From assembly GCA_014896315.1 (NCBI GenBank), contig JADBKP010000001.1, positions 327,557 to 391,556 of the forward strand: 64,000 nt of DNA, in the 5' to 3' direction. Source of the DNA: Limnochordales bacterium. GTDB lineage: Bacteria > Bacillota > Limnochordia > Limnochordales > DUMU01. A model generated the notes under the pieces. It worked only from the letters and a program-made list of their open reading frames with translations, made no database searches and was not told where the DNA came from. The position numbers and the translations under genes were made by a program. Within the stretch, counting starts at the first letter, position 1. Each line of letters starts with the position of its first letter. Below are positions 1 through 64,000 of the stretch, in pieces.

Positions 1-1
1 G

Positions 2-478
2 ATATCCACTTTTATGCGGCCCATCAAGTCGTTCGAATGGGGCATCTCACCCCTGCCGGCCGGGCGCCGGAAGGCAACCGTTATCGCTTTCGGTGGCTAT
101 GCCATTCCTGCCAATGCACTCCATCCCAACGAAGCCTGGGAGTTTCTCAAGTTCGCCACCAGTTACGAAGGCCAGACCTTCCTGGTCCAGACGGGCTTCG
201 CCGCCGTCCCGGCAAACCGCCGGGCAGCCCTCGAACCCAGCAACTACCTCAAAGCCTTTGGCGTCCCCGGACGGCAGTTGCCTGTGGGGCTGATCCCAGC
301 TGAACTCAACCATGCTTTCCTGGAGTTCCCCGTCCCCGAATACCAGGACCTGATCAACGCTTTCTACAATCTCCTTCCGGAGTGGACTGGCGGCCGGGTC
401 GGGGCTGCGCAGTTCGTGCGCAAGGTCCAGGAGCAATGGGAGGCGGTTTTTGCCAAGAGCAAGCGGGCCGGTTCGTGA
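2..478 (+). CDS. ABC transporter solute-binding protein, C-terminal part (cut by window edge)
   Basis: The reading frame is open from the first bases of the window and ends at TGA 476-478, so only the C-terminal 158 residues or so are visible. The segment PNEAWEFLKFATSYEGQ is the hallmark of family 1 extracellular sugar-binding proteins, near the end of the second lobe, and a very similar stretch occurs in the binding protein at 11572-12906. The protein should capture a sugar or oligosaccharide outside the membrane and pass it to an ABC permease. No permease follows it here; the next gene is a DUF4855 protein after a strong terminator. The ligand cannot be told from the sequence. An ATG at position 14 is internal and not a real start. 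Confidence 0.85.
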   Translation: MSTFMRPIKSFEWGISPLPAGRRKATVIAFGGYAIPANALHPNEAWEFLKFATSYEGQTFLVQTGFAAVPANRRAALEPSNYLKAFGVPGRQLPVGLIPAELNHAFLEFPVPEYQDLINAFYNLLPEWTGGRVGAAQFVRKVQEQWEAVFAKSKRAGS

Positions 479-511
479 GACCCGGGAATTCGTCATCGCC
501 CGCAATCGGTT

Positions 512-547
512 GGCCGGCCGAAGAAGGCTTCGGCCGGCCATTTCTTG
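512..547 (+). terminator. Rho-independent terminator after the solute-binding gene
   Basis: A perfect 12-bp stem (512-523 with 528-539) closes a 4-base loop and is followed by ATTTCTT. It lies 33 bases after the stop codon of the preceding gene and separates it from the DUF4855 gene. Confidence 0.85.
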
Positions 548-663
548 AGCACTGCAGGCAACGAGCCGGTTAGAACCGCCGGGCCGCAGGAGTTAGAGTT
601 ACTAATGCTGTAGGGTCCGTTGGTACCATCCTATTTGCCAGATTTGTCTAAGGAGGAGATGTT

Positions 664-2757
664 GTGCGCCGGAGTATACCACCCAACCGAACGCTCCCCA
701 TGCTGATGGCTGCTTTGTTCGCAGTCACGGTAGCCGCATCCACTGTCGATCTGGCAGGATACAAGGGAGGAGATGTAGTGATAGCGGCAAGTCCACCCAC
801 AACGGCTGAGACGGCTGAGACGGCTGACCTGGGTTACCTGCGGCCCGGGCCGGTAGAGGAGGGGTGGCCGGCCGACGCGGTGCTGATCTACTGCGGCTAC
901 TACGCCCCCGGCCGTACCGGTTTGACCGAACTCCACGGCGAGTCATACGCAGGAACGGTACGGGATGACGATGGCGATTGGCTGGCCATCGATTTCCGCC
1001 CTTATGTCACTCACCTCGATTCCACCGGTGAGCCCGACGATACTTTCTTTGACACTTTCATCTTTCTCGGACTATCCAGCCCCCGCGGCCGGGACTTCGC
1101 CGGTGAGTACGACCAGAGCCGGGCCAGCCTCTGGTGGGACTGGCAGTGGTTCATCGAGCGCCTCTACGCGCCGGGAAAACAACTGCAGGCTCTGGAAGCA
1201 GCGGTGGCAAAAGCTGCCGCCAGTCTCAACCGGCCTGAGCTGATCGTAAATGTCTATCTAATGATCCCTTATCCCAGCTACAAGGTGACCGATTTCGGAA
1301 CGCTCGACGGCCAGCCCGGTGGCCAGTCACTCTTGCCGGTGGAGAACAGGCTGGCCGCGGTCCGCTGGTACGTGGACGAGGTCATCAAGCGCTGGCAGGC
1401 CTGGCAGCCAAAGCACCTGCGCCTCGCCGGCTTTTACTGGCTGCAGGAGCATGTCAACCCCGCCGTGCCGGGTGAAACGGTGCTGGTCAGAGGGACGGCC
1501 GAGTACGTTCACAAGCTGGGATACAAGCTGGGGTGGATACCCTGGTCGGGAGCGTATCTTGCCACGTCCTGGCGGGACTTTGGCTTCGACTGGGCCGTGA
1601 TCCAGCCCAACCATATGTTCCAGAACAAGCCCGGGCTGATCGAGTCGGCAGTGCAAAAGGCACGGCAAGCACGCATGGGTATCGAAATCGAACTGGACGG
1701 CCGGGTCAATCAACCCGAAGGTCTACGTAAGCTCTATGACTACCTGGATGGCGGCGTTCGTTACGGTTACATGAAAAACGCCCTGACCGCCTACTACCAG
1801 GACGTGGCTATGCTCGCCCGGCTCTACGCGGCCGGCGAGACGCAGCGGCAGATATACGACGACATCTATGAGTTTGTGAAGGGAACTTATCCGCAGCCGA
1901 CACCGGCGGCTGAGTGGATAAGCGGGGTCGTGGTCGACGAAACCGGGGCTCCCGTGCCCGGAGCAAGGGTGCAGGCGCTTTCCGCGGTCGCCTTCACGGA
2001 TAGCAACGGGCAGTTCCGCCTGCCGGGAATCTATCGCCGCAACGTCTATCTCATGATCTCCCGATCGGACCAGCAGAAGCCGGGCGTGCTGATCTGGCCG
2101 TATGTGAGCCCGCGCGTGAACGTCGCGGCGGCAACGCAAAGCGACACTCTCCGGTTGGTACTCGAGCCCGAACAAAGCACCAGGATAATGCCGCTGCTTG
2201 ACTTTGAAACGCCGGAAGAAACCGAAGGCCTGGTCGCACTGGGCTGGACCATGAGCCGGGCACAAACTGTGCGTACACGGGGCGAGTATTCCCTGGAGTT
2301 GGCTGCTCGTTCCACCGGCTTAGCCGGGCTGCAAAGCCTTTCCTGGAATATCGACAGCACCGCGGCCATCTCCGATTGGCGCGGGTACTCAGCCTTCGCC
2401 CTTGATCTGCTTGTCCCAGGCGAAGCAGAGGCAGAAAACTCAGGCCCCACCACGATAACCTTCCTCCTTACCCTGCTCGACGAGGAGGGAGGGCGTTACA
2501 CCCGCCTCTATCCCGTGACGGTGCTTCCCGACGCCATCGATGCCGACGGCCGGGAAGCGGACGGGAAAGGACGAGGATGGCAGACGCTGGTGGTACCGCT
2601 CGAGGGAGCGGCCAGTGGCTTGGAGCACGTCGACACGCCTGGCAGCGGTGAACCGGGCGGCATAAATCCGGGCACCGTTGTCCGAGTTTCCCTTGCCGTT
2701 TTGCAACCACCCGGCCCGAGCCGGATATACATCGACAACCTGCGACTGATCCGCTAG
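664..2757 (+). CDS. Secreted DUF4855 protein with carboxypeptidase-regulatory-like and C-terminal jelly-roll-like domains
   Basis: Start GTG 664 has a good ribosome site (AGGAGGA, 651-657). Residues 1-45 form a basic then hydrophobic export signal. Residues about 55-410 are a DUF4855 domain, a TIM-barrel-like family of unknown activity; the markers seen are YCGYY, FFDTFIFLGL, FYWLQEH and IQPNHMF. Residues about 418-500 (SGVVVDETGAPVPGARV) are a carboxypeptidase-regulatory-like beta sandwich, and the last 170 residues, ending YIDNLRLIR, resemble a carbohydrate-binding jelly roll. E262 in FYWLQE and E341/E343/D345 in MGIEIELD are shared with the second DUF4855 protein at 5916-7133 and could be catalytic acids of a glycosidase-like barrel (inference). 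It probably acts on extracellular or wall polysaccharide. The gene stands alone between two terminator hairpins. Confidence 0.85.
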   Translation: MRRSIPPNRTLPMLMAALFAVTVAASTVDLAGYKGGDVVIAASPPTTAETAETADLGYLRPGPVEEGWPADAVLIYCGYYAPGRTGLTELHGESYAGTVRDDDGDWLAIDFRPYVTHLDSTGEPDDTFFDTFIFLGLSSPRGRDFAGEYDQSRASLWWDWQWFIERLYAPGKQLQALEAAVAKAAASLNRPELIVNVYLMIPYPSYKVTDFGTLDGQPGGQSLLPVENRLAAVRWYVDEVIKRWQAWQPKHLRLAGFYWLQEHVNPAVPGETVLVRGTAEYVHKLGYKLGWIPWSGAYLATSWRDFGFDWAVIQPNHMFQNKPGLIESAVQKARQARMGIEIELDGRVNQPEGLRKLYDYLDGGVRYGYMKNALTAYYQDVAMLARLYAAGETQRQIYDDIYEFVKGTYPQPTPAAEWISGVVVDETGAPVPGARVQALSAVAFTDSNGQFRLPGIYRRNVYLMISRSDQQKPGVLIWPYVSPRVNVAAATQSDTLRLVLEPEQSTRIMPLLDFETPEETEGLVALGWTMSRAQTVRTRGEYSLELAARSTGLAGLQSLSWNIDSTAAISDWRGYSAFALDLLVPGEAEAENSGPTTITFLLTLLDEEGGRYTRLYPVTVLPDAIDADGREADGKGRGWQTLVVPLEGAASGLEHVDTPGSGEPGGINPGTVVRVSLAVLQPPGPSRIYIDNLRLIR
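802..828 (+). repeat. Three tandem 9-bp units inside the DUF4855 gene
   Basis: ACGGCTGAG occurs twice and then once more with its last base changed, encoding a TAETAETAD linker between the signal peptide and the DUF4855 domain. It is a small in-frame repeat in a flexible region. Confidence 0.8.
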
Positions 2758-2776
2758 CTCCGCTAGCCGGGCACTG

Positions 2777-2806
2777 GGCGCTGGCGCATCAAGATGCGCC
2801 AGCGCC
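2777..2806. terminator. Hairpin between convergent genes
   Basis: A perfect 14-bp inverted repeat (2777-2790 with 2793-2806) lies between the ends of the DUF4855 gene and the oppositely oriented oxidoreductase gene. It lacks a T-run, so it may act as a weak bidirectional terminator or as a 3' RNA-stabilising hairpin. Confidence 0.6.
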
Positions 2807-2831
2807 GCCCACTATGGACCTAGACCGGGAC

Positions 2832-3833
2832 CTAGACCAGCTCCTTGATCTCGACCGAACGGTGCTCGCGGGCCGACGTATTGGCCGCCTCCATCAGCAC
2901 CGTCAGGCTGCGGGCCGCCTCCAGGTTGCAAACTGCCGGTTCACCGCCTCTGATAGCACCCACCCACTGCTCCAGCGGCGAAGGAAGCGCCCTGGGCAGC
3001 CGGCCGGGGGTCACCCATCCGTCAAGAGCTCCCCCCAAACGGCGACTCTGAATCTGGACTTCCGGACCGGGGAAGCCGATGAAAAGCGTCCCCTCGGTTC
3101 CGTGGGCCTCTATGGTGAAGGGAGTGAAACGGGAGGTGAAAGAAGACTCGACCACGGCAACGCTTCCGTTCTCATACTCCATGACCACCACTGCGTTATC
3201 CTCTACCTGCAGGCCAGGTTTAACATGGGCGTAGGTTGCCGTCACCCGGCGCGGCAGTCCGAGCAAGTAATCGGTCACATACATCGGATGCGCGCCAAGA
3301 TCGACGAGGGCTCCGCCGCCACACTGAACGGGGTCGAGAAAATGAGACGGCAGCCAGCCATCCGTCACTCCCGTGTGAGCTATTCGGGTACGCAGCAACG
3401 TCACCTGTCCAAGCCAACCTTTTTCTATTGCCTCTTTTGCGAAAAGGATGGCCGGGCGCGATCTGTGGGGGAAGGAGATACAGAACTGCACTCCCGCCTT
3501 CCGCACTGCTTCCACAATGCGGTCGGCGGCAGCCACGGTGAGGGCCAGAACTTTCTCGGTGAAGATATGCTTTCCGGCCTGAGCAGCGGCGATGATGACC
3601 TCCGGATGCATATTGGTGGGCGCATCCACGATAACCGCGTCCACGTCATCCCGGCTTACGGCTGCGTGAAGATCTTCGACAAACTCCGCCCCCAGGCGGG
3701 CAGCCCACTCTCTCCCCCGCTCCGGGATCTCGTCCCAGACCACGGTTATCTTCGTGTCGGGAATCCGCTGGATCTGCTCCGTATACCCCGGGGCGTGCAC
3801 ATGCCAGTAGCTCAGCATTGCCACCTTCAACAT
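2832..3833 (-). CDS. Gfo/Idh/MocA family NAD(P)-dependent oxidoreductase
   Basis: This 333-residue protein starts MLKVAMLSYWHVHAPGY behind AGGGAGG; the frame extends 58 codons further upstream but without family similarity. Residues 1-120 form the Rossmann NAD(P) fold, and TEKVLAL is the usual EKP-like catalytic-lysine region with the proline replaced by valine. The C-terminal half is the alpha/beta sheet dehydrogenase domain; GGGALVDLGAHPMYVTDYLLG holds the family's conserved Asp-x-x-x-His. Members oxidise or epimerise sugars, inositols and their derivatives in the cytoplasm. The secreted sugar-related neighbours suggest a role in catabolising an imported sugar, but the substrate is unknown. 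The gene is transcribed alone, convergent with the DUF4855 gene. Confidence 0.9.
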   Translation of the reverse strand: MLKVAMLSYWHVHAPGYTEQIQRIPDTKITVVWDEIPERGREWAARLGAEFVEDLHAAVSRDDVDAVIVDAPTNMHPEVIIAAAQAGKHIFTEKVLALTVAAADRIVEAVRKAGVQFCISFPHRSRPAILFAKEAIEKGWLGQVTLLRTRIAHTGVTDGWLPSHFLDPVQCGGGALVDLGAHPMYVTDYLLGLPRRVTATYAHVKPGLQVEDNAVVVMEYENGSVAVVESSFTSRFTPFTIEAHGTEGTLFIGFPGPEVQIQSRRLGGALDGWVTPGRLPRALPSPLEQWVGAIRGGEPAVCNLEAARSLTVLMEAANTSAREHRSVEIKELV

Positions 3834-3972
3834 CGGTCCGAGCCTCCCTGTGAAGAATTGCCAGGCAAGGGCTATTTCCAGAAGGGACTTCCCCGTCCCT
3901 CGCCATCCTCCTGCCGAAAGCTTGCGCACCGGCATCCACCCCGACCGAACAAGCCCTGAGTAGCCCTTAGCC

Positions 3973-5157
3973 CTATCCGTCCTCCGAATGGCTGCCGGCC
4001 GGTGCAAAGGCGTCCCGGAGCAGATCTTCGTAGCGGCGGTTGCCCACGAAGACCCGAGCCCTGGGATCCAGGTGGTATAGCATGTGCGTCACCGCCCGAT
4101 GCAGGCTGTTGCCACAAGCACCGGGCGGCCAGACAAAAACCAGCTGGCGGGGGGATAACTCGAGCTCCACCTCCCGCCGCAGGTGCAGATCGAGGGCACG
4201 TACCTGCCATCGCTGCTCACCGACGCGCTTTCCCCTTCCCCAGAGCCGGAGTGAACCGCCGCCCTCGTCCAGCCAGGCGAGAAAGGATGCCAGGATGGAG
4301 GGCGGCAGCGGTTCAGAAAAAAGCAACGTTAGAGGGAGGCCGCGGCGACGGAGCTGGCCGACGCCTTCGTCCTCGTCCCCGGGCGCGTCGGGGTCAGGTG
4401 CAGCTCCTGGCCATGTCCTCCCTGCACTTACCGGCGCTTTCCCCTCCCCCGCGTCCGGTTCTAACCCAGCTGCCACCGCCCCGCTCCTCTCGGCCCTGGA
4501 CCCGACCGCCATTTGTCCAAGCCTCGCCTCGATCAAGGCGGTGGCGCGGCTGTAGGCCGCGATCAGCTCCGGCACGTCTTCCCCGAGCTCCTCCGAACTT
4601 ATCCGCAGATACCCGGCACGGCTCAGATAAAGATAACCAGTATCCGACTGAACCTTGACCGCCGCCAGCGCCGTCGGCAGCGGCAAACCGGATAGAAGCG
4701 GGCCACCCGCCCGTCTTATACTGCTGCTGCTGGCCGCTACGGTGATCACGGTGCGCTCGGGCTCAACCTCCGTCTCCTCGATACGCTCCTCCAGCTGCTT
4801 CCTGAAAGAATGCTCGCGAGCATACACCAGGTAAGAGAAGGAATAGCGGGTGCCACTTGCAACCAGTTTTTCCCAGAAGCATGCCAGCAGCGGCGGTGAA
4901 AGCCAGAGACGATCAAAATAGGTGGAACGGTCCACCATCACCGCCACCTCACCGCGAGCATTCACTCCCGGCGCAGGGTAGAAGGCCCAGTACCGCTGCC
5001 GCGGGTCTAAGGCGATCAGCCTCCCGAGCGCCCGCTGCCCCAGGCTTACCCGGGCCGAACCCGCCCTTTCTTGGGTGAGTCTCCACCCCGACTCCTCCTC
5101 CAGGACTTGCGGGTCCGGATTGGCGGTCGACGTCTCCAAGAGGAAGAGCTCTATCAT
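3973..5157 (-). CDS. Hypothetical protein (394 aa)
   Basis: I do not recognise the family. The protein is soluble, with no signal peptide or membrane segment. Its middle (about residues 215-260) is a low-complexity Ala/Gly/Pro/Asp-rich linker that separates an N-terminal domain (about 1-210, including GYLYLSRAGYLRISSEELGED) from a C-terminal domain (about 265-394, rich in beta-type segments such as RQLVFVWPPGACG). The gene follows the endonuclease-like gene by 8 bases and is probably the last gene of the three-gene unit 7133-3973. No catalytic motif is evident. The coding potential is clear because the frame is long and uses the same GC-rich third positions as its neighbours. Confidence 0.75.
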   Translation of the reverse strand: MIELFLLETSTANPDPQVLEEESGWRLTQERAGSARVSLGQRALGRLIALDPRQRYWAFYPAPGVNARGEVAVMVDRSTYFDRLWLSPPLLACFWEKLVASGTRYSFSYLVYAREHSFRKQLEERIEETEVEPERTVITVAASSSSIRRAGGPLLSGLPLPTALAAVKVQSDTGYLYLSRAGYLRISSEELGEDVPELIAAYSRATALIEARLGQMAVGSRAERSGAVAAGLEPDAGEGKAPVSAGRTWPGAAPDPDAPGDEDEGVGQLRRRGLPLTLLFSEPLPPSILASFLAWLDEGGGSLRLWGRGKRVGEQRWQVRALDLHLRREVELELSPRQLVFVWPPGACGNSLHRAVTHMLYHLDPRARVFVGNRRYEDLLRDAFAPAGSHSEDG

Positions 5158-5165
5158 ATAGAGCC

Positions 5166-5915
5166 TTAGCCCACCCCCGGGAGCTCCAGGTCGACGATTA
5201 CCGGCCGGTGATCGGAGGCCACCTCGTCGTTGATCACCAGAGCGTTGCTTACTCGCACCCCCCGGGTTACAAAGACGAGATCAATCCGCCTGCGGGGGGA
5301 ACGGGCTGGGTAAGTGAGGCCGGGCGGTCCGGCATCATAGAGCAGGTCGCTCCTTACGAGCGGCTCAAGCTCGGTATCACCTACCTCAGCATTCATATCG
5401 CCAGCGAGAATGACCGGCTCACCGCGCCTGGCGAGAGGTTCAATGATGGCAAGCATCTCTTCGGCTTCCCGGCGGCGGATGCCGGCATCCCGCCAGTAGA
5501 GGTGGGTGCCGAAAAAGTGCAGGCGGACCTCCCCCCGCATCACCGTCCCGTGGGGGAAACCGGGCAGGTGGCGTACCCGCTTCTCCGGGTCAAACGTTCC
5601 AATGCGGGTCAGCCCATGGTCCTCCACGCTCTTCCAGGGCCAGCGAGACAGAAGGCCGCATCCGTACTGGCGCTGCTCCTGTGCCCCTTGTTTCACGATA
5701 GGCGCAAAAAACGGGTGGAAATTCAGGCGCAGCGCCAGAAGCAGCAACTGGTCCTCGAATCGGCTCGCCGCCGACCAGCACCGACCCACCTCCTGTAATG
5801 CGACCAGATCGGGGTCGGTAAGGCGAATCGCCCGCTCAACCCGTCCGAGGTCGTAGAGGCCATCCTCGCCGATCCCCTCGTGGATGTTCCACGTCATCAC
5901 CCGCACCTTATGCAT
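5166..5915 (-). CDS. Endonuclease/exonuclease/phosphatase (EEP) family protein
   Basis: The 249-residue protein carries the EEP signature set in order: MTWNIHEG (metal-binding Asn), LVALQEV (metal-binding Glu), FGTHLYW, LAGDMNAE, RRIDLVF and SDHRPVIVDL (general-base Asp-His). The family hydrolyses phosphodiester bonds in nucleic acids, inositol phosphates or sphingomyelin using Mg2+. There is no signal peptide, so the protein is cytoplasmic as read. The start ATG directly abuts the TAG stop of the upstream DUF4855 gene (TAGATG), implying translational coupling. Similar EEP proteins sometimes accompany carbohydrate genes, but the substrate cannot be inferred. Confidence 0.9.
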   Translation of the reverse strand: MHKVRVMTWNIHEGIGEDGLYDLGRVERAIRLTDPDLVALQEVGRCWSAASRFEDQLLLLALRLNFHPFFAPIVKQGAQEQRQYGCGLLSRWPWKSVEDHGLTRIGTFDPEKRVRHLPGFPHGTVMRGEVRLHFFGTHLYWRDAGIRRREAEEMLAIIEPLARRGEPVILAGDMNAEVGDTELEPLVRSDLLYDAGPPGLTYPARSPRRRIDLVFVTRGVRVSNALVINDEVASDHRPVIVDLELPGVG

Positions 5916-7133
5916 CTACTCGTTCTTCCCTTCGCCGGTTAATCCCTCGCTAAACTTGCCCTTCACGAACTCGTACGTCGCGTCATACATCCGGCGAACT
6001 TCCGGACTCCAGCTGAAAAAGGCTTCCTGCAGCGCCCGGGCGTCCTGATAGTAGGCTTTGATAGCCCCCTGCATATAGCCGTACTCCACCCCTGCCCGCA
6101 GGTAGTCCAGATACCTCTCCCTTCCGGACTCCGACTTCAGAATGGTGCTATCCGCCTCGATCTCTACGCCCATGCCGTAGGCCCGTGCGATATCGGCGGC
6201 CTCCTTCAGTCTGTCCCGCGGGATCTTGGTGTTGAACATGTAGTTGGGCTGATGGATCACCACGTCGAACCCGTACTGTTTCCAGTTCCGGGCACCGGGT
6301 GCGTTAAACCAGGGAATCCAGAAAAGCAGATAACCCTGCTGGTGCAGATCATCGGCCACCGTACGCAAGGTGGGAGTCTCACTGAGCGCACTGGTATGAA
6401 CCTGCTCTTCCACCCAGTAGAAGCCGATCAGCTCCAGATTCTGGTAATTCCTGGCCTGCCACCGCTCGAGCACCTGGTTGACATACCAGCGTACCGCTTT
6501 GATCCTCGCTTCGGACGCCTGCTTGCTGGTCTGGCCGATTGTGCTGAAGTTCTCCGACTTGCCGTCGCCGTCCACATCGCCAAAGTCGCGTTGTGAGGTG
6601 ATCGGGTTGGGAATCATGATGATGACCTTGCCGCGGTAATCTTCCGGGCCAAGCCCTTTCTGCTTGGCAAAGGCTACCGCCTCGTCAAAGGCACCTAGCT
6701 GTGCCCCCTCCTCGAAGAGGTGGTCGATGTACCACTGCCAGTCTTCCATCCTGGCCGGTGCAGCACGAAGGGGTGAATCAAAGGCACGGCCGGACGGCGC
6801 CTGCAATCCAAGGAAGAGGTAAGTGTCAAAGAACCAGTCGACCCACTCTATTTTCGGCAGGCTTCCCGGTTCACCCGGCGTCATCTTGCCGTATGCAACG
6901 TACGGCAATGCGGAGATCAGATCCCAATCACCTGCGCCGCTTGCGTAGTAGCCCGTGTAGATGAGAATGATGTTGGAGGCGCCCCGGGAAGCCTCGGTGC
7001 CAGGAGGAAAGTATCCCGCTGTCGCCCATGTCGCCTCTGCCGCCCGGACCGTCCCGGACACCATCAGGGATGATGCGACGAGTAATAGTAGTAGGGCGAG
7101 CAGCAGTACCAGTGGCTCTCTCTGCCAGGTCAA
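5916..7133 (-). CDS. Secreted DUF4855 protein (single-domain form)
   Basis: The best start is TTG 7131-7133, with GGGGAGG 9 bases upstream. It gives a textbook signal peptide (WQREPL, a Leu-rich core, then VRAAEA) and a 405-residue protein. The open frame runs 26 codons further to a TTG at 7211, but no ribosome site is seen there. After the signal, the whole protein is one DUF4855 domain: YTGYY, FFDTYLFLGL, FYWVEEQ (E242/E243), FWIPWFN, IHQPNYMF and GMGVEIEAD. It lacks the extra C-terminal domains of the paralogue at 664-2757. It is likely an exported carbohydrate-active enzyme-like barrel of unknown activity. It leads the unit DUF4855-EEP-hypothetical and is divergent from the DUF4434 gene. 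Confidence 0.85.
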   Translation of the reverse strand: MTWQREPLVLLLALLLLLVASSLMVSGTVRAAEATWATAGYFPPGTEASRGASNIILIYTGYYASGAGDWDLISALPYVAYGKMTPGEPGSLPKIEWVDWFFDTYLFLGLQAPSGRAFDSPLRAAPARMEDWQWYIDHLFEEGAQLGAFDEAVAFAKQKGLGPEDYRGKVIIMIPNPITSQRDFGDVDGDGKSENFSTIGQTSKQASEARIKAVRWYVNQVLERWQARNYQNLELIGFYWVEEQVHTSALSETPTLRTVADDLHQQGYLLFWIPWFNAPGARNWKQYGFDVVIHQPNYMFNTKIPRDRLKEAADIARAYGMGVEIEADSTILKSESGRERYLDYLRAGVEYGYMQGAIKAYYQDARALQEAFFSWSPEVRRMYDATYEFVKGKFSEGLTGEGKNE

Positions 7134-7243
7134 CTGCGAAAACCTCCCCAATCCTGCTGGTGCTTGCGGGAGGAGAATTCCACGCAGGTAACGAACTTCC
7201 TTGCTCACCAAAGGGAAATGAACCGAATCGAGGAGGTAACGTT

Positions 7244-8212
7244 GTGTCTGAGCAACAGACCCGGCGCGGCCGGGTGATTCACGGAACCTGGATGGATTTC
7301 CATCATCCCAATCCCCGTGAGGGCGACTACTGGAATGACACTACCGCTTCTTTCACCCCCGAGGATTGGGACGCCAAAGTAGCCGAGATGGTAGAGGCGG
7401 GTATGCATCGGCTTGTCATCATGTCGGTTGCTTTGCGCGGCCGCTCGTTCTATCCATCCCGGCTTATCCCCGAAAGGTGGCCGCTCAAGACCGAAGACCC
7501 GATTGCGGCGGTGCTGGAAGGCGCAGAGCGCCACGGTGCCGAGGTCTACCTCGGTGTCGGCTTCTTCAGTGAGGATACCGGAGCTGCACAAGCGCAGACC
7601 CGGGCCGAAGATGAGCTGCGCCGTAACATTCCCCAGGAGCTCGCCGACCGCTACGGCCAGTACTCCTCCTTTGCCGGCTGGTATCTCCCGGTCGAGGCCG
7701 GAGTACAGGGACACTTCCCCGATGTCTACCTGTCCTACGCCAACTCACTGGGTGAATGGTGTCGCAAGGCCGCCAATAAGCCGGTCTTCATCGCTCCTTA
7801 CGGTACCCGGACCATCATCCCCGATGAGAAGTTCGTCCAGCAGTTGAAAGCCCTGGAGGTAGACTGGCTCGCCTGGCAGGACGAGGTGGGCGTGCAGAAG
7901 ACCCGCACTGATGAACTGCCCGGCATCTACGAACGGCTGGTGAAAGTCCATCAGGCTTCCGGAAAGCGCCTGTGGATGGACATCGAGGTCTTCGTTCACG
8001 AGGGAGTTGTGTATAAGAGCCCGCTCATCCCGGCGCCCTGGGAGCGACTGCGCCAGCAGCTTGAGGCGATCCCGCCCGAGGTCGAAGAGGTGCTTTGCTA
8101 CCAGTACCTCGGGATGATGAATAAGCCCGGCAGCCGGGTCTTTGCCGGCCACCCCGACTCTCCCAAGCTCTACGAGGCATACCAGGCCTGGCGAAAAGAG
8201 ATCGAGGGTTGA
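7244..8212 (+). CDS. DUF4434 domain protein (TIM-barrel, glycosidase-like)
   Basis: Start GTG 7244 follows AGGAGG by seven bases and gives 322 residues; the longer open frame upstream overlaps the divergent gene's control region. The protein matches DUF4434 throughout: GTWMDFHHPN, an alternating strand-helix barrel, FAGWYLPVEAG, APYGTRT, WLAWQDEVG and LWMDIEVF. The acidic residues at strand ends (E in YLPVE, E in WQDE, E in MDIE) look like those of retaining glycosidases, but the activity of the family is unknown. No signal peptide is seen, so it would act in the cytoplasm. It shares a divergent 110-bp promoter region with the DUF4855 gene, which suggests that both serve the same sugar substrate (inference). 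Confidence 0.85.
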   Translation: MSEQQTRRGRVIHGTWMDFHHPNPREGDYWNDTTASFTPEDWDAKVAEMVEAGMHRLVIMSVALRGRSFYPSRLIPERWPLKTEDPIAAVLEGAERHGAEVYLGVGFFSEDTGAAQAQTRAEDELRRNIPQELADRYGQYSSFAGWYLPVEAGVQGHFPDVYLSYANSLGEWCRKAANKPVFIAPYGTRTIIPDEKFVQQLKALEVDWLAWQDEVGVQKTRTDELPGIYERLVKVHQASGKRLWMDIEVFVHEGVVYKSPLIPAPWERLRQQLEAIPPEVEEVLCYQYLGMMNKPGSRVFAGHPDSPKLYEAYQAWRKEIEG

Positions 8213-8224
8213 ATACCGGCCGAA

Positions 8225-8277
8225 AAGCCCCTCCACGAGTGGGAAGCATGCCTGGCCCGTGGAGGGGCTTCCGTCTT
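8225..8277 (+). terminator. Terminator after the DUF4434 gene
   Basis: A perfect 13-bp stem (8225-8237 with 8258-8270) encloses a 20-base loop and is followed by CCGTCTTT. It lies 13 bases downstream of the stop codon. Confidence 0.75.
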
Positions 8278-8327
8278 TAGCCTTGTACTGGTTGTCACCC
8301 AATTTCCGCGGGCCCTGCTTGCGATAC

Positions 8328-8528
8328 TCAGAGCCCGCGCTGAGCCGTTGCCTCTTCTACGGTGAGCAGCCCTGCCTTCACCAGGGCCCGCTGCCGCTTG
8401 GTCAGAAGCGAGCAGGGCACACAGTACTTAGCCGGTCCGGTCCTGTGACTGATGTCAGTCCCGCACACCTCGCAGACCTTCGGTTCCCGCCGGACCGTGA
8501 CCTGTCTTGCTTCCGACTTCACAGCCAT
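8328..8528 (-). CDS. Small CxxC zinc-ribbon-like protein (66 aa)
   Basis: The start is ATG 8526-8528 (MAVKSEARQ) with GGAGG nine bases upstream. The centre, CEVCGTDISHRTGPAKYCVPC, has two CxxC knuckles spaced as in a small zinc ribbon, flanked by a basic N-terminus and a helical C-terminus (LTKRQRALVKAGLLTVEEATAQ). Such proteins often bind nucleic acids or other proteins, but no function can be assigned. A sigma-70-like promoter lies directly upstream, at 8583-8611. Confidence 0.7.
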   Translation of the reverse strand: MAVKSEARQVTVRREPKVCEVCGTDISHRTGPAKYCVPCSLLTKRQRALVKAGLLTVEEATAQRGL

Positions 8529-8582
8529 CAGACAACGCCTCCAACCCACAAGTCGCTTGACGACCTCTTTCTGCTGCGGCCT

Positions 8583-8611
8583 ACTTTAGCACACCTGGTA
8601 AGAAGTATCAA
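8583..8611 (-). promoter_or_regulatory. Sigma-70-type promoter for the zinc-ribbon gene
   Basis: On the minus strand, TTGATA (8606-8611) and TAAAGT (8583-8588) are separated by 17 bases, about 55 bases upstream of the 8528 start. It overlaps the last codons of the beta-propeller gene. Confidence 0.5.
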
Positions 8612-11517
8612 GAACTCCCCGGGGGGTTTGTCTTGAGGGCAAAGAGCTCCGAGCCGCCCGTGGTAGCATAAAGCCGCCCGTCCCGGGCACCCGCGATGCG
8701 GTTGTACGAGCCAGCAAGCAGAACCACCTCATGGGTAACCGGGTCGACCCGGAAACTCACCCGGTTGGAGCTGGTCCCGTATATCTTGCCGTCCGGCCCA
8801 ATGGTCATAAACGACTCTCTCCACCCGTACTGCGCCACACTGTCGGGCAATACCCTGACCCGGATGACGACCCGGTCAGCGATAGGATCATAGGCAAAGA
8901 CGTAGTGCGGCGAAGACCCCCAAACCAGGCCGTCGGGGGCAACCAGCAGGGCGCCTATGGCCTCCTCACCCGGCAACGGGGTGATCTCACGGACCTTCTG
9001 CCGCGTTTTTGTATCCCAGACAAAGAGGCGGGCCCATCCCCGTGCTTTCTCAATCCCCAATCCACCTGTGACCGAAGTGGCGCCGTAGATCCACGTCTGG
9101 CCCGAGTCCTCAGGGGGGGCGGCCAGGGCAACCACGCTATGCTCGGGAACTATGTTGCTGAAGCTGATGAGCTGGTTGGTCTCGGGATCGAACTCAGCCA
9201 GGGCTCCGCCCCGCCGGCCATAGACCGGCACCGTACCGATGTAGACCTTGCCGGCGAAGGCTATCATGGCCACCGGCCGATCCTGATCGGGGATCGAGCC
9301 AACCTGGGTCATTCGGGCGGCATCCCCGGCTACCAGCGTTATCTCCCTGGCCTTTGCCCCTGTCGCTTCCGCACTTGATGCTTCGCCCCCTGCCCCGAGC
9401 CTTGCCGGAGCAGGGGCGCTGGCCGCTTCGTCCCGGTACTGGTAGTAGAAGATACGGGCACCAGGGTAGACACCGAAATATACCCGGGTTCCTGTCGATG
9501 GCGAAGAAAGGATGGCCAGACTATCAATTTGCCCGGTCCTCTCAACAGTCTCTATAGTCCCGGTGGCGGTGTCGAGCACGAATAGACCGCCGGGAGAGAT
9601 TCCACCCCCTGCTACCAGGTCGCCTTCCACGAGGCGCCCGTCACTGCGCCAGCGCAGGTTACCAGACAGGCTGTTGATGCGGACCGGACCTTTGGGAAGT
9701 TCCACCTTACCCATCCAGGGCTGCTTCTGCGTGAGGTTGAAGGCCCAGAAGTCCAGCCCGCCGGTCATGCCGACCAGCGCCAGCGGCTGCTCCTGGAAGA
9801 GACTCCGGCGGTTTTCGGGTATCGTATCAGGGTCGATCTCGGCCAGCCCCCAGGCAGTCATGCCGCTGGGCACGAAACCCATAATGCCGGAGCTGTACGG
9901 CATCAGTTCGTCCTTGATGAGATCGTAAGCGTAAAGTGAACCATTATGGGAGACGGGGGCGAGGTCGGTCCCGGGCAAGACAAACGATGGTAGCGGGCTA
10001 TTTATACCGGAGAGGGTCTTCAGAAGCGACAGGGTTCTAATGTCGTAGACCAGCACCGTGCCGCCGGAAACAGCCGCAAACAACCGCTCGCCGGCAACAC
10101 TCAGTTCTCCCATGATACCGGTAACCCTGTATGGGTCGGGCAGCAGTGAACGCCGCTCGCCGGTGCGAGGGTTCAAGGCGATCAGGTCGGCATGCTGGCT
10201 TCCTGTCGACACGAAGACCCACTCGCCGCCGGCCGCCACATGGCGGGCATACGCTTCACCCGGTTCGGCCGGCCCCAGATCCCGGACTTTTCTGGAAACA
10301 GGATCGTAGGCAAAGACTTTGCCGCCCGGGTAGGTGCCGCCGTAGATCGTCCCATCTGCTGCCGTGGCCAGCGACCAGATGATCGACTCACCCGGAACCG
10401 GATGCCCCAGCGCCTCAACCTGCAGGAGCTCCGCCGGCCGGTTGAGGTCCACCCGGAACCACTGGCCGTCAAGGGAGAAATAGAGCGCCCCCTCCAGGCC
10501 GAACGTGGCCGCCCAGGCCTGCCCGAAGGCAGCCGGAACCTCCAGCGTCCGCCACAACTTCCCGCAGGCTGCATCTACGATCGCCAACACCGGCCGGCCA
10601 TCTTCGGCCGGGATAGCAGCATAGATCGCCCGGGCCGGTCCGCCATTGGCCGGACCGGGACCCAGGACCACCTTCCGCATTGTCAGAGCCTTCAGTGGGT
10701 GACCCAACAAGACGCGGTGTTCAGGCCACGGCTCGGGTGCAAGCACCGGTGCCTGGAGGGCGGCAACTCCTGCCGCCCCTCCCTGCGCCGGCGCAATCGC
10801 TGCACCGGCCGGAAAAGCTGCAGCAGCCGCAGAAGCCGCCGTGGCGGTCAGGTCCTCGAACCTGACGTCGTCGAAGAAGACCACACCCCGGGCCGGCCCG
10901 CTGCTATAGAGCAGCACCGTGGCGGACCTGGCATCCTTGGGAGCAACGCCTTCCACCACGATTTCCGACCATTCGTCCTTGGTTCCCGGTTGCCACCGGA
11001 AGGTATTGAAGATCCGGTTACCCTTCTCATCCCAGAACTCCAGATAGACTGAACCGGTAGCCGTACGGACGTTGAACACATGCACGCTTACCCGGTACTG
11101 ATGGCCCGGCTGCACCGGTATCATCGCGCTGCGCAGTCCCAGGCCCAGGTCCGTCTGGGGATCGTCAAGCCGCAGACTCCACTCCCCTTCCCAGACCATC
11201 TCCTTGCTTAGCGTCAGGTGAGTACCCCACTTAGTCGCTCCAAAGAGAGATGGCCAGCCCTGCGGCAATCCATTGGCATCCACTCCGCCTTCGAACCCGG
11301 GATTGGGCAGCCCAGCCCCTCCTTGAGCTTCCATTGTGGTTTCGGCTTCGGTTCGAGCTGTCGTTTGAGCCTGCAAGATCTTGTCCCCTCCAAGCAATGG
11401 TCCCCACACCAGTCCTGTCACTAACCCTGCCGCCAGGGCAGTGGTGAGCACGGTCGCTGCTCTTTTGGATACCGCTGTGATAGTAGGCCTGCAGCTGGTA
11501 GTCGAAGTATCACCCAT
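8608..11517 (-). CDS. Secreted beta-propeller protein with N-terminal carbohydrate-binding-like domain
   Basis: The protein has 969 residues from ATG 11517 (AGGCAGGTG upstream); an ATG at 11559 would add 14 residues without a good ribosome site. Residues about 15-50 form an export signal with a hydrophobic stretch (VLTTALAAGLVTGLVW). Residues about 65-220 (LPNPGFEGG to GVVFFDDVRFEDL) have the layout of a CBM4/9-type jelly roll. The rest is a series of blades with repeats such as GTIYGGTYPGGKVFAYDP, GLVWGSSPHYVFAYDP and GKIYGTSSNRVSFRVDP, typical of PQQ/kelch-like propellers and of lyase-associated propellers. It probably binds or cleaves an extracellular glycan. It lies 54 bases after the solute-binding gene at 11572 and is likely co-transcribed with it. 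Confidence 0.8.
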   Translation of the reverse strand: MGDTSTTSCRPTITAVSKRAATVLTTALAAGLVTGLVWGPLLGGDKILQAQTTARTEAETTMEAQGGAGLPNPGFEGGVDANGLPQGWPSLFGATKWGTHLTLSKEMVWEGEWSLRLDDPQTDLGLGLRSAMIPVQPGHQYRVSVHVFNVRTATGSVYLEFWDEKGNRIFNTFRWQPGTKDEWSEIVVEGVAPKDARSATVLLYSSGPARGVVFFDDVRFEDLTATAASAAAAAFPAGAAIAPAQGGAAGVAALQAPVLAPEPWPEHRVLLGHPLKALTMRKVVLGPGPANGGPARAIYAAIPAEDGRPVLAIVDAACGKLWRTLEVPAAFGQAWAATFGLEGALYFSLDGQWFRVDLNRPAELLQVEALGHPVPGESIIWSLATAADGTIYGGTYPGGKVFAYDPVSRKVRDLGPAEPGEAYARHVAAGGEWVFVSTGSQHADLIALNPRTGERRSLLPDPYRVTGIMGELSVAGERLFAAVSGGTVLVYDIRTLSLLKTLSGINSPLPSFVLPGTDLAPVSHNGSLYAYDLIKDELMPYSSGIMGFVPSGMTAWGLAEIDPDTIPENRRSLFQEQPLALVGMTGGLDFWAFNLTQKQPWMGKVELPKGPVRINSLSGNLRWRSDGRLVEGDLVAGGGISPGGLFVLDTATGTIETVERTGQIDSLAILSSPSTGTRVYFGVYPGARIFYYQYRDEAASAPAPARLGAGGEASSAEATGAKAREITLVAGDAARMTQVGSIPDQDRPVAMIAFAGKVYIGTVPVYGRRGGALAEFDPETNQLISFSNIVPEHSVVALAAPPEDSGQTWIYGATSVTGGLGIEKARGWARLFVWDTKTRQKVREITPLPGEEAIGALLVAPDGLVWGSSPHYVFAYDPIADRVVIRVRVLPDSVAQYGWRESFMTIGPDGKIYGTSSNRVSFRVDPVTHEVVLLAGSYNRIAGARDGRLYATTGGSELFALKTNPPGSS

Positions 11518-11571
11518 AGTCACACCTGCCTGTTGCTTGTTGTCCGGGCTAACCGGCATCCTGGGCCAGGA

Positions 11572-12906
11572 CTACCGCTTCACAGCCTGCCGCAGGGCGG
11601 CGCGCCACTTATCGGCCACCTCCCGAATCGCCTGCTCCAGATCCTTCTGCCCCTGGGCCACCGCATTGAGAGCTGCCGCTATGTCGCTCCTGTAATTTAG
11701 CGCGGTGAGAGGGTTGTCGAGCGTATTGAGCCGCCCCTGTTCCGCCACAAGCAACCAGACGTAGTCTTTGATGTCCTTCCGCCGGCTCAGCCACTCCCGG
11801 GCCAGCGAAAAGGTGGGCGGAATCGCTCCCTGGTAGACGGGGCGCATCGGATTTAGCCTATCACCTGCCAGGAAGCCCTCGTCCGAGACGAAGAACTTGA
11901 GAAACTCCCAGGCTTCCTTGGGATGGGGAGCATCGGCAAAGATACCGGCCGCACTGGGAATAAGCATGGTATGGCGTCCTGCCGGTCCCCTGGCCAGCGG
12001 AGCGATGTCCCACTTCACCTGATCGGGGGCAAAATAACGCGTCGAGTGCACCATAGCAACTTTGGCCGTGCGGAAGAGTTCATCCTGGTTGCCGGTGCTG
12101 ATGCCCGGTTCGTCATAGGGCTTGCCGCCCACGATCCGCGGCCCGATGTGATGCTTGTAGTACAGTTCGTAATAAAACCGCAAACCATGGAGAGAAGCCG
12201 GACTATCAATGAGGGTATCAGTGAAATCGGCGTTCCATATATCACCGCCCGCTTGCCAGATCCAGATGGGGAAGCGATTGGCGTTACCCCAGCTGTCGTA
12301 GAAACCAAACAGATCCGGGTATTTGTCCCCGTTGAGGTCCCGGGTCAGCTTCTTGCCCGCAGCCACCAGCGTATCCCAGGTCCAGCTTTCGCCGGGATAA
12401 GGCACGCCTGCCTCGTCCATGAGGGTCCGGTTGTAAACCAATGCTACCGCTCCCCAGGCCCGGGGCAAAGCATACTGTTTCCCCTTCCACTGCATGGCCC
12501 GCAGCAGTTCAGGAAAGTACTGGCGCAGATCAAACCCCTTGTCATTGCGAATGAGATCGTCAAGCGGGCGGAAAAGGCCGTTCTGTGCATATAGCGGGAC
12601 CAAACCGCCATCGATATGGATCACATCCGGTACAGACCCGCCCGCGACAGAGACCAGCAGCTTTTGCATGTCACCGTAGACTACTTCCACCTTGATATCC
12701 GGATGCTTGGCTTCGAACGCCTTGATCGTTTCCCTACTCCAGGCAACCCAGTCCTCCTGGTTCGGCCCGAAGTAGGTTATCGTGGTACGGGCATTGGCTA
12801 CGGCCGCGAGGAGAACAAGCAGCATGGCGAACATCCACGCGCCGGCCACCCAACCCGTGAGCCGACCGCACCTGAAACCTCCACGCCAGGTATTACGCCA
12901 ACCCAT
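11572..12906 (-). CDS. ABC transporter sugar-binding protein
   Basis: ATG 12906 lies seven bases after GGGGG; a GTG two codons upstream is possible. The N-terminus has a long signal peptide (GWVAGAWMFAMLLVLLAAVANA) without a lipobox cysteine. The mature part is a family 1 solute-binding protein: FEAKHPDIKVEVVYGD, PDVIHIDGG, ALPRAWGAVALVYNRTLMDEAG and HPKEAWEFLKFFVSDEG. Hallmark aromatic residues (WIWQAGGDIW) suggest an oligosaccharide ligand. No permease or ATPase gene accompanies it; the next gene on the strand is the beta-propeller protein. The pair may work together in recognition and capture of a glycan, with the permease encoded elsewhere. Confidence 0.93.
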   Translation of the reverse strand: MGWRNTWRGGFRCGRLTGWVAGAWMFAMLLVLLAAVANARTTITYFGPNQEDWVAWSRETIKAFEAKHPDIKVEVVYGDMQKLLVSVAGGSVPDVIHIDGGLVPLYAQNGLFRPLDDLIRNDKGFDLRQYFPELLRAMQWKGKQYALPRAWGAVALVYNRTLMDEAGVPYPGESWTWDTLVAAGKKLTRDLNGDKYPDLFGFYDSWGNANRFPIWIWQAGGDIWNADFTDTLIDSPASLHGLRFYYELYYKHHIGPRIVGGKPYDEPGISTGNQDELFRTAKVAMVHSTRYFAPDQVKWDIAPLARGPAGRHTMLIPSAAGIFADAPHPKEAWEFLKFFVSDEGFLAGDRLNPMRPVYQGAIPPTFSLAREWLSRRKDIKDYVWLLVAEQGRLNTLDNPLTALNYRSDIAAALNAVAQGQKDLEQAIREVADKWRAALRQAVKR

Positions 12907-13156
12907 GTACACACCCCCGTGATCGTTAAGTACATCGACTTACCATCTGCCGTATTCGGCAGCGGCAGCCTCGCTCCTGCGTCCTTCCCGGGCCCAACTG
13001 CAGAAAGAGGAAGACGGTCATCGGAATCGAACTAGACACCAGACAATGACAAGCGCCATGAAACTGGACAAGCAACAAGCACCCGGCCGAGCCAGCGTAC
13101 TCCATCCGCCGCAGGGTACGAACAGGGTACGAGATTCACGAAAGGGGAGGTTTGCC

Positions 13157-15646
13157 ATGGGAAGAAGAGGGCTAAGGGTAAGAGTCGTCCTGGCTCTGAC
13201 TGGCCTGATCTCGATACTGGCCATCGCCACGCACGGACTGGAGATGGAGGCCGGGCCGAGCGCGAACCCCGGCGTCGGGGCTGACCCGCACTTCCCGGCA
13301 GCCGCTGCACCACTTATCGGTATCGTCAACCGGGACGCGGATGCCAGCTGGTATGGTCCCCAGGAATGGGTCTCCTGGGTAAACGCTCTCACCTCTGTCC
13401 TCTCTGCCGAAGGGCTGGCCTTCGCTTACGTGGATGGCACCGAACTGGCCCGGGGAGACCTGGCCGGGTATGCCCTGGTCATCTTCCCCACAAACCCGGT
13501 CCTGACCGAGGCCGAAGTGGCCGCCGTCACTCGCTTCGTTGCCGGTGGCGGCCGGGTGCTGGCCTTTTGGGAGACAGGAGCATATCAGCCCGACCGGACT
13601 CTGCGCACAGAAAACGCTCTCGCTCCGGTCCTGTCGCTCCGCATGTACGGGGAAGATAGCGGCGCGGGCCGGTTCACCTACATTGAGAAGACCCCGGACG
13701 GGGCAGCCCTCTTTGCCGAACTGCCTCCTCTTGTTGCCACTGCGACGGCGCACCCGGTCATGCTGACGGCGCCCGCCGGGGATGCAATGGTGCTTGCCAT
13801 CTGGCTGGACAGCGACATGATCAGCCACTCCGCCCCCCGCGATCGGAACGCCGCCGCAATACAGGCTCCGCACGCGCTCTACATAGGCTATAACCTCCTG
13901 GCAGCCGCGGCGGGTAGCCCCGACTCCGACACTGGCTCCGACACTTCTCAGGTGCTGGCCGCCCGCCGGCTGCTCGCCAACGCGGTCCGCCTGGCACTGG
14001 GCGAAGAGGCCCGGGCCGAAGCAGAGCGGGCGGTCAACCAGGCAGGCGAGGCATTGGAGAAGGTGACGCAGGACCTCAACCAGGCCCGGCAGCGCCTGGC
14101 GTTCATCCCTTACGGGAAAATCGAAGCTCTGCTCGGCCAGACCCGCTCACAGTGGGAAGAAGCCAGGACCAGTCTCGCAACCGGCAACTTTGACGCAGCC
14201 CGGGAGGAGGCACTGGCCGCCTACCAGCTTGCCCTCAGCATATCCCCGTTGACCCAGGAGGTTCGCCCCGTCGGCCTGCGGGGAGCATGGATGGGAGCCG
14301 GGAGCCTGGCAGCCCTGGGGGGCCGCGCCGGGGTCAGACTCTTCCTCGACCAGATGCAGGAGCTGGGGATCAACACTCTCTTCCCGGAGATCATCCGCCG
14401 GGGGGTGGCCGCTTTCTGGACCGAAGTCGGCTACCGTGACCCCGCCTTCGCCGCCTGGACGGAAGATCCGTTGGCGGTACTGGTCGAGGAGGCACACCAA
14501 CGGGGTATCCAGGTTCATCCCTGGGTATGGGTCTTCAACGTCGGCATCGGCGAGGAGACCTCTCCCGTCCTCCGCGACCACCCTGAATGGCGAGAGCTCT
14601 CACAGAAGGGCGATCCGATCGCGCCGCCGTCCGGTTCATCCTGGCTCAACCCTTCCCTGCCGGAAGTACGCGAGTACCTGAAGAATCTCTTCCTTGAGGT
14701 AGTCACCCGTTATCCGGTCGACGGCATCCACCTTGACTACATCCGTTACCCTGAAAGCACCTCTGACGTGGTGTTCGGTTATTCCCCCGCTTCGGTGGCT
14801 GCGTTCATGGCCCGGTACGGGATCGATCCCCGAAAGATCCGTCCCGGCAGCCGCGAAGCAACGCTCTGGGACGACTGGCGGCGGGAGAACATCACCAGCT
14901 TCGTGCAGGAGGTGGCCGCGGCGGTGCGGGCAAAGCGCCCAGACCTCCTGGTCTCAGCTGCTGTCATTCCCGAACCCGACCGGGCCCGGAGCACCACCAT
15001 GCAGGACTGGAAGCTCTGGCTCGACCGCGGCTTTGTGGACTTCGTCGTCACCATGGCGTACTCCAGCAACGAACCGCTGCTGGAACGGTATCTCTCGCAG
15101 ATCGATGCCGCCGCCGGCAACGACAAGCTGGTCTTCCCCGGGCTGGCGGTCTGGGTAAACAACCCGGAGGCGCTGGTGCGGCAGGTAGCCATGGCGAGGG
15201 CACATAACGCCCCGGGAGAGGTATTCTTTGCCACCGACTACCTCTCCACCCAGCACCAGGAAGCGTTGCAGGCCGCCTTTTACCACCGGCCAGCGGTATC
15301 GCCGCTGGCCGACCCGGTGGGTGGCGCCGCCCTGGTACTGGCAGACCTGACCGCCAGGATCGAATTCTTCTACCAGATCGGGGCTCTCGACAACCCCGGC
15401 CGGCAGCAGTGGCTCGCCCGCCGGGATCAACTGGTCGACGCCTTCCTGGCCAGTGTCACGGACCAGGGCACAGCAGATCGTCTGGCCAGACGGTTCGCTG
15501 AGGCCCGGCCCAGCGTAGAGGTGGGCCAGGTTGACCCCTCTGCTTTCTGCCCGAACCGGTACTGGGTGCAACTCTCGCTCCAGCGGGATCTGGGACTGGC
15601 AACCCGCCTGCTGCGCTGGGCGGCCAGCCGTCCGTTCCTATGGTGA
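13157..15646 (+). CDS. Secreted GHL10 (family 10 glycosylhydrolase-like) protein
   Basis: Start ATG 13157 (MGRRGLRVRVVLALTG) follows GGGGAGG and gives 829 residues with an N-terminal signal. Residues about 50-290 form an alpha/beta domain (YALVIFPTNPVLTEAEVAAV, GGGRVLAFWETG) resembling a class I amidotransferase fold found in some glycosidases. A helical coiled segment follows (about 295-385, AERAVNQAGEALEKV). Residues about 390-700 are the GHL10 TIM barrel: RGAWMG, GINTLFPEIIRRG, HPWVWVFNVG, DGIHLDYIRYP and VTMAYSSNE. The D-Y-I-R-Y-P segment carries the likely catalytic carboxylate. The family is thought to cleave wall or glycosaminoglycan-type glycans. The end overlaps the convergent gene by 9 bases. 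Confidence 0.88.
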   Translation: MGRRGLRVRVVLALTGLISILAIATHGLEMEAGPSANPGVGADPHFPAAAAPLIGIVNRDADASWYGPQEWVSWVNALTSVLSAEGLAFAYVDGTELARGDLAGYALVIFPTNPVLTEAEVAAVTRFVAGGGRVLAFWETGAYQPDRTLRTENALAPVLSLRMYGEDSGAGRFTYIEKTPDGAALFAELPPLVATATAHPVMLTAPAGDAMVLAIWLDSDMISHSAPRDRNAAAIQAPHALYIGYNLLAAAAGSPDSDTGSDTSQVLAARRLLANAVRLALGEEARAEAERAVNQAGEALEKVTQDLNQARQRLAFIPYGKIEALLGQTRSQWEEARTSLATGNFDAAREEALAAYQLALSISPLTQEVRPVGLRGAWMGAGSLAALGGRAGVRLFLDQMQELGINTLFPEIIRRGVAAFWTEVGYRDPAFAAWTEDPLAVLVEEAHQRGIQVHPWVWVFNVGIGEETSPVLRDHPEWRELSQKGDPIAPPSGSSWLNPSLPEVREYLKNLFLEVVTRYPVDGIHLDYIRYPESTSDVVFGYSPASVAAFMARYGIDPRKIRPGSREATLWDDWRRENITSFVQEVAAAVRAKRPDLLVSAAVIPEPDRARSTTMQDWKLWLDRGFVDFVVTMAYSSNEPLLERYLSQIDAAAGNDKLVFPGLAVWVNNPEALVRQVAMARAHNAPGEVFFATDYLSTQHQEALQAAFYHRPAVSPLADPVGGAALVLADLTARIEFFYQIGALDNPGRQQWLARRDQLVDAFLASVTDQGTADRLARRFAEARPSVEVGQVDPSAFCPNRYWVQLSLQRDLGLATRLLRWAASRPFLW

Positions 15647-18600
15647 ACCGATGCGGCGCTGCCCGCGCCAGCCGTTCTGCATCAGGAAAAGCTCCTGGTA
15701 GGCCAGTTCGATGGCGCGGCTGCCGGGCGGATAAGGTCCGTCGACGATGAAGGAGAATGATTCGTCTGGAGCAGAGGTTGCGGCGGGCGCAGAAACCAGC
15801 TCGCTCCAGATGCCGCCCAGGGAAACAACGGCTGCGGGATCACCGACCACGATGAGGCTCTGGCGGGCGGCCGTGAGTAACCCGTAGACAAACTCGGGAT
15901 GCCGAGCAAGATATGCTCGGTGAACGGTGGGAGAGTCCGCTGACAGCACCAGGCTTGCCAGCACCACGTCAAAGCAGCGCCCGGAAAGAGCGTCCAGATG
16001 GAGGACGCAGATATCGGCTATCTCCTCGTAGCCGTCGGGCAAAAGGGCCGCCAGTTTGTGGAGCAGCAGATCCCGCTGGCGGGAGAATGGTGTGACGACG
16101 GCGACGGTCATGACGCCGGGCGCAGCCCCTTCACCCGCCGCTTTCCGGCCAAGCTTCTCCAGCCAGCCGCTGAGTAGCCGTAGGATGGCCTCCGCCTCGT
16201 CCAGGTTGTAAGCGCTGCCGCTGGCAGGAGAGTGGAGCTGCCCGCGGACAACCTCCCATCGGAAGGCAGAGGCTCCGGTCCGCTCTCCCCAAGCGCCTAC
16301 CGGTGGCCCGGCCGGCAACAAGTTTCCACCAAAGTAGAGACGGTTGAGTAACGTGCCGAGGGGAAAGGCCCTGTGGCGCAGGAATCCTTCCGCCGGCGCG
16401 TGGGGTTTCTCGGCGCTCTGCTGCTGCCGCTGCCAGCGCATACTGCTAACCGGCCAGCCATAGAGCACCCAGTCCAGCCCCAGCAGGCCGCAGGAGGATG
16501 CCAGCTGCTGGTGAACTTCGGGCGAACCCGTCCGCGAGTAGACTCTCTCGCCGAGGGCTTCTGCTTCGCTGCGGGCATCGCCCACCAGGACGACGGAGGA
16601 GGCGCGGGCTGCCAGGGGCAAGACGGCTGCCAGCGGTATTCCTTCCGCCCCGCCCACGACCAGCAGGTCAAAAAGGGCCGGCAGAGGGGGAAGAGGCTCC
16701 AGCGCGTCCGCCTGGGGCAGAATCCAGACGGGCAGGGCCGGCAGGATGGCGGCCAGGCTTTCGTTCCACGCCCTGTCCAGCTCCTGACCCGCCATCGAAC
16801 CGGCTGCCGCCGCCAGCTCAGCTTGCAGCCGCGGCAACAACTCGAGCCTGTCAACGACCGCGTCTGGTAGAGAGTCAAGCTCATACTCGCGGCGCGCCCG
16901 GGCTGCCTCCCGTGCCGCCTGCGCGAGCTTGGCCCAGCTTGCGGCCAGAAGGCGCGGCAGAGCTTGGGGCGAGTCCCACTCCCCCGCCCCGGCTTCTAGC
17001 TTCAGTTGCTGGTACCGCCCGAACAGCTCGGCGTACTTGAACGCCGCTCGCAGCAGGCGGAGCCTTTTCACCATCTCTTCGGCATCGTCAGAAAGAGGGG
17101 CAACGAACCAGTCACCGGAGTTGAGCCCTGCTCTATGAAGCAATGAACGAACCTGCCACTCAAGCTGCGACAGAACCCGGTGCCGGCGCCTCCGCGGCCA
17201 GAGACGCTCCCACCAGTACCACCGGCCGGCCGCCACCCGCTCGGCCTCAAGAAGAAGACCTTCCACTTCCTTGACCAATGCGCCGAACTCGCCGGCCGCC
17301 CTCTGGACCTCACGCTCCGCCAACGTCAGTAAGGAGGACGGAAGGGCCGCGGCGGTCTCCTTCAGCTCCTTCTCCAGGGCGGCCAGGTTCTTGCCTGCCT
17401 CAGCAGCGCGTTGAACCATCTCCTCGCACTGCCGCAACTCCTGCCACGCTGCGCCAAGTTGCCCCTCGCAGCCCAGTGCGAACCTCTCAGCGGGCGGTGG
17501 GGCCAGCGGGCGACGGCAACGGAGCACCCACTGAAGGTCTGCGAACACCCGTTGGCGCTCCACCGCTCCGCCCCAGATGGCGACGGTGGGCAGAGAAGTG
17601 ATTGTAGCGAAACGGTGATGAATCTCTCGCGCTTCGGTCTCGCCGGGAACGAGAACCAGCACCCGCTGCCCTGCATACCAGCCGTTCAGAATCAGATGGA
17701 AGAGGTACTCCTGCAGGTGATCGCCAGCCGGCACATCGAGGTAGACCCAGCCCCGGCGGCGGGCAGCCATTCGCAATACCCGGCCCATCCGTTCACGTTC
17801 CGCCGGACTGAAAGGAGAAAGAAGCAGCGGAAGGTGGGTGGCAGAAGCCCCGTCTGGCTGCGGAGGCTCGCCGTCCTGAGAGGTTCCATCCGCTGTTTCG
17901 TCCAGGTTCATCGCCGGTTCTTCGACTCGGTCCTGCGCCCTGCTGCTGTCCTGGCCTTCGCCTTCGGCCCATAGCTCTCCCAGCACTGCCGGTCTTTCCA
18001 GGAGGTACTCCCAATCCTCCCACAGCCAGAGCGGCAGCCGCGGGCTTGGCCCCCGAAAGAGAATCGCACAGTCGTAAACGGCGGGTGCAGGGCCTCCGGC
18101 GCCGGCATTGACATCGGCCTTGACCTGGGCCTCGGGCCTGGCTTTGGCTGCAGCCCGGGCTGCGGCCCGGGGCAACGTGCAGGCCCCAAGCTCTGACTCG
18201 GCCTTCAGCTCTGCGGCGGCTCTTGCGGCTTCGCCCGAGCTGGCAGCTTCGGCCTCAGCCTGAGCCACAGCCCGGGCTTTGCCTTCGACCGCCGCCGGCA
18301 ACGCGCCCTCCTGCAGGGCACCGGGCACGCGGCCTTCGCCCGGCCACGGCCCCGGCCCAAGCTCTAGCTCCTCGACCAGCGACGCCAGCGCAGCTTGAAA
18401 GGCCTCAACCCTTCGCGGGCCGGGTTCACTCCCCTCGGCCAGCACCCCCCGCAGCACCATCAACTTCCTCCAGATGAGCCGCCGGCGTTGCGCATCGGCC
18501 GGAATCAAAGCTGGGTTGATCTGGAGCTCTTCACCGGAGACCGGCCAGGCAGCAAAAAGTACCGGCAGAAATTCACCGCCGGCGCAAACAACGAGGGGAT

Positions 18601-18988
18601 AACCATAATAGACCGTTTCCGCTGCGAGACGGGCCGTCCGTTTCAACCACCGACTCAGCTCACCGGATTCTGAGTCACCCGGACCCCCCGGCTCTCCCGG
18701 GTGCACCGGCCAATCCCTGACAGGAAGCGACCGCCACTTGCCCCGTTCGTTCTCACCTGACCCGAACAGAGGATCAACACCCGCATAAAAGATAAACCGG
18801 CTCCCTTCCTCTTCACGGTGAAAACGGAAGCCGGTTTCGGACGCGCTTTCACTGGCCGCGGCCATCGCGTAGTATCGGATCAACTCCGTCCGGTTCAAGC
18901 CGGCTGCCGGCTTGCGCCGGGGATCGCCAACCAGGGCGGAACGGGCTCCCTCCACTTCCGTCTCGCCTCCCTGCCCCTCTACCGACAC
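15638..18988 (-). CDS. Upf1-type superfamily 1 helicase homologue with all ATPase motifs lost
   Basis: This 1116-residue protein has the architecture of Upf1/DNA2-like SF1 helicases, but its catalytic motifs are eroded. The Walker A position (residues about 418-427, DVPAGDHL) has no GKT, although motif Ia (RVLVLVPGETEAREIHHRF) follows as expected. A coiled-coil insert of about 250 residues comes next. Motif II reads FDLLVVGGAEG (D774 onward), with the DE pair replaced by GG. LNRLYFGGNLLPA matches the segment after motif IV. VAVVTPFSRQ (T966) and DALSGRCFDVVLASLVL match motif V and its surroundings. Motif VI LLTAARQ (T1039) has lost its arginine finger. Residues about 210-300 are an Ala/Glu-rich linker. 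The GTG start is uncertain; a GTG 11 codons later has a better ribosome site. It is cytoplasmic, presumably a nucleic-acid or partner-binding scaffold. Confidence 0.7.
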   Translation of the reverse strand: MSVEGQGGETEVEGARSALVGDPRRKPAAGLNRTELIRYYAMAAASESASETGFRFHREEEGSRFIFYAGVDPLFGSGENERGKWRSLPVRDWPVHPGEPGGPGDSESGELSRWLKRTARLAAETVYYGYPLVVCAGGEFLPVLFAAWPVSGEELQINPALIPADAQRRRLIWRKLMVLRGVLAEGSEPGPRRVEAFQAALASLVEELELGPGPWPGEGRVPGALQEGALPAAVEGKARAVAQAEAEAASSGEAARAAAELKAESELGACTLPRAAARAAAKARPEAQVKADVNAGAGGPAPAVYDCAILFRGPSPRLPLWLWEDWEYLLERPAVLGELWAEGEGQDSSRAQDRVEEPAMNLDETADGTSQDGEPPQPDGASATHLPLLLSPFSPAERERMGRVLRMAARRRGWVYLDVPAGDHLQEYLFHLILNGWYAGQRVLVLVPGETEAREIHHRFATITSLPTVAIWGGAVERQRVFADLQWVLRCRRPLAPPPAERFALGCEGQLGAAWQELRQCEEMVQRAAEAGKNLAALEKELKETAAALPSSLLTLAEREVQRAAGEFGALVKEVEGLLLEAERVAAGRWYWWERLWPRRRRHRVLSQLEWQVRSLLHRAGLNSGDWFVAPLSDDAEEMVKRLRLLRAAFKYAELFGRYQQLKLEAGAGEWDSPQALPRLLAASWAKLAQAAREAARARREYELDSLPDAVVDRLELLPRLQAELAAAAGSMAGQELDRAWNESLAAILPALPVWILPQADALEPLPPLPALFDLLVVGGAEGIPLAAVLPLAARASSVVLVGDARSEAEALGERVYSRTGSPEVHQQLASSCGLLGLDWVLYGWPVSSMRWQRQQQSAEKPHAPAEGFLRHRAFPLGTLLNRLYFGGNLLPAGPPVGAWGERTGASAFRWEVVRGQLHSPASGSAYNLDEAEAILRLLSGWLEKLGRKAAGEGAAPGVMTVAVVTPFSRQRDLLLHKLAALLPDGYEEIADICVLHLDALSGRCFDVVLASLVLSADSPTVHRAYLARHPEFVYGLLTAARQSLIVVGDPAAVVSLGGIWSELVSAPAATSAPDESFSFIVDGPYPPGSRAIELAYQELFLMQNGWRGQRRIGSP

Positions 18989-19027
18989 CCCACTGCCCGG
19001 CTGCGCAAGCCGCTTACGACGTTCGCT

Positions 19028-19276
19028 TCAGAGGGCCGCCTTCCGCTTAGCCTTCTCCAGCTCGGACTTGTCGTCCTTGTCCACCAGAGTGATGACCGCC
19101 TTGAACAGTTCCTCTGCCGCCGCTTTGCGATCCGGGTAGACCTTGTCGGCCACAGCGGCGTCTACGGCCTGACGCAGCGCCGTCTCCACACTTAACCCGA
19201 TCTTTCTCGCGTTAAGGAAGATACCGACATACTTCTGCTTTGGGTCTTTTTTGCCCAGGAACGAAAAGAGTCCCAT
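19028..19276 (-). CDS. Small hypothetical protein (82 aa)
   Basis: ATG 19276 (MGLFSFLGKKDPKQKY) lies behind a GGGGGG-containing ribosome site. The protein is charged, with predicted helices (VETALRQAVDAAV, KAAAEELFKAVITLVDKDDKSELEKAKRK) and no cysteines or membrane segments. I do not recognise it. It lies between the P-type ATPase gene (40 bases) and the helicase-like gene (39 bases) on the same strand, so all three may be co-transcribed. Confidence 0.6.
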   Translation of the reverse strand: MGLFSFLGKKDPKQKYVGIFLNARKIGLSVETALRQAVDAAVADKVYPDRKAAAEELFKAVITLVDKDDKSELEKAKRKAAL

Positions 19277-19316
19277 CACGCTCGCCCCCCTTCTGCCTTG
19301 GCTTCGACACACCGGC

Positions 19317-22271
19317 TCACTTTCCTGCCGGGTGAGTCTGCCGCCGGCCGGCAATCATCCGGGAAACGGCCTTCACCAGCTCCACCACGGTCAGCACGGC
19401 CAGCGCTGCCAGGGAGACGAATCCCCAATCCTGCCAGGAGAGGGGTGTCACATCGAAGACCGGCCGCAGTACGGGTATGGTGAGCACGGCAAACTGCAGC
19501 ACCAACGAGGCGGCGACCGCCACCAGCAGTGCCCGGTTCTTGAACCATCCCAGCGTGAAGATGCTCTGCGTCAGCGAGCGGGTGTTGAAGCTGTGCAAGA
19601 GCTGCACCAGGGCTAAAGTCATGAAGGCCACCGTCTCGGCCCGCACGATGTCACCCCTGGTCAGCATCTCCCAGCGATAAACCGCCAGCGTTACCAGGCC
19701 AATCAGCACTCCCTGCCAGGCAATATGCCACCCCAGGCCCCGGGAGAAAATGCCTTCCTTCGGGTCACGAGGCCTCTCGTTCATCACACCTTTCTCCGGC
19801 GGCTCAACCCCCAGGGCCAGCGCCGGCAAACCATCGGTGACCAGGTTGACCCAGAGGATCTGGATAGGCGTCAGCACGCGTCCCCACCCCAGGACGATGC
19901 CTAAGAAGATAGCGACTATCTCGCCAATATTGCAGGAAAGAAGATAATGAACCACCTTGCGGATGTTCGCATAGATCACCCGGCCTTCCCGGATGGCCGA
20001 CACAATCGTGGCAAAGTTGTCATCCGCCAGGACCATGTCAGCCGCACCCTTAGCCACGTCGGTTCCGGTTATCCCCATGGCCACGCCGATGTCGGCGCCT
20101 TTCAGTGCCGGAGCATCGTTGACGCCGTCCCCCGTCACCGCCACCACATGCCGGTGCGCCTGCAGCGCCCTGACAATGCGGAGCTTGTGCTCGGGCGCGA
20201 CGCGGGCATAAACCCGCACCCGCGGGCTGACTTCGATCAGACGAGCATCATCCATCTGTTCGAGCTCGGCACCGGTCAGCGCCTGGCTACCTTCCTCCCA
20301 GATCCCGAGCTCCCGGGCGATGGCAACGGCCGTCGCCTTGTGGTCACCAGTGATCATGACCGGCCGGATGCCCGCCCGGTGGGCGGCCGCCACCGCCTCC
20401 TTCACCTCGGGCCGCGGCGGGTCAATCTCCGCCACAAAGCCCAGGAACACCATCTCAGCCTCGACCTCCTCCGCCCGAAGCTCCTGCGGACGGAGATCCC
20501 AAATCCTGTAGGCAACCGCCAGAACCCGGAAGGCCTGTTCGGCCAGGGATGCTGCCACACCCAGAATCTGCTGGCGCTCCTCGCTGCTTAGCGGGTAGAC
20601 TTCTCCATCCTTGAAGATATGCGTGCACCGGAAAAGTACTTCTTCGGGCGCCCCCTTCGTGAACGCCACTTCGCAAGCCCCTACCTGCCGGCCGCCCTCC
20701 GCGCTGGCCCCCCCGGCCTCGCCCGGGGCACAAGCCACACCGTCGGCCGTACCCGCACCCGCAGCCGCTGCCGCACTACCGCTTGCCCCTCTCTCCCAGG
20801 GCCAGGCCAAAAGCAGCTCGCCCGGAATTTCCGTCCTGCCGCCGGCGGCGGAGGCGACCTTGTGGAAAGTGGTCATCCGTTTGCGTGACGATTCGAAGGG
20901 TATCTCAGCAATTCGCGGATAGACCCTGTTCAACAACTTAAGATCCAGGCCGGCCTTCTCTGCCGCTACCAGCAGCGCCCCCTCGGTGGGGTCACCGATG
21001 ACCCGCCGGCCGCCCTCTTCCTTCGGCCGTTCCTCGAGTCGGGCATCATTGCACAGGCTCATAGCAGCCAGCAGAGCCGTCAATCCCGGCTCGTGCTGGG
21101 GAACAACCGCCTTCCCATCCAGTTGGATCTCGCCGCGCGGCTCATATCCTTCGCCGGTCACCGTATAGAGCCGGCCGCCGCTGAAGATGCGCACCACGGT
21201 CATCTCGTTCTTTGTAAGCGTACCCGTCTTGTCAGAAGCGATCACCGTAGCCGTACCCAGCGTCTCCACCGCCGGCAAGCGACGGATGATCGCCCGGCGC
21301 CTCGCCATGCGCTGCACGCCCAGGGCCAGGACGATCGTCACCACTGCCGGCAGACCCTCAGGAATTGCGGCCACTGCGAGGCTGATGGCGGTCAGGAACA
21401 TCTCCAGAACCGGCTCGTCCCGCAGCAACCCGGCTACGAAGACAATGGCGACCAGAATCCCGGCCAGCACCCCAAGAGTCCGGCCCAGCTCCGCCATGCG
21501 CCGCTGCAGCGGAGTCTCCTCGGCCTCGCCTCCCTGAAGCATTCCGGCAATGCGACCGATCGCAGTGTTCATCCCGGTCGCGTACGCCACCGCCAGCCCC
21601 CGCCCGTAGCTCACCGTGGTGCTCGCAAAGACCAGGTTGTGCATGTCGCCCAGCGAGTTGCCCGCCTCCGGCGGCAGTTCACCGGCGTGCTTCTCGACCG
21701 GCACCGATTCTCCCGTAAGGGCCGACTCATCTACCCGGAGGTTGGCTGCCTGGATGATGCGGGCGTCGGCCGGGACCAGGTCGCCTGTTTCCAGCCGAAT
21801 GATATCGCCCGGTACGACCTCTGCTGCGGGAATCTCCACAAACTGCCCGCCCCGCAGCACCCGGGCTTTGGGTGCGCTCATACGCTTGAGCGCCGCCAGC
21901 GCCTCCTCGGCCCGGCTCTCCTGTGTCACGCCCAGCACCGCATTGACTATAACAATCAGCAGAATGGCGGCCGCGTCGACCCACTCGCCCAGCAACCCTG
22001 AGATGAGCGCCGCACCGAGAAGAATGAGCACCAGCACCTCCTTGAGCTGGTCGAACAGCTTCTGCCAGAGCGTACGGGGAGGTGCCTCCTCTAGCTGGTT
22101 TGGGCCGTACTGTTCAAGCCGGCGGGCTGCCTCTTGCGGGCTGAGGCCGTTCTCCGGATCCGAGCCGAGTTGCTCGAGAACCTGCGCCGTCGGCCGCTGC
22201 GACCAGAGCGTCAGCTCCGACAGGTTCTGACCCGCCGTCTCCCCGGTTTTGGCTGTCATCGCCACACTCAT
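19317..22271 (-). CDS. P-type cation-translocating ATPase (P2A, Ca2+/Mn2+ type)
   Basis: The protein has 984 residues with a full P2A layout: cation-ATPase N-terminal region (about 25-95), TM1-2, actuator domain with LTGES, TM3-4 with IPEGLPAVV (the PEGL ion-binding motif), phosphorylation site DKTGTLT at D347, nucleotide domain, MITGDH, TGDGVNDAPALK, and a C-terminal membrane bundle with the usual NxxxD ion-site helix (LWVNLVTDGLPALALG). It expels Ca2+ or Mn2+ from the cytoplasm using ATP. A yybP-ykoY riboswitch immediately upstream argues that Mn2+ is at least one substrate. A low-complexity Ala/Gly insert (about residues 485-540) interrupts the nucleotide domain. The start ATG has GAGGAG 10 bases upstream. 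Confidence 0.95.
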   Translation of the reverse strand: MSVAMTAKTGETAGQNLSELTLWSQRPTAQVLEQLGSDPENGLSPQEAARRLEQYGPNQLEEAPPRTLWQKLFDQLKEVLVLILLGAALISGLLGEWVDAAAILLIVIVNAVLGVTQESRAEEALAALKRMSAPKARVLRGGQFVEIPAAEVVPGDIIRLETGDLVPADARIIQAANLRVDESALTGESVPVEKHAGELPPEAGNSLGDMHNLVFASTTVSYGRGLAVAYATGMNTAIGRIAGMLQGGEAEETPLQRRMAELGRTLGVLAGILVAIVFVAGLLRDEPVLEMFLTAISLAVAAIPEGLPAVVTIVLALGVQRMARRRAIIRRLPAVETLGTATVIASDKTGTLTKNEMTVVRIFSGGRLYTVTGEGYEPRGEIQLDGKAVVPQHEPGLTALLAAMSLCNDARLEERPKEEGGRRVIGDPTEGALLVAAEKAGLDLKLLNRVYPRIAEIPFESSRKRMTTFHKVASAAGGRTEIPGELLLAWPWERGASGSAAAAAGAGTADGVACAPGEAGGASAEGGRQVGACEVAFTKGAPEEVLFRCTHIFKDGEVYPLSSEERQQILGVAASLAEQAFRVLAVAYRIWDLRPQELRAEEVEAEMVFLGFVAEIDPPRPEVKEAVAAAHRAGIRPVMITGDHKATAVAIARELGIWEEGSQALTGAELEQMDDARLIEVSPRVRVYARVAPEHKLRIVRALQAHRHVVAVTGDGVNDAPALKGADIGVAMGITGTDVAKGAADMVLADDNFATIVSAIREGRVIYANIRKVVHYLLSCNIGEIVAIFLGIVLGWGRVLTPIQILWVNLVTDGLPALALGVEPPEKGVMNERPRDPKEGIFSRGLGWHIAWQGVLIGLVTLAVYRWEMLTRGDIVRAETVAFMTLALVQLLHSFNTRSLTQSIFTLGWFKNRALLVAVAASLVLQFAVLTIPVLRPVFDVTPLSWQDWGFVSLAALAVLTVVELVKAVSRMIAGRRQTHPAGK

Positions 22272-22352
22272 ACGGTGAACACTCCTCTCAGCAGTGCAAT
22301 GCCCCGCTCAGGAGCGAGAGTTCATAGAAACGGTGCAAGCAAGCAGACAAAC

Positions 22353-22421
22353 AAAAAACCTTCAGCGAAAGGTGAACTTCGCGCCGCCCGGCCGGCCCAG
22401 ATTCCACCTTCCCCTGAAGGT
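22353..22421 (-). terminator. Intrinsic terminator of the yybP-ykoY riboswitch
   Basis: On the minus strand, ACCTTCAG (22414-22421) pairs with CTGAAGGT (22358-22365), an inner stem (22405-22410 with 22369-22374) extends it, and six T follow. The left arm contains the 3' strand of aptamer helix P1, so metal binding to the aptamer would prevent terminator formation. Confidence 0.85.
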
Positions 22422-22545
22422 CTCGCCGTTTATTACCTGCACGGTAGCTGTCCGGAACCAGATCCCGTGTTGTTGATCCCGGACGATCCCGCCACCGGTG
22501 CTACCACGCACCGGCAAAGGGATCCGGCTACTCCCCTTCCCATCG
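22415..22545 (-). ncRNA. yybP-ykoY (Mn2+-sensing) riboswitch
   Basis: Read on the minus strand, the leader starts with GAAGGGGAGTAGCC and ends with GGCGAGACCTTC, the two invariant ends of the yybP-ykoY aptamer (helix P1 is GAAGG with CCTTC). The internal ATCAACA element also fits the family. It sits between nth and the P-type ATPase gene, a known partner type. Members of the class bind Mn2+ and turn expression on; the overlapping terminator supports this here. Confidence 0.88.
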
Positions 22546-22551
22546 CAGGAT

Positions 22552-22579
22552 AGCATACCGCAACCTGCGCGTCCAGTAA
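22552..22579 (-). promoter_or_regulatory. Likely promoter for the riboswitch-ATPase transcript
   Basis: TTACTG (22574-22579) and TATGCT (22552-22557) on the minus strand are 16 bases apart and end just before the aptamer begins. Confidence 0.5.
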
Positions 22580-22599
22580 CTCCTACCCCTGCTTATCGA

Positions 22600-23235
22600 T
22601 CATATTTGCCCGCCTTGCCCGCCGGCCGAGCCCCAAGTCGCACTCCCCTTCAGCCCTGCGGGGCAGTAGGGCAGGAGCGGGCATTCCGCACACCGGGGCC
22701 GGCGGGCAGTACAAACCTCACGGCCAAAGTAGATCAAGCGTAAAGGCAGCGAAGCCCACTCCTCGCCGGGGAATATACCCTGCAAGTCTTGCTCCACCCG
22801 TTCCGGATCGGCACTCTCCGTAAAACCGAGGCGGCGAGAGAGCCGCAGGACGTGGGTATCAACTACAATCCCAAGACCCCCCAAGACCGCGTCCCAGCCC
22901 TCCCAACCCTCGAGGGCTGCCGCCGACAACAGCACGTTAGCCGTCTTTCGCCCAACCCCGCTTAAGGTCACTAACTCCTTGAGAGTACGTGGTACCTCCC
23001 CTCCGAAACGGGTTACCAGTAGCCGGCTCGTCTCTTGTATCGCTCTTGCTTTGTTCCGGAAGAAACCGGTGGGGCGGATGAGCATCTCCACTTCCGAGAT
23101 ATCTGCTTTCGCCAGGCTGGCTGCATCGGGGAAGCGGGCAAAAAGACGCGGCGTTACCTTGTTTACGATCGCATCAGTACATTGAGCAGACAATATAGCA
23201 GCAATCAGCAACTGAAACGGATTCTCATGACGCAA
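22600..23235 (-). CDS. nth: Endonuclease III (DNA glycosylase/AP lyase)
   Basis: The frame shows the helix-hairpin-helix LSGVGRKTANVLL with the catalytic lysine, VVDTHV with the catalytic aspartate, and the 4Fe-4S ligands in CTARRPRCAECPLLPYC near the C-terminus. The enzyme removes oxidised pyrimidines from DNA and cleaves the strand (base excision repair). The coordinates begin at TTG 23235, which has no good ribosome site. The frame stays open to 23310, and those 25 extra codons (KERARIILTLLKQRYPEV) closely resemble the normal N-terminal helix of Nth. They contain no ATG, GTG or TTG and are preceded by GTG-TAG. The true start is thus unclear: a rare start codon, a mutation or a sequence error. 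Confidence 0.9.
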   Translation of the reverse strand: MRHENPFQLLIAAILSAQCTDAIVNKVTPRLFARFPDAASLAKADISEVEMLIRPTGFFRNKARAIQETSRLLVTRFGGEVPRTLKELVTLSGVGRKTANVLLSAAALEGWEGWDAVLGGLGIVVDTHVLRLSRRLGFTESADPERVEQDLQGIFPGEEWASLPLRLIYFGREVCTARRPRCAECPLLPYCPAGLKGSATWGSAGGQGGQI

Positions 23236-23274
23236 GGGGACTCTTACTTCCGGATATCTTTGCTTCAGTAATGT

Positions 23275-23287
23275 GAGAATGATTCTC
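23275..23287. promoter_or_regulatory. Fur/Zur/PerR-like palindrome
   Basis: GAGAATGATTCTC is a perfect 6-1-6 palindrome with the AAT-N-ATT core typical of Fur-family operators. It lies 143 bases upstream of the CDF exporter start and within the upstream extension of nth. Regulation of the exporter by metal is plausible but not shown. Confidence 0.35.
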
Positions 23288-23365
23288 GCACGCTCTTTAA
23301 CCTCGATTTCCTACACCCCGCAGTCTAGATCAGCAAGATACGCAAGTTGAACTGGCCAACAGAGG

Positions 23366-23393
23366 TTGCCACTTTGGCCTGACCGCATATGTT
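23366..23393 (+). promoter_or_regulatory. Possible promoter for the CDF exporter
   Basis: TTGCCA (23366-23371) and TATGTT (23388-23393) are 16 bases apart, 36 bases before the start codon. Confidence 0.35.
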
Positions 23394-23429
23394 GTAGTAA
23401 GGCAAATGCAAAGAAGGAGATAGTTCATT

Positions 23430-24365
23430 ATGGACACCGGTACCAGCGGTGCTAAGGCAGCGAGCACCCACCGCCGCGCCATACGGGCAGCCCAGCTCTC
23501 CACCCTCGGACTGCTGCTGACCAGCCTAGTCCAGGGTGTTCTGGTCTTCTTTACGGGTTCAACCGCGCTGCTCGCCGATACCCTGCATAACCTGCTCGAC
23601 TGCTTGACCGGAGCGGTGCTCTGGCTTGTATACCACCTCGAGAGACGCCCCCCAGACCGTCGGCTTACATACGGGTGGGGGCGGGCCGAGGACCTGGCCG
23701 GGCTACTCATCCTCCTCATCATCATCGCCACCGCCGCCTCCTCCGCCTGGGTCGCCTACCTGCGCCTGCGCCATCCGCAGCCCCTGCCGCTGGTCTGGGC
23801 GGTGGCAGCCGCCGGCCTCATCGGTTTTCTCGGCAACGAGCTGGTAGCTCGGTATCGCCTGAGGGTGGGGCGGGAGATCAAGAGCGCCGCCCTGATCGCC
23901 GACGGCTATCACGCCCGGGCCGACGGCTGGACCTCCCTGGCTGTGCTGGCGGGCGCACTCGGCGTCCGGGCGGGATTCCCCCTCGCCGACCCCCTTGCCG
24001 CTTTTGTCATCAGCCTGGCCATTCTCCACATCGCCTACGAAGCCGGCAGGTCGGTGATCCTGCGCGTGCTGGATGGAGTGGAGACGGAGATAATCGAGCG
24101 CATTCAAGCCGCGGCCCGGTCCGTACCGGGTATTGAATCAGTCAACGAGGTGCGCGCCCGCTGGCTTGGCCGGCAGATCGTGGCCGAGATCAACGTGGGG
24201 GTTGCTCCCGACATCAGCGTCACCGCCGGTCACCAGCTGGCCGTTCAGGTCGAGCAGGTCATCTGTGCCAGGAATGCCGAGGTTGCCAGGGTCATTGTCC
24301 ATGTCGATCCTGCTGATGAACCGGGAGAGCGCTTCCATCGCCCGGCCGCTCCGGGAAGCGGCTAG
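23430..24365 (+). CDS. Cation diffusion facilitator (CDF) metal exporter
   Basis: The protein has 311 residues, with AAGGAG before ATG 23430. About six membrane segments occupy residues 20-215. The intramembrane metal site is formed by H53-x3-D57 in TM2 (DTLHNLLD) and H161-x3-D165 in TM5 (GYHARADGW), the pattern of Zn2+/Cd2+-type CDF proteins. Residues about 215-300 are the cytoplasmic ferredoxin-like dimerisation domain (GIESVNEVRARWLGRQIVAEINV). It exchanges cytoplasmic divalent metal (Zn2+, Fe2+ or Mn2+) for protons. It is monocistronic, divergent from nth and convergent with fabZ. A Fur-family-like palindrome lies upstream. Confidence 0.93.
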   Translation: MDTGTSGAKAASTHRRAIRAAQLSTLGLLLTSLVQGVLVFFTGSTALLADTLHNLLDCLTGAVLWLVYHLERRPPDRRLTYGWGRAEDLAGLLILLIIIATAASSAWVAYLRLRHPQPLPLVWAVAAAGLIGFLGNELVARYRLRVGREIKSAALIADGYHARADGWTSLAVLAGALGVRAGFPLADPLAAFVISLAILHIAYEAGRSVILRVLDGVETEIIERIQAAARSVPGIESVNEVRARWLGRQIVAEINVGVAPDISVTAGHQLAVQVEQVICARNAEVARVIVHVDPADEPGERFHRPAAPGSG

Positions 24366-24427
24366 TTGCCCAAGTCGACCGGCCCACTGGCTATCTCGCC
24401 GGGCCTGCCTGGCCATGCAAGACCAGG

Positions 24428-24934
24428 CTATAAAGCCGCCTTGCCCGCTCCATCTGAGACCTCCTGGCCGGCTGCGCCCCTCAATGCAGCCCCAAAGTGT
24501 ACCTCGGCAGGGGCATCAGTGATGGCAAAAGTGAAGGTGGCGTCGGCTGCCACTTCCCCGGCCACGGTGGCGGTGGCCTGACATCGCACCAGCGGCCCCC
24601 GCCGTTTCAGGATCTGCAGTTCGAGCCGCAACTGGTCACCGGGGACCACCGGCCGGCGGAAACGGGCCGCCTCGATGCCGGCAAAAAAGCCGGCCTTACC
24701 CCGGTATTCCGGCAGCGGGGCGAGGGCAGCCACCGCCACCTGGGCCATCGCTTCTAGGATCAGCACCCCCGGCATGATCGGCCAGCCGGGAAAGTGTCCG
24801 GCAAAGAACGGTTCGTTAACCGTGACGTTTTTGATGCCCACGGCCCTAACTCCTGGCTCCGCTTCCAGCACCCGGTCGACAAGCAAAAAGGGGTAGCGGT
24901 GCGGAAGGATCCGCATCAACTCACTGATCTCCAC
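24428..24934 (-). CDS. fabZ: 3-hydroxyacyl-[acyl-carrier-protein] dehydratase FabZ
   Basis: Start GTG 24934 (GGAAGGAG upstream) gives 168 residues with a hot-dog fold. LPHRYPFLLVDRV opens the domain, and AGHFPGWPIMPGVLILEAMAQ carries the catalytic H47 and E61. It dehydrates 3-hydroxyacyl-ACP to trans-2-enoyl-ACP in fatty-acid elongation. The C-terminal 20 residues or so (GAALRGAAGQEVSDG) are a non-conserved tail, longer than in the usual 140-150 residue enzyme. The gene stands alone here, not next to other fab or lpx genes. Confidence 0.95.
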   Translation of the reverse strand: MEISELMRILPHRYPFLLVDRVLEAEPGVRAVGIKNVTVNEPFFAGHFPGWPIMPGVLILEAMAQVAVAALAPLPEYRGKAGFFAGIEAARFRRPVVPGDQLRLELQILKRRGPLVRCQATATVAGEVAADATFTFAITDAPAEVHFGAALRGAAGQEVSDGAGKAAL

Positions 24935-25174
24935 CCGGGAAACTCCTTCCTCGCAGGCTCCATTCTAACCTGTATCCCCCGCCACCGCGGGTTACTACTA
25001 GTTATTCTACGGCATCACTGGGCCTCCTCGCTCAATCCCGGTCCGCACAAGGCAAAGCTGGCAGGCAGACAGCCTGTCCTGGCGTGGGTAGGCGAGGTGG
25101 TTGCTTACCGAGGCAGGAATTCCGTTACTGGTGGCTAAACCTACTAGAGAAAACTTTCGTGAGGGGGTATTTAA

Positions 25175-25756
25175 ATGGAACGCATTTCCCAGTCGTCGCG
25201 GTCACGCTGGCTCTTGAAACTCGGGGCTGCAGGTCTGCTCGTCATCGGCCTCGCCTTCGCCAGCGTAGCAGCGCAGGCCGCCACCACCAATCTGGCCCTC
25301 GGCCGGCCCTACAAGATCACCATTCTCGACCAGAATGATCAGTTCGTTAAGCTCGAAGCCTCGTACCCCGACACAAATGGCAAAGAGTTGACCGACGGCG
25401 TCAAGGCGGCCAAACCCGACTTCCAGGACCCCGCCTGGGTCGGGACACTGCGTCAGGGCGGCCGTGATGTCGTCATCGATCTGGGAAAGTCAGCAACCAT
25501 CAGCAAGGTCGTCGCCCGCTTCCTGGCGGACAAGTCCGTGGGCATCGGCGCACCGGAGCTGGTCGAGGTCAGCTTCTCCAGCGACGGCGTCAAGTTTAGC
25601 GATCCGATCATGCTGCAACCCACTTTTGACGCGGAGGGCACGGTGATCGTTCCGTTTGAGGGAGAGTTCAACAATATCAGCGCCCGGTTTGTCAAGGTAA
25701 CTTGGGCGAATGACGTCTGGGTTTTCTGCGATGAGATCGAGGTTTTCGGCAACTGA
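25175..25756 (+). CDS. Secreted discoidin (F5/8 type C)-like protein
   Basis: The protein has 193 residues with a signal peptide ending near AAQAATT (about residue 37). The mature part (NLALGRPYKIT, SYPDTNGKELTDGVKA, FQDPAWVGTLRQGGRDVVIDLGKSATISKVVARFL, then VEVSFSSDGVKFS and DEIEVFGN) is a galactose-binding/discoidin-like beta sandwich. From memory, this subtype is often fused to DUF4855 domains in other Bacillota; here it is a free-standing protein near two separate DUF4855 genes. A role as a glycan-binding partner of those proteins is an inference. A bidirectional terminator follows the gene. Confidence 0.8.
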   Translation: MERISQSSRSRWLLKLGAAGLLVIGLAFASVAAQAATTNLALGRPYKITILDQNDQFVKLEASYPDTNGKELTDGVKAAKPDFQDPAWVGTLRQGGRDVVIDLGKSATISKVVARFLADKSVGIGAPELVEVSFSSDGVKFSDPIMLQPTFDAEGTVIVPFEGEFNNISARFVKVTWANDVWVFCDEIEVFGN

Positions 25757-25818
25757 ACCGTAGGTGACTCTCGCGCCAGGGACGACCGCGGCGTAGATCG
25801 TGGGATAAAGATAGCAAC

Positions 25819-25862
25819 GAATGGGGGGCACCTCCGGGGCGAGCAGCGGTAGCCCCCCATTC
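25819..25862. terminator. Bidirectional terminator between convergent genes
   Basis: GAATGGGGGGC (25819-25829) and GCCCCCCATTC (25852-25862) form a perfect 11-bp stem between the discoidin-like gene and the solute-binding gene. Confidence 0.8.
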
Positions 25863-25891
25863 CGTATTACTTCTTGCCTACGAGTCACGTG

Positions 25892-27262
25892 TCAGCGGGT
25901 TTGTTGCTTGATGATGTTGGCCAGCTCTTCCTTGGCTTGGGCCAACTCGTTTTCCGGCGCTTTGCCTTGCTGGAAGATGGCCCGGAGATGCTTGATCATG
26001 ACCTCGTTCATCACATCGAAGGTGGTCCAGTAGTTGAAGTTGCGGGCATAGCCCTTCCCGCCATAGAGCTTGAGATGGATGAAAGCCACGATTTCCCGCT
26101 GCTTGGCTGCCGGCAAGTAGTCGAGATAAGACTGCCAGAGGTCTTCATTCAGGACTCCTGGAGCGGCAATCTTGAGACGGGTGATGACCGCTTGACCCTC
26201 CGGCCCGGCCAACCACTCGGCCAGCTTCCAGGCATCATCGTGCTTGGCGGAGGCAACCGGGATCGACCACATGTGGCCCTGGGCAAAGCTGCGCTGGACG
26301 CCTGAAGGTGCTTTGGGATACGGCTTTAGCACGAAATCGTAAGGCTTGCTCCCTTTGGCCTGGCGGAAGGCATCCCAGATCAGACGTGTATAGGTAAACC
26401 AGCCCTCCCACATGGACTGGTAACCACCAAAGAAATCGCCTTTCGCCTTGCCGGGCGGGAGGGTGAGGTCTGCCCGTGCTCGCAACCACCAGTTGAACAT
26501 CTCCAAAGATTTGCTGTCGTTCACGAGCACCCTGGTACGCGTCTCGTCGAGCCATTCGTGCCCCGTCCAGTTCCAGTACCACTGGATATTCGGTCCCCAG
26601 CCCCAGTCGATGGGAATTCCCGGGCCCGAGATCCCTTTGTCCGGGTTGAGTGCCTTGCGGGAGATTGCCCGCATATCCTCGACAGTCCAATCGTCATCGG
26701 GAACTGCCAGGCCGGCTTCCTCGAGAATCGTCGTGTTCACGTACCAGACCATGGCATTGTAGTCAAAGGGTACTCCGTACATTCTGCCATTATACCGGGC
26801 AGCATCCACGGCCGCAGGGTAAAAGCCGGCCGTTTTGAGCGTTTCACTCGCAGCCCAGCGGTCGGTCACATCAAGCAGCAGGCCCTGTTCAACCCACTTT
26901 GGTTTGTACTGCGCCCAGGTCATGATGACGTCGGGAGCGTTGCCGGTAGCAATCTGAGTGACGATCTTGGTCGGATACTCGTTGAAGGTGCTGACCTGGA
27001 CTTTGACTTCATACTGCGGGTAGCGAGCGGTAAAGGCCTTCACGACTTCGTTCCACTTGTTTATGTCCTGGCCTTCGCCGTACGTGGCCAAGATCAACTG
27101 CGTCCGGGCCAAAGCAGCGGGCAATGCTAGCGGCGTCGCCACCACGATAAGGATCGCCGTCGCCAGCATCGTCAATGCCGCGTGCCTCGCCGGTCGCGAC
27201 CCGCAAAACCGGAACCGGTTGTGACTGGCAGGCCATCCACCGCTTCTGCCTATTGAGACCAT
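25892..27262 (-). CDS. ABC transporter solute-binding protein (family 1)
   Basis: ATG 27262 follows GGGAGGG by six bases, giving 456 residues. A long positively charged leader precedes the hydrophobic core (LTMLATAILIVVATPLALPAALA); no lipobox is present. The mature protein has the family hallmarks: FTARYPQYEVKVQVSTFNEYPTKIVTQIATGNAPDVIMTW, YGVPFDYNAMVWYVNTTILEEAG, and DDAWKLAEWLAGPEGQ. Many tryptophans (WYWNWTGHEW) suggest a carbohydrate ligand. No permease or ATPase gene is adjacent; the gene is isolated between a terminator and the redox operon. Confidence 0.92.
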   Translation of the reverse strand: MVSIGRSGGWPASHNRFRFCGSRPARHAALTMLATAILIVVATPLALPAALARTQLILATYGEGQDINKWNEVVKAFTARYPQYEVKVQVSTFNEYPTKIVTQIATGNAPDVIMTWAQYKPKWVEQGLLLDVTDRWAASETLKTAGFYPAAVDAARYNGRMYGVPFDYNAMVWYVNTTILEEAGLAVPDDDWTVEDMRAISRKALNPDKGISGPGIPIDWGWGPNIQWYWNWTGHEWLDETRTRVLVNDSKSLEMFNWWLRARADLTLPPGKAKGDFFGGYQSMWEGWFTYTRLIWDAFRQAKGSKPYDFVLKPYPKAPSGVQRSFAQGHMWSIPVASAKHDDAWKLAEWLAGPEGQAVITRLKIAAPGVLNEDLWQSYLDYLPAAKQREIVAFIHLKLYGGKGYARNFNYWTTFDVMNEVMIKHLRAIFQQGKAPENELAQAKEELANIIKQQTR

Positions 27263-27367
27263 CTGCTGACCCTCCCTTTAGGCTATCATTTGCAATCGTT
27301 GCTATTTTTCGCCCTGCCAGCCCGTGCTCCTGCTCCGAACCACTTTTGCCCTCCCGGCAGGCCGTTC

Positions 27368-29224
27368 TCAAGCCGTCTCCGCCTGTCCCTCGGAATTGGT
27401 ACTACCAGCCGCGTTCAAACGACCCGAGGCCTGGTAGAGCTTCCAGGCCAGGTAACCGCCGGTCAGGTTCTGCACCCGAGCAAACCCATGGCCCTTGAGA
27501 ATCTGCGCGGCAATGTAGCTACGCTGCCCGCCGGCACAGTACACCACCGTGCTCTTGTGGGGATCGAGCTTATCCAGATTCTCACGCAGGGTATCCAAAG
27601 GAATGAGAATTGCCCCCGGGATGTGACCACCCGCGGTCTCCTGCGGATTGCGGACGTCGACCAGCTGGAGTCTGGAGGTGACACCGTCGTCTCCTTGGTC
27701 GGCGTTTGCTCCCAGCATAGACGCCAGTTCGGCGGGGGTGATACCGTCCACGATCTCAAGCTGCCGGTTTTGTGCCGCCATTCCCGCGATCACGATCGGG
27801 TCCTTGGCTGCGCCGAAAGGCGGGGCGTACGCCAGATCCAGATCGGCCAACTCTTCCACCCGCAGCCCACCCATGATAGCGGTGGCTACCACATCGATGC
27901 GCTTGTCGACTCCCTCCGCTCCGACGACCTGAGCACCCAGCAGGCGACCGTCCTGCGGTGACCAGACCAGCTTGATGAACAGGCTTTTCGCACCCGGGTA
28001 GTAGCCAGCATGGTGGCCGCTGACGGTGTAGCCGACGGCCACTGGCAAACCGCAGGCCCGGGCACGTTTCTCGCTCAAGCCGGTGATTCCGGCGGTGATC
28101 GTCCCGGCCCGGACAATGGCCGTCCCCAGGGCGCCCCGGAAACGGAGCCGCCCCGCTTCCGGAGCGAGCTTCTCACGAGCCGCGCCCGCGGCCACCGCCG
28201 CCGCCTGGTCACCGGCCACCCTCCCCTGTTTGTTTGCCGGGCCCGCCAGCGGGAAGAGCGCCGGTTGACCGGTGACCAGATCCGTGCACTCCACCGCGTC
28301 GCCGGCAGCAAAGATCAGGGGATCACTGGTCTGCATACGCTCGTCTACCCGGATGCCGCCCGTAACGCCCAGCTGCAGCCCTGCTTCTCGGGCCAGCTCC
28401 ACGTCGGGGCGCACCCCCAGGCCGACCACGAAGATCTCCGCCTCAAGCCGGCGGCCGGAAGCGAGTAGGAGGGCGGTCGCCGGTTCACCGTCAGCATTCT
28501 CCCCTCCGCTCGGCGCGGGCCCTGCCGCCTTGCTGGGCCCGACAAACTCGCGGGCGCCATCTCCCAGCACAAGTTCTATTCCCTGTTCCCGCAGGCTCAT
28601 GGCAACCAACGCCGCCATCTCCGGGTCAAGCGGTGGCAACACCTGCGGCGCCTGCTCCACCAGCGTCACGTGAAACCCCTGACGGAGCAGCGCTTCCGCC
28701 ACTTCCAACCCGATGAACCCCGCACCTACCACCACCGCGCGCGGTTGGCCGCTGCTCCGTTTACGAGCAGCCTCTACCACCCGCCGCAGCGCGACAGCCT
28801 CCGGCACTGTCCGTAACTGATAGACGTTGGGACGATCAAGCCCGGGAATGGGGGGCCGTACGGGCCGCGAACCGCAAGCGAGCACCAGGGCGCTGTAAGG
28901 CTCGCTGAACTCTTCCCCGCGGGGCAGAACGACACCTCGTACAACCCGTGCCTCCCGGTCGATCGCTGTCACCCGGTGTCGCAGGCGTACCTGGATGCGA
29001 AACCGTCTCCAGAGTTGCTCCGGCGTCTGCACGAGGAGTTGCTGCTCTTCCTTGATCTCACCGCCGACATAGTAGGGCAGGCCGCAGTTGGCGAAGGAGA
29101 CATAGTCACCGGCCTCGAGTATCACGATCTCCGCACTCTCATTGACCCTGCGGGCCCGCACGGCAGCCCCCGCACCGGCGGCCACGCCGCCGACGATGAC
29201 GATCCGATTTGTGACCGCACCCAC
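27368..29224 (-). CDS. CoA-disulfide reductase / NADH:polysulfide reductase with rhodanese domain
   Basis: The protein has 618 residues from GTG 29224 (AGGGAG upstream). Residues 1-330 hold FAD- and NAD(P)-binding Rossmann folds (IVIVGGVAAGAGAA, VVVGAGFIGLEVAEAL) with the single active-site cysteine C47 in SFANCGLPYY. Residues about 330-460 form the dimerisation domain (GTAIVRAGTITAGITG). Residues about 490-600 form a rhodanese domain with its persulfide cysteine in VVYCAGGQRSY. Such CoADR-Rhd enzymes reduce CoA-disulfide, CoA-persulfide or polysulfide with NAD(P)H, giving sulfide. An insert of about 20 residues (KAAGPAPSGGENADG) lies in the NAD domain. It follows osmC by 19 bases in one operon under the CsoR-type/Rex control region. 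Confidence 0.92.
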   Translation of the reverse strand: MGAVTNRIVIVGGVAAGAGAAVRARRVNESAEIVILEAGDYVSFANCGLPYYVGGEIKEEQQLLVQTPEQLWRRFRIQVRLRHRVTAIDREARVVRGVVLPRGEEFSEPYSALVLACGSRPVRPPIPGLDRPNVYQLRTVPEAVALRRVVEAARKRSSGQPRAVVVGAGFIGLEVAEALLRQGFHVTLVEQAPQVLPPLDPEMAALVAMSLREQGIELVLGDGAREFVGPSKAAGPAPSGGENADGEPATALLLASGRRLEAEIFVVGLGVRPDVELAREAGLQLGVTGGIRVDERMQTSDPLIFAAGDAVECTDLVTGQPALFPLAGPANKQGRVAGDQAAAVAAGAAREKLAPEAGRLRFRGALGTAIVRAGTITAGITGLSEKRARACGLPVAVGYTVSGHHAGYYPGAKSLFIKLVWSPQDGRLLGAQVVGAEGVDKRIDVVATAIMGGLRVEELADLDLAYAPPFGAAKDPIVIAGMAAQNRQLEIVDGITPAELASMLGANADQGDDGVTSRLQLVDVRNPQETAGGHIPGAILIPLDTLRENLDKLDPHKSTVVYCAGGQRSYIAAQILKGHGFARVQNLTGGYLAWKLYQASGRLNAAGSTNSEGQAETA

Positions 29225-29243
29225 TTTCTTGCTTCACTCCCTA

Positions 29244-29717
29244 CTACACCTTTTCCCAGCGAATCGCCATCTCAACGCCCGCCGCCTTCATCATGGTGTA
29301 GACCGGGCAGCGGCGCTCGATATCGGCCACAACCGACTGGAAGAGCTCGTCGGAAGCTGCAGTCTTCACCTTAATGGTGCCCTTGACCACGCTGAAGAAC
29401 GGACAGACCCCCTCCACACCTTCGAGCCCGCGCACGTCGAGCGTACCTACCAGATCGAAGTGGGCGTCTTCATAAGTCATGCCCTTCTCCTGCGCAACCA
29501 CTGCCAGCATAACGGAAGCGCAGCCGGCAAGCGCCGCCAGAACATACTCTACCGGGTTTGGACCGGCGTCGCTCCCGCCGAGCATGGCCGGCTCATCGAT
29601 GACGATCGGATCAAAGGAACGCACCCAAACGTTGGTCCGTACCCCACCGGCCCAATCACCACGGACACGTACGGAAAAGAGCTTAGGCTCTCCCTGCGAC
29701 TCTACTGAAATAGCCAT
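29244..29717 (-). CDS. OsmC family peroxiredoxin-like protein
   Basis: The protein has 157 residues, with GGAGGAT before ATG 29717. The OsmC/Ohr pair of reactive cysteines is present: C66 in AALAGCASVM and C137 in ERRCPVYTM, together with the domain's GPNPVEYVLAA. The family reduces organic hydroperoxides or handles persulfides. It is the first gene of the unit osmC-CoADR, and its promoter region carries both a CsoR-type half-operator and a Rex-like box. With the polysulfide reductase downstream, a role in sulfur or organic-peroxide detoxification is likely. Confidence 0.92.
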   Translation of the reverse strand: MAISVESQGEPKLFSVRVRGDWAGGVRTNVWVRSFDPIVIDEPAMLGGSDAGPNPVEYVLAALAGCASVMLAVVAQEKGMTYEDAHFDLVGTLDVRGLEGVEGVCPFFSVVKGTIKVKTAASDELFQSVVADIERRCPVYTMMKAAGVEMAIRWEKV

Positions 29718-29759
29718 CTTTCTCTATCCTCCTCAACAAACTTGTGGAAACGCACGGGA

Positions 29760-29777
29760 TTGTGAACACCTTCACCG
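29760..29777. promoter_or_regulatory. Rex-like operator
   Basis: TTGTGAACACCTTCACCG matches the Rex box TTGTGAA-N4-TTCACAA at 12 of 14 positions. It lies just downstream of the -10 element of the osmC promoter, where a bound repressor would block transcription. A rex gene is present at 55024-55668. Confidence 0.55.
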
Positions 29778-29779
29778 AC

Positions 29780-29809
29780 ATTCTGTTGCCGGGGCCGCGT
29801 CGGTGTCAA
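29780..29809 (-). promoter_or_regulatory. Promoter of the osmC-CoADR operon
   Basis: On the minus strand, TTGACA (29804-29809) and CAGAAT (29780-29785) are 18 bases apart. The GGGTA-rich operator arm directly abuts the -35 element. Confidence 0.6.
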
Positions 29810-29810
29810 G

Positions 29811-29829
29811 GGGTACGGGTATGGGTATA
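29811..29829. promoter_or_regulatory. CsoR-type operator arm, osmC side
   Basis: GGGTACGGGTATGGGTATA holds three GGGTA half-sites. Its reverse complement matches the operator at 29867-29882 at 15 of 16 positions, so the two sites face each other across the divergent promoter region. Confidence 0.5.
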
Positions 29830-29843
29830 TTCGGCGTCCCCTC

Positions 29844-29872
29844 TTGACGTACTGCCGGCAGATCTGTATACC
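29844..29872 (+). promoter_or_regulatory. Promoter of the glutaredoxin-thioredoxin reductase operon
   Basis: TTGACG (29844-29849) and TATACC (29867-29872) are 17 bases apart. The -10 element is the first part of the CsoR-type operator, so repressor and RNA polymerase would compete. Confidence 0.65.
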
Positions 29873-29890
29873 TATACCCGTAGGGGTAAT
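29867..29890. promoter_or_regulatory. CsoR/CstR-type operator, glutaredoxin side
   Basis: ATACCCGTAGGGGTAAT (29874-29890) is a near-perfect palindrome of the ATACCC-N-GGGTAT type bound by CsoR-family repressors, preceded by another TATACC. The same motif precedes the window's own CsoR-family gene (36231-36246). Confidence 0.65.
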
Positions 29891-29947
29891 ACAAAGCCCG
29901 TTTTGAAAAGGACGACACGCTCCTAGCAACGGAGGTGCGATGGTTCG

Positions 29948-30187
29948 GTGAAACCAGCTGTGACAGTGTACAGCACGCCCACTTGTCCTTACTGCAACGC
30001 GGCCAAGCGCTACTTGAAAGAGCGAGGGGTACCCTTCCGCGACGTTGACGTATCGCGGGACCAGCGGGCAGCCATGGAGATGATACGCAAGTCCGGCCAG
30101 ATGGGAGTTCCGGTGCTGGACATCGGCGGGCGTATCGTCGTCGGTTTCGACCGCAACAAGATCAACGCATTGCTCGGCTTCCACTAA
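29948..30187 (+). CDS. Glutaredoxin-like (NrdH/YruB type) thiol-disulfide protein
   Basis: The protein has 79 residues with GTG start 29948 and GGAGGT ten bases upstream; an ATG at 29940 is in another frame. It has the compact thioredoxin fold with active site C13-P-Y-C16 near the N-terminus and the cis-proline segment GVPVLDIGGRIVVGFD. Such proteins pass electrons from a thioredoxin or glutaredoxin reductase to disulfide substrates. It is the first gene of the unit grx, groES-like, PDO and thioredoxin reductase-like, so the reductase at 31329 is its probable electron donor. Confidence 0.93.
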   Translation: MKPAVTVYSTPTCPYCNAAKRYLKERGVPFRDVDVSRDQRAAMEMIRKSGQMGVPVLDIGGRIVVGFDRNKINALLGFH

Positions 30188-30234
30188 ACGGCATCGCCGG
30201 GCATGAACCCGCAAACTTGGAAGGAGAGATCTGC

Positions 30235-30543
30235 ATGCATGTCAAGCCGCTGGAAGACAGGGTGTTGCTCAAGCCGGTCGAGTTACGGGAAGAACGCACC
30301 CGCGGCGGCCTCTATCTGCCGGAGACGTCGCAGGAAGGACCGGTAGAGGCCGAAGTGGTCGCCGTGGGGCAGGATGAGAGTATCCCCGTCAAAGTTGGTG
30401 ACCACGTCCTGATCGCCAAGTTTGCCGGTACCGAAGTCCGTGTGAACGGAGTGCAGATGCTCTTGGTCAGCAAGAGCGATCTTTTGGCCATCGTGGAACC
30501 GGAACAGACCACCGCCGGTTCACCAGTACACCAACCGGCGTGA
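30235..30543 (+). CDS. GroES-like co-chaperonin (Cpn10)
   Basis: The protein has 102 residues from ATG 30235 (AAGGAG upstream). It follows the GroES plan: MHVKPLEDRVLLKPVE, the mobile loop REERTRGGLYLPETSQEGP, and VGDHVLIAKFAGTEVRVNG with LLVSKSDLLAIVE. The last dozen residues (TTAGSPVHQPA) are an added tail. GroES normally caps GroEL and is encoded next to groEL. Here no groEL is nearby, and the gene sits inside a thiol-redox operon, suggesting a second copy for stress-specific folding or a different partner. The family assignment is firm; the role is inferred. Confidence 0.9.
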   Translation: MHVKPLEDRVLLKPVELREERTRGGLYLPETSQEGPVEAEVVAVGQDESIPVKVGDHVLIAKFAGTEVRVNGVQMLLVSKSDLLAIVEPEQTTAGSPVHQPA

Positions 30544-30558
30544 AGGAGGTTTACCCCA

Positions 30559-31251
30559 ATGGCACTGCTTAGCGAAAAGGATCGTCAATTTGTGCGTGAT
30601 TTCTTCGCCAAAGAGATGGAAGGGCCGGTGGAGATGATTCTCTTTACCGCCAGTGAGGCGGAGATGGCCCGAGCCGAAGCGGAAAACCCCTATCTACCGC
30701 AGATGCAGGAGCTGATGGAGGAGTTAACCGAACTCTCTCCCAAGCTCTCTCTCCGCCTCGCCCGTACCGATACCGATCCAGAGGTTTTTACCCAGTACGG
30801 CGTGCCGCTGTCCGCTTACCCGGTTCTGGCCCTGCTGGGTGAGGGCGGAAAGGATTACGGAATCCGGTTCTATGGAATTCCGGCCGGATACGAGTTCCGC
30901 ACGCTGATGGACGATATCGTCGACGTTTCCCGGGGCCGGTCCCGCCTGAAGCCGGAGACCATCCGGCAGCTGGCGGAGTTGAAGACCGACCTGCATTTCC
31001 AGGTCTTTGTCACCCCGACCTGCCCGTACTGCCCCAGGGTAGTCCGCCTGGCCCACCAGTTTGCACTGGAGAGCCCGCGCGTGCGGGCGGACATGATCGA
31101 AGCTACTGAGTTCAGTGAACTGGCCAACCGCTTCAACGTTTACGGCGTGCCCAAGACCGTCATCAACGACGGAATTCAGGAAATCGAGGGCGCTGTCCCG
31201 GAGGATATGTTCCTCGAGGCGGCTCTGGCGGCCGCCGCGGCCAGCAGCTGA
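30559..31251 (+). CDS. Protein disulfide oxidoreductase (two thioredoxin-like units, N-terminal CxxC lost)
   Basis: The 230-residue protein has two tandem thioredoxin folds, as in archaeal/thermophile PDO (glutaredoxin-like domain proteins). The C-terminal unit has an intact active site C155-P-Y-C158 (FVTPTCPYCPRVVRLAHQ) and the cis-proline YGVPKTVIND. In the N-terminal unit, the position that is CQYC in the paralogue at 36586 reads NPYL, so this half is redox-inactive but keeps the fold (YGIPAGYEFRTLMDDIVDVSRG). It catalyses disulfide exchange in the cytoplasm. It lies 15 bases after the groES-like gene. Confidence 0.92.
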   Translation: MALLSEKDRQFVRDFFAKEMEGPVEMILFTASEAEMARAEAENPYLPQMQELMEELTELSPKLSLRLARTDTDPEVFTQYGVPLSAYPVLALLGEGGKDYGIRFYGIPAGYEFRTLMDDIVDVSRGRSRLKPETIRQLAELKTDLHFQVFVTPTCPYCPRVVRLAHQFALESPRVRADMIEATEFSELANRFNVYGVPKTVINDGIQEIEGAVPEDMFLEAALAAAAASS

Positions 31252-31328
31252 CAGCCACTGACAGCCAGCATTGCCCTGCGGCAGCGGGAGTAGCCCGGGA
31301 GTTCACAGGAGGAAGGGTAGGGCTCCCT

Positions 31329-32369
31329 ATGGACAACAAGGCAACTATAGCTTCACTAACCGTGAATTTCGGTGACGGTACCACTGACAACGGCAGCAGC
31401 AGTGGCGACGACAGTTCCCGCCAGCATTACGACGTGGCCATCATAGGAGGCGGTCCGGCCGGCTTGAGCGCCGCCCTTTACACCGCCCGTGCGGGATTGC
31501 GGACGGTCATCCTCGACAAGTCGCCTTATGCGGGGGCTTTGGGTCTGACGGACAAAATAGAGAATTACCCCGGCGTCCCCGGGCCGATCAGCGGGATAGA
31601 GTTACTGCGCATCTTCCGGGAGCAGGCTCTCTCCTTCGGGGCGGTGTACCTGCAGGAAACCGTACTAAGTGTCGACCCGACCTCAGATCCCAAGGAAGTG
31701 ATCACTACCCGGCAGACCTTGTACGCCGACCGGCTGATCGTCGCGAGCGGCGCCATGGGCCGCAAAGCCAGTCTTCCCGGGGAGGAACGGCTGCTTGGCC
31801 GAGGCGTCAGCTACTGTGCCACCTGTGACGGTGCCTTCTTCACCGATCAACCGGTTGCTGTGGTCGGTGACACCGAGGAGGCGGTAGAGGAAGCGCTCTT
31901 TCTCACCCGCTTCGCGCGGCCAGTGCACTTCCTGGCCAGGGGGAGTACCTTGCGGGCTCCCGGCGAACTGGTGGCGGAATTGAAGTCTCATCCCCGGGTG
32001 GTCTGGCGGGAGAAGGTGCGCATTCTCGAAATAGTCGGGGACAAACGGGTGGAAGGGGTCCGCATCGCTTCTCCCGCTTCCCGGGGGCAGGAGGAATTCC
32101 TGCCGGTCAAAGGCGTCTTCATATATCTGCAGGGCAATCGCCCCATACTGGACTTCTTCCAGGGCACTGCGCTCCCGGCCCTCACCGCCGACGGTTGTGT
32201 CCGGGTGAACGAGGAGTACGAGACTTCGCTGCCCGGCGTCTTCGCCGTCGGTGATCTGACTTGCAAGAAAGTGCGGCAGGCCGTCCTGGCCGCAGCCGAC
32301 GGAGTCCTGGCTGCCCTGGCGGTCGAGAGGCAGCTGCGGGGACGGGCAAAGATCCGTTCCATGTGGTAA
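31329..32369 (+). CDS. Thioredoxin reductase-like flavoprotein lacking NADPH motifs
   Basis: The protein has 346 residues; AGGAGGA lies 13 bases before ATG 31329, and the first 30 residues are a non-conserved extension. The FAD domain (VAIIGGGPAGLSAALYTARAG) and C-terminal VFAVGDLTCKKVRQAVLAAADG are normal, and the redox-active pair is C163-ATC-C166. In the pyridine-nucleotide domain, the usual GGGDSA reads GDTEEA (residues 180-185), and HRRxxxR reads LARGSTLR (202-209). Loss of both motifs is the hallmark of ferredoxin- or diflavin-linked reductases, so the electron donor is probably not NADPH. The likely substrates are the glutaredoxin and PDO encoded upstream. It is the last gene of the operon. 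Confidence 0.9.
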   Translation: MDNKATIASLTVNFGDGTTDNGSSSGDDSSRQHYDVAIIGGGPAGLSAALYTARAGLRTVILDKSPYAGALGLTDKIENYPGVPGPISGIELLRIFREQALSFGAVYLQETVLSVDPTSDPKEVITTRQTLYADRLIVASGAMGRKASLPGEERLLGRGVSYCATCDGAFFTDQPVAVVGDTEEAVEEALFLTRFARPVHFLARGSTLRAPGELVAELKSHPRVVWREKVRILEIVGDKRVEGVRIASPASRGQEEFLPVKGVFIYLQGNRPILDFFQGTALPALTADGCVRVNEEYETSLPGVFAVGDLTCKKVRQAVLAAADGVLAALAVERQLRGRAKIRSMW

Positions 32370-32408
32370 GAGCAGCTTCCTAGAGCAGGCCGGGCCGCAC
32401 TGATCCGG

Positions 32409-32966
32409 TCAGCGAGGCGGGCCGGGCTGGTGAAACGGGCCGGCGGATGTCCGGCCGTCCCCGGGCTCGTCCGGTTCCCGGCCGGGCATCCGCCGGCCCG
32501 CAAGCCACCTTTCTTCCAGGCTTGTCACCCACCGGTCCAGCGGGCCAACCACCCAGCGATGTGCCAGACCCGTCAGCCAGCGGCCGGCTACCCGCTCCAG
32601 CACCACCAGCCCCGCTATGGCCAGCAGTCCGAAGGCCAAAGTGAGGAGCAGTACCTTGCGGACCGGCAATTCTCGGGCGAAAAGGGCTGCCAGCTGTCCA
32701 ATAGATCCTGGAGGCGCCTGTAGCGGAGCGTCCGGACTCTCTCCCCAAGGGGGGAGAGTAAGCAAGCGGACCAGGATTGTGAACCCCAGCCCGATCAACC
32801 CCAGCAATACGACCAGCACCGCCCCCTCGCCCACCGGGCGGCTGTCCATCCGGTCCCGCCATGCCCGCAACAGGCGCCGCCCGCAGACTCCCGTCCAGTA
32901 GCCGATCTCACTTACCAGCAGGAAGAAGCCAAGCAGAATCAGCAGTGCGAGGGTCAGGGGCCACAT
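32409..32966 (-). CDS. Hypothetical membrane protein (185 aa)
   Basis: ATG 32966 has GAGGTG seven bases upstream. Three hydrophobic segments are seen (about residues 3-21, 48-68 and 104-124), with a proline-rich loop between the second and third and a basic C-terminal tail (ERWLAGRRMPGREPDEPGDG). I recognise no family. The gene is convergent with the thioredoxin reductase-like gene and its end lies 39 bases away. Confidence 0.65.
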   Translation of the reverse strand: MWPLTLALLILLGFFLLVSEIGYWTGVCGRRLLRAWRDRMDSRPVGEGAVLVVLLGLIGLGFTILVRLLTLPPWGESPDAPLQAPPGSIGQLAALFARELPVRKVLLLTLAFGLLAIAGLVVLERVAGRWLTGLAHRWVVGPLDRWVTSLEERWLAGRRMPGREPDEPGDGRTSAGPFHQPGPPR

Positions 32967-33132
32967 CCGACTTCACCTCGCTTTTCCGCACCGGATGGGG
33001 GAACCTGGTGAGCCTGCCTAAAATATATAGGAGTGAAGAGGAGGTGGGTAATACCGAAGGAGGGATCTCAATCCTCGTGTTGAAGTTATAAAATGAAAGC
33101 AGGGCAAGTACCGGGGGAAGGTGGATCATGTA

Positions 33133-33420
33133 ATGGCGGTTAGGAAATATGTCCTTTGGTTTCCAGCCGTCCTTGGCTACAGAGTGGTACGGGAGACTCC
33201 CAAGACCGTTTTGATCAATGATGGCGGACAGACGCAGAGCCCTGCGCACGGATGGCATCCGCTCAAAGCAGTTCGCGTGGAAAAGGACGGTATCTGGGTG
33301 GACAGGGCATACATCTCGGCCCAGCCCTGGTACTGGGAGGAGCGGAATAAGTTGAAGCAGCGCCTGGCAGAGATCGGCCAGGAATTGCAGGAGAAGGACG
33401 AGGTCGACTTCCGCCGGTAG
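33133..33420 (+). CDS. Hypothetical protein (95 aa)
   Basis: ATG 33133 (MAVRKYVLWFPAVLGYRVV) lies about nine bases after AAGGTGG; an in-frame GTG at 33121 is less likely. The first half looks like a small beta fold (TVLINDGGQ, KAVRVEKDGIWVDRAYIS) and the C-terminus is a charged helix (EERNKLKQRLAEIGQELQEKDE). No cysteine, signal or known motif is seen and I do not recognise the family. A hairpin with a following T-run terminates it. Confidence 0.65.
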   Translation: MAVRKYVLWFPAVLGYRVVRETPKTVLINDGGQTQSPAHGWHPLKAVRVEKDGIWVDRAYISAQPWYWEERNKLKQRLAEIGQELQEKDEVDFRR

Positions 33421-33447
33421 GGTCGGCAGACCATCTTAAGGAGTGCC

Positions 33448-33501
33448 AGCCCCGCAACGTCCGGGCTAGACAGCGGGGCTACGGGGTTGGTGTCTTTTTT
33501 T
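33448..33501 (+). terminator. Hairpin and T-run between two convergent small genes
   Basis: AGCCCCGC (33448-33455) pairs with GCGGGGCT (33473-33480), and seven T occur at 33495-33501. The 14-base gap before the T-run makes it imperfect as a terminator; the hairpin can also serve the opposite strand. Confidence 0.5.
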
Positions 33502-33505
33502 ATCT

Positions 33506-33754
33506 TCAGCTTTCCAGCATCTTTACCACTGCGCTGGCAATCGCTTTTTGTTCCTGCTCGTTGGCGGAAGTCCACAGCTCCTTGAGCAACCTGTTCTGCG
33601 GATTGCTGGGATCCACATTCCGGGCCAGAAAATCGCCGATCTGAGCCGCTTTGTCGACGATCTGCTGGTCGGAGAGGCCTGCCTTCTTGCCCATCTCCAG
33701 GGCCTGTTTGAGGCCGACCTTCCATTGATCCCACGAGACGTCAATATCAGCCAT
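33506..33754 (-). CDS. DUF3243 family protein
   Basis: The protein has 82 residues, with GGAGGGATT before ATG 33754. The whole sequence matches the DUF3243 family (Bacillus YmfJ-like): WDQWKVGLKQALEMGKKAGLSDQQI, IGDFLARNVDPSNPQNRLLKELWTSANEQEQKAIASAVVKM. It is an all-helical cytoplasmic protein of unknown function typical of Bacillota, which supports the taxonomic placement. It is monocistronic. Confidence 0.85.
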   Translation of the reverse strand: MADIDVSWDQWKVGLKQALEMGKKAGLSDQQIVDKAAQIGDFLARNVDPSNPQNRLLKELWTSANEQEQKAIASAVVKMLES

Positions 33755-33903
33755 GGCTAATCCCTCCAGTCCCTTGGCAGTCTCCCATGCCCGGTGTCGG
33801 GCGTATCGACTCTAAGCTCCCCCCTCCTCACTCTCCGTACACAGGTACTTCCTGCCACAAGCAGCAAAGCTTACTCTCCACATACTTTTCTCGACCGGCC
33901 CGC

Positions 33904-33931
33904 TTGACAATAATGGTTCGTAATATATAAT
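33904..33931 (+). promoter_or_regulatory. Consensus promoter of the peroxiredoxin gene
   Basis: TTGACA (33904-33909) and TATAAT (33926-33931), both perfect consensus, are 16 bases apart. Transcription would start near 33938, leaving a leader of about 145 bases before the start codon at 34084. Confidence 0.8.
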
Positions 33932-33941
33932 CCAACCTGGA

Positions 33942-34037
33942 AACGGTTCACACTACACTTACCGGCAACCCCGCTTGCTACCCGAGGTCGGCCTCAGGAA
34001 GGGCAGGCTACCGGGGAGTGCCCACCGATGAACCGTT
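33942..34037 (+). promoter_or_regulatory. Structured 5' leader of the peroxiredoxin gene
   Basis: Nested complementary segments can fold the leader into one branched arm: AACGGTTCA (33942-33950) with TGAACCGTT (34029-34037), GGCA (33964-33967) with TGCC (34019-34022), CCCCG (33969-33973) with CGGGG (34012-34016), CCC (33981-33983) with GGG (34001-34003), and GAGG (33984-33987) with CCTC (33992-33995). It matches no riboswitch class I know. It could be a regulatory leader or a short independent RNA. The surrounding 33755-34083 holds no gene. Confidence 0.45.
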
Positions 34038-34083
34038 GCCAGCGAACGACGCAAAGAAGTACGGTCGAGGAGGGTCTTGCAAG

Positions 34084-34623
34084 ATGCCGTTGGTTGGATC
34101 ACCTGCACCCTACTTTGAGATGCCCAGCACAAAGAATCTGGACACTCTTGACGAACCTGTGCGGCTTAGTGACTACCGTGGCAAGTGGCTGGTACTCTTC
34201 TTCTACCCGCTCGATTTCACCTTCGTCTGTCCCACCGAGATTCTGGCGATGAATGATCGCTATGAGGAGTTTAAGGAGCTGGGGGCGGAGATTCTGGGCG
34301 TCAGCACCGACAGTGTCTACAGCCATCGTGCCTGGATCAACACCCCGCGCGAGCAGAACGGGCTTGGCGGCTTGAAGTTCCCGCTTGCCTCCGATATCAC
34401 CAAGAGGGTTTCGCGGGCATACGGTGTGCTTCTCGAAGACGAGGGTATTGCGCTGCGTGGGCTCTTTATCATCGATCCGGAAGGCAAGATCCGGTATCAG
34501 GTGGTTCACGAGCTTAACGTAGGGCGGTCCGTCGACGAGACACTGCGGGTGCTGCAGGCGCTTCAGACCGGCGAGCTCTGCGGCGCCAACTGGGAGCCCG
34601 GGCAGGCTTTCATCAAGCCATAA
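34084..34623 (+). CDS. 2-Cys peroxiredoxin (AhpC/TSA type)
   Basis: ATG 34084 (MPLVGSPAPYFEMP) with GAGGAGG upstream gives 179 residues; the longer open frame lies in the leader. The peroxidatic cysteine C49 is in FYPLDFTFVCPTE and the resolving cysteine C166 in GELCGANW, the typical 2-Cys arrangement. It reduces H2O2 and organic peroxides and is recycled by thioredoxin-like proteins, here probably the PDO/glutaredoxin system encoded on both sides. Expression should be strong from a consensus promoter with a structured leader. Confidence 0.95.
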   Translation: MPLVGSPAPYFEMPSTKNLDTLDEPVRLSDYRGKWLVLFFYPLDFTFVCPTEILAMNDRYEEFKELGAEILGVSTDSVYSHRAWINTPREQNGLGGLKFPLASDITKRVSRAYGVLLEDEGIALRGLFIIDPEGKIRYQVVHELNVGRSVDETLRVLQALQTGELCGANWEPGQAFIKP

Positions 34624-34712
34624 GCAAAAAGAGAAGTCGCCGGAGCATAACCGATGCAACAGGGAGCGTCCGGAGCAGCCAGTCGGCAGGCGGCTCCGGG
34701 CGTTGCTTTCTC

Positions 34713-34743
34713 TTGCGTCTATCCAGTTCGTGTAATATTACAC
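34713..34743 (+). promoter_or_regulatory. Promoter with overlapping palindromic operator before the redoxin gene
   Basis: TTGCGT (34713-34718) and TATTAC (34736-34741) are 17 bases apart. The perfect 14-bp palindrome GTGTAATATTACAC (34730-34743) covers the -10 element, the position of a repressor site. The regulator is unknown. Confidence 0.45.
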
Positions 34744-34767
34744 TTAGACAGCAAGGGAGGAGTTACC

Positions 34768-35244
34768 ATGCCATTGCACCTCAACACCCCCCTTCCCTCT
34801 CTCGCGGGCGGAACGGAGTGGCTCAACGGCGGACCGCTGCAGAGCGAGGAGCTGGTCGGGCACCCGGCTTTGATACATTTCTGGTCGATCAGTTGCCACC
34901 TCTGCAAGGAGACCATGCCGGCAGTAAACGCCTGGCGTGACCGCTACGGGCCGGCCGGCTTACAGGTGGTAGCAGTACACATGCCGCGCGGGCCGGAGGA
35001 TACCGATGTGGAGAAGGTGAAGGAGCTCGTGGAGAAGCTCGGCATAACGCAGCCGGTCGTCGTCGACAACACCCACGCCATCAAGAAGGCGTTCAGCAAC
35101 GAGTATGTACCGGCCTTTTACGTATTTGACAGCGAGGGGAAACTCCGCCACTTCCAGGCCGGTGATCGCGGGCTGAAGATTGTGGAGCGGAGAATACGCC
35201 GGGTGTTGGGATTGCCGGAGGAGGACGGCAGCAGTGCCGGTTGA
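34768..35244 (+). CDS. TlpA-like thioredoxin-fold redoxin
   Basis: ATG 34768 follows GGGAGGAG, giving 158 residues. It has a redoxin/TlpA fold with active site CHLC in HFWSISCHLCKETMPAVNAW and a cis-proline at YVPAFYVFD. No signal peptide is present, so unlike most TlpA/ResA proteins it is cytoplasmic. It likely reduces disulfides or peroxides together with the peroxiredoxin upstream. Its end overlaps the start of the amidohydrolase gene by 11 bases. Confidence 0.9.
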   Translation: MPLHLNTPLPSLAGGTEWLNGGPLQSEELVGHPALIHFWSISCHLCKETMPAVNAWRDRYGPAGLQVVAVHMPRGPEDTDVEKVKELVEKLGITQPVVVDNTHAIKKAFSNEYVPAFYVFDSEGKLRHFQAGDRGLKIVERRIRRVLGLPEEDGSSAG

Positions 35245-36172
35245 TCCTTCCGTACTCTTCAGCACGCCGCCACCCAGGAAGGTGGCGGTTCCTATCATTG
35301 ACGTGCATACGCACGTCCGCCGCCTACCCGAAACCCGGCTCCTGGTGGAAGCAGCCCAGCATTACGGGGTGGCACGGCTGGTCGGGATCGCCACGTTAGA
35401 CGACTGCCTCTCGCTTAAGGAGGAGTACCCGGACGCACTGGTGATGGCCGCTACCCTGGTGTACGACAACAGGCATGACCCGGAGCGGTTTGTACGGGAG
35501 AACCTGGCTTTGCTGGAACGGGGGGCGGCAGCGGGGCTGAAGGTGGTCAAGCTGTGGTTCAAACCGTCGTTCAATGTGGAAACCGGGATGAAGCTGGATG
35601 ATCCCCGGCTTGCTCCGATCTTTGCCCGCATGGGTGAACTGGGTCTCGTAGCGCTGATTCACATCGCTGATCCGGATATCTGGTGGGTGAAGTACTACTC
35701 GGATCGGACGGTTTACGAAACCAAGGAAGAGACTTATCGCCAGGCGGAGAATGTTCTCGCCCGTTACCCGGCGCTCAAGATCATCCTGGCCCACCTGGGC
35801 GGCGATCCTGAGCATCTGGACCATCTCGAGCAGTTGCTGTCCTCCTACCCAAATCTGTATCTCGATACGAGCGCGACCAAGTGGCTGGTACGAGAGCTGG
35901 GCAAACAAAGGGAAGCGGCCCGGGATTTCTTCATCCGCTGGCGCGAGCGCCTGCTTTTTGGCACCGACCTGGTGGTCCGGCCCGGACTGCCCCTCGATCA
36001 CTACCTCTCCCGCTACTGGGTACACCAGCTCTTCTGGGAAACCGATGTTGTTTGCCCCTCTCCCATCCCCGACCCGGACTGCGAAGGCACCCCCATGATA
36101 CGGGGGCTCGACTTGCCGGCCGATGTACTGCACTCTCTCTATCACGACAACGCCGTGCGGGTACTGGGATGA
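35234..36172 (+). CDS. TatD/amidohydrolase-like metal-dependent hydrolase
   Basis: GTG 35234 with GGAGGA upstream gives 312 residues overlapping the preceding gene, so translation is probably coupled. The protein is a TIM-barrel amidohydrolase (amidohydrolase-2-like): IIDVHTHVRRLP (metal-binding HxH), VKLWFKPSF, ALIHIADPD, IILAHLGGDPEHLD and LLFGTDLVVRP with the conserved Asp. It would hydrolyse or decarboxylate a small organic substrate in the cytoplasm; the substrate is unknown. Its place behind redoxin genes is unexplained. Confidence 0.88.
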   Translation: MPVDPSVLFSTPPPRKVAVPIIDVHTHVRRLPETRLLVEAAQHYGVARLVGIATLDDCLSLKEEYPDALVMAATLVYDNRHDPERFVRENLALLERGAAAGLKVVKLWFKPSFNVETGMKLDDPRLAPIFARMGELGLVALIHIADPDIWWVKYYSDRTVYETKEETYRQAENVLARYPALKIILAHLGGDPEHLDHLEQLLSSYPNLYLDTSATKWLVRELGKQREAARDFFIRWRERLLFGTDLVVRPGLPLDHYLSRYWVHQLFWETDVVCPSPIPDPDCEGTPMIRGLDLPADVLHSLYHDNAVRVLG

Positions 36173-36185
36173 TGCGTGCTTTCTC

Positions 36186-36215
36186 TTGTCGAGCCGACTG
36201 CGGGTATGTTATAAA
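36186..36215 (+). promoter_or_regulatory. Promoter of the CsoR-family operon
   Basis: TTGTCG (36186-36191) and TATAAA (36210-36215) are 18 bases apart; the large palindromic operator begins four bases further on, over the expected transcription start. Confidence 0.5.
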
Positions 36216-36218
36216 CGA

Positions 36219-36258
36219 GTCGGGCGGCCGATACCCTCCGGGGTATTTGCCGCCCGAC
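36219..36258. promoter_or_regulatory. Large palindromic CsoR-type operator
   Basis: ATACCC-TCCG-GGGTAT (36231-36246) is a perfect CsoR-type site. It is embedded in a longer inverted repeat: GTCGGGCGGC (36219-36228) with GCCGCCCGAC (36249-36258). More GGGTAT half-sites flank it at 36202-36207 and 36260-36265. The palindrome could also fold in RNA. It indicates autoregulation of the downstream repressor gene. Confidence 0.7.
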
Positions 36259-36309
36259 CGGGTATTTGTTTACACGAAGCCGAGAATCCTCGGAAGGAAG
36301 AGGTTGCCG

Positions 36310-36570
36310 ATGACGAGCAGCCGGCTCGAGGTGGAACGCCTTATTGACCGGATGAAAAGGGTGGAGGGCCAGGCGCGCGGCGTGCAGCGAATGCTGCAGG
36401 AGGGCAGACCTTGTGAAGAGATCGTCACCCAGCTGGTTGCGATGCGGGAGGCCATTGCGCGCGTGGCAATGCAACTGATCGGTGGACACCTAGAGCAGTG
36501 CCTCGCGGAGAACATGGACATGGACGAAGCGCTCAAGAAGGCTACCGATCTTATGATCCGCCTGAGCTGA
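36310..36570 (+). CDS. CsoR-family (DUF156) metal- or persulfide-sensing repressor
   Basis: ATG 36310 starts an 86-residue all-helical protein with the CsoR/DUF156 sequence: RLEVERLIDRMKRVEGQARGVQRMLQEGRPCEEIVTQLVAMREAIARVAMQLIGGHLEQCL. The Cu(I)-ligand triad of CsoR is present as C35, H60 and C64; persulfide-sensing CstR uses two cysteines at equivalent sites. It binds DNA as a tetramer and releases it on Cu(I) or persulfide binding. The gene lies behind a perfect CsoR-type operator, and the same motif controls the divergent thiol operons at 29.8 kb. No copper transporter is in the window, so sulfur species may be the signal (inference). Confidence 0.93.
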   Translation: MTSSRLEVERLIDRMKRVEGQARGVQRMLQEGRPCEEIVTQLVAMREAIARVAMQLIGGHLEQCLAENMDMDEALKKATDLMIRLS

Positions 36571-36585
36571 AGGAGGGGGAAACAG

Positions 36586-37311
36586 ATGCCTCTCTTGCGG
36601 GAACAGGACCGGCAAGCGGTCCGGACGCGGCTTCAAGAGCTGGTCGGCCCCGTGAAGCTTTTGCTCTTCGTTCAAAAACCGTCCCCGCTTATCATCCCGG
36701 GCGAGGAGCGGTCGCGCTGCCAGTATTGCCGGGAGATGCAGCAGCTCCTGGAGGAAGTGGTCGAACTCTCTCCCCAACTCTCCCTGGAAGTGGTAGATTG
36801 GAAGGTAGATCCGGAGCGTGCCCGGCAATACGCTATAGATAAGGTTCCGGCTCTGGTTCTGCTCAAGGGAGATGGTACGGATACCCGCATCCGCTTCTTT
36901 GGGATCCCGTCCGGGTATGAGTTCAGCACGCTGATAGAGGACATTCTGGATGTGGCGCGGGGTGCGGGACGGCTGCAGGAGGCGACGCGCGACTTTTTGC
37001 GCTCGCTACAGCAACCTCTCCATCTGCAGGTCTTCGTCACCCCCACCTGCCCGTACTGTCCGCAGGCCGTCCGCCTCGCCCACCAGCTGGCGCTGGAGAG
37101 TGATATGGTGCGGGCAGACATGATCGAGGCCATGGAGTTCCCGGAGCTGGCCGAGCAGTACGGGGTAATGGGAGTGCCTCGCACCGTCATCAACGACCGG
37201 CAATTCCTCGAGGGAGCTGTCCCGGAGGAGATGCTGGTACAGGCCCTGGCGGCGATAACTGCGGTGGGCAACGATATGGATGGCAGAGCAGAGTCAAGCG
37301 GACCCCAATGA
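36586..37311 (+). CDS. Protein disulfide oxidoreductase, both CxxC sites intact
   Basis: The protein has 241 residues and lies 15 bases after the CsoR-family gene with AAGGAGG before ATG. It is a paralogue of 30559-31251, with two thioredoxin folds. The N-terminal site is C45-Q-Y-C48 (RSRCQYCREMQQL) and the C-terminal site C155-P-Y-C158 (FVTPTCPYCPQAVRLAHQ). A C-terminal tail (GNDMDGRAESSGPQ) is extra. PDOs introduce or exchange disulfides in cytoplasmic proteins of thermophiles. Being in the regulator's own operon, it is probably induced by the same signal. Confidence 0.93.
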   Translation: MPLLREQDRQAVRTRLQELVGPVKLLLFVQKPSPLIIPGEERSRCQYCREMQQLLEEVVELSPQLSLEVVDWKVDPERARQYAIDKVPALVLLKGDGTDTRIRFFGIPSGYEFSTLIEDILDVARGAGRLQEATRDFLRSLQQPLHLQVFVTPTCPYCPQAVRLAHQLALESDMVRADMIEAMEFPELAEQYGVMGVPRTVINDRQFLEGAVPEEMLVQALAAITAVGNDMDGRAESSGPQ

Positions 37312-37351
37312 CCGGCGGCCTGGTGGACCGGCCGGGAAAGGCGGCAAACAT

Positions 37352-37750
37352 ATGACCGGGGCTACCGAATCATCGCAAAAGGCGGCAAAGGCGAAGACAG
37401 AGGGCGAGCAGGCAAGAGCCGCTGCGGCCGGCAATCCTGCCCGGGACCGTATCGGATGGCTGCTGCGTTACGGGTTCGCGGCCGTGCTACTGCTGGTCGG
37501 TTTGATGCAGCTGGTCAACGGCCTGGCCCTGACATTCTATGGTACGGTAGCCACCGCACCCTGGCAGTTCCTTATCGGCGGAGGCGGAAGCATCACCGGC
37601 GACACGTCACTCACACCCGGGGAGCTCAAGGTAGAGGCCCTGGTCCGCCTGGCGGTCGGCGTGCTGCTGGTCTGGCCAGGAGGTCACCTGCTGCGCAAGA
37701 GCCGGCGGGAAAATGGCGAAAGGAGTCGGGAAGATGGCGGAAGGAGTTAA
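37352..37750 (+). CDS. Small hypothetical membrane protein
   Basis: ATG 37352 with GGGAAAGG upstream is preferred; an ATG at 37280 would overlap the PDO gene and lacks a ribosome site. The 132-residue protein has a charged Lys/Ala/Glu-rich N-terminus (about 35 residues), then two membrane segments (about 43-65 and 96-115) separated by an extracellular Gly-rich loop (GGGGSITGDTSLTPGELK), and a strongly basic end (RKSRRENGERSRED). No family is recognised. Confidence 0.65.
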   Translation: MTGATESSQKAAKAKTEGEQARAAAAGNPARDRIGWLLRYGFAAVLLLVGLMQLVNGLALTFYGTVATAPWQFLIGGGGSITGDTSLTPGELKVEALVRLAVGVLLVWPGGHLLRKSRRENGERSREDGGRS

Positions 37751-38228
37751 GCTGGAGATCGTACCCATAGAGAAACCGGCTGATACCAATTTTATCCTGG
37801 GTCAGGCTCACTTCATTAAGACTGTAGAAGATCTGTACGAGGCGATAGTCAATACTAGCGCACAGATACGCTTCGGGATCGCTTTCTGCGAGGCGTCGGG
37901 GCCGCGGCTTGTGCGCTTTGCGGGCAATGACGAGAAATTGATCGACCTCGCAGTCAGCAACGCCAGGAGGATCGGTGCCGGCCATTCTTTCATCATCTTT
38001 ATCGAGAATGGTTACCCGATCAACATCATCCCCGCCATCCGTAACGTGCCGGAAGTGGTCTCGCTCTTTTGCGCCAGCGCCAACCCTGTGCAGGTGGTGG
38101 TGGCCGCAACTGAGCAGGGGCGTGGCATCCTGGGAGTGATCGACGGAGCAGCGCCCCTCGGCGTGGAGGGACCTGAGGATAAGCAGGCCCGCCACGACCT
38201 GCTCCGCAGGTTCGGGTATAAGCTTTGA
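37734..38228 (+). CDS. Adenosine-specific kinase (DUF355 family)
   Basis: ATG 37734 lies seven bases after AAAGGAGT and overlaps the preceding gene by 17 bases. The 164-residue protein matches DUF355 from end to end: NFILGQAHFIKTVEDLYEAIV, RFGIAFCEASGPRLVRFAGND, RRIGAGHSFIIFIENGYPINII, CASANPVQVVVAATEQGRGILGVIDG and ARHDLLRRFGYKL. The family, described as adenosine-specific kinase from archaea, is common in thermophiles. It is the last gene of the CsoR-PDO unit; the link to thiol chemistry is not obvious. Confidence 0.9.
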   Translation: MAEGVKLEIVPIEKPADTNFILGQAHFIKTVEDLYEAIVNTSAQIRFGIAFCEASGPRLVRFAGNDEKLIDLAVSNARRIGAGHSFIIFIENGYPINIIPAIRNVPEVVSLFCASANPVQVVVAATEQGRGILGVIDGAAPLGVEGPEDKQARHDLLRRFGYKL

Positions 38229-38236
38229 CGCTGCCT

Positions 38237-38308
38237 GGCGGGCCCGGGCGCCGGGCAATGCAGCCGCTCGCCCGGACGGAGGACCTAGGAGCTGGGCCCG
38301 GGCCCGCC
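38237..38308. terminator. Long GC-rich inverted repeat between convergent genes
   Basis: GGCGGGCCCGGGC (38237-38249) and GCCCGGGCCCGCC (38296-38308) are perfect 13-bp complements 46 bases apart. The repeat lies between the kinase-like gene and the end of the ABC exporter gene and may block read-through in both directions. No T-run is present. Confidence 0.45.
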
Positions 38309-38346
38309 GGGCCCGCACGACCTGTACAGGCCAGGGTTAGTGGCCG

Positions 38347-40182
38347 CTACTCCGCCAGGAGCTCCAGGCCCGGTCGAAACTGCTCTTCGTAGAGGCGGCG
38401 GTAGAGCCCGCCTTCGGCCAAAAGCTGTGCGTGCGTTCCCTGCTGCACAATCATCCCGTTGTTCACCACCAGAATCAGGTCGGCCTTAAGGATGGTCGAC
38501 AGGCGGTGGGCGATGACAAGACTGGTGCGACCCGGCATCAGCCGCTCCAGCGCCTGCTGGATGAGAGCCTCGGATTCCGAGTCGAGAGAAGAGGTGGCCT
38601 CATCCAGGATCAAGATACGGGGATCGGCAAGGATCGCCCGGGCAATGGCCAGGCGTTGTTTTTCGCCGCCAGAGAGCTTGAAGCCCCGTTCACCCACTAT
38701 CGTATCCAGCTTGTCCGGAAGCCTCTGCACCAACTCCCAGATGTTGGCGAGTCGGAGCGCGGTCTCAAGCTCCGCGTCGGAAGCGTCAGGCTTGCCGTAG
38801 AGCAGATTCTCCCGGATGGTGGCATGAAACAGGAAGGTCTCCTGCGTTACCACACCGATCTGCCGGCGCAAAGAGGCAAGGTTTACCTGGCGCAAGTCGA
38901 TGCCGTCGATGAGCACCCGACCCTGTTGCGGGTCAAAGAGACGCTGGACGAGGTAGGTGATGGTGGTCTTCCCGGAGCCGCTCGGCCCGACAAGAGCCAC
39001 AAGTTGCCCGGGCGCCGCCGTGAAGCTGACCCCCCGCAGTACCGGTTGGTCGGGCTGATAGCCGAAGGTGACGTTGTCGAACTGGATCTCTCCCCGCAGC
39101 GTCCCCAGCACCACCGGACCATCGCTAACCTCCGGCTGCAGGTCAAGGTACTGGTAGATCCGTTCAAACAGGGCCATGGCACTCATCAGGTCCACATGCA
39201 CGTTGGCCAGGGAGGAACTGGGACCGTACAGACGTCCGAGGTAGGAGACGAAGGCGACCAGCGCCCCGATGGTCAGCTCCCCTCGCATAACCATCCGGCC
39301 GCCGATGAGATAGATGATGGCCGGACCCAGGGTCCCAAAAAGTCCCAATACCGCGAAAAACCAGCGGCCCGCCAGCCGTGAACGGATATTGAGAATCATC
39401 AGGTCCCGGCTGAGACGGCTGAAGCGTTCCTCGACCTCCGGCTCGCGGGCAAAGGCCTGGATGACGAGATGGCCGCTGACGGAGAGCGCCTCCTGGATCA
39501 GGCTGTTGAGTTCGGCCAGGCGCTGCTGGGCCAAGCTGGTCACCCGCCAGCGAAACGCCCCCACCTTGCGCGTGGGAAAAACAAACAGGGGCAGAATGGC
39601 AACGGCGACCAGAGCCAGCTTCCAATGCCAGGCAAATAACACGCTGAGGGTCCAACCAACGGTAAGAAGGTTGGTGACGACGGCGACGAGGGTCCCGGAG
39701 ATCGCGCCTTCAATGCCTGCTACGTCACTGGTGACACGCGACATGATCTCACCCGTGCGTGACTCAGTGAAAAACCTCAGGGACATGCGTTGCAGTTTGT
39801 GGAAGAGCTGGCCCCGCAAGTCGTAGATGATACGCTGGGCGATCCAGGTGGTAAGGTAGTTCTGAGCGACACCCACAAGACCGCCCAGCACGGCGATACC
39901 GATGGCAGCCATGACCAGTAACAGTAGCAGGTGAAAGTTGGCTTCCGGTATGGCGCGGTCGATGACAAATGCCCAGATCAAAGGAGGTAGCGTACCCAGA
40001 CCCACATTGACAAGAATAGTGAGGAAGATGACGAGCAAGCGCAACCAGTAAGGCCGAAAAAGGGAGAGGGTACGCCGCAGATAATATGAGAAAGGACGAG
40101 ACAAGCGAGGGACCTCGGTGCTGAACCGACGGACGTTGAAGAAACCACCGCCACCTCCAGGACCGCCGGGCCAGATACCCAA
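38347..40182 (-). CDS. ABC exporter, fused permease and ATPase (MsbA/LmrA type)
   Basis: The protein has 611 residues with TTG start 40182 and AGGCAGGTG upstream. Residues about 40-330 form six membrane segments of the type I exporter fold, and residues about 365-600 form the nucleotide-binding domain with Walker A GPSGSGKTT, signature LSGGEKQRLAIARAIL, Walker B ILILDEATSSLD and switch His in VIAHRLST. As a homodimer it exports lipids, drugs or peptides. A Gly/Phe-rich N-terminus (GPGGGGGFF) precedes the first helix. It is monocistronic, and the substrate cannot be inferred. Confidence 0.95.
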   Translation of the reverse strand: MGIWPGGPGGGGGFFNVRRFSTEVPRLSRPFSYYLRRTLSLFRPYWLRLLVIFLTILVNVGLGTLPPLIWAFVIDRAIPEANFHLLLLLVMAAIGIAVLGGLVGVAQNYLTTWIAQRIIYDLRGQLFHKLQRMSLRFFTESRTGEIMSRVTSDVAGIEGAISGTLVAVVTNLLTVGWTLSVLFAWHWKLALVAVAILPLFVFPTRKVGAFRWRVTSLAQQRLAELNSLIQEALSVSGHLVIQAFAREPEVEERFSRLSRDLMILNIRSRLAGRWFFAVLGLFGTLGPAIIYLIGGRMVMRGELTIGALVAFVSYLGRLYGPSSSLANVHVDLMSAMALFERIYQYLDLQPEVSDGPVVLGTLRGEIQFDNVTFGYQPDQPVLRGVSFTAAPGQLVALVGPSGSGKTTITYLVQRLFDPQQGRVLIDGIDLRQVNLASLRRQIGVVTQETFLFHATIRENLLYGKPDASDAELETALRLANIWELVQRLPDKLDTIVGERGFKLSGGEKQRLAIARAILADPRILILDEATSSLDSESEALIQQALERLMPGRTSLVIAHRLSTILKADLILVVNNGMIVQQGTHAQLLAEGGLYRRLYEEQFRPGLELLAE

Positions 40183-40364
40183 AGGGAATCACCTGCCTCT
40201 CGAACTGCCCGTGCCGAACACCGGGCACACTCTTCTAGTCGGGCCGGGGCCTTTCCTTCCCGAGTTTAGCCGCAGATGTTTCCAGAGATGCTAATGAGCG
40301 ACTACTGCCACAATCAATGACCGGAAGGAGGACAGGCGGTATCCGAAGAGATACCGCCGCACAC

Positions 40365-40934
40365 ATGATCAAACGTGGATGGTTGGTTATTCTTGCCGCA
40401 GCCATACTGATCGCCGCCGTTGTCTGGTTTTTCCGCGGTGATCGCCTCGCCCCCGGGCACAGACCCGTAACCGTCGCCCTCTACTTTCTCCGCTATGACC
40501 CTGACACCAACCAGGTACACCTGGAAGAGGTGCAAAGAACGCTGGAGTCTCAGCCAGATAAGAGAAGCAACCCGGAGACCACACCCACAGTAGACCGGCT
40601 GCGGGCGGCTATCGAGGCCCTGCTCGCGGGCCCAACCCCACAGGAACGCGCCCGCGGATTGCATAGCGAGATTCCTGCCGGCACCCGGTTGCGGAACCTG
40701 CGGGTAAACAGGGGTATTGCCTTCGTCGACCTGTCCGCAGCTTTCGAGTCCGGCGGCGGCAGCCTCAGCGTCCGTGCCCGCGTTGCTCAGTTACTATATA
40801 CGGCCACCCAGTTTCCGGAGATTGCCGACCGGGTGCGGATCCTGATCGAGGGTGAGGCCAGGGAGACCATCACCGGCGAAGGGTTGATCGTCAGCGAGCC
40901 GCTGTCGAGGCGGGAATACCCGACAACCCTCTGA
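40365..40934 (+). CDS. GerMN-domain membrane-anchored protein
   Basis: The likely start, ATG 40365 (MIKRGWLVILAAAILIAAVVWFF), gives a clean signal anchor; ATG 40317 upstream also keeps the frame, and neither has a good ribosome site at normal distance, although GGAAGGAGG occurs at 40321-40329. Residues about 35-185 form a GerMN domain (VTVALYFLRYD, RLRAAIEALLAGPTPQERARGLHSEIPAGTRLRNLRVNRGIAFVDLSAAFESGGG, RVAQLLYTATQFPEIADRVRILIEGE). The domain occurs in spore-germination protein GerM and in envelope lipoproteins of Bacillota. It is probably anchored in the membrane facing outward. Confidence 0.85.
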   Translation: MIKRGWLVILAAAILIAAVVWFFRGDRLAPGHRPVTVALYFLRYDPDTNQVHLEEVQRTLESQPDKRSNPETTPTVDRLRAAIEALLAGPTPQERARGLHSEIPAGTRLRNLRVNRGIAFVDLSAAFESGGGSLSVRARVAQLLYTATQFPEIADRVRILIEGEARETITGEGLIVSEPLSRREYPTTL

Positions 40935-41096
40935 CAACCGGCATCGCAGAGGCCAGCAGCATACTGGCAGACCCGGTCCTCCTGCGGACCCCCGGAACCC
41001 CCGGAACCGCCGTGCAGGGCGCTGGAAAGTGCCACCGCCAGGCAGGAGTTTCTCTGGTTTCCTATAACTTTTTTGTTGCAAAGGGGGATTTGCCGG

Positions 41097-42350
41097 GTGG
41101 CAGTAGTCACCATCTCCCGCCAGCTGGGTAGCGGGGGAGATTGGCTTGCGCGCAAGCTCTCCGAAGAGACCGGGTACCTGCTGATCGACAAACCGAAGAT
41201 CCTTTTTCTTTTGGGAGAAAAACTCCGCCATCCCGGACGAGTGCGGTTGCTCGAAGAGCGACCTCCTTCTTTTCTCGAGCATCTTGTGCACGCGCGCGAC
41301 GACGTGGACGAGCTGGTGGAACTAGCCCTCCGGGAGCTCGCCGCCCGTCACGATCTGGTTGTCGTCGGACGTGGCGGCCAGAAACTCTATGCGGAGATGC
41401 AAGAGGCTCTGCACGTGCGGGTCGTTGCACCGCTGGCGGCCCGGGTCTCCAGGCTGGCCCGCGAGCTTGAGATCAGCCAGGAGGAGGCCCGTGAGCGAAT
41501 CAACAAGATCGACCGCGAAAGAGCGGATTTCCTGCGCTATCGATACGGGATCGAGGTGGACGATCCTACCCTCTACCATGTGATCATCAACACCGGACGC
41601 GTACCGCTGGAAGAGGCCCTGCAGTTGCTTCTGACTCTGACCCGTTCGCTTAAGGCCTGCGCCGCGATGGGAGACCAGGCAACAGCGGAGATGGTCGTGG
41701 GAACGACGGTTCCAAGCTCCGGCGATGGGCCTCCCGCACCCGCACCCGCTCCCGCTCCGGCTTCCGCCCCGACGCCGGTTGCGGCCGAGGCCGGGGGCAC
41801 AGCAGGGGTAGTGGCGACCGCGCCAGCAACACCGTCAGGTTCGGCGTCAGGTTCGGAAGGGGCAGGCAACAGGGCGCCGGGCGACGGGAGGCTTCGGGCT
41901 CTGCAGGCGGCCACCGCCGCCGTCACCGCCCGCGTGGCGGCAGGTCTGCCTGCTCCCCCCGTCTTCCCGTGGCCGCACAAACCGACCTACGACAACCAGG
42001 GCAAGATCATCTTTGCCCACCCCAGCGAGGCCCAGTTTGCGCGAGTGCTCGACTTCTATCGGGTGCGGTGGGAATACGAACCGGTCACCTTCCCCCTTGA
42101 GTGGTCCGAGGATGGCCGCGTTCTCGAGGCTTTCACTCCTGACTTCTATCTGCCGGACCTCAACATGTTCGTGGAGCTGACCACGATGCGGCAATCGCTG
42201 GTCACCCGGAAGAATCGGAAGATCCGGCAGCTGCGGGAGCTTTACCCGCAGATCAACATTAAGGTTTTCTACAGCCGCGATTATCGGATGCTCCTGCGCA
42301 AGCTGGGAGCGCAGCCCCAGGAAGACCGGCCCAAAGCGGAGGCAGAGTGA
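41097..42350 (+). CDS. Fusion of cytidylate kinase-like domain and PD-(D/E)XK nuclease-like domain
   Basis: GTG 41097 follows GGGGG, giving 417 residues. Residues 1-190 are a cytidylate kinase-like P-loop domain (VVTISRQLGSGGDWLARKLSEETGYLLID, LVVVGRGGQKLYA, RINKIDRERADFLRYRYG). Residues about 200-275 are a Pro/Ala/Gly-rich linker. Residues about 295-405 resemble a small PD-(D/E)XK nuclease fold: E311 in AHPSEAQFARVLDFY, D349 in FTPDFYLPD, E360-L-T362, then RKNRKIRQL. The usual ExK is ExT, so cleavage activity is doubtful. From memory, this second domain is fused to hypoxanthine phosphoribosyltransferase in some actinobacteria; here hpt follows 36 bases downstream. The function is unknown, probably tied to nucleotide or RNA metabolism. 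Confidence 0.82.
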   Translation: MAVVTISRQLGSGGDWLARKLSEETGYLLIDKPKILFLLGEKLRHPGRVRLLEERPPSFLEHLVHARDDVDELVELALRELAARHDLVVVGRGGQKLYAEMQEALHVRVVAPLAARVSRLARELEISQEEARERINKIDRERADFLRYRYGIEVDDPTLYHVIINTGRVPLEEALQLLLTLTRSLKACAAMGDQATAEMVVGTTVPSSGDGPPAPAPAPAPASAPTPVAAEAGGTAGVVATAPATPSGSASGSEGAGNRAPGDGRLRALQAATAAVTARVAAGLPAPPVFPWPHKPTYDNQGKIIFAHPSEAQFARVLDFYRVRWEYEPVTFPLEWSEDGRVLEAFTPDFYLPDLNMFVELTTMRQSLVTRKNRKIRQLRELYPQINIKVFYSRDYRMLLRKLGAQPQEDRPKAEAE

Positions 42351-42386
42351 GAGAAGAGCAAACTGAGTGAGGAGGTGGAGAGTGGG

Positions 42387-42944
42387 TTGCGTTCACCCGG
42401 ACCTATACTGATCACTCAGGAAGAGTTGGCGGTACGCTGTCAGGAGCTGGGCGCCCAGATCAGCGCCGATTACGCGCATACAACACCGGTGCTGATCAGC
42501 GTCTTGCGGGGGGCACTCTACTTTCTCGCCGATCTCACGCGAGAGATCAGCATTCCCATCCATCTCGATCTTCTCGCCATCTCGCGCTACGGCGAGGTCT
42601 CGGACACTACCGGTATCGTCCGGATAACCAAGGACCTGGATATAAACATAACGGGCCGGGACGTGCTCATGGTGGAGGATATCATCGATACAGGTCTGAC
42701 TCTCAGTTACTTGCTGCACTATCTCGAACGGCGACAGCCGAAAAGCCTTTATGTCTGCACGCTGCTAGACAACCGCGCCCGCCGGCTGGTGGATCTGCCC
42801 ATACGCTACACCGGGTTCCAGATCCCCGACAAGTTTGTGGTAGGGTACGGACTAGACTGGCACGAGGATTATCGACATCTGCCCTACATTGCCGTACTTG
42901 AAGAGGAAGCAAGAACAGCCCATCCCGGAAACCCCAGGCGTTGA
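42387..42944 (+). CDS. hpt: Hypoxanthine phosphoribosyltransferase
   Basis: TTG 42387 with GGAGGTGGAG upstream is preferred; GTG 42375 adds four residues but touches the ribosome site. The 185-residue protein has the PRPP-binding loop VLMVEDIIDTGLTL, SVLRGALYFLADLTREI and the hood residues TGFQIPDKFVVGYGLDWHEDYRHLPYIA, all typical of Hpt. It converts hypoxanthine or guanine plus PRPP into IMP or GMP. It is coupled to the kinase/nuclease-like fusion gene upstream and followed by a terminator. Confidence 0.95.
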   Translation: MRSPGPILITQEELAVRCQELGAQISADYAHTTPVLISVLRGALYFLADLTREISIPIHLDLLAISRYGEVSDTTGIVRITKDLDINITGRDVLMVEDIIDTGLTLSYLLHYLERRQPKSLYVCTLLDNRARRLVDLPIRYTGFQIPDKFVVGYGLDWHEDYRHLPYIAVLEEEARTAHPGNPRR

Positions 42945-42956
42945 AATGAAACGGGC

Positions 42957-43000
42957 GGGTGCAGGTGCCTGTTCAACAAGAGGGTCGAGCACCTGCACCC
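42957..43000. terminator. Terminator hairpin between hpt and ndk
   Basis: GGGTGCAGGTGC (42957-42968) and GCACCTGCACCC (42989-43000) form a perfect 12-bp stem with a 20-base loop between two convergent genes. Confidence 0.7.
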
Positions 43001-43070
43001 TGCCGCACGCCACCGTTTTGCCGCGCGGCAACCACCGGCCGCTAAGCAACCGGCTGCCGGCAGACGAGAG

Positions 43071-43484
43071 TCACAACTCTTCCCCAAAGAAACGCTGGAT
43101 TTCGGCTGCAGCCGTCTCGGGGGCATCAGACGCATGGACGATATTGTGCAGCGAGTCGAGGGCGAAGTCCCCCCGAATCGTCCCGGGCAGAGCTTCCAGG
43201 GGGTTGGTAGCACCGATCAGGATACGGCCAATACGGATGGCATTCTCACCCTCAAAGACGGCAAAGACCACCGGCCCTGCCGTGATCGCTTCGACCAGGG
43301 CGGGGAAGAAGGGTTTGTCAGCGTGATGCCCGTAGTGGACGCGTGCTACCTCCTCGCTCACCCTCCCCATGCGCAATGCCACCAAACGCAGCCCTTTGCG
43401 TTCAAAACGAGAGATTACCTCACCTACGAGGCCGCGGGAGACCCCTTCCGGTTTGACAATGATAAGTGTCCGTTCAACAGCCAT
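43071..43484 (-). CDS. ndk: Nucleoside diphosphate kinase
   Basis: The protein has 137 residues with K11 in IIVKPEGVSRGLVGEVI and the phosphorylated histidine H117 in NIVHASDAPE. It transfers the terminal phosphate from ATP to other NDPs. The normally conserved VKPDG and HGSDS appear as VKPEG and HASDA, which are conservative changes. The gene lies 67 bases downstream of fhs on the same strand and may be co-transcribed with it. Confidence 0.96.
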   Translation of the reverse strand: MAVERTLIIVKPEGVSRGLVGEVISRFERKGLRLVALRMGRVSEEVARVHYGHHADKPFFPALVEAITAGPVVFAVFEGENAIRIGRILIGATNPLEALPGTIRGDFALDSLHNIVHASDAPETAAAEIQRFFGEEL

Positions 43485-43551
43485 TGCCGCGCAACCAGAC
43501 TCCTTTCATCTGCTTTTACCTTGCCCTGGAGACAGCGACCAGCTACCAGTT

Positions 43552-45231
43552 TCAATATACTCCCAGGATCCTCCCGTCCGGCGTCACCTGTACTCGTTCA
43601 GCAGCCGGCTCGGGCGGAAGCCCGGGCATGGTAAGAATATCGCCTGCAAGAGCCACAATGAAGCCAGCACCCAGCGAGGCCCTCACTTCCCGTACCGTCA
43701 GCCGCCATCCCCGCGGCGCTCCCCGGAGCCTTGGGTTGTCTGAGAGCGAAGACTGGGTTTTGGCCACGCAGACCGGCAGGCGGTCATAGCCGAGACGGGC
43801 CAGTTTATCCAGCTCGTGCTCGGCGGCGGGGAGATAATCCACTCCGTCAGCGCCGTAGATCTCCCGGGCCAGCCTCTCCAGTTTCTCCCGAACGGGCAGA
43901 TCAGGAGCAAAGAGCGGTTGAAAATGGCCCCGGCCGATTTGAGCAAGCACGCTCTCCGCCAGCGCCAGGCCGCCTTCACCACCGCGGGCCACCACTTCGG
44001 AGATGGCCGCGGCTACTCCGAGCTCTTCTTCGCAATGGCGGCGTACCGCCTCCAGTTCCTCCTGGGTATCCGTGGGGAACCGGTTGATCGCCACTACGAC
44101 TGGCAAACCGTACTTGCGCAGGTTTTCTACGTGTTTGTCCAGGTTGGCAAAGCCTTTTTGCAACGCCTTGAGGTCGGGTTCGCCCAGGTTGCTTCGGCCC
44201 GCACCCCCGTGATGGTGCAAGGCCCGCACGGACGCCACCAGCACCGCGACCTCCGGCCGAAAACCGGTCTTTGGAGCTACAATGTCAAAGAATTTCTCCG
44301 CTCCCAGGTCAGAGGCGAAACCGCCTTCTGTCACGACATAGTCGGCCAAACGCAGTGCCAGACCTGTAGCGATAATACTGTTGTTGCCATGGGCGATGTT
44401 GGCAAAAGGACCTCCGTGAATGAAGGCGGGTTGTCCCTCAAGCGTCTGCACCAGATTGGGCTTGATGGCATCCCGCAAGAGTGCAGCCATGGCCCCGGTT
44501 ACGCGCAGATCACGGGCGTACACCGGCTCGCCGTCGCAGGTGTAGGCGACCAGCATCCGTCCCAGCCGCTCCTGCAAGTCGACAAGGTCGCGGGAAAGGC
44601 AGAGAATGGCCATGACTTCTGAGGCTACCGTAATGTCAAAGCCGGTCTCCCGTATCACGCCGTCTCCAACCCCGCCCAATCCCACCACGATTCGCCGGAG
44701 CTGGCGGTCATTAATGTCCATCACGCGCCGCCACAGGACTCGCTTCGGATCGATACGCAGACGGTTTCCCTGGTGGATATGGTTGTCGATTATGGCCGCC
44801 AGCAGGTTGTGAGCCGTGCCAACGGCGTGGATGTCACCGGTGAAATGAAGGTTGATCTCCTCCGCCGGAATCACCTGCGCCTTACCGCCGCCGGTAGCTC
44901 CTCCCTTCACGCCAAAGGTAGGCCCCAGCGACGGCTCACGCAGGCAGAGCGCCACCTTCTTCCCCATTCTGCCCAGGGCCTGGGTCAGCCCGATCGCCGT
45001 CGTGGTCTTCCCCTCGCCTGCAGGGGTGGGAGTTATGGCCGTGACGTAGATCAGCTTGCCTGCCGGCGGAGCCTCCCTCTCTAGCCTCTGACAAGCTGCC
45101 AGGCTCACCTTGGCTTTGTAGGGGCCGTAATACTCCAGATCCTCCTCTGTCAGCCCCAGCTGGGCCGCCACCTCGCCAATGGGCCGGGGCCTAATTATCT
45201 CTCCGCTCGCACCCGCCTGCTCTATCGCCAT
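43552..45231 (-). CDS. fhs: Formate-tetrahydrofolate ligase
   Basis: The full-length enzyme (559 residues) begins IGEVAAQLGLTEEDLEYYGPYKAKV, with the P-loop-like ITPTPAGEGKTTTAIGLTQAL, LREPSLGPTFGVKGGATGGG, and FIHGGPFANIAHGNNSIIAT. It makes 10-formyl-tetrahydrofolate from formate, THF and ATP, feeding purine and fMet synthesis or the methyl branch of the acetyl-CoA pathway. No other acetyl-CoA pathway gene is nearby, so its presence alone does not show acetogenesis. Confidence 0.97.
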   Translation of the reverse strand: MAIEQAGASGEIIRPRPIGEVAAQLGLTEEDLEYYGPYKAKVSLAACQRLEREAPPAGKLIYVTAITPTPAGEGKTTTAIGLTQALGRMGKKVALCLREPSLGPTFGVKGGATGGGKAQVIPAEEINLHFTGDIHAVGTAHNLLAAIIDNHIHQGNRLRIDPKRVLWRRVMDINDRQLRRIVVGLGGVGDGVIRETGFDITVASEVMAILCLSRDLVDLQERLGRMLVAYTCDGEPVYARDLRVTGAMAALLRDAIKPNLVQTLEGQPAFIHGGPFANIAHGNNSIIATGLALRLADYVVTEGGFASDLGAEKFFDIVAPKTGFRPEVAVLVASVRALHHHGGAGRSNLGEPDLKALQKGFANLDKHVENLRKYGLPVVVAINRFPTDTQEELEAVRRHCEEELGVAAAISEVVARGGEGGLALAESVLAQIGRGHFQPLFAPDLPVREKLERLAREIYGADGVDYLPAAEHELDKLARLGYDRLPVCVAKTQSSLSDNPRLRGAPRGWRLTVREVRASLGAGFIVALAGDILTMPGLPPEPAAERVQVTPDGRILGVY

Positions 45232-45319
45232 CGAGCTGCTCCTTCCCTCTCAACTGTCCTTGATCTCCCAGACTCACTGTATCACAGGCCGTGCGGGCCA
45301 TGTCCCAGATATGCACAAG

Positions 45320-45366
45320 GGGTGTGCAGCCAAACCCCCAGACTCTCCGGTTTGGTCCGCACACCC
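45320..45366 (-). terminator. Two-part hairpin after the sugar-binding gene
   Basis: GGGTGTGC (45320-45327) pairs with GCACACCC (45359-45366), and CCAAACC (45330-45336) with GGTTTGG (45349-45355), giving an interrupted 15-bp stem downstream of the stop at 45399. It also lies upstream of fhs, where it may limit read-through. Confidence 0.65.
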
Positions 45367-45398
45367 CCGTATGTGCCAGGTGAGAACGGTACGGACAA

Positions 45399-46685
45399 CT
45401 ACTTCTTGGCCGACTGGGCCAGAATGTTCTTCAGCTTGTCGTTGAGGGTGCTGAGAACCTCTCGCGTACTCTTGCCAGCAATCAGGTCACGGTCGGCGGC
45501 TGCGATGGCCGAACGGATATCGCTGTACATCGGGTGGACAATCTCCAGCTGCGCGTAGGGCAGCTCCTGCAGGAAGGGTATTATGTTCGGCTCTCTCTTG
45601 ACAAGCTCGTCAATCCAGTCGCCGGCGCCGGGCAGGAAGAGACCCGCCTTGGTGAACCAGTTCTCAGCATTGTCCACCGTGAAGAACTTCGCTACCTGCC
45701 AGGCCTCCTTCTTGTGTTTGGAGGTGGCAACTACAAAGTTGCCGTACCCGTATGCCACGGTAGACCTACGGCCGCCCTCGAGGTATGGATGCGGTGCACT
45801 CTTCACTTCAAACGGTACCTTAGCCTGCTTCCAGTTTTGCAACTGATAGGAGACACCGACAACGAAGGCAGCCTTGCCGCTGGGGAAGATCGTGCCCTCC
45901 ACGTCCAGCGAGGGCGACGGATCAAGCACGCGGTAACGCAGGTAGAGGTCCTGATAATACTGGATCGCCTCCACAACCCGGGGGTCAAGGAACCCGGGCT
46001 GGCCATCGGGGGTAATCCAGTCACCGCCTGCCTGCCGGGCAAAGGTCAGCCAAGTAAAGTACGGCCAGATCCAACCCCGCATGACCATCAAGCCCCACTG
46101 GGTCCACTTGCCGCTGGGGTCTCGCTGGATGAACTTCAGGCTCTGTTGCGCGAGTTGTTGCCAGGTGGCGCCAGGCCGTTCCAGGCCAGCCTTGGTCAGC
46201 ATGTCCTCGTTGTACCACAGGCCAAAGACGCTGACTTCTGTGGGGAAGAAGTAATAATCTCCCATAGAACGCAGTATTCCGCGCATACCCGGGATGAACA
46301 GCTTGAGGAATCCATCTTCGTTCTTGACCCCTATAGCGGAAAAGTCTATGGGAGCTAACAAACCTTGAGCTATATACTTAGGGGCGGAACGAGTGGGCAA
46401 AGTGACCAAGTCTGGTTCCGTACCCGATGCCAGGGCAATGGTCAGCTTCTGGTCAATGTCCGACGGGACATACTCGATCTTAACATCGATGTCGGGGTAC
46501 CGCTTTTCGAACAGTGCTTCCAGGCCCTCCTGGGCGGTTCTGTAGGTCTGGTTGCCGGTACCGGGGGTCCAGTACGTCACCTGGACCTTGGCCGCTTCGG
46601 CCATCCCGGCGAATCCGACAATAGCAAGAAAGCCTATAATCACAAGGCAGAAGGCAACTGTGGTCCACCGCCGGAAAACCGCCAT
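45399..46685 (-). CDS. ABC transporter sugar-binding protein
   Basis: ATG 46685 (MAVFRRWTTVAFCLVIIGF) lies nine bases after AAAAGGAGG; the long open frame upstream is not used. The 428-residue protein has a signal peptide ending AEAA and no lipobox. VTYWTPGTGNQTYRTAQEGLEALFEKRYPDIDVKIEYV, VSVFGLWYNEDMLTKAGLERP, GKAAFVVGVSYQL and KKEAWQVAKFFT are family 1 binding-protein features. Aromatics around WIWPYFTW suggest a sugar ligand. As with the other binding proteins in this window, no permease or ATPase gene is adjacent. Confidence 0.93.
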   Translation of the reverse strand: MAVFRRWTTVAFCLVIIGFLAIVGFAGMAEAAKVQVTYWTPGTGNQTYRTAQEGLEALFEKRYPDIDVKIEYVPSDIDQKLTIALASGTEPDLVTLPTRSAPKYIAQGLLAPIDFSAIGVKNEDGFLKLFIPGMRGILRSMGDYYFFPTEVSVFGLWYNEDMLTKAGLERPGATWQQLAQQSLKFIQRDPSGKWTQWGLMVMRGWIWPYFTWLTFARQAGGDWITPDGQPGFLDPRVVEAIQYYQDLYLRYRVLDPSPSLDVEGTIFPSGKAAFVVGVSYQLQNWKQAKVPFEVKSAPHPYLEGGRRSTVAYGYGNFVVATSKHKKEAWQVAKFFTVDNAENWFTKAGLFLPGAGDWIDELVKREPNIIPFLQELPYAQLEIVHPMYSDIRSAIAAADRDLIAGKSTREVLSTLNDKLKNILAQSAKK

Positions 46686-46747
46686 CCTCTCTAACCTCCT
46701 TTTCATGATAGCCCCCAGGGGATAATATCCATAGTGCCTATTCTCTT

Positions 46748-46796
46748 CGGAGGTAAAGTTTCCTCCCGTCAAAATCAGTGGAAGGTGATTACCCAG
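46748..46796 (+). promoter_or_regulatory. Possible preQ1-like leader of queT
   Basis: GGAGG (46750-46754) pairs with CCTCC (46762-46766) around an 8-base loop and is followed by the A-rich tail TCAAAATCA and the ribosome site GGAAGG. The layout resembles a preQ1-I riboswitch (short stem-loop plus A-rich tail ending at the ribosome site), which is common before queT. The loop lacks a clear match to the class consensus, so this is tentative. Confidence 0.3.
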
Positions 46797-47339
46797 GTGG
46801 GCTCTTGGCAAACATCCGAAACTTTGCAATCTTCGCCTTCTCCGCGCCACCGGCCCCTCACGCTCCGTCTCGCCCGGGGCGGGGTGATCGCGGCCGCGTA
46901 CGTGGTCCTGGTCTTTGCCTTCGCCTTTGCGAGTTTCGGACCGATCCAGCTGCGGGTGGCGGAAGCCCTTACCGTCATGCCCCTCTTCTACCCGGAAGCC
47001 ATTCCCGGGCTCTGGATCGGTTGCATGCTGGCTAACATCCTGGGCGGTTACGGGCCGTGGGATATATTCGCCGGCAGCGCCATCACCGGCCTGGCCGCGA
47101 TACTAACCTGGCTCTTGCGCCGGCGGCGCCTCTTAGCCCTGGCCGCCCCTGTCGTGCTCAACGCTTTCCTGGTCAGCCTGTACCTGGCTCCACTGATCCT
47201 GCACGTACCCTACTGGCCCACGGTCCTTACCGTCGGCATCGGCGAAGCCCTGGCCGTTTATGGCCTCGGCTGGCCGCTCGCCCGCTGGTGGGAACGGCAG
47301 ATGACGAGCGGCTCGTCCCTTAGCCGGTGGCTGAAATAA
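46797..47339 (+). CDS. queT: QueT-type queuosine-precursor transporter (ECF S component)
   Basis: GTG 46797 with GGAAGG upstream is the likeliest start; the frame is open to a GTG at 46734 without a ribosome site. The core (GVIAAAYVVLVFAFAFASFGPIQLRVAEALTVMPLFYPEAIPGLWIGCMLANILGGYGPWDIFAGSAITGLAAILTW) is the QueT family pattern, with five or six membrane segments. QueT is the substrate-binding membrane subunit that, with a shared ECF energising module, imports a queuine precursor for tRNA modification. The ECF module is not in the window. Confidence 0.88.
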   Translation: MGSWQTSETLQSSPSPRHRPLTLRLARGGVIAAAYVVLVFAFAFASFGPIQLRVAEALTVMPLFYPEAIPGLWIGCMLANILGGYGPWDIFAGSAITGLAAILTWLLRRRRLLALAAPVVLNAFLVSLYLAPLILHVPYWPTVLTVGIGEALAVYGLGWPLARWWERQMTSGSSLSRWLK

Positions 47340-47347
47340 GATGCATC

Positions 47348-48598
47348 TCATTCAGGAAGCGGTTCAAGCTCGGTCGAGGCGGTGGAGTCCACGGCAGCCG
47401 CCAGCAACTGCTCGATGTCAACAGAAGCGGCCAGCGCTTCCTCGGCCGCCTCGGCTTCGGCCAACCTGGGCCTGGTTTTGGGATGAACCGGTGTGAATAT
47501 GGTGCAACAGTCCTCGTACGGGCGGATAGAGATCTCGTAGGTACCAATCTCTTTGGCTTTGGCTATGGTCTCCATCTTGTCGAACATCGCCAGCGGGCGC
47601 AACACCGGCATCTGCGTCACCGCCTCGATCACTCCCAGACTCTCCAGGGTCTGACTCGCCACCTGGGCAACGTTCTCGCCCGTGATCAGCGCCAGAGCCT
47701 CTTCCTGGGCGGCGATCCTCTCTGCAATACGAAACATCATGCGCCGCATGATCGTAATACGAAGCTCTTCCGGCACATGCCGCTGAATCGCCTTCTGAAC
47801 CTCAGTGAAGTGGCATACCCGCAGCCTGAACTTACCGCCGGCCCACCGGGCCAGCACCCGCCCCAGGTCCTCCGCCTTCCGTAGGGCTTCCTCACTGGTG
47901 AAAGGATACGAGTGGAAGTGGAGCCCAACGACCTCGATCCCGCGACGCATGCTCATCCAGCCGGCCACCGGCGAGTCGATCCCACCCGACAGAAGCAGCA
48001 CCGCTTTACCGGTCACGCCGTACGGCAATCCCCCGGGACCGGGGTACTCCCGCGTCGAGACGTAGATACCTTCCTGCCGCACTTCCACCGAAACCGTAAG
48101 ATCCGGATTGTGGACTTCCACCGGCAGACCGATTCCCCGGCGCAACAGGGCGGCCCCCAGCTCCCGGTTGATCTCAAGGGAGCTCATGGGAAACCGCTTG
48201 TAGGCACGTCGGGCATCAACTTTGAAGGATCGCGGCCTTCTCCCGGCCAAACTCCCAGGCGACCCCATCCCGATCTCTTCTTGAACGAGAGCCCAGGCGG
48301 CTTCAGCCACTCCCTCCAGGGGATTCTCCAGCTCTACCGGAAGCCGCACCGCAGGCGAGAAAGAGACTATACCAAAGACACGGCTCATGGCCTGAACGGC
48401 CCGGGCCAGCGCATCAGGAGGAGCCGTGCCGAGATCCACAACGATGCGGCCGTACGCCCGCTCCACCTGGTCCACCGGTACATTGGCCATGTCAAGTGCC
48501 TGTTGCACCTGCCGCTTTAGCTGCCCTTCAAACTCCGGACGATTCTTCCCCTTGAGCGCTATCTCTCCGTAGCGCACCAGAATACTGTTGAACAACAT
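47348..48598 (-). CDS. thiI: tRNA 4-thiouridine synthase ThiI
   Basis: The protein has 416 residues. The N-terminal ferredoxin-like and THUMP domains (residues about 1-170, ILVRYGEIALKGKNRPEFE) are followed by the ATP pyrophosphatase domain with PP-loop SGGIDSPVA (S204 onward) and RPYEDCCTIFTPVHPKTRP near the end. It lacks the rhodanese extension of enteric ThiI, as usual in Bacillota, where it takes sulfur directly from a dedicated cysteine desulfurase. That partner is encoded 22 bases upstream (48621-49892). It makes s4U8 in tRNA and may supply thiazole sulfur. Confidence 0.96.
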   Translation of the reverse strand: MLFNSILVRYGEIALKGKNRPEFEGQLKRQVQQALDMANVPVDQVERAYGRIVVDLGTAPPDALARAVQAMSRVFGIVSFSPAVRLPVELENPLEGVAEAAWALVQEEIGMGSPGSLAGRRPRSFKVDARRAYKRFPMSSLEINRELGAALLRRGIGLPVEVHNPDLTVSVEVRQEGIYVSTREYPGPGGLPYGVTGKAVLLLSGGIDSPVAGWMSMRRGIEVVGLHFHSYPFTSEEALRKAEDLGRVLARWAGGKFRLRVCHFTEVQKAIQRHVPEELRITIMRRMMFRIAERIAAQEEALALITGENVAQVASQTLESLGVIEAVTQMPVLRPLAMFDKMETIAKAKEIGTYEISIRPYEDCCTIFTPVHPKTRPRLAEAEAAEEALAASVDIEQLLAAAVDSTASTELEPLPE

Positions 48599-48620
48599 TC
48601 CCCATCCCGCTCCGTCGTCG

Positions 48621-49892
48621 TCAAAGGTCCGTACTGCGCCCCGGCTTCCAGCCGGTCAGTTCACGGATTTCGGCCACCACTTCCTTGAGAATGGCGGCGG
48701 CCTGCACGATCTCCTCCTCTGCGTTCTCCCAGGACAGGCTGAATCGGATCGAAGATCCCACCTCATCCAGCGACAGGCCCATGGCCGTCAGTACGTGGCT
48801 GGGCTCGGGCCGCCGACTGTGACAGGCCGACCCCGTGGCCACGAAGACCCCGCGCTCGGAAAGGTAGCGGACCAGTACCTCTCCCTTGGTGCCGGGAAAA
48901 CTGACATTGAGAATATGGGGCGCGCTCATATCCGGCGCCGTCGGGCCGTGGCGGATAACTCCCGGGATCCTTTCTTCGATTAACCGCCAGAGAGTATCCC
49001 GTAGCTTGCGCAGGTGCAGGCCTTCGGGATCACCCGCCAACCGTCGCGCGGCCAGCTGGCAGGCTGCCCCCAAGCCGGCAATACCGGGGATATTCTCTGT
49101 TCCGGACCGCACCCCCCCTTCCTGGCCACCCCCAAGGAGCATTGGTGAAAGTTGCACACCCCGGCGGACGTACAAGGCCCCCACGCCCTTGGGCCCATGC
49201 ATCTTGTGGCCGCTCAGGCTGAGGAGGTCAATGCCAAGATCACGGGGCCGGGTCGGGAGTTTACCGACCGCCTGCACCGCGTCCACATGCCAGAGCGGAC
49301 GCCGGCCGAACCTCTCTTGCCAGCGGTTCAACCGCTCGTAAATGGCAGATAAGGGCATTATCACGCCCGTCTCATTGTTCACCCACATGGTGCTGATGAA
49401 GACCGTCTCCGGCCGCAGGGCGTCAGACAAATGCTCGGGATCGAGCTGGCCGTGGCGGTTTACCGGCAGGAAAGTCACCTCCCATCCCTCCTCCTGCAAC
49501 CGTCGGAACGGTTCCAGCACAGAGGGGTGTTCGACCGCCGTGGTGATCGCATGCGGGCGGCCGAGATCCTTTGGCGGACGATGGGAACGCCACTGGCGGG
49601 CGAGACCGAAGATGGCCAGGTTGTTGGCCTCGGTTGCTCCGGAAGTAAAAATGATCTCTTCCGGAGCGACGCCGAGCAACTCCGCAACGGCCCGGCGGCT
49701 CTCGTCCAGCAGGCGACGGGCCGCGGTACCGAGCCGGTGAACAGATGACGGATTCCCGTACTCGACCTCGAGCGCCCGCCGCACCGCCTCGATTACCGTC
49801 GGGTCGGGACGGGTGGTGGCACTGTTGTCAAGATAGATCCCTATCTCTGCGGGCCGGACCAGCGACTCTACACCTGCAGGTGTCAGCGTCAT
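48621..49892 (-). CDS. Cysteine desulfurase (NifS/IscS family), ThiI partner
   Basis: This 423-residue PLP enzyme has YLDNSATTRPDPTVIEAV, the PLP lysine K230 in SLSGHKMHGPKGVGALY, and the persulfide-forming C357 in ATGSACHSRRPEPSHVL, close to the short-loop NifZ/IscS type. It removes sulfur from cysteine and hands it to ThiI, whose gene follows 22 bases downstream. The N-terminal 18 residues (MTLTPAGVESLVRPAEIG) are an extension. It is also a potential persulfide source for the sulfur-handling proteins at 27-30 kb. Confidence 0.95.
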   Translation of the reverse strand: MTLTPAGVESLVRPAEIGIYLDNSATTRPDPTVIEAVRRALEVEYGNPSSVHRLGTAARRLLDESRRAVAELLGVAPEEIIFTSGATEANNLAIFGLARQWRSHRPPKDLGRPHAITTAVEHPSVLEPFRRLQEEGWEVTFLPVNRHGQLDPEHLSDALRPETVFISTMWVNNETGVIMPLSAIYERLNRWQERFGRRPLWHVDAVQAVGKLPTRPRDLGIDLLSLSGHKMHGPKGVGALYVRRGVQLSPMLLGGGQEGGVRSGTENIPGIAGLGAACQLAARRLAGDPEGLHLRKLRDTLWRLIEERIPGVIRHGPTAPDMSAPHILNVSFPGTKGEVLVRYLSERGVFVATGSACHSRRPEPSHVLTAMGLSLDEVGSSIRFSLSWENAEEEIVQAAAILKEVVAEIRELTGWKPGRSTDL

Positions 49893-50072
49893 ACAAGACC
49901 TCCTCCGCAGTCGCCTGTATTATGATACCAATCCAGTCCGGCCGCCGACACAGAGTGGAAAAACTACGGGTCCGTGCTGCCGGGGGCAACGGCGGCAGTA
50001 CGGCAGGAAGAGATCTTCCCGTGCCGAAGAACGTGTGCAGAAGGTGGCAGACTATCAAGGGGGTTAATCCGG

Positions 50073-51875
50073 GTGCGCTCGGTAAAGATAAACCGCCGGT
50101 TTGTGGTGGTCCCGGTAGTCGTAACTCTGGCTGCTAGTTTTGCTCTTTATGCTGCCCGCCTGTACCGCAGCGGAGCAACTCCACCCGCTCCCGCACCCGC
50201 CAGGCAGCCGGCCGACGGCAAGTCCCCGGCCGATTACGTCGACAGCCTGATAAGAACGATGTCCGTCGAGGAGAAAGTAGGCCAGCTCTTCATGGTCGGC
50301 TTCCCCGGCAAAGTGATGGGATACGAGGCCCGCACGCTAGTCGAGGATTACCATGTGGGGGGCGTCATTCTCTTCGCGCGGAACGTCGATTCTCCAGCCC
50401 AGGTGGCATATCTTACCAACCAGCTCCAGCAAGCGGCCACTGCCAGCGGGGCACGGATTCCCCTTCTGATCGCGGCCGACCAGGAGGGGGGCACGGTCAA
50501 CCGCCTGGGGCCGAAGGCCACCATATTCCCGGGGCAGATGGCGCTCGGGGCAACCGGATCGGTGGAATTCGCCCGTCGCCAGGGGGAGATCACCGGCCAG
50601 GAGCTGCGGACTGTGGGAATCAACGTTAACTTCGCTCCCGTAGTTGATGTCAACAACAACCCGCGCAACCCGGTTATAGGCATCCGTTCACTGGGAGAGG
50701 ATCCACAGGCCGTCAGCCGGCTGGCGGTCGCCTATATCGAAGGGCTACAGAAGGCAGGGGTAATGGCGACGGCCAAGCACTTCCCCGGGCACGGCGATAC
50801 CACGGTCGATTCCCACGTGGGCCTTCCTGTGATCAATCACCCCCGGGAGCGACTGGAAACGGTGGAGCTAGCTCCCTTCCGGGCAGCAATTGCTGCCGGC
50901 GTGCAGGCTATCATGACGGCGCACATCGTCTTTCCGTCCATAGACAGTACACCCGGCCTGCCGGCCACTCTTTCGGAAAAGGTGCTTACGGGACTGCTCC
51001 GGAACGAGATGGGCTTCTCGGGGTTGATCTTTACCGACGCCCTCGAAATGGGGGCGATTGACAAGACTTACGGAATCGAGGAAGCGGCGGTTATGGCGCT
51101 GCGGGCCGGTGCGGACGTAATGTTGATCGCCTGGCCCAAGGATTGGTACGACGCCGTGCGGGCAATCAAACGGGTGGTGGAGGCAGTTAAACAAGGTGAA
51201 GTGAAACAAGAGCGGGTAGACGCGGCCGTCCGCCGGGTACTGCTTGCCAAATACAACCTGGGACTCTTCCAGAAAAACCAGGTAGACCAGGGCAAGGTCA
51301 ATGAGCTCGTCGGCCGGGCGGAAAACAGGGAGGTGGGGCTGGAGATCGCTCGCCGCAGCATCACTGTGGTACGCAACAGCGCGGGCCTGCTACCCCTGAA
51401 GAGCGGGTACACGGGGCGGGTGCTGGTCATCGGCCCGCAGGAGACTACCCTCACCGGCGTCGAAGAGCTGGGTGCAGCATCCAGTACTCTCGGTAAGGCG
51501 GTTCGAAGCGGCGCCAAGAACGTGACCGAATATCTCTACCCGGTCCGTTCCTTTGACCCCGCGGCAGCAGTGGCGCAAGCCCGGCAAGCCGATCTCATCA
51601 TCGTCGGCACCTACCGGGCTTCTCAATACCGTTCACAGGTGGATATGGTCAACCAGCTGCTGCAGCTCGGCAAGCCGGTCATCGTTATCGCCCTGCGTGA
51701 ACCGTATGACATCATGGAGTTCCCGCAAGTTAAGACTTACATCGCTACTTATGGGACCTCCACCGTATCTATGACTGCCCTGGGGGACATCCTGTTCGGA
51801 CGGATCAAACCCGCGGGGAAGCTGCCGGTAAGCATACCCAACGTGGCGCAGGCCGGCACGGGATTGAGCTGGTAG
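50073..51875 (+). CDS. Glycoside hydrolase family 3 (NagZ-like beta-N-acetylhexosaminidase), membrane-anchored
   Basis: GTG 50073 with AAGGGGGT upstream gives 600 residues. An N-terminal anchor (VVVPVVVTLAASFALYAARL) and a Pro/Ala linker precede the GH3 N-terminal barrel (about 60-385): KVGQLFMVGFPG, LIAADQEGG, FAPVVDVNNNPRNPVIGIRS, AKHFPGHGDTTVDSH (the NagZ-type catalytic His-Asp loop) and LIFTDALEMGAI. The C-terminal half is the GH3 alpha/beta sandwich. It removes terminal GlcNAc from muropeptides or other glycans outside the membrane, so it may take part in wall turnover. Confidence 0.92.
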   Translation: MRSVKINRRFVVVPVVVTLAASFALYAARLYRSGATPPAPAPARQPADGKSPADYVDSLIRTMSVEEKVGQLFMVGFPGKVMGYEARTLVEDYHVGGVILFARNVDSPAQVAYLTNQLQQAATASGARIPLLIAADQEGGTVNRLGPKATIFPGQMALGATGSVEFARRQGEITGQELRTVGINVNFAPVVDVNNNPRNPVIGIRSLGEDPQAVSRLAVAYIEGLQKAGVMATAKHFPGHGDTTVDSHVGLPVINHPRERLETVELAPFRAAIAAGVQAIMTAHIVFPSIDSTPGLPATLSEKVLTGLLRNEMGFSGLIFTDALEMGAIDKTYGIEEAAVMALRAGADVMLIAWPKDWYDAVRAIKRVVEAVKQGEVKQERVDAAVRRVLLAKYNLGLFQKNQVDQGKVNELVGRAENREVGLEIARRSITVVRNSAGLLPLKSGYTGRVLVIGPQETTLTGVEELGAASSTLGKAVRSGAKNVTEYLYPVRSFDPAAAVAQARQADLIIVGTYRASQYRSQVDMVNQLLQLGKPVIVIALREPYDIMEFPQVKTYIATYGTSTVSMTALGDILFGRIKPAGKLPVSIPNVAQAGTGLSW

Positions 51876-51992
51876 TATTGTTCATTCAAATTCGTGCTCG
51901 ACCTCTGGCAGCTGCGTCAACACTACCGGAGGGAGGATTCCCGTGCCAGCATCCAGGAACGCTCTGGTCGGCCGGATTAGACAAACGGCTAG

Positions 51993-52853
51993 TTAACGCC
52001 CGCGGGTGTCCTGGCCCATCAGCGTGCGGGCAATGGGATCATTCCTGTCGATTACCAGCGTTGTCTTGTCTTTCAGCCCTTGCTGCAGAGTTTGCAGGCG
52101 CACCCAGAAGGCGTAGAAGGAAGGATCCCTCCCATACGCTTCGGCGTAGATGCGGGTCGCTTCTGCATCCGCCCGACCCATGATCTCCTGCGCCTGCCTG
52201 TTTGCCTCTGCCACCATCACCGCCACCTGCCGATCGGTCTCGGCCCGGATTCGGGTTGCCTCGGCATTACCGGTCGCCCTTTCCTGCTGGGCGATACGAT
52301 CTCGTTCGGAACGCATCCGGTCGAAAACCGCCTGTTGATTGGCTTGAGGCAGTTCCAACCGGACGAACTCTACATCCATCAATTTGATGCCGTATGCCTG
52401 GAGCTTTGGCTGGGCGTCCCGGACGATCCGGTCGGTAAGCTCCTTGCGGCCCACGATCAACTCATCAAAAGGCGTGCGGCTGATTTCCTGGCGAACCGAA
52501 CTGAAGACTACATCATCAAGGCGGATGAGCGCCTGCGTCACCGTTCCCATGGTGCGGACAAACTCCAGGGGATTGTCGATCCGCCAGAGTACGTAGTAAT
52601 CCGCGATGATCGTGCGCTTATCCTGAGAGATGGCATCTTCTGGCTCGGCATTCAGGAAAAGTACGGTCTTGGGAAGTAGCTGCACTTTTTGAATGAAAGG
52701 TATGCGCAGATGCGGCCCGGGGCTGGTTACTGCGCGTACCGGTTCGCCAAACTGCAGCACCACTGCCTGCTCCCGCGGGTTGAGCGTAAACAGGCTGCTT
52801 GCTGCGACCACCACCGCCAGTGCCACGATTGCTAAGAGGACCCACCGGCGCAC
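51993..52853 (-). CDS. hflC: HflC-like SPFH-domain membrane protein
   Basis: GTG 52853 is preferred because AAAGGAGA, at the very end of hflK, precedes it; ATG 52877 (24 bases earlier) is an alternative. One N-terminal membrane segment (WVLLAIVALAVVVAASSLF) is followed by the SPFH/band 7 domain (NPREQAVVLQFGEPVRAVTSPGPHLRIPFIQKV) and a long Ala/Glu-rich coiled coil (AQQERATGNAEATRIRAETDRQV). HflK and HflC form a large membrane cage that regulates FtsH proteolysis. The gene directly follows hflK. Confidence 0.93.
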   Translation of the reverse strand: MRRWVLLAIVALAVVVAASSLFTLNPREQAVVLQFGEPVRAVTSPGPHLRIPFIQKVQLLPKTVLFLNAEPEDAISQDKRTIIADYYVLWRIDNPLEFVRTMGTVTQALIRLDDVVFSSVRQEISRTPFDELIVGRKELTDRIVRDAQPKLQAYGIKLMDVEFVRLELPQANQQAVFDRMRSERDRIAQQERATGNAEATRIRAETDRQVAVMVAEANRQAQEIMGRADAEATRIYAEAYGRDPSFYAFWVRLQTLQQGLKDKTTLVIDRNDPIARTLMGQDTRGR

Positions 52854-52860
52854 CGGTCGC

Positions 52861-53862
52861 TCACTCTCCTTTGTCATCCAGTTTGAGCTGGTACAGGACG
52901 CCCGCACTGTCCGTGATGTAGATCTCCTTCACGTTGGGCAGCACCTGCTGCAGCATCTCGTTGTAGAGCCGCTCGCGCGTGACGTCAGGCGACTTGCGAT
53001 ACTCCTCGTACAGCTGAGTGAAACGGGCAGCATCACCCCGGGCCCGGTTGATCCGTTCAGCCGCATAGGCTTCCGCTTTGGCCAGAATCTCGGCCACTTT
53101 CCCCTGAGCCTCCGCCAGCTGCGCATTCTGGTAGGCTTGCGCCTGGTTCACCAGGGTGGCCCGGGTCTCAATGGCATTCTGCACCTCGGCGAAAGCACTT
53201 CTTACCGGTTCAGGCGGGACAACCGATTGCAGCTGAACGTTGAGGACCTGCACGCCGCTGTCCACCTGCCGCAAGAGCGATTGCAGATGCGTCTGCGCCT
53301 CCTGCTGCACGATGTCTTTCTGGGTCGTCAGTACTTCGTCTACGGTATGGGTGGCCACGGTTGCCCGCATCGCGGCCTCAGCTGCGCCCCGTACCAGGGC
53401 CGAGAAGTCCTCGATGTTCTCCCAGTGCTTCCAGGACTCCGGGTAGGTGTACTGGACCGCGTACTCGACATGGATCATGTTTTGATCTCGGGTGAGCACG
53501 TAATCGACCTGGGAAGTGTAGGTGAGTTGCCGGTCGCCTCTCGCGGGTATCTGTGTCTGGAAGCCTACCTGAACGGTGTCAACGCGGGTATGGGGAAAAA
53601 GTCTGACGCTCTGGATAGGTGCAGGAAGCTTGAAGTGCAGCCCGGGATCGGCGATCGGTCCGGGCGCTCCCAGTGTATAGACACGTCCCTGCTCGGCTGC
53701 CGGTACTGTATACCAGATCCCCGTCCCGGGTAGAAGCAGCCAGAGGGCGAGAAGGACGGCAATCAGGACCGGCCATCTGTCCCACGGCAGCAGGCGCCCC
53801 GGCTTGCGCCGCAGTGGCTCGCCGCCCCCAGCTTCGAATACCTGGCCTTGAAACTCGTTCAC
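52861..53862 (-). CDS. hflK: HflK-like SPFH-domain membrane protein
   Basis: GTG 53862 with AAAAGGAGG upstream gives 333 residues. A short cytoplasmic N-terminus with Gly and Arg precedes the membrane segment (VLIAVLLALWLLLPGTGIWYTV), the SPFH domain (AAEQGRVYTLGAPGPIADPGLHFKLPAPIQSV) and a coiled coil (AQLAEAQGKVAEILAKAEAYAAERINRARGD). With HflC it forms the FtsH-modulating complex. Its stop overlaps the ribosome site of hflC, so the two are translationally linked. Confidence 0.94.
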   Translation of the reverse strand: MNEFQGQVFEAGGGEPLRRKPGRLLPWDRWPVLIAVLLALWLLLPGTGIWYTVPAAEQGRVYTLGAPGPIADPGLHFKLPAPIQSVRLFPHTRVDTVQVGFQTQIPARGDRQLTYTSQVDYVLTRDQNMIHVEYAVQYTYPESWKHWENIEDFSALVRGAAEAAMRATVATHTVDEVLTTQKDIVQQEAQTHLQSLLRQVDSGVQVLNVQLQSVVPPEPVRSAFAEVQNAIETRATLVNQAQAYQNAQLAEAQGKVAEILAKAEAYAAERINRARGDAARFTQLYEEYRKSPDVTRERLYNEMLQQVLPNVKEIYITDSAGVLYQLKLDDKGE

Positions 53863-53913
53863 CCAACTGCCTCCTTTTATTCCTTTTCGTGACCTTGTTT
53901 GTGGCTGCCCGGT

Positions 53914-54885
53914 CTATGCCTGGCGCTCGAGCACCTGGTCTACCAGACGATCCAGCAACCTGGCCGCCTCGTTGCCGGGTAAGCGGGCTAGCCTCTCCCG
54001 GGCGGCGAGAGCAAACTCCGCGGCTTTCGCCCGCGCGTACTCCAGGGCGTCGCTGCGCCGGACCTCCTCTATCACTCTGTCGACCACTTCCCGGGTGAGG
54101 GGCTCGGTAGTAAGCTGTGGCAAGAGACGGGCCCGGACTGCTTCGTCCTGCAGCAGACGGAGCACCGGCAGGGTGATCGAGCCCTCCATCAGGTCACTGC
54201 CGACAGGCTTACCCATCTTCTCGGAACTCCCGGTGAGATCCAGCAGGTCGTCCACTACCTGGAAGGCCATCCCCAGGTTGAGTCCGTATTCGTGGCAGGC
54301 CTGCCATTCCTCGGGGGTCGCTCCTGCCATCCGGGCTCCTGCTTCGCAACAGGCAGCAAAGAAGCGAGCGGTCTTTTTTTCGATGCGAAGGAAGTAGGCC
54401 TCCTCGCTTTGGTGCCAGTTCCACCTGTTGCGGTGCTGATCAACCTCACCCTCACACATGTCATAGACCATCTGCGCCATCAACACGACGACGGGAGCAG
54501 GGGCATTCTCCACCAGCAACCGCAACGCCCGTGCCAGCAGGGCATCGCCGGACAGGACAGCTACCTGGTTGCCGTAGAGGGCGTTGATCGTGGGGTGGCC
54601 GCGGCGTAGCGGCGCTTCATCCACAATGTCATCGTGAACGAGAGTTGCCATATGGACCAGCTCGGCGGCGACTGCCACCGGTAAGACAGCCGCCGGCTCC
54701 TCGCCAAAAAGGCGGGCCGAAAGAAGTGTCAACAACGGACGAACCCGTTTCCCACCGCCGCGTGACAAGTATCTGGCAAGGTCACAAACGGCATCTTCGG
54801 CAGCAAAGGTGGCCTCTAGCTCTCTTTCAATGCTGGCGAGCATGTTTTCAATCTGGAGGTACCCCTGCCCTAGCATCGGGACCAT
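53914..54885 (-). CDS. Polyprenyl diphosphate synthase (long-chain, HepT/IspB type)
   Basis: The 323-residue protein carries both Asp-rich motifs: first H84-DDIVD (D85, D86, D89) and second VVDDLLDLTG (D212, D213, D216), with GGGKRVRP and the GSDLMEGSITLPVL region. It condenses isopentenyl diphosphate into a long-chain prenyl diphosphate, most likely the menaquinone side chain. No quinone genes are adjacent. AAAGAGGTGG precedes ATG 54885, and a 15-bp palindrome lies just upstream. Confidence 0.95.
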   Translation of the reverse strand: MVPMLGQGYLQIENMLASIERELEATFAAEDAVCDLARYLSRGGGKRVRPLLTLLSARLFGEEPAAVLPVAVAAELVHMATLVHDDIVDEAPLRRGHPTINALYGNQVAVLSGDALLARALRLLVENAPAPVVVLMAQMVYDMCEGEVDQHRNRWNWHQSEEAYFLRIEKKTARFFAACCEAGARMAGATPEEWQACHEYGLNLGMAFQVVDDLLDLTGSSEKMGKPVGSDLMEGSITLPVLRLLQDEAVRARLLPQLTTEPLTREVVDRVIEEVRRSDALEYARAKAAEFALAARERLARLPGNEAARLLDRLVDQVLERQA

Positions 54886-54931
54886 GGCTCCACCTCTTTA
54901 CTGGAGTAGCTGCCTTCGCACCCATTAATAC

Positions 54932-54946
54932 CAGTACTCAGTACTG
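54932..54946. promoter_or_regulatory. 15-bp palindrome upstream of the polyprenyl synthase gene
   Basis: CAGTACTCAGTACTG is a perfect 7-1-7 inverted repeat 47 bases before the start codon at 54885. It could be an operator for an unknown regulator. Confidence 0.3.
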
Positions 54947-55023
54947 TATTGATAGTACCCGTGGAGCGACGCCAGGACAAGGATGGGGGGGTGGACGTAC
55001 GGCTCAGCTTCACCCGTGCGTCC

Positions 55024-55668
55024 TCACGGTTGAAGGTAGAAGGCCAGGCATTGCAGTTCGGCGCTGAGATCGGCCGTAACTACATGAACGTCCTCCGGCA
55101 CCTTCAATTTCATTGGGGCGAAGTTGAGAATTCCCTTGACACCGGCGCCAACCAGCTGGTCGGCCACCCCCTGGGCGGCCTCAGCAGGTACGGCTATAAT
55201 CGCCAGCTTGATGTTTAGACGCTCCACCAGTCCTGGAAGCTCTGCCACCGGTAAGACGGGAACCCCCTCCACCAACACTCCTATTTTGCGCGGGTCGGAA
55301 TCAAACATGGCGACGATGTGCAGATGAAAGTCGGGCTCGTTCAAGTAACGCCGGCGATGGTAGCGGGCAAGGGCCACCCCTAAATTTCCCATCCCCACAA
55401 GCGCAATCCGCACTTCTCTGTCGAGATGGAGTATGCGGCGCAGCTCATTTCGCAGGTAATGAACGTCGTAACCGACCCCCTGCTTGCCGAATTCGCCAAA
55501 CCAGGCGAGATCCTTGCGCACCAGCGCGGGCGTCACCCCCGCCCGCTCACCCAATTCCTGCGAGGAAAGGAGTTTGATGCCCCGGGTCTGCGCCACATCG
55601 TCCAGAACCCGCAGGTACAGTGGTAGCCGGCGAACCACGGCTTCACTTATCTTTATGGGCCGCGGCAT
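55024..55668 (-). CDS. rex: Redox-sensing transcriptional repressor Rex
   Basis: The 214-residue protein has an N-terminal winged helix (residues 1-80: ISEAVVRRLPLYLRVLDDV, TPALVRKDLAWFGEFGKQGVGYDV) and an NAD(H)-binding Rossmann fold (RIALVGMGNLGVALARY), ending with the helix that swaps between monomers (AELQCLAFYL). Rex senses the NADH/NAD+ ratio and represses fermentation, respiration and redox genes. A Rex-like box is present in this window at 29760-29777. GGAGGGT precedes ATG 55668, and the gene is divergent from rlmH. Confidence 0.97.
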   Translation of the reverse strand: MPRPIKISEAVVRRLPLYLRVLDDVAQTRGIKLLSSQELGERAGVTPALVRKDLAWFGEFGKQGVGYDVHYLRNELRRILHLDREVRIALVGMGNLGVALARYHRRRYLNEPDFHLHIVAMFDSDPRKIGVLVEGVPVLPVAELPGLVERLNIKLAIIAVPAEAAQGVADQLVGAGVKGILNFAPMKLKVPEDVHVVTADLSAELQCLAFYLQP

Positions 55669-55799
55669 GCTTTACCCTCCCGGTTAAAATAGAAACGAGA
55701 GTCGCCGCTTTAACTTTCTGCACCGCAACCGGTTCCCCTCTCCCGTTTGTTACCTCGGACACAATCCCCCGCTCAGGACATCGGAAGGAGGTCGCGACA

Positions 55800-56279
55800 C
55801 TGGGCAAGATCTGCGTCATAACTGTAGGGCCGCTTCGCTCATTCTACCTGGAGGGCGCCCGCGACTACCTTCGCCGCCTCACACCTTACGCTGCCTGCGA
55901 GATCCGTTCGGTCAGACCCGAACCACTCCCGGCACGCCTCGTCCCGGGAGCGATCGAACAGATCAAGCAGAAGGAAGGAGACCGCCTGCTGGCGGCAGCT
56001 GGCAGCGAAGCGCTGCTCATAGCCCTGGACAGCAGGGGCGAAAGCTTCACATCTGAGGCATTCGCCCGCCAGCTGGATGCCTGGTGGGTCGAATCGGGGG
56101 CACGGTTGACATTTGTGATCGGCGGAACTTTGGGTCTGGCCGAGAGCGTGCGCCGGGCTGCCCGGGCCTCCCTGTCTCTCTCCCGGCTCACCTTCCCCCA
56201 TGAGCTGGCTGCCCTCATCCTGCTTGAACAGATCTACCGGGCCTTTCGGATCCTGCGGGGAGAACCGTACCATTATTAG
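55800..56279 (+). CDS. rlmH: 23S rRNA (pseudouridine-1915-N3)-methyltransferase RlmH, CTG start
   Basis: The frame has no ATG, GTG or TTG near the expected start. CTG 55800 lies seven bases after a perfect AAGGAGGT (55785-55792) and gives 159 residues, the usual length of RlmH, beginning (M)GKICVITVGPLRSFYLEGARDYLRRL. The SPOUT methyltransferase knot features are present: LIALDSRGESFTSEAFA, LTFVIGGTLGLAES, and the C-terminal LLEQIYRAFRILRGEPYHY. It methylates pseudouridine 1915 in helix 69 of 23S rRNA. The 3' end overlaps the convergent MFS gene by 65 bases. Confidence 0.93.
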   Translation: MGKICVITVGPLRSFYLEGARDYLRRLTPYAACEIRSVRPEPLPARLVPGAIEQIKQKEGDRLLAAAGSEALLIALDSRGESFTSEAFARQLDAWWVESGARLTFVIGGTLGLAESVRRAARASLSLSRLTFPHELAALILLEQIYRAFRILRGEPYHY

Positions 56280-57723
56280 TCCCAGCTCTGGCATCCCCAC
56301 TGATTCGCAGAAAGAGCAGTGAACCGACGGCCCGCAGCACCGCCATGCTCAGCATAGAGACGGCAAAGCCAAAGCTTTCGTAAAGAGCCATGCCCACCAG
56401 CGGAGAGACGATGGCTGCCATCTGCACCACGGTGTTAAGATAAGCAATATCGGACGGCCGGCGAGCAGGGTCACTGTACTCCAGCCATTGATTGAAAAGG
56501 GCCAGGTTGAAGCCTCCCACAACAGCGCCGCCGATGAGGTCGAGCGAGACGCTGACATAGAGGAATTGCTGGAGGGACAAGGTCCTGCTCAGCCAGACCC
56601 AGGTCACGGGGGTTAACGCCAGCCCCAGGGCCGTCCAGCCAACCACCCAACCGTTGCCGCGCCGGTTGCACAGCCGGGACCACAGACGGTAGGTGACTAT
56701 CGAACCGAGGCTACCGGCTACCGTGTACAGGCTCATCCAGGTATTGTCAACGTTCAACACGTCGAGCTTGTATACGGTGAAGACGGGCCAGAGCGCCATC
56801 CAGGCAAAATGATAGAAGAAGACGATCCCGACGTAGTGCAGGTACTGGGGGCGGGCGCGCAAACGCTCCCATTCAGCCACCAGACCCCGCCGGACGGCCA
56901 CAACCCATCCCCTCGCCACGGCGATACCGGATCCATTGCCTCCGCTGCCTCCGCTTCCTCCGCTGTTACCACGGCCGACCGGCCGGGCATGGCTGCACTC
57001 ACCGACCCGATCTTCTCGCCCCGCCGGCTCGGACGGGGCCGTAATCAACCGGGAGAGATAGTAGGTCTCGAGCACCCCGAAGAGGCCGGCAACCGCAAAG
57101 GTCAACTGGTAGCCCAGGGGCTTGGGCAACGCATCGATGGCCAGCCCGGCCCCGACCACAGCTGCCATACCGGTCCAGGACATCCACCGGGAACGGATGG
57201 CAAACGCATCAGCTCTCACGGCCGGCGGAAAGAGTTCGCCCATCAGCGTCTGCCAGGCCACCGTGACCACTGCCCCCGGCAAGGCTCCCAGCGCGACAAA
57301 GGCAACCACCAGCCCGGGGCGGATAACCGCGGGAAAGAAGGGAACAAGAGCCATGGCGACGATTAAGAGCCGGGTCAGCAGCAACAGCCGGGTGGCCAGG
57401 CGCTTTTTGTCTTTGGCCCTCTCAACCCAGAGCGCCCCCGGAAGGACACAGACGGCCATCATCGCCGCAGGTAGTGATGTCAACAAGGCAATCTGGAGGT
57501 TGCTTGCGCCCAGGCGCTCAGCAAAGATAGGGTAAAAAGGTCCACTGAGGTTCAGAGCGACCATCGCCGCCATGCCGTTCAGGACATTGTAGCGGTGATT
57601 GGCTTCCAGCACCGGGTCGTCGGTACGCAGCCGGTACGAAAAAAGACCCGACAGCGAAAGTGGCCGCAAGGGCCACCCTGCCTTGCCGGGCAAATACTTG
57701 GCGATAACCGGTCGGGTAAGCAC
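56215..57723 (-). CDS. Major facilitator superfamily transporter
   Basis: The protein has 502 residues; GTG 57723 follows GGAGGGAG. About 12 membrane segments are seen, split by a hydrophilic Gly/Ser-rich loop (residues about 235-270, with GRGNSGGSGGSGGNGSG). NHRYNVLNGMAAMVALNLSGPFYPIFAERLG begins the first half, and WMALWPVFTVYKLDVLNVDNTWMSLYTVAGSLGSIV the second. The substrate is unknown. The C-terminal 30 residues or so (RAGTNNGTVLPAGSERPGRS) are antisense to the end of rlmH. Confidence 0.9.
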   Translation of the reverse strand: MLTRPVIAKYLPGKAGWPLRPLSLSGLFSYRLRTDDPVLEANHRYNVLNGMAAMVALNLSGPFYPIFAERLGASNLQIALLTSLPAAMMAVCVLPGALWVERAKDKKRLATRLLLLTRLLIVAMALVPFFPAVIRPGLVVAFVALGALPGAVVTVAWQTLMGELFPPAVRADAFAIRSRWMSWTGMAAVVGAGLAIDALPKPLGYQLTFAVAGLFGVLETYYLSRLITAPSEPAGREDRVGECSHARPVGRGNSGGSGGSGGNGSGIAVARGWVVAVRRGLVAEWERLRARPQYLHYVGIVFFYHFAWMALWPVFTVYKLDVLNVDNTWMSLYTVAGSLGSIVTYRLWSRLCNRRGNGWVVGWTALGLALTPVTWVWLSRTLSLQQFLYVSVSLDLIGGAVVGGFNLALFNQWLEYSDPARRPSDIAYLNTVVQMAAIVSPLVGMALYESFGFAVSMLSMAVLRAVGSLLFLRISGDARAGTNNGTVLPAGSERPGRSVQAG

Positions 57724-57831
57724 CGGCTCCCTCCTGCCAGACGGGGGAAATCACTCTACCGAACGCGAATGTGATTCTACTATTTCTCCCTGCCGCCAGC
57801 AATCGGGTGGATCAGCGGGGATTCTCCCCCC

Positions 57832-59070
57832 TCAAAGGCGGACCCGTGCCGAACGGCGTTCACCCCGCCGGTAGAATCCCAGCTCGAGGCTGCCGCCGAA
57901 TCCGGCTTTCCGTACTACCGCCACCAGTTCTTCCATAGTCTCGATGCGTTTGCCATTGGCAAGAACGATGACATCGTTTGGCTGCAGACCGATCTTCTCT
58001 GCGGGAGACCGGGGAATGATCTGAACGATATACGCCCCTTTCTCCACAGGCAGCTTCTGTCCCGTAATCTGCGCCAGGGCAGCCGCAATCTCAGGCGTCA
58101 GGCTGCCGCCCACCACCCCCAGCCGCAACACCCGCCCGTGCTCGAGCAGCTGGCGCGCTACTTCCATCGCCCGGTTGATGGGGATAGCAAAACCGATGTT
58201 GGGGGTAATACCCTGGATGGGTTGCAAAATGGCGGTGTTTATGCCTACCACCCGGCCGGACGTGTCCAGCAGGGGGCCGCCGCTATTGCCCGGATTGATG
58301 GAGGCATCGGTCTGGATCAGCCCCTCGAGGTAGACGGGAACGGCACCCACCTCGCTTTCTGCTTGCGACTCATCCATGACCCTGCCGTTAGTGTTGGTTC
58401 CCGGGACTTCCACCCCCTCAGGCACTACCGGCAAAGTCCGCTGGAGTGCGCTGATAACCCCAACTGTTACCGAGTGGTCGAAACGGAATGGATTGCCAAT
58501 GGCAATCACAAATTGCCCCACTTCCAGCTTGTCCGAGTCAGCCAGCTTGGCCACGGGAAGTTTCTCTCGCGTGGTGCGTCCGGCTGCCTCCGGTGCGGAC
58601 AGGCCCTCCAGCTGGATGACGGCCAGGTCGCTCCATGGATCCGCCCCTCTTACGCGGCCGGGGAAGTGGCGGCCATCACTGAGAAAGACGTCGATACGCT
58701 TGGCCCCCGCCACAACGTGATTGTTGGTCAGCACCAGCCCCCGGGAGTCTATGATCACTCCCGAGCCTACCCCCTCAGTCTCCTGCGGGATACGGAAGAA
58801 GAGGTTCTCCACCATGGTTTCCGTGGTAGTGGTGATCTTGACGACAGCCGGGCCAACCTCCCGGGCCACGTTCTTGATTCGCTCCTCTAAGCTGTCGTCA
58901 CGCGAGGCTGTCGGGCGAAGGGGGGGTAATACGCGCGCCGACAGCCCCAGGCTCTTCCAGGTCGCGTCGGGCAGTGTCGCGAACAAGGTGAGTGCCACCA
59001 GCACGCCTCCCAGGAACGCAGCCCACACTCGTACCGTTCTGTCAAAGCGTTGTCTGTCTCGTTCACGCAC
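57832..59070 (-). CDS. htrA: HtrA-type serine protease with PDZ domain
   Basis: GTG 59070 with AAAGGGAG upstream gives 412 residues. One N-terminal membrane anchor (residues 14-33) is followed by a trypsin-like domain with catalytic triad H118 (TNNHVV), D148 (WSDLAV) and S263 (NPGNSGGP). An insert of about 20 residues (EVPGTNTNGRVMDESQAESE) sits before the active-site loop. A PDZ domain (about 310-400, GAYIVQIIPRSPAEKIGLQPNDVIVLANG) follows. It degrades damaged proteins outside the membrane. The gene lies close to rlmH and rex, an arrangement often seen in Bacillota. Confidence 0.96.
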   Translation of the reverse strand: MRERDRQRFDRTVRVWAAFLGGVLVALTLFATLPDATWKSLGLSARVLPPLRPTASRDDSLEERIKNVAREVGPAVVKITTTTETMVENLFFRIPQETEGVGSGVIIDSRGLVLTNNHVVAGAKRIDVFLSDGRHFPGRVRGADPWSDLAVIQLEGLSAPEAAGRTTREKLPVAKLADSDKLEVGQFVIAIGNPFRFDHSVTVGVISALQRTLPVVPEGVEVPGTNTNGRVMDESQAESEVGAVPVYLEGLIQTDASINPGNSGGPLLDTSGRVVGINTAILQPIQGITPNIGFAIPINRAMEVARQLLEHGRVLRLGVVGGSLTPEIAAALAQITGQKLPVEKGAYIVQIIPRSPAEKIGLQPNDVIVLANGKRIETMEELVAVVRKAGFGGSLELGFYRRGERRSARVRL

Positions 59071-59121
59071 GGCAATCTCCCTTTCCGGCCTTAGTCTGGC
59101 CGCGTAGCGAAGAGTTTGCCG

Positions 59122-59151
59122 GCGGAAGAATGCGGAAGAATGCGGAAGAAA
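59122..59151 (+). repeat. Three tandem 10-bp units
   Basis: GCGGAAGAAT is repeated twice, with a third copy ending in A, in the short gap between htrA and the BtuCD-like fusion gene. It looks like a simple slippage repeat. Confidence 0.85.
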
Positions 59152-59158
59152 GCAGAAG

Positions 59159-61159
59159 TTATGCGCTATGTGGGTGTATCTGCCACCGATGCCAATCTAT
59201 AGATACGAGCGGCCGTCCCGTTTGCGGACTGCTCGCCACCTGAACAGGAATGCCGTAAACCCGCGTCAGGATTGCCGGCTCGAGCACCTCTTCTGGTGTG
59301 CCCGTGCGCAGAATGCTCCCATCTGCGATCAAAAACAGTCGGTCACACCATGTGGAAGCCAGATTGAGATCGTGCAGCACTATCAGTACTCCGACTCCGA
59401 GTTTCCCTCCCCGACGCAGACGATCGAGAAGAGCCATCAGTTCCGCCTGATGGTTGAGGTCGAGGTGGGCCGTGGGCTCATCCAGGAGAAGAACGGAGGG
59501 TTGTTGAGCCAAGGCCTGGGCCAGCGCCACCCGTTGCTGCTCACCGCCGCTCAGAGCGGTGACCGGCCGCTCGGCCAAAGCCAAAAGCCCCGTCTCCTCC
59601 AGAGCCCAACACACCGCCTCCCGGTCCGCCTTGCTCTCCCCACCCCAAAAGGATTGATGGGGAAAGCGCCCCAGCGCCACCACCTCGCGCACTGTCAATT
59701 CAAAACGGAAGTCCGGCTGCTGGGGAACAAACGCCAGCCGCCGGGCCAGCATCCGCCGCGAGTACTGTCGCAAAGGGCGGCCCTCCAGGACGCACTCCCC
59801 GCCCGCGGGGGCGAGCAACCCGGCCAATGCCCGCAGCAGCGTGGACTTGCCCGCACCGTTTGGCCCGACTATACCCACAAGCTCGCCGCGATGAAGCGTC
59901 AGCGAGATGTCACTCAGAATGCGGCGACCGGCCAGTTCCACCTGCATCTCTACCGCTTCCAGCAGAGGCGGGCTGGACGGCCCGGACTTGAGAGAGGGTT
60001 GGCCGGAATCGGCACTTATCTGCGGACCAGGTACCGACGGAAGCTCCTCACCGGCTGCCAGGTCCCTACCCATCCGGTCGGATACCGGGAGAAGGCGGCT
60101 CGCCCGCAAGTCGTGCCTCCCCGCCTGGCGCAGGAGCCAAAGGAAGAAGGGAGCACCTGCGAAGGAGGTTATCACGCCGATGGGCAGCTCACGCGGGGCA
60201 ACAACCAGCCGGGCGGCAGTGTCGACAAGAAGGAGAAAGAGGGCCCCAAGCAGTCCCGCTACGGGGATTAACTTGCGATGCTCGGGGCCGACCAAAAGAC
60301 GGGCGGCATGGGGTACGATCAGGCCGGCAAAGCCGATTACACCGCCGGCAGCTACCGCGGCAGCAGCGAGCAGAGCTCCGGCAGTCAGGAGAAGGAACTT
60401 CGCCCGCTCCACCGACAGCCCGGTGGTCTCGGCCCTCTCCTCCCCGAGCAGGAAGAGGTCAAGGGGCCGCGCGGCGGCCAGGATAATGCCCGCACCGAGG
60501 AGTAAGAAGGGAAGCAGAAGCTTGACCTCCTGCCAGCCACCTGTCGCAAGCGACCCCATGGTCCAGTAGACGATCTGCCTGAGCCAATCGTCGGCAAAAA
60601 GCAGGATCACGGAGACAAGGGCGCTGCTGAAGGCACTTACGGCAACTCCCGCAAGCAGAAGGGTGGTGCTGGGCATACGCCCGGAAGAACGGGCCAACCC
60701 GTAAACGATGAAAGTGTTGGCCAGGGCTCCGGCAAAGGCAAAAAGCGGGATCAAGGTCCCCCCGGCCAAGTTCCTGATGACGACCCAGCTGAAACCGACC
60801 GTTGCCCCCAGGGCCGCACCGGAGGAAACGCCCAGGACATAGGGATCGGCCAGGGGGTTGCGGAATACCCCCTGGTACACCGTTCCGGCCAGACTGAGCG
60901 CCAGCCCAATTTCAAGGGCCAGGAGAATACGGGGCAGGCGCAGCTGCCAGATAATTGCCGCATACATCTGCTCCTCGCCGGCCCCTGCCGCCGGTGGCAA
61001 AGAACCGGTAGTAATGACGGACAGGATGCCATCTGCCAGGAGCGATACTACCTGGCGGATGGGGATCACTACCGGTCCCAACACGATGGCGATCATAGAG
61101 CAGACCAGTGTGCCGGCGGCCAGACCTGATAGCAGTAATTGCCAGCGATCCCGGAACAT
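59159..61159 (-). CDS. Fused BtuC-like permease and BtuD-like ATPase of a cobalamin uptake system
   Basis: The protein has 666 residues. Residues about 1-350 are a FecCD/BtuC permease with ten membrane segments (LRLPRILLALEIGLALSLAGTVYQGVFRNPLADPYVLGVSSGAALGA; GVIGFAGLIVPHAARLLVGPEHR; ELPIGVITSFAGAPFFLWLL). A linker of about 50 residues follows. Residues about 398-640 are the ATPase with Walker A GPNGAGKST (K438), signature LSGGEQQR, Walker B LLLDEPTAHLDL and switch His VLHD. Permease and ATPase are normally separate genes. With BtuF upstream and a cobalamin riboswitch ahead of both, it should import vitamin B12. Confidence 0.93.
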   Translation of the reverse strand: MFRDRWQLLLSGLAAGTLVCSMIAIVLGPVVIPIRQVVSLLADGILSVITTGSLPPAAGAGEEQMYAAIIWQLRLPRILLALEIGLALSLAGTVYQGVFRNPLADPYVLGVSSGAALGATVGFSWVVIRNLAGGTLIPLFAFAGALANTFIVYGLARSSGRMPSTTLLLAGVAVSAFSSALVSVILLFADDWLRQIVYWTMGSLATGGWQEVKLLLPFLLLGAGIILAAARPLDLFLLGEERAETTGLSVERAKFLLLTAGALLAAAAVAAGGVIGFAGLIVPHAARLLVGPEHRKLIPVAGLLGALFLLLVDTAARLVVAPRELPIGVITSFAGAPFFLWLLRQAGRHDLRASRLLPVSDRMGRDLAAGEELPSVPGPQISADSGQPSLKSGPSSPPLLEAVEMQVELAGRRILSDISLTLHRGELVGIVGPNGAGKSTLLRALAGLLAPAGGECVLEGRPLRQYSRRMLARRLAFVPQQPDFRFELTVREVVALGRFPHQSFWGGESKADREAVCWALEETGLLALAERPVTALSGGEQQRVALAQALAQQPSVLLLDEPTAHLDLNHQAELMALLDRLRRGGKLGVGVLIVLHDLNLASTWCDRLFLIADGSILRTGTPEEVLEPAILTRVYGIPVQVASSPQTGRPLVSIDWHRWQIHPHSA

Positions 61160-61195
61160 GAGTGCTGCCTGCCCCTCCTGCCCGCAGCCGTTTCG

Positions 61196-62179
61196 TCACC
61201 GGCTGCGGCCGTCGTTTCCGAAGAGCTCCGGGTGGAGCAGCCTGGCCAGCTGTTCCAGCCCGTCCACAAGGCGAGGACCGGTACGTACCAGCGGATCGGG
61301 AACAACTTCAAAGACGCGTCCCGTCCGCACCGCCTCCAGCAGGTTCCATCCCGGCCGGGCCAGTACTTCGCTCTTGTTGCGCAGGGTTAAGATGATCACC
61401 TGCGGGTTGCGCGCCAGCACCCACTCGGGGTTGACCTGTGGCCAGGCCTGCCCCATGCCAGCCGCCACATTCACCCCGCCTGCCAGGGTGATCAGTTCAT
61501 CAATGAAACTGCCCGGTCCGGCCGTCATTAACGGATCGTTCCATATCTCCACAAAGACCCGGGGACGCTGATCGACTCGCAAAGAAGCGGTCCGGCTGCG
61601 CACCGCCTCGATGCGGCTTTGCAGAGTGTGCACCAGGTGCTCAGCAGCCTGCCGAGCTCCGGTCAGCTGGCCAAGCGTGGAAATCGCATCTAGAACCTCC
61701 TGCAGCGTCTTGGGAGCGATGACGAAGACTGGCAGACCCAATCGGCGCAGATCGTCTGCGGCCTGGGGCTGGAGATTCTGATCGGCAAGGATGAGATCGG
61801 GCTTGAGCGCCAGGATCTTCTCACGGTTGAGCGCAAACGCATCCCCCACCACGGGCTTCTCCGCCGCTTCCGGTGGGTAGTCGCTCCAGGCACTGACGCC
61901 CACAACGCGTTCGCCAAGGCCCAGGGCATAGACCATCTCCGTAAGGCTAGGAGCCAGCGTGATGATGCGCTGCGGTTCCCGGGTAATGGTTATCTTCGTT
62001 CCTGTAGCGTCAACCAGCGTCACCGGACGGAAAATCGGCAAGCTGGCCGTTGCTGCCGTTGCTGCCATCGGCGCCGGGGCCGGTACCAACACAGGTGCAC
62101 TTGACATTTGGGTGAGCAGTAGCAGAACACAGATCAAGCCCCGCACAAACGAGGATAGCCAGCGAGCCCGTGCGAACAC
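61196..62179 (-). CDS. btuF: BtuF-like cobalamin-binding protein
   Basis: GTG 62179 lies eight bases after AAGGAGG and gives 327 residues; the long open frame upstream covers the riboswitch leader. A signal peptide (WLSSFVRGLICVLLLLTQ) has no proper lipobox. The mature protein is a class III binding protein (PeripBP_2 type): VTLVDATGTKITITREPQRIITLAPSLTEMVYALGLGERVVGVSAWSDYPPEA, ILALKPDLILADQ and VFVEIWNDPLMTAGPGSFIDELITLAGG. It presents cobalamin to the fused permease-ATPase, whose gene follows 36 bases downstream. Confidence 0.92.
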   Translation of the reverse strand: MFARARWLSSFVRGLICVLLLLTQMSSAPVLVPAPAPMAATAATASLPIFRPVTLVDATGTKITITREPQRIITLAPSLTEMVYALGLGERVVGVSAWSDYPPEAAEKPVVGDAFALNREKILALKPDLILADQNLQPQAADDLRRLGLPVFVIAPKTLQEVLDAISTLGQLTGARQAAEHLVHTLQSRIEAVRSRTASLRVDQRPRVFVEIWNDPLMTAGPGSFIDELITLAGGVNVAAGMGQAWPQVNPEWVLARNPQVIILTLRNKSEVLARPGWNLLEAVRTGRVFEVVPDPLVRTGPRLVDGLEQLARLLHPELFGNDGRSR

Positions 62180-62250
62180 GGGCGTCACCTCCTTGAACGG
62201 TCGTCCGTGAGAGTTGAGTGAGCTGTTGAGTTGAGTCGAAGTCAGGCGAC

Positions 62251-62274
62251 AAAAAAGCCACCCGGCGAGGGTGG
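62251..62274 (-). terminator. Intrinsic terminator of the cobalamin riboswitch
   Basis: On the minus strand, CCACCC and GGGTGG (62269-62274 with 62258-62263) form a 6-bp stem with a 5-base loop, followed by C and TTTTTT (62251-62256). It lies between the aptamer and the btuF start and is the likely off-state. Confidence 0.9.
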
Positions 62275-62375
62275 ACCAGCAAAAGACGACGTGCGTCAGG
62301 CAATGGAAAGCCTGCAAGTACGCTAGATGGCCGTCATACCGGTTCACCATCCCCTTTCCGCGAAGGTCGGTGAAG

Positions 62376-62590
62376 GCGGAAGGCAGGTCTCCTGGCTTCG
62401 GCTCATCATCCGGCCCACCTTCCCAGCTCTCCCCTTCTCACGATGGGGTTGCAGCCAGTGGTATCCGAGGCCGGACTCCCCGGTACAGTGGCGGGACCGC
62501 GGGGTTACCGGTGCGCAAGACCGGCTCCCTCTTCCCTATTCTCCTGCTCAGAGCGGTTTCCTCAACCCGCTCCGCAGGCACCTTCCACCT
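62376..62590 (-). ncRNA. Cobalamin riboswitch
   Basis: Read on the minus strand, the leader has all landmarks of the class: GGTGCC near the 5' end, TTGAGGAAACCGC and AATAGGGAAG, GGTAACCCCGCGG, the B12 box GCCACTG, GGATACCACTGG, GGATGATGAGCCGAAGCC and the closing CCAGGAGACCTGCC. It precedes btuF and the fused btuCD gene and is followed by a terminator. Adenosylcobalamin binding would shut off expression. Confidence 0.97.
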
Positions 62591-62599
62591 GACGCCTAT

Positions 62600-63523
62600 T
62601 CAGTTGTTGGGCATCGCATCATATTCGTCCGGGGATGCCCCAACTCCTTCCGGAGAGAGCGATTGCAGGATACGATGCTGGCGGATTCGGAAGTCGGAAC
62701 CTTCCAGTACCAGTACTTTGCTCATCCCCAGGAGCCGGGAGGCAACCCTCTCAGTAAGAATGTGCGTGAGAGCCTCCAGATCCAGGTTAGTAGTAACAAT
62801 GAGCGGCCGCCGGTCGAGGTAGCGGGCGTTTATCAGCTCCCCCAGCACTGAGCGAGCCCATTCGGTCTGGTACTCCTGACCGAGGTCGTCGAGAACGAGA
62901 AGCTCAGCACTCTTAGCCGCCTCGAGGAGCGAACTGACCCCGCCGCCGCCCGCCATTGTATTGCGCATCTCGCTCAGCAACTCCGAGACATCTACCTTGA
63001 GCAGCCCGGCCACGTGACGCTGCCGCAGGTGGTTGAGAATGGCACTGGCCAGGTGCGACTTGCCCGTCCCCACCGGTCCGAGCAGGATCAAACCGTAATC
63101 GGTCTCCTGCGGCCGGTACTGCGTAGCGTAAGCCAGGCAGGCACGAAAGACGTTCCGGTTCTGGGGGGTGACGCGGAAGGTAGCGAAGGTTTGAACCAGA
63201 TCGGAGCGCCGTAGCCGTGCCGATTTGATCGCCGCCTGCAGCCACTGCTGCTGGCGGCGCTCGAGTTCACGGGCACAGGGAGCGACGGCAAAGGCAGGCT
63301 CACCGTAGAGCTTGATCCCCTCCTCATGCAGGCGTAGCGGATGGCCAGGAGTCAGCGCCTTGCACTGTTCCCGCCCCTGGCAAGCCTGGCAGGCCTGGGC
63401 ATCCCGCAAGAGCATTTCGAAATCAGACAGATAAGCTGCAAAAGCTTGTTCGGGGAAATCCCAGTTTTTCAACTCCGGCAACCGTTCTTCGAAAAACTTC
63501 TTCAGGCTCTCCCGCCCTGCCAA
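62600..63523 (-). CDS. dnaI: Replicative helicase loader, DnaI-like AAA+ ATPase
   Basis: The 307-residue protein has an N-terminal region with a likely zinc site (C45, C48, C54 and H61 or C83), as in DnaI. The AAA+ domain has Walker A LLGPVGTGKSHLASAIL (G149 to S156), Walker B LLVLDDLGQE (D212-D213), sensor 1 LIVTTNLD and the arginine-finger region ERVASRLLGMSKVL. It loads the replicative helicase at the origin or at restart sites. It lies 16 bases after the DnaD-like gene, the classic primosome pair of Bacillota. Confidence 0.93.
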   Translation of the reverse strand: MAGRESLKKFFEERLPELKNWDFPEQAFAAYLSDFEMLLRDAQACQACQGREQCKALTPGHPLRLHEEGIKLYGEPAFAVAPCARELERRQQQWLQAAIKSARLRRSDLVQTFATFRVTPQNRNVFRACLAYATQYRPQETDYGLILLGPVGTGKSHLASAILNHLRQRHVAGLLKVDVSELLSEMRNTMAGGGGVSSLLEAAKSAELLVLDDLGQEYQTEWARSVLGELINARYLDRRPLIVTTNLDLEALTHILTERVASRLLGMSKVLVLEGSDFRIRQHRILQSLSPEGVGASPDEYDAMPNN

Positions 63524-63539
63524 TCCGGATCACCTCCCG

Positions 63540-64000
63540 CTACTCCCCTTCGGGATCGCTCCCGGTGCCGGCGTCGGCCTCCAGGTCTATGCCGGCAGCA
63601 GATGGATCAAACTCTATCTCCTCGACCGCACCGCCTGCCTCGGAAAGCGGGTCGGAAAAGGCAGGCTCGTCCGCCGCCGGCTCAGCCTCCCCCATTCCGA
63701 TCAGCCGGTAGTAGGCCCCCCAGTAATCCTGAGGCCGCCTGCGTTCATCAGTCGCCGCCGCCACTTGTGTCCTGGCACCTGGTGGCAGTGGCGCCCGGGG
63801 GGTGGTCGCCGGAACTTCTGTGCCGTCCGGCGCTCGCTTGCCGGCATTGGCAGCACGCCGGGCCTCAACGTCGGCTAGCGTGCGCACGCCCTGACGCCGC
63901 CACTCCTGCAGCACTGCATCGATGTAGGCGAAACTGGGCGAAGAAGTACGTACCGTCTCGGCACAGGCAGCCAGAATCATCTCATCGGAGAAATGCCACT
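63540..64000 (-). CDS. DnaD-like primosomal protein (5' part beyond window)
   Basis: The frame is open to the right edge, so only the C-terminal 152 residues or so are visible. WHFSDEMILAACAETVRTSSPSFAYIDAVLQEWRRQGVRTLADVEA is the DnaB_2/DnaD C-terminal domain, which binds DNA. The remainder is a Pro/Ala/Glu-rich acidic tail (EIEFDPSAAGIDLEADAGTGSDPEGE). Together with the DnaI-like gene immediately downstream it forms the helicase-loading module of Bacillota. Confidence 0.88.
   Translation of the reverse strand, partial: WHFSDEMILAACAETVRTSSPSFAYIDAVLQEWRRQGVRTLADVEARRAANAGKRAPDGTEVPATTPRAPLPPGARTQVAAATDERRRPQDYWGAYYRLIGMGEAEPAADEPAFSDPLSEAGGAVEEIEFDPSAAGIDLEADAGTGSDPEGE

Follow-up and report, generated by a model that had tools for sequence, protein, structure and literature searches.

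A probable retained pseudohelicase derived from an SF1B helicase-nuclease in a clade of Limnochordia

Can a bacterial helicase be retained once the residues that drive its motor are gone? The question is raised by an uninterrupted minus-strand open reading frame of 1,116 codons, at positions 15638-18988 of a 64,000-nucleotide stretch of a Limnochordales contig (hereafter the window). An earlier note had described a long, intact frame of 1116 residues encoding a Upf1/DNA2-type SF1 helicase without ATPase motifs. Its length and integrity were confirmed, and a plus-strand reading of the same interval was ruled out by many stops. The protein has 1116 aa when read from the GTG at 18988; the GTG at 18955 is the likelier start, because a ribosome-binding-like GGGAGG stands just before it and because it matches the start of orthologue L010. 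The product, about 1,105 to 1,116 aa long, is acidic (net charge −24, pI 5.45).

Two further genomes carry an orthologue lacking the helicase motifs (the dead form, see below): one of the same genus (41% identity) and one of a second genus (37%) in a shared family-level group. In a scan of a public genome set they appear as a MAG of Bacillota and one of Limnochordaceae, with no other hit. Every one of the three genomes of this group within Limnochordia thus has the dead form; no orthologue was found in the order's remaining eleven genomes, nor in the rest of 73 genomes that represent the class. Outside the clade no member was confirmed in a collection of about 85,000 species genomes searched by two peptide patterns only, nor in 398 genomes across the phylum, where the hits read were active relatives; IMG/VR, plasmids and phages gave none. 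In a tree the three dead proteins, which are the whole of the dead set and have diverged far both from one another and from the active proteins, were monophyletic with a support of 100/100. Since they form one such clade, the catalytic loss, as far as the sequences tell, most likely happened once, before the three genomes split.

Which family does the protein come from? Its sole Pfam match was AAA_12 (residues 922-1050, E 1.7e-7, above the cut-off); AAA_11 was not found directly by Pfam, nor was a nuclease domain, and NCBIfam gave no match. Weak phmmer matches to UPF1 structures covered the same part as AAA_12. A profile of the three dead proteins led to proteins of about 950 to 1,100 aa in other Bacillota, which carry AAA_11 and AAA_12 and, in 3 of 4 cases, a C-terminal MTES_1575/DUF559 nuclease (Pfam); three further active relatives came from contigs of a viral collection. 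Aligned by hhalign, the dead and active profiles matched with a probability of 100 and an E of 2.7e-42 over 892 columns, and we conclude from this alignment that the window protein is by descent a member of the Upf1-like SF1B helicases, in line with the initial assignment.

The active relatives match the PADLOC models MkoC, MkoA and PDC-S37. The window protein itself matches MkoC over residues 882-1051 only (E 2.2e-10), far less well than the active relatives, which are themselves not shown to be Mokosh. In Mokosh type II, MkoC bears a phospholipase-D-type nuclease domain at its C-terminus; Pfam detected no such domain in the window protein. At L039 4264-6000, L048 722-1801 and L051 943-2079, active relatives lie near genes for MmeI-type restriction-modification, Fic/DOC and phage integrase, a setting that fits mobile or defence islands. 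In the same-genus genome, an active-type helicase frame with DEASQSD (L024 352-3403) is preceded by a chimeric frame whose N-terminal half resembles an IS-element transposase and whose C-terminal half resembles the insert of the helicase, which looks like a defence helicase disrupted by an IS. Another genome of the order, G005, holds a 406-aa fragment (L041 5190-6407, minus strand) that keeps DEASQCD and FQGDECD while the rest of the helicase is missing; this is genuinely a decaying copy, with a pattern opposite to that of the window gene. The window's own genome held no active copy of the subfamily at E 1e-10, which ruled out such a copy as a partner.

To locate the former motifs, all on the minus strand, the three dead proteins were aligned with seven active homologues and the motif columns compared. 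At motif I (Walker A, 17708-17737) the window protein reads DVPAGDHLQE for TGPPGTGKSQ; all active relatives have GPPGTGKSQ in this column, and the dead three VPAGDHLQE, FPQGDGEIE and LPAGEAEQD. Motif Ia (17621-17650) reads VPGETEAREI for SKNNxAVDVV, and SKNNxAVD is lost in the dead proteins, as are the motif IIIa residues. Motif II (Walker B, 16625-16660) reads VVGGAEGIPLAA for VVDEASQCDIAS, the active DEASQCD being replaced by GGAEGIP, LRAERIP and VGAERIP. The sequences that had been quoted in place of the P-loop (DVPAGDHL) and of motif II (VVGGAEG) were therefore present and fell in the right columns, and the loss of both motifs is fixed in 3 of 3 orthologues. Motif III (16559-16591) reads VLVGDARSEAE for VVIGDPxQLxH (column: active GDPxQL; dead GDARSE, GDASEE and AGTSSP), and motif V (15947-15997) LDALSGRCFDVVLASLV for VHKFQGDERDVMIFSPV, with LSGRCFD in the window protein and LHGTEEWP and LAGVRAD in the other two where active proteins have FQGDERD. 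At motif VI (15839-15886), YGLLTAARQSLIVVGD stands for NVAITRARAALIVVGD, and the active TRAR has become TAAR, ARAR and KAAV. The reported replacement of the motif VI arginine by alanine (LTAARQ) is correct for the window protein and does not extend to the family: the arginine is absent from two of the three proteins, L011 having VKAAVQ, and L010 keeps IARARE. Motif IV (16076-16108, TVAVVTPFSRQ) is the sole helicase motif kept in all three orthologues, which share VVTPFxRQ; a GSAYNLEEAEA segment is likewise retained in 3 of 3.

A pattern search of the three orthologues found no [GA]xxxxGK[ST], GK[ST] or hydrophobic-DE motif anywhere, and thus no P-loop, DE box or other normal motif at an alternative position. 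The hallmarks of a functional SF1B enzyme, Walker A GxxGxGK[ST] and Walker B DE, are lacking in all three proteins, and the motif VI arginine in two. Of the 100 positions at which the active proteins are invariant, all three dead proteins agree with them at 24 and none does at 46. Gly/Pro residues were retained most often (73%), hydrophobic ones less (40%) and polar or charged ones least (24%), a pattern from which it follows that the fold was preserved and the chemistry was not.

The second activity has gone as well. At the C-terminus (15641-15739, minus strand) a remnant of the MTES_1575/DUF559 nuclease is left, GPYPxG...YRELxLxxxGWRGRR, without the LDxA...xIEVDGxxYH core; in the alignment this core (LDxA, ExDGxxYH) is deleted in the dead proteins and the flanks GPYP and GWxGRR remain. 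This nuclease loss, read from the alignment, is an addition to the earlier note, which had missed the remnant. Three other regions stand out, again on the minus strand. The N-terminal region (residues ~35-209, 18362-18886) has EEGSRFxFxSGPDPLxG and YGYPLVV conserved in the 3 orthologues, the YGYP part being present in active relatives also. A long helical insert (residues ~500-750, 16739-17491) carries a conserved GRWxWxERLWPxRR; the large coiled-coil insert proposed at first does exist as a helical insert but is no special feature of the pseudohelicase: a helical segment occupies the corresponding position in active relatives. RecA-like domain 2 (residues ~905-1066, 15791-16276), which contains the AAA_12 match, is the best-kept part.

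A first structural model, built from the three dead sequences alone, had SETX, Aquarius, IGHMBP2, UPF1 and Sen1 as its best Foldseek matches and was taken as a hint only, owing to its mean pLDDT of 46. A second model, of the core, had active homologues added to its alignment and is hence not independent of the homology claim; it reached a mean pLDDT of 66 (about 75-90 in the RecA parts) and matched the Upf1/Sen1/Aquarius family with Z 16-18 over about 330-370 residues. The rmsd of these matches was high, which points to a different or uncertain placement of the domains. DinG-type and NS3 helicases also appeared in the VIA-align list, at Z 13-15, and therefore indicate a shared RecA fold only. 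The predicted fold is thus consistent with SF1 RecA domains of the SETX/Aquarius/UPF1 family. Neither of the two outcomes by which the earlier note would have been refuted, a missing structural match to SF1 RecA folds or normal motifs at other positions, was observed.

Directly upstream of the pseudohelicase gene is a gene for an 82-aa protein (19028-19276, minus strand), and upstream of the latter one for a cation-transporting P-type ATPase (19317-22271, minus strand), an arrangement found in 3 of 3 genomes. The three genes are on one strand with short gaps and possibly form an operon; their steady linkage suggests co-expression rather than a demonstrated functional link. The 82-aa protein has no Pfam match. 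Its relatives (L085, L086 and L087), which belong to two further families of the class and share about 40-46% identity with it, adjoin an apparent arginine/lysine-type decarboxylase gene, as judged by eye from the translation. It was rejected as a fixed partner of the ATPase, since neither an ATPase nor a pseudohelicase could be detected within about 1.5 kb of these relatives; the linkage is therefore peculiar to this clade. Downstream, a gene for a GHL10-type putative secreted glycosyl hydrolase (13046-15646, plus strand) is convergent, the 3′ ends overlapping by nine bases; the same-genus genome has this convergent neighbour too, the other genus does not. With these three neighbours, no AddA/RecB-like partner gene lies beside the pseudohelicase.

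We consider that the gene encodes an ATPase-dead and nuclease-dead descendant of an SF1B helicase-nuclease, probably retained as a pseudohelicase that acts as a non-catalytic binding or scaffold protein. Motif losses, constraint, fold and monophyly all support the retained non-catalytic helicase that had been proposed. In the ancestor a Upf1-like (SF1B) helicase carried a nuclease of PD-(D/E)XK type (MTES_1575/DUF559) at its C-terminus; of this enzyme, a body of two RecA domains, a long helical arm and the conserved N-terminal region may have been kept as a binder or scaffold, as in RecC/AddB and D. radiodurans PriA. Neither the usual ATP binding and hydrolysis nor cutting of nucleic acid would be expected of it. 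Having no P-loop, it should be incapable of ATP-driven movement or unwinding, and its action would consist in holding on to a partner. Given the acidity of the protein and the loss of motif Ia and V residues, we think that this partner is more likely a protein than bare nucleic acid, with the reservation that motif IV TPFxRQ is retained.

That same motif IV, together with the GSAYNLEEAEA segment in 3 of 3 orthologues, the predicted retention of the fold and the analogy with AddB/RecC and D. radiodurans PriA, speaks for a nucleic-acid recognition subunit of the AddB/RecC kind, in which the former translocation groove would read or hold DNA or RNA without ATP. We regard this as possible and somewhat doubtful, given a pI of 5.45 and a net charge of −24, the loss of motif Ia, IIIa and V residues, and the lack of an adjoining RecB/AddA-like gene.

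Is the gene under selection at all? Among the dead trio, dN was 0.64-0.72 and dN/dS 0.35-0.38 at a dS of 1.7-2.0, which is saturated; identity was about 0.56 and 0.57 at first and second codon positions against 0.38 at third ones. The three orthologues hold no stop at about 40% identity, whereas neutral simulation at d = 1.7 gave a mean of 16-26 stops and about 11% identity. Judged by these substitution patterns, the pseudohelicase is under constraint since the loss of its catalytic motifs. Conservation of the motif regions is 0.4-0.6 among active relatives versus 0.33-0.41 among the dead, and that of the N-terminal region and insert 0.16-0.24 among active relatives (0.16-0.19 for insert identity); the dead proteins reach 0.48 over N-terminal stretch 61-120 and 0.31-0.40 in the insert. 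Conservation is thus, in these comparisons, inverted: the catalytic motifs drift, and the N-terminal region and helical insert stay as well or better kept.

A relic, that is a dead helicase-nuclease in slow decay, of little or no present function and with a frame left open by chance, would fit a gene confined to three genomes that evolves faster than its neighbours (37-41% identity versus 60-76%), and the constraint is indeed weaker than for an ordinary enzyme, as the gene outpaces them. We nevertheless think it unlikely: three lineages at saturated dS show neither stop nor frameshift, dN/dS is 0.35-0.38, neutral drift would by the simulation have left 16-26 stops and about 11% identity, and the true wreck in the same order, the G005 fragment still with DEASQCD, looks different. 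The claim that the gene is not a decaying pseudogene is supported by this constraint. A third reading is that the protein is catalytic again through a newly evolved active site. New shared residues do occur at old motifs, such as AExIPL in place of motif II and PxG in place of motif I, but at the former catalytic site they are for the most part hydrophobic or Gly/Pro, and nothing matched a motif or family of known NTPases or nucleases, which makes this reading highly improbable.

Going one step beyond the retained pseudohelicase that we prefer, we tentatively suggest that a lineage-specific helicase-nuclease of anti-phage type was domesticated. Deprived of its two activities, it would have taken on a structural or sensor role with a new partner, and selection would have moved away from the motor towards the N-terminal region and the insert.

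The description of bacterial pseudohelicases as little described was overstated, and we tone down the claim of novelty because bacteria already offer established examples in RecC, AddB and D. radiodurans PriA. The inactivated helicase domains of AddB/RecC are thought to recognise Chi (PMC4824097), and D. radiodurans PriA has no ATPase activity, yet binds DNA and interacts with DnaB (PMC4504706). A match to AAA_12 or to a defence-helicase profile alone is no proof of an active enzyme. With the active SF1B-MTES_1575/DUF559 helicases the window protein shares length, domain order, the N-terminal YGYP and VYNxAxLF segments, the helical insert, RecA2 segments and the nuclease GW; unlike them, it has lost the helicase motifs and the nuclease core, and its gene is chromosomal and adjoins housekeeping-type genes. 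With Upf1, IGHMBP2, Sen1 and Aquarius (SF1B) it shares a predicted RecA1-RecA2 core (Z 16-18), but not the residues for ATP binding or translocation. Like the N-terminal domains of AddB/RecC, it is a bacterial SF1 fold kept by selection without most helicase motifs; those domains, however, are UvrD-type (SF1A) and complexed with an active helicase, whereas the window protein is SF1B with no such partner nearby. It resembles D. radiodurans PriA in the lineage-wide loss of ATPase/helicase motifs from an otherwise intact bacterial protein, and differs in that PriA is SF2, with a known replication-restart role without ATPase. The bacterial pseudohelicases of established role thus belong to known complexes or pathways; here a defence-related SF1B helicase-nuclease lost motor and cutter together and is still selected across a family-level clade, a clean case for asking why a helicase fold persists after ATPase loss.

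Follow-up and report, generated by a model that had tools for sequence, protein, structure and literature searches.

The locus considered here raises the question of whether the palindrome TTGTGAACACCTTCACCG, located at positions 29760–29777 of the window (the whole 64-kb stretch of DNA that was analysed, G000:C1:327557-391556, with a G+C content of 62%, from a genome of 2.59 Mb in 20 contigs), serves as an operator for Rex and brings a presumed osmC-CoADR operon under its control. The original prediction held that the site matches the Rex consensus at 12 of 14 positions, lies over the expected transcription start, and would couple the reductase to the NADH/NAD+ ratio in addition to CsoR-type control. 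The comparisons described below, made on sequence, favor TTGTGAACACCTTCACCG as a moderate-affinity Rex operator controlling osmC-CoADR, a reading to which we give a probability of about 0.6.

Both the sequence and the coordinates of the predicted site proved exact: TTGTGAACACCTTCACCG is a Rex-type palindrome that agrees at 12 of 14 positions with TTGTGAAN4TTCACAA, described as the overall Rex consensus (PMC6391272). The two mismatches fall in the right half-site, where the outer AA is replaced by CG, and the GTGAA/TTCAC arms are intact. The GTGA and TCAC cores stand 6 nt apart, as in a Rex operator, and the spacer of the palindrome, CACC, is G+C-rich. Within the 64-kb window, TTGTGAACACCTTCACCG is the only match with up to two mismatches, against an expectation of 0.08; at least one such match turned up in 7 of 100 shuffled versions of the window. 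The 12-base core TTGTGAAN4TTCAC occurs without any mismatch at two places in the genome, the osmC-CoADR promoter and the pfl/adhE intergenic region, the expectation for random sequence with the dinucleotide content of the window being 0.125.

The position of the palindrome relative to the genes and to the predicted promoter is as follows:

29780–29809, minus strand: predicted sigma-70-type promoter of osmC-CoADR (consensus match only, 10 of 12 positions)
29244–29717, minus strand: OsmC-family protein, 157 aa, first gene of the presumed operon (PF02566)
27368–29224, minus strand: CoADR-like flavoprotein with a C-terminal rhodanese domain, 618 aa (PF07992, PF02852, PF00581)

The name CoADR/CoAPR (CoA-disulfide/persulfide reductase) for the product of the last gene follows from what we take to be the domain layout of this family. 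The promoter consists of TTGACA at 29809–29804, a spacer of 18 nt, and CAGAAT at 29785–29780 on the minus strand, and this spacing would place the start of transcription near 29773, inside TTGTGAACACCTTCACCG, so that the site would extend from about −4 to +14; 42 nt separate it from the ATG of osmC at 29717. The expectation that the site lies over the transcription start was thus borne out for the predicted start.

To score the site against presumable operators of the lineage, a matrix was trained on 12 sites preceding genes taken as Rex targets, with TTGTGAACACCTTCACCG excluded. The training left out L050, which is identical to L049, as well as L013, L014, L017–L022, L048, L053, L054, L059, L060, and L061, all of them situated within coding ORFs or upstream of genes not counted as classic targets. 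The score of TTGTGAACACCTTCACCG is 18.9 bits, within the range of 14.7–28.1 bits obtained for the training sites when each was left out in turn, and no other position in the window exceeds 11.1 bits; the matrix is only partly independent of the consensus because the training sites were found with it.

The meaning of such a match depends on what the motif does elsewhere in the lineage. At up to two mismatches, the motif is matched 11 times in this genome (G000) and its reversed control 2 times. Summed over all 14 genomes of the order, with this one counted in, the figures are 89 vs 17; G008 is the one genome in which the reversed control exceeds the motif, 7 to 3. The second copy of the exact core lies between a PFL-like and an aldehyde-dehydrogenase gene (assigned by Pfam), read as pfl and adhE. 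The motif is also found upstream of rnfC in G000 (L016) and G002 (L047), both checked with Pfam; upstream of nuoA at L055–L058, of which L055, L056, and L057 were run against Pfam; and upstream of a POR-type gene at L049–L051, with Pfam run on L050; at L052, the start of the gene is ambiguous. The other sites of the order examined at up to two mismatches lie inside coding ORFs or before other genes. Since the motif precedes the adhE/pfl, rnfC, nuoA, and por genes, TTGTGAAN4TTCACAA represents the order's type of Rex operator. In S. aureus, adhE, pflB, and ldh1 have been described as Rex targets (PMC2883068).

The adhE site covers about +12 to +29 from its own predicted start, and since this site and TTGTGAACACCTTCACCG lie over or after the predicted starts, both fit repression. 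No sigma-70-type promoter was found in a scan near the rnfC site. The pfl/adhE intergenic region (G000:C1:117794-117960, L012/L025) carries two Rex-type palindromes, with one and three mismatches. A different type of operator, TTGTTAAN4TTAACAA, which we take to be the clostridial one, gave 1 match in the genome at up to two mismatches vs 2 for the reversed control; being not above control, it reveals by that route no second operator type for the second Rex of this genome.

By ORF length and our own reading, 5 of the 11 genomic matches are intergenic and 6 lie in apparent coding ORFs. The intergenic ones are TTGTGAACACCTTCACCG itself, three that precede adhE, rnfC, and codY, and one at a long distance upstream of a radical-SAM gene. 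The L014 site is explained by coding, because it sits in the frame of a radical-SAM gene, where it reads YRELLHD. All three genomes of the family that were compared (G000, G001, and G002) share a Rex-type site, ATGTGAAC..ACTCACAA; in G000 and G002, it lies about 600–700 nt upstream of a radical-SAM gene resembling the hydrogenase maturase HydE. Its positions are:

G000:C1:159286-159303 (L013)
G001:C37:9531
G002:C4:16425 (in L060)

The palindrome before codY, TTGTCAACGAATTCACAG, is also of the Rex type (G000:C12:92417-92434, L020); it is located 120 nt upstream of the gene, scores 18.1 bits, and either is a chance match or may connect redox control with nutrient control.

A regulator that could recognize the site is encoded in the same window, as the original prediction stated:

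55024–55668, minus strand: Rex1, 214 aa (PF06971, PF02629; similarity to Rex structures, 3ikv among them, at E about 1e-43)

The rex1 gene lies about 25 kb from TTGTGAACACCTTCACCG, and a second rex gene (rex2) is situated elsewhere in the genome, at 1465–2160 of L004; both proteins resemble solved Rex structures. A Rex-type domain was matched above the cut-off in all 14 genomes of the order. The Rex2-type paralogue occurs in G000 (G000:C2:55488-55631, L004), G001 (L142), and G002 (L140), in each case besides the Rex1 type; among the 23 loci of the order, 3 of 18 Rex segments are of the Rex2 type, and it was seen only in these three genomes. In Thermotoga maritima Rex, an Arg-Lys pair reads G5, G7, and A8 of the operator, and Arg60 of the wing touches its outer T (PMC8836258). 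Both Rex1 and Rex2 retain this Arg-Lys pair in their recognition helix. The wings read GKQGVGY in Rex1 vs GTRGVGY in Rex2, with Gln in Rex1 at the position of T. maritima Arg60, and the outer T pair contacted by Arg60 in T. maritima is gone from one half-site of TTGTGAACACCTTCACCG.

For S. aureus Rex, Kd values of 5.7e-8 M for adhE (no mismatch) and 2.7e-7 M for nirR (three mismatches) have been reported, imperfect sites being bound with lower affinity and an A/T-rich spacer being optimal (PMC2883068). With its CACC spacer and lost outer pair, TTGTGAACACCTTCACCG is therefore predicted to bind Rex weakly to moderately. The second-best matrix match in the window is a weak palindrome, TTGTTACCTCGGACACAA, at 55747–55764, 78 nt from the rex start (11.1 bits, four mismatches). 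Autoregulation of rex through TTGTTACCTCGGACACAA is possible but is not claimed here, because no counterpart at up to four mismatches was seen around any of the rex loci of G001 and G002, four in all.

In the comparison with related genomes proposed together with the original prediction, distant CoADR homologues showed no conservation of the site, and the nearest relatives gave no match to the genes by which it could be judged. The nearest relatives compared were one genome of the same genus (G001) and one of the same family (G002), both drafts; neither gave a match to OsmC at E up to 1e-15 or to CoADR at E up to 1e-60. When the region was aligned with G001 and G002, the grx promoter was kept and the osmC side was without clear similarity. 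Counting this genome, CoADR matches were found in 7 of 14 genomes of the order, 10 of 72 of the class, and 54 of 398 of the phylum. In total, 45 CoADR loci were scanned (the own one, 6 of the order, 9 of the class, and 29 of the phylum, 26 further matches of the phylum being outside the scan), over 1.5 kb upstream except for 228 nt at L089, 1004 nt at L103, and 363 nt at L106. At up to two mismatches, a site was present upstream of CoADR at the own locus only and at 0 of the 44 others; three-mismatch matches occur upstream at L075, L080, L081, L083, L094, and L105, and the two-mismatch match at L073 lies inside its gene. The closest CoADR homologue found (L079, 60%) has a CsoR-like dyad before the gene, as judged by eye, and no Rex site.

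At E up to 1e-15, OsmC homologues were found in 13 of 80 relatives, the own genome included, and the 12 other loci had no site at up to two mismatches, with three-mismatch matches at L031, L037, and L038. A scan of genome contigs added 8 Bacillus-type OsmC loci (36–45% identity); in the 1.5 kb upstream of these, no site at up to two mismatches was present, and one match with three mismatches was seen (L063). On these comparisons, the osmC-CoADR operon and its site were either gained locally or preserved only locally. A Rex operator at osmC-CoADR would be a plausible and, as it seems, local extension of a familiar regulatory circuit.

The promoter region between osmC and the divergent operon also carries elements of another kind, with TACCCN4GGGTA being taken here as the CsoR-type operator:

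29875–29888, plus strand: perfect TACCCN4GGGTA dyad TACCCGTAGGGGTA, a CsoR-type operator located at the divergent grx promoter
36304–36570, plus strand: CsoR-family repressor gene (PF02583), with a perfect TACCCN4GGGTA dyad upstream at 36232–36245
29814–29829, no strand assigned: left half of the first CsoR dyad region, repeated in inverted orientation and adjoining the −35 element of osmC
29948–30187, plus strand: glutaredoxin, first gene of the divergent operon (PF00462)
30235–30543, plus strand: Cpn10/GroES-like protein (PF00166)
30559–31251, plus strand: glutaredoxin-like protein with a C-terminal thioredoxin domain (PF13192, PF00462)
31329–32369, plus strand: thioredoxin-reductase-like flavoprotein (PF07992; the name is our own reading)

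At up to one mismatch, the window contains 4 matches to TACCCN4GGGTA vs 1.34 expected, and 6 of 100 shuffles reach 4. Dyads lie near the CsoR-family gene and near presumed targets. The inverted arms at 29814–29829 and 29867–29882, 16 nt long and 94% complementary, are CsoR-type half-operators, one beside each of the two divergent promoters (osmC and grx). The half-operator beside the −35 element suggests that the CsoR-family protein may also control the osmC side. In G001 and G002, the element of the grx promoter has one mismatch each to TACCCN4GGGTA, and perfect dyads are found there before second copies of the thioredoxin-domain gene (L125 and L122). The Cpn10/GroES-like gene is part of a thiol-redox operon (29948–32369) whose promoter bears a CsoR-type element, and the order glutaredoxin-Cpn10-thioredoxin-domain protein is kept in G001 and G002 (L109 and L110), as judged by eye, with other genes beside.

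Taken as a mechanism, Rex control of osmC-CoADR would operate as follows. At low NADH, NAD+-bound Rex would sit over the osmC-CoADR start and block transcription; when NADH rises, Rex would release the operator, and the reductase would be produced. The presumed product, an NAD(P)H-consuming persulfide/polysulfide (CoA-disulfide) reductase, would then serve as an electron outlet. Expression would also require the neighboring CsoR-type repressor to be off, so that the promoter would respond to reductant through Rex as well as to persulfide or metal through the CsoR-family protein. The predicted coupling to the NADH/NAD+ ratio on top of CsoR control therefore stands in part: the motif type, the score, and the repressor-like position speak for it, while the 44 distant CoADR loci, none of which shares the site, speak against it. 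The fuller version, in which Rex over the start and a CsoR-family persulfide/metal sensor beside the −35 element jointly gate the reductase, is advanced only tentatively. With such two-input gating, the reductase would be made only when excess reductant and the sulfur signal are both present, and this species would have acquired the wiring along with the osmC-CoADR operon.

Three other explanations of the palindrome have to be weighed. The GTGAA/TTCAC arms could have arisen accidentally in intergenic DNA, with nothing binding to them. A genome should contain about 1.12 random matches scoring 18.9 bits or more, and the match at L022, inside a coding ORF, scores even higher than TTGTGAACACCTTCACCG (19.4 vs 18.9 bits), so that sequence alone is insufficient to decide; the absence of an upstream counterpart within two mismatches at the 44 other CoADR loci points the same way. 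It is the position and the intergenic placement of TTGTGAACACCTTCACCG that add weight to a Rex operator. Intergenic DNA normally makes up a small share of a bacterial genome, and few such matches should therefore fall there by accident, whereas TTGTGAACACCTTCACCG falls within a core promoter; moreover, chance does not readily provide two copies of a core expected 0.125 times, the other one being between pfl- and adhE-like genes. We consider an accidental palindrome unlikely on balance. A Crp/Fnr-family regulator is an even less probable owner of the site. TTGTGAACACCTTCACCG can be read as TGTGA-N6-TCACC, which agrees with the Crp consensus at 9 of 10 positions, i.e., has one mismatch to TGTGAN6TCACA, and the genome encodes one strong protein of this family (L005, E 8e-21) besides a weak partial match above the cut-off (L006). 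Among solved structures, L005 is nearest to Crp/Fnr-family regulators such as 3d0s, presumably an actinobacterial member. The Crp/Fnr-type regulator ArcR of S. aureus has been studied alongside Rex at such promoters (PMC2883068). However, chance alone should yield 0.94 matches of that level to TGTGAN6TCACA per window. Rex is the better fit for the inner AA/TT and for the outer TT of one half-site, and the motif also stands before typical Rex targets. The position over the start suits a repressor and not a Crp activator, and the recognition helix of L005, SQETLSR, is a pattern that we associate with Fnr-type sites.

Finally, the CsoR-family repressor alone might control the osmC-CoADR promoter, the palindrome being irrelevant. 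The dyad at 29875, the one upstream of csoR, the preservation of the element with one mismatch in the grx promoters of G001 and G002, and the arrangement at L079, with a CsoR-like dyad and without a Rex site, would all agree with this, as would the control of CoA persulfide reductase by CstR described for E. faecalis (PMC9405070). Such an explanation leaves the rare motif over the start unaccounted for, the osmC side has only a half-operator, and control by CsoR is compatible with control by Rex; it is regarded as very improbable. A Rex operator at the osmC-CoADR start thus remains the preferred reading.

Known systems provide partial precedents. In Caldicellulosiruptor, Rex control has been predicted for a TusA/CoA-disulfide reductase operon, an arrangement described as conserved in most species of the genus (PMC8579813). 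As there, a predicted Rex site precedes an operon encoding a CoA-disulfide reductase; unlike there, where TusA and other genes are described, the partner is OsmC, the site is known from one genome, and a CsoR-type operator lies beside it. With the S. aureus sites (TTGTGAAW4TTCACAA; PMC2883068), the candidate site shares the 18-bp palindrome, the location in or near the core promoter, the regulator family, and overlapping kinds of companion targets, but it differs from those described in two half-site mismatches, a G+C-rich spacer, and a persulfide-reductase-like target. In E. faecalis, CstR controls coaP, which encodes a CoA persulfide reductase, and the level of the Rex protein also rises after sulfide (PMC9405070). 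A CsoR/CstR-family repressor is likewise tied here to a CoADR-rhodanese-type protein; in contrast to coaP, for which the accessible text of that report mentions no Rex operator, the full CsoR dyad lies here on the glutaredoxin side. Joint control of one CoADR promoter by Rex and CsoR/CstR was not found stated in the titles and abstract beginnings of the open-access papers surveyed.

As a link between Rex and CoADR has already been predicted in Caldicellulosiruptor (PMC8579813), the surprise is limited. If true, Rex control of osmC-CoADR would bring a sulfane-sulfur reductase that is paired with OsmC into the Rex regulon, would offer a testable two-signal promoter, and would suggest that persulfide/polysulfide reduction may serve as an outlet for NADH, beyond detoxification only.
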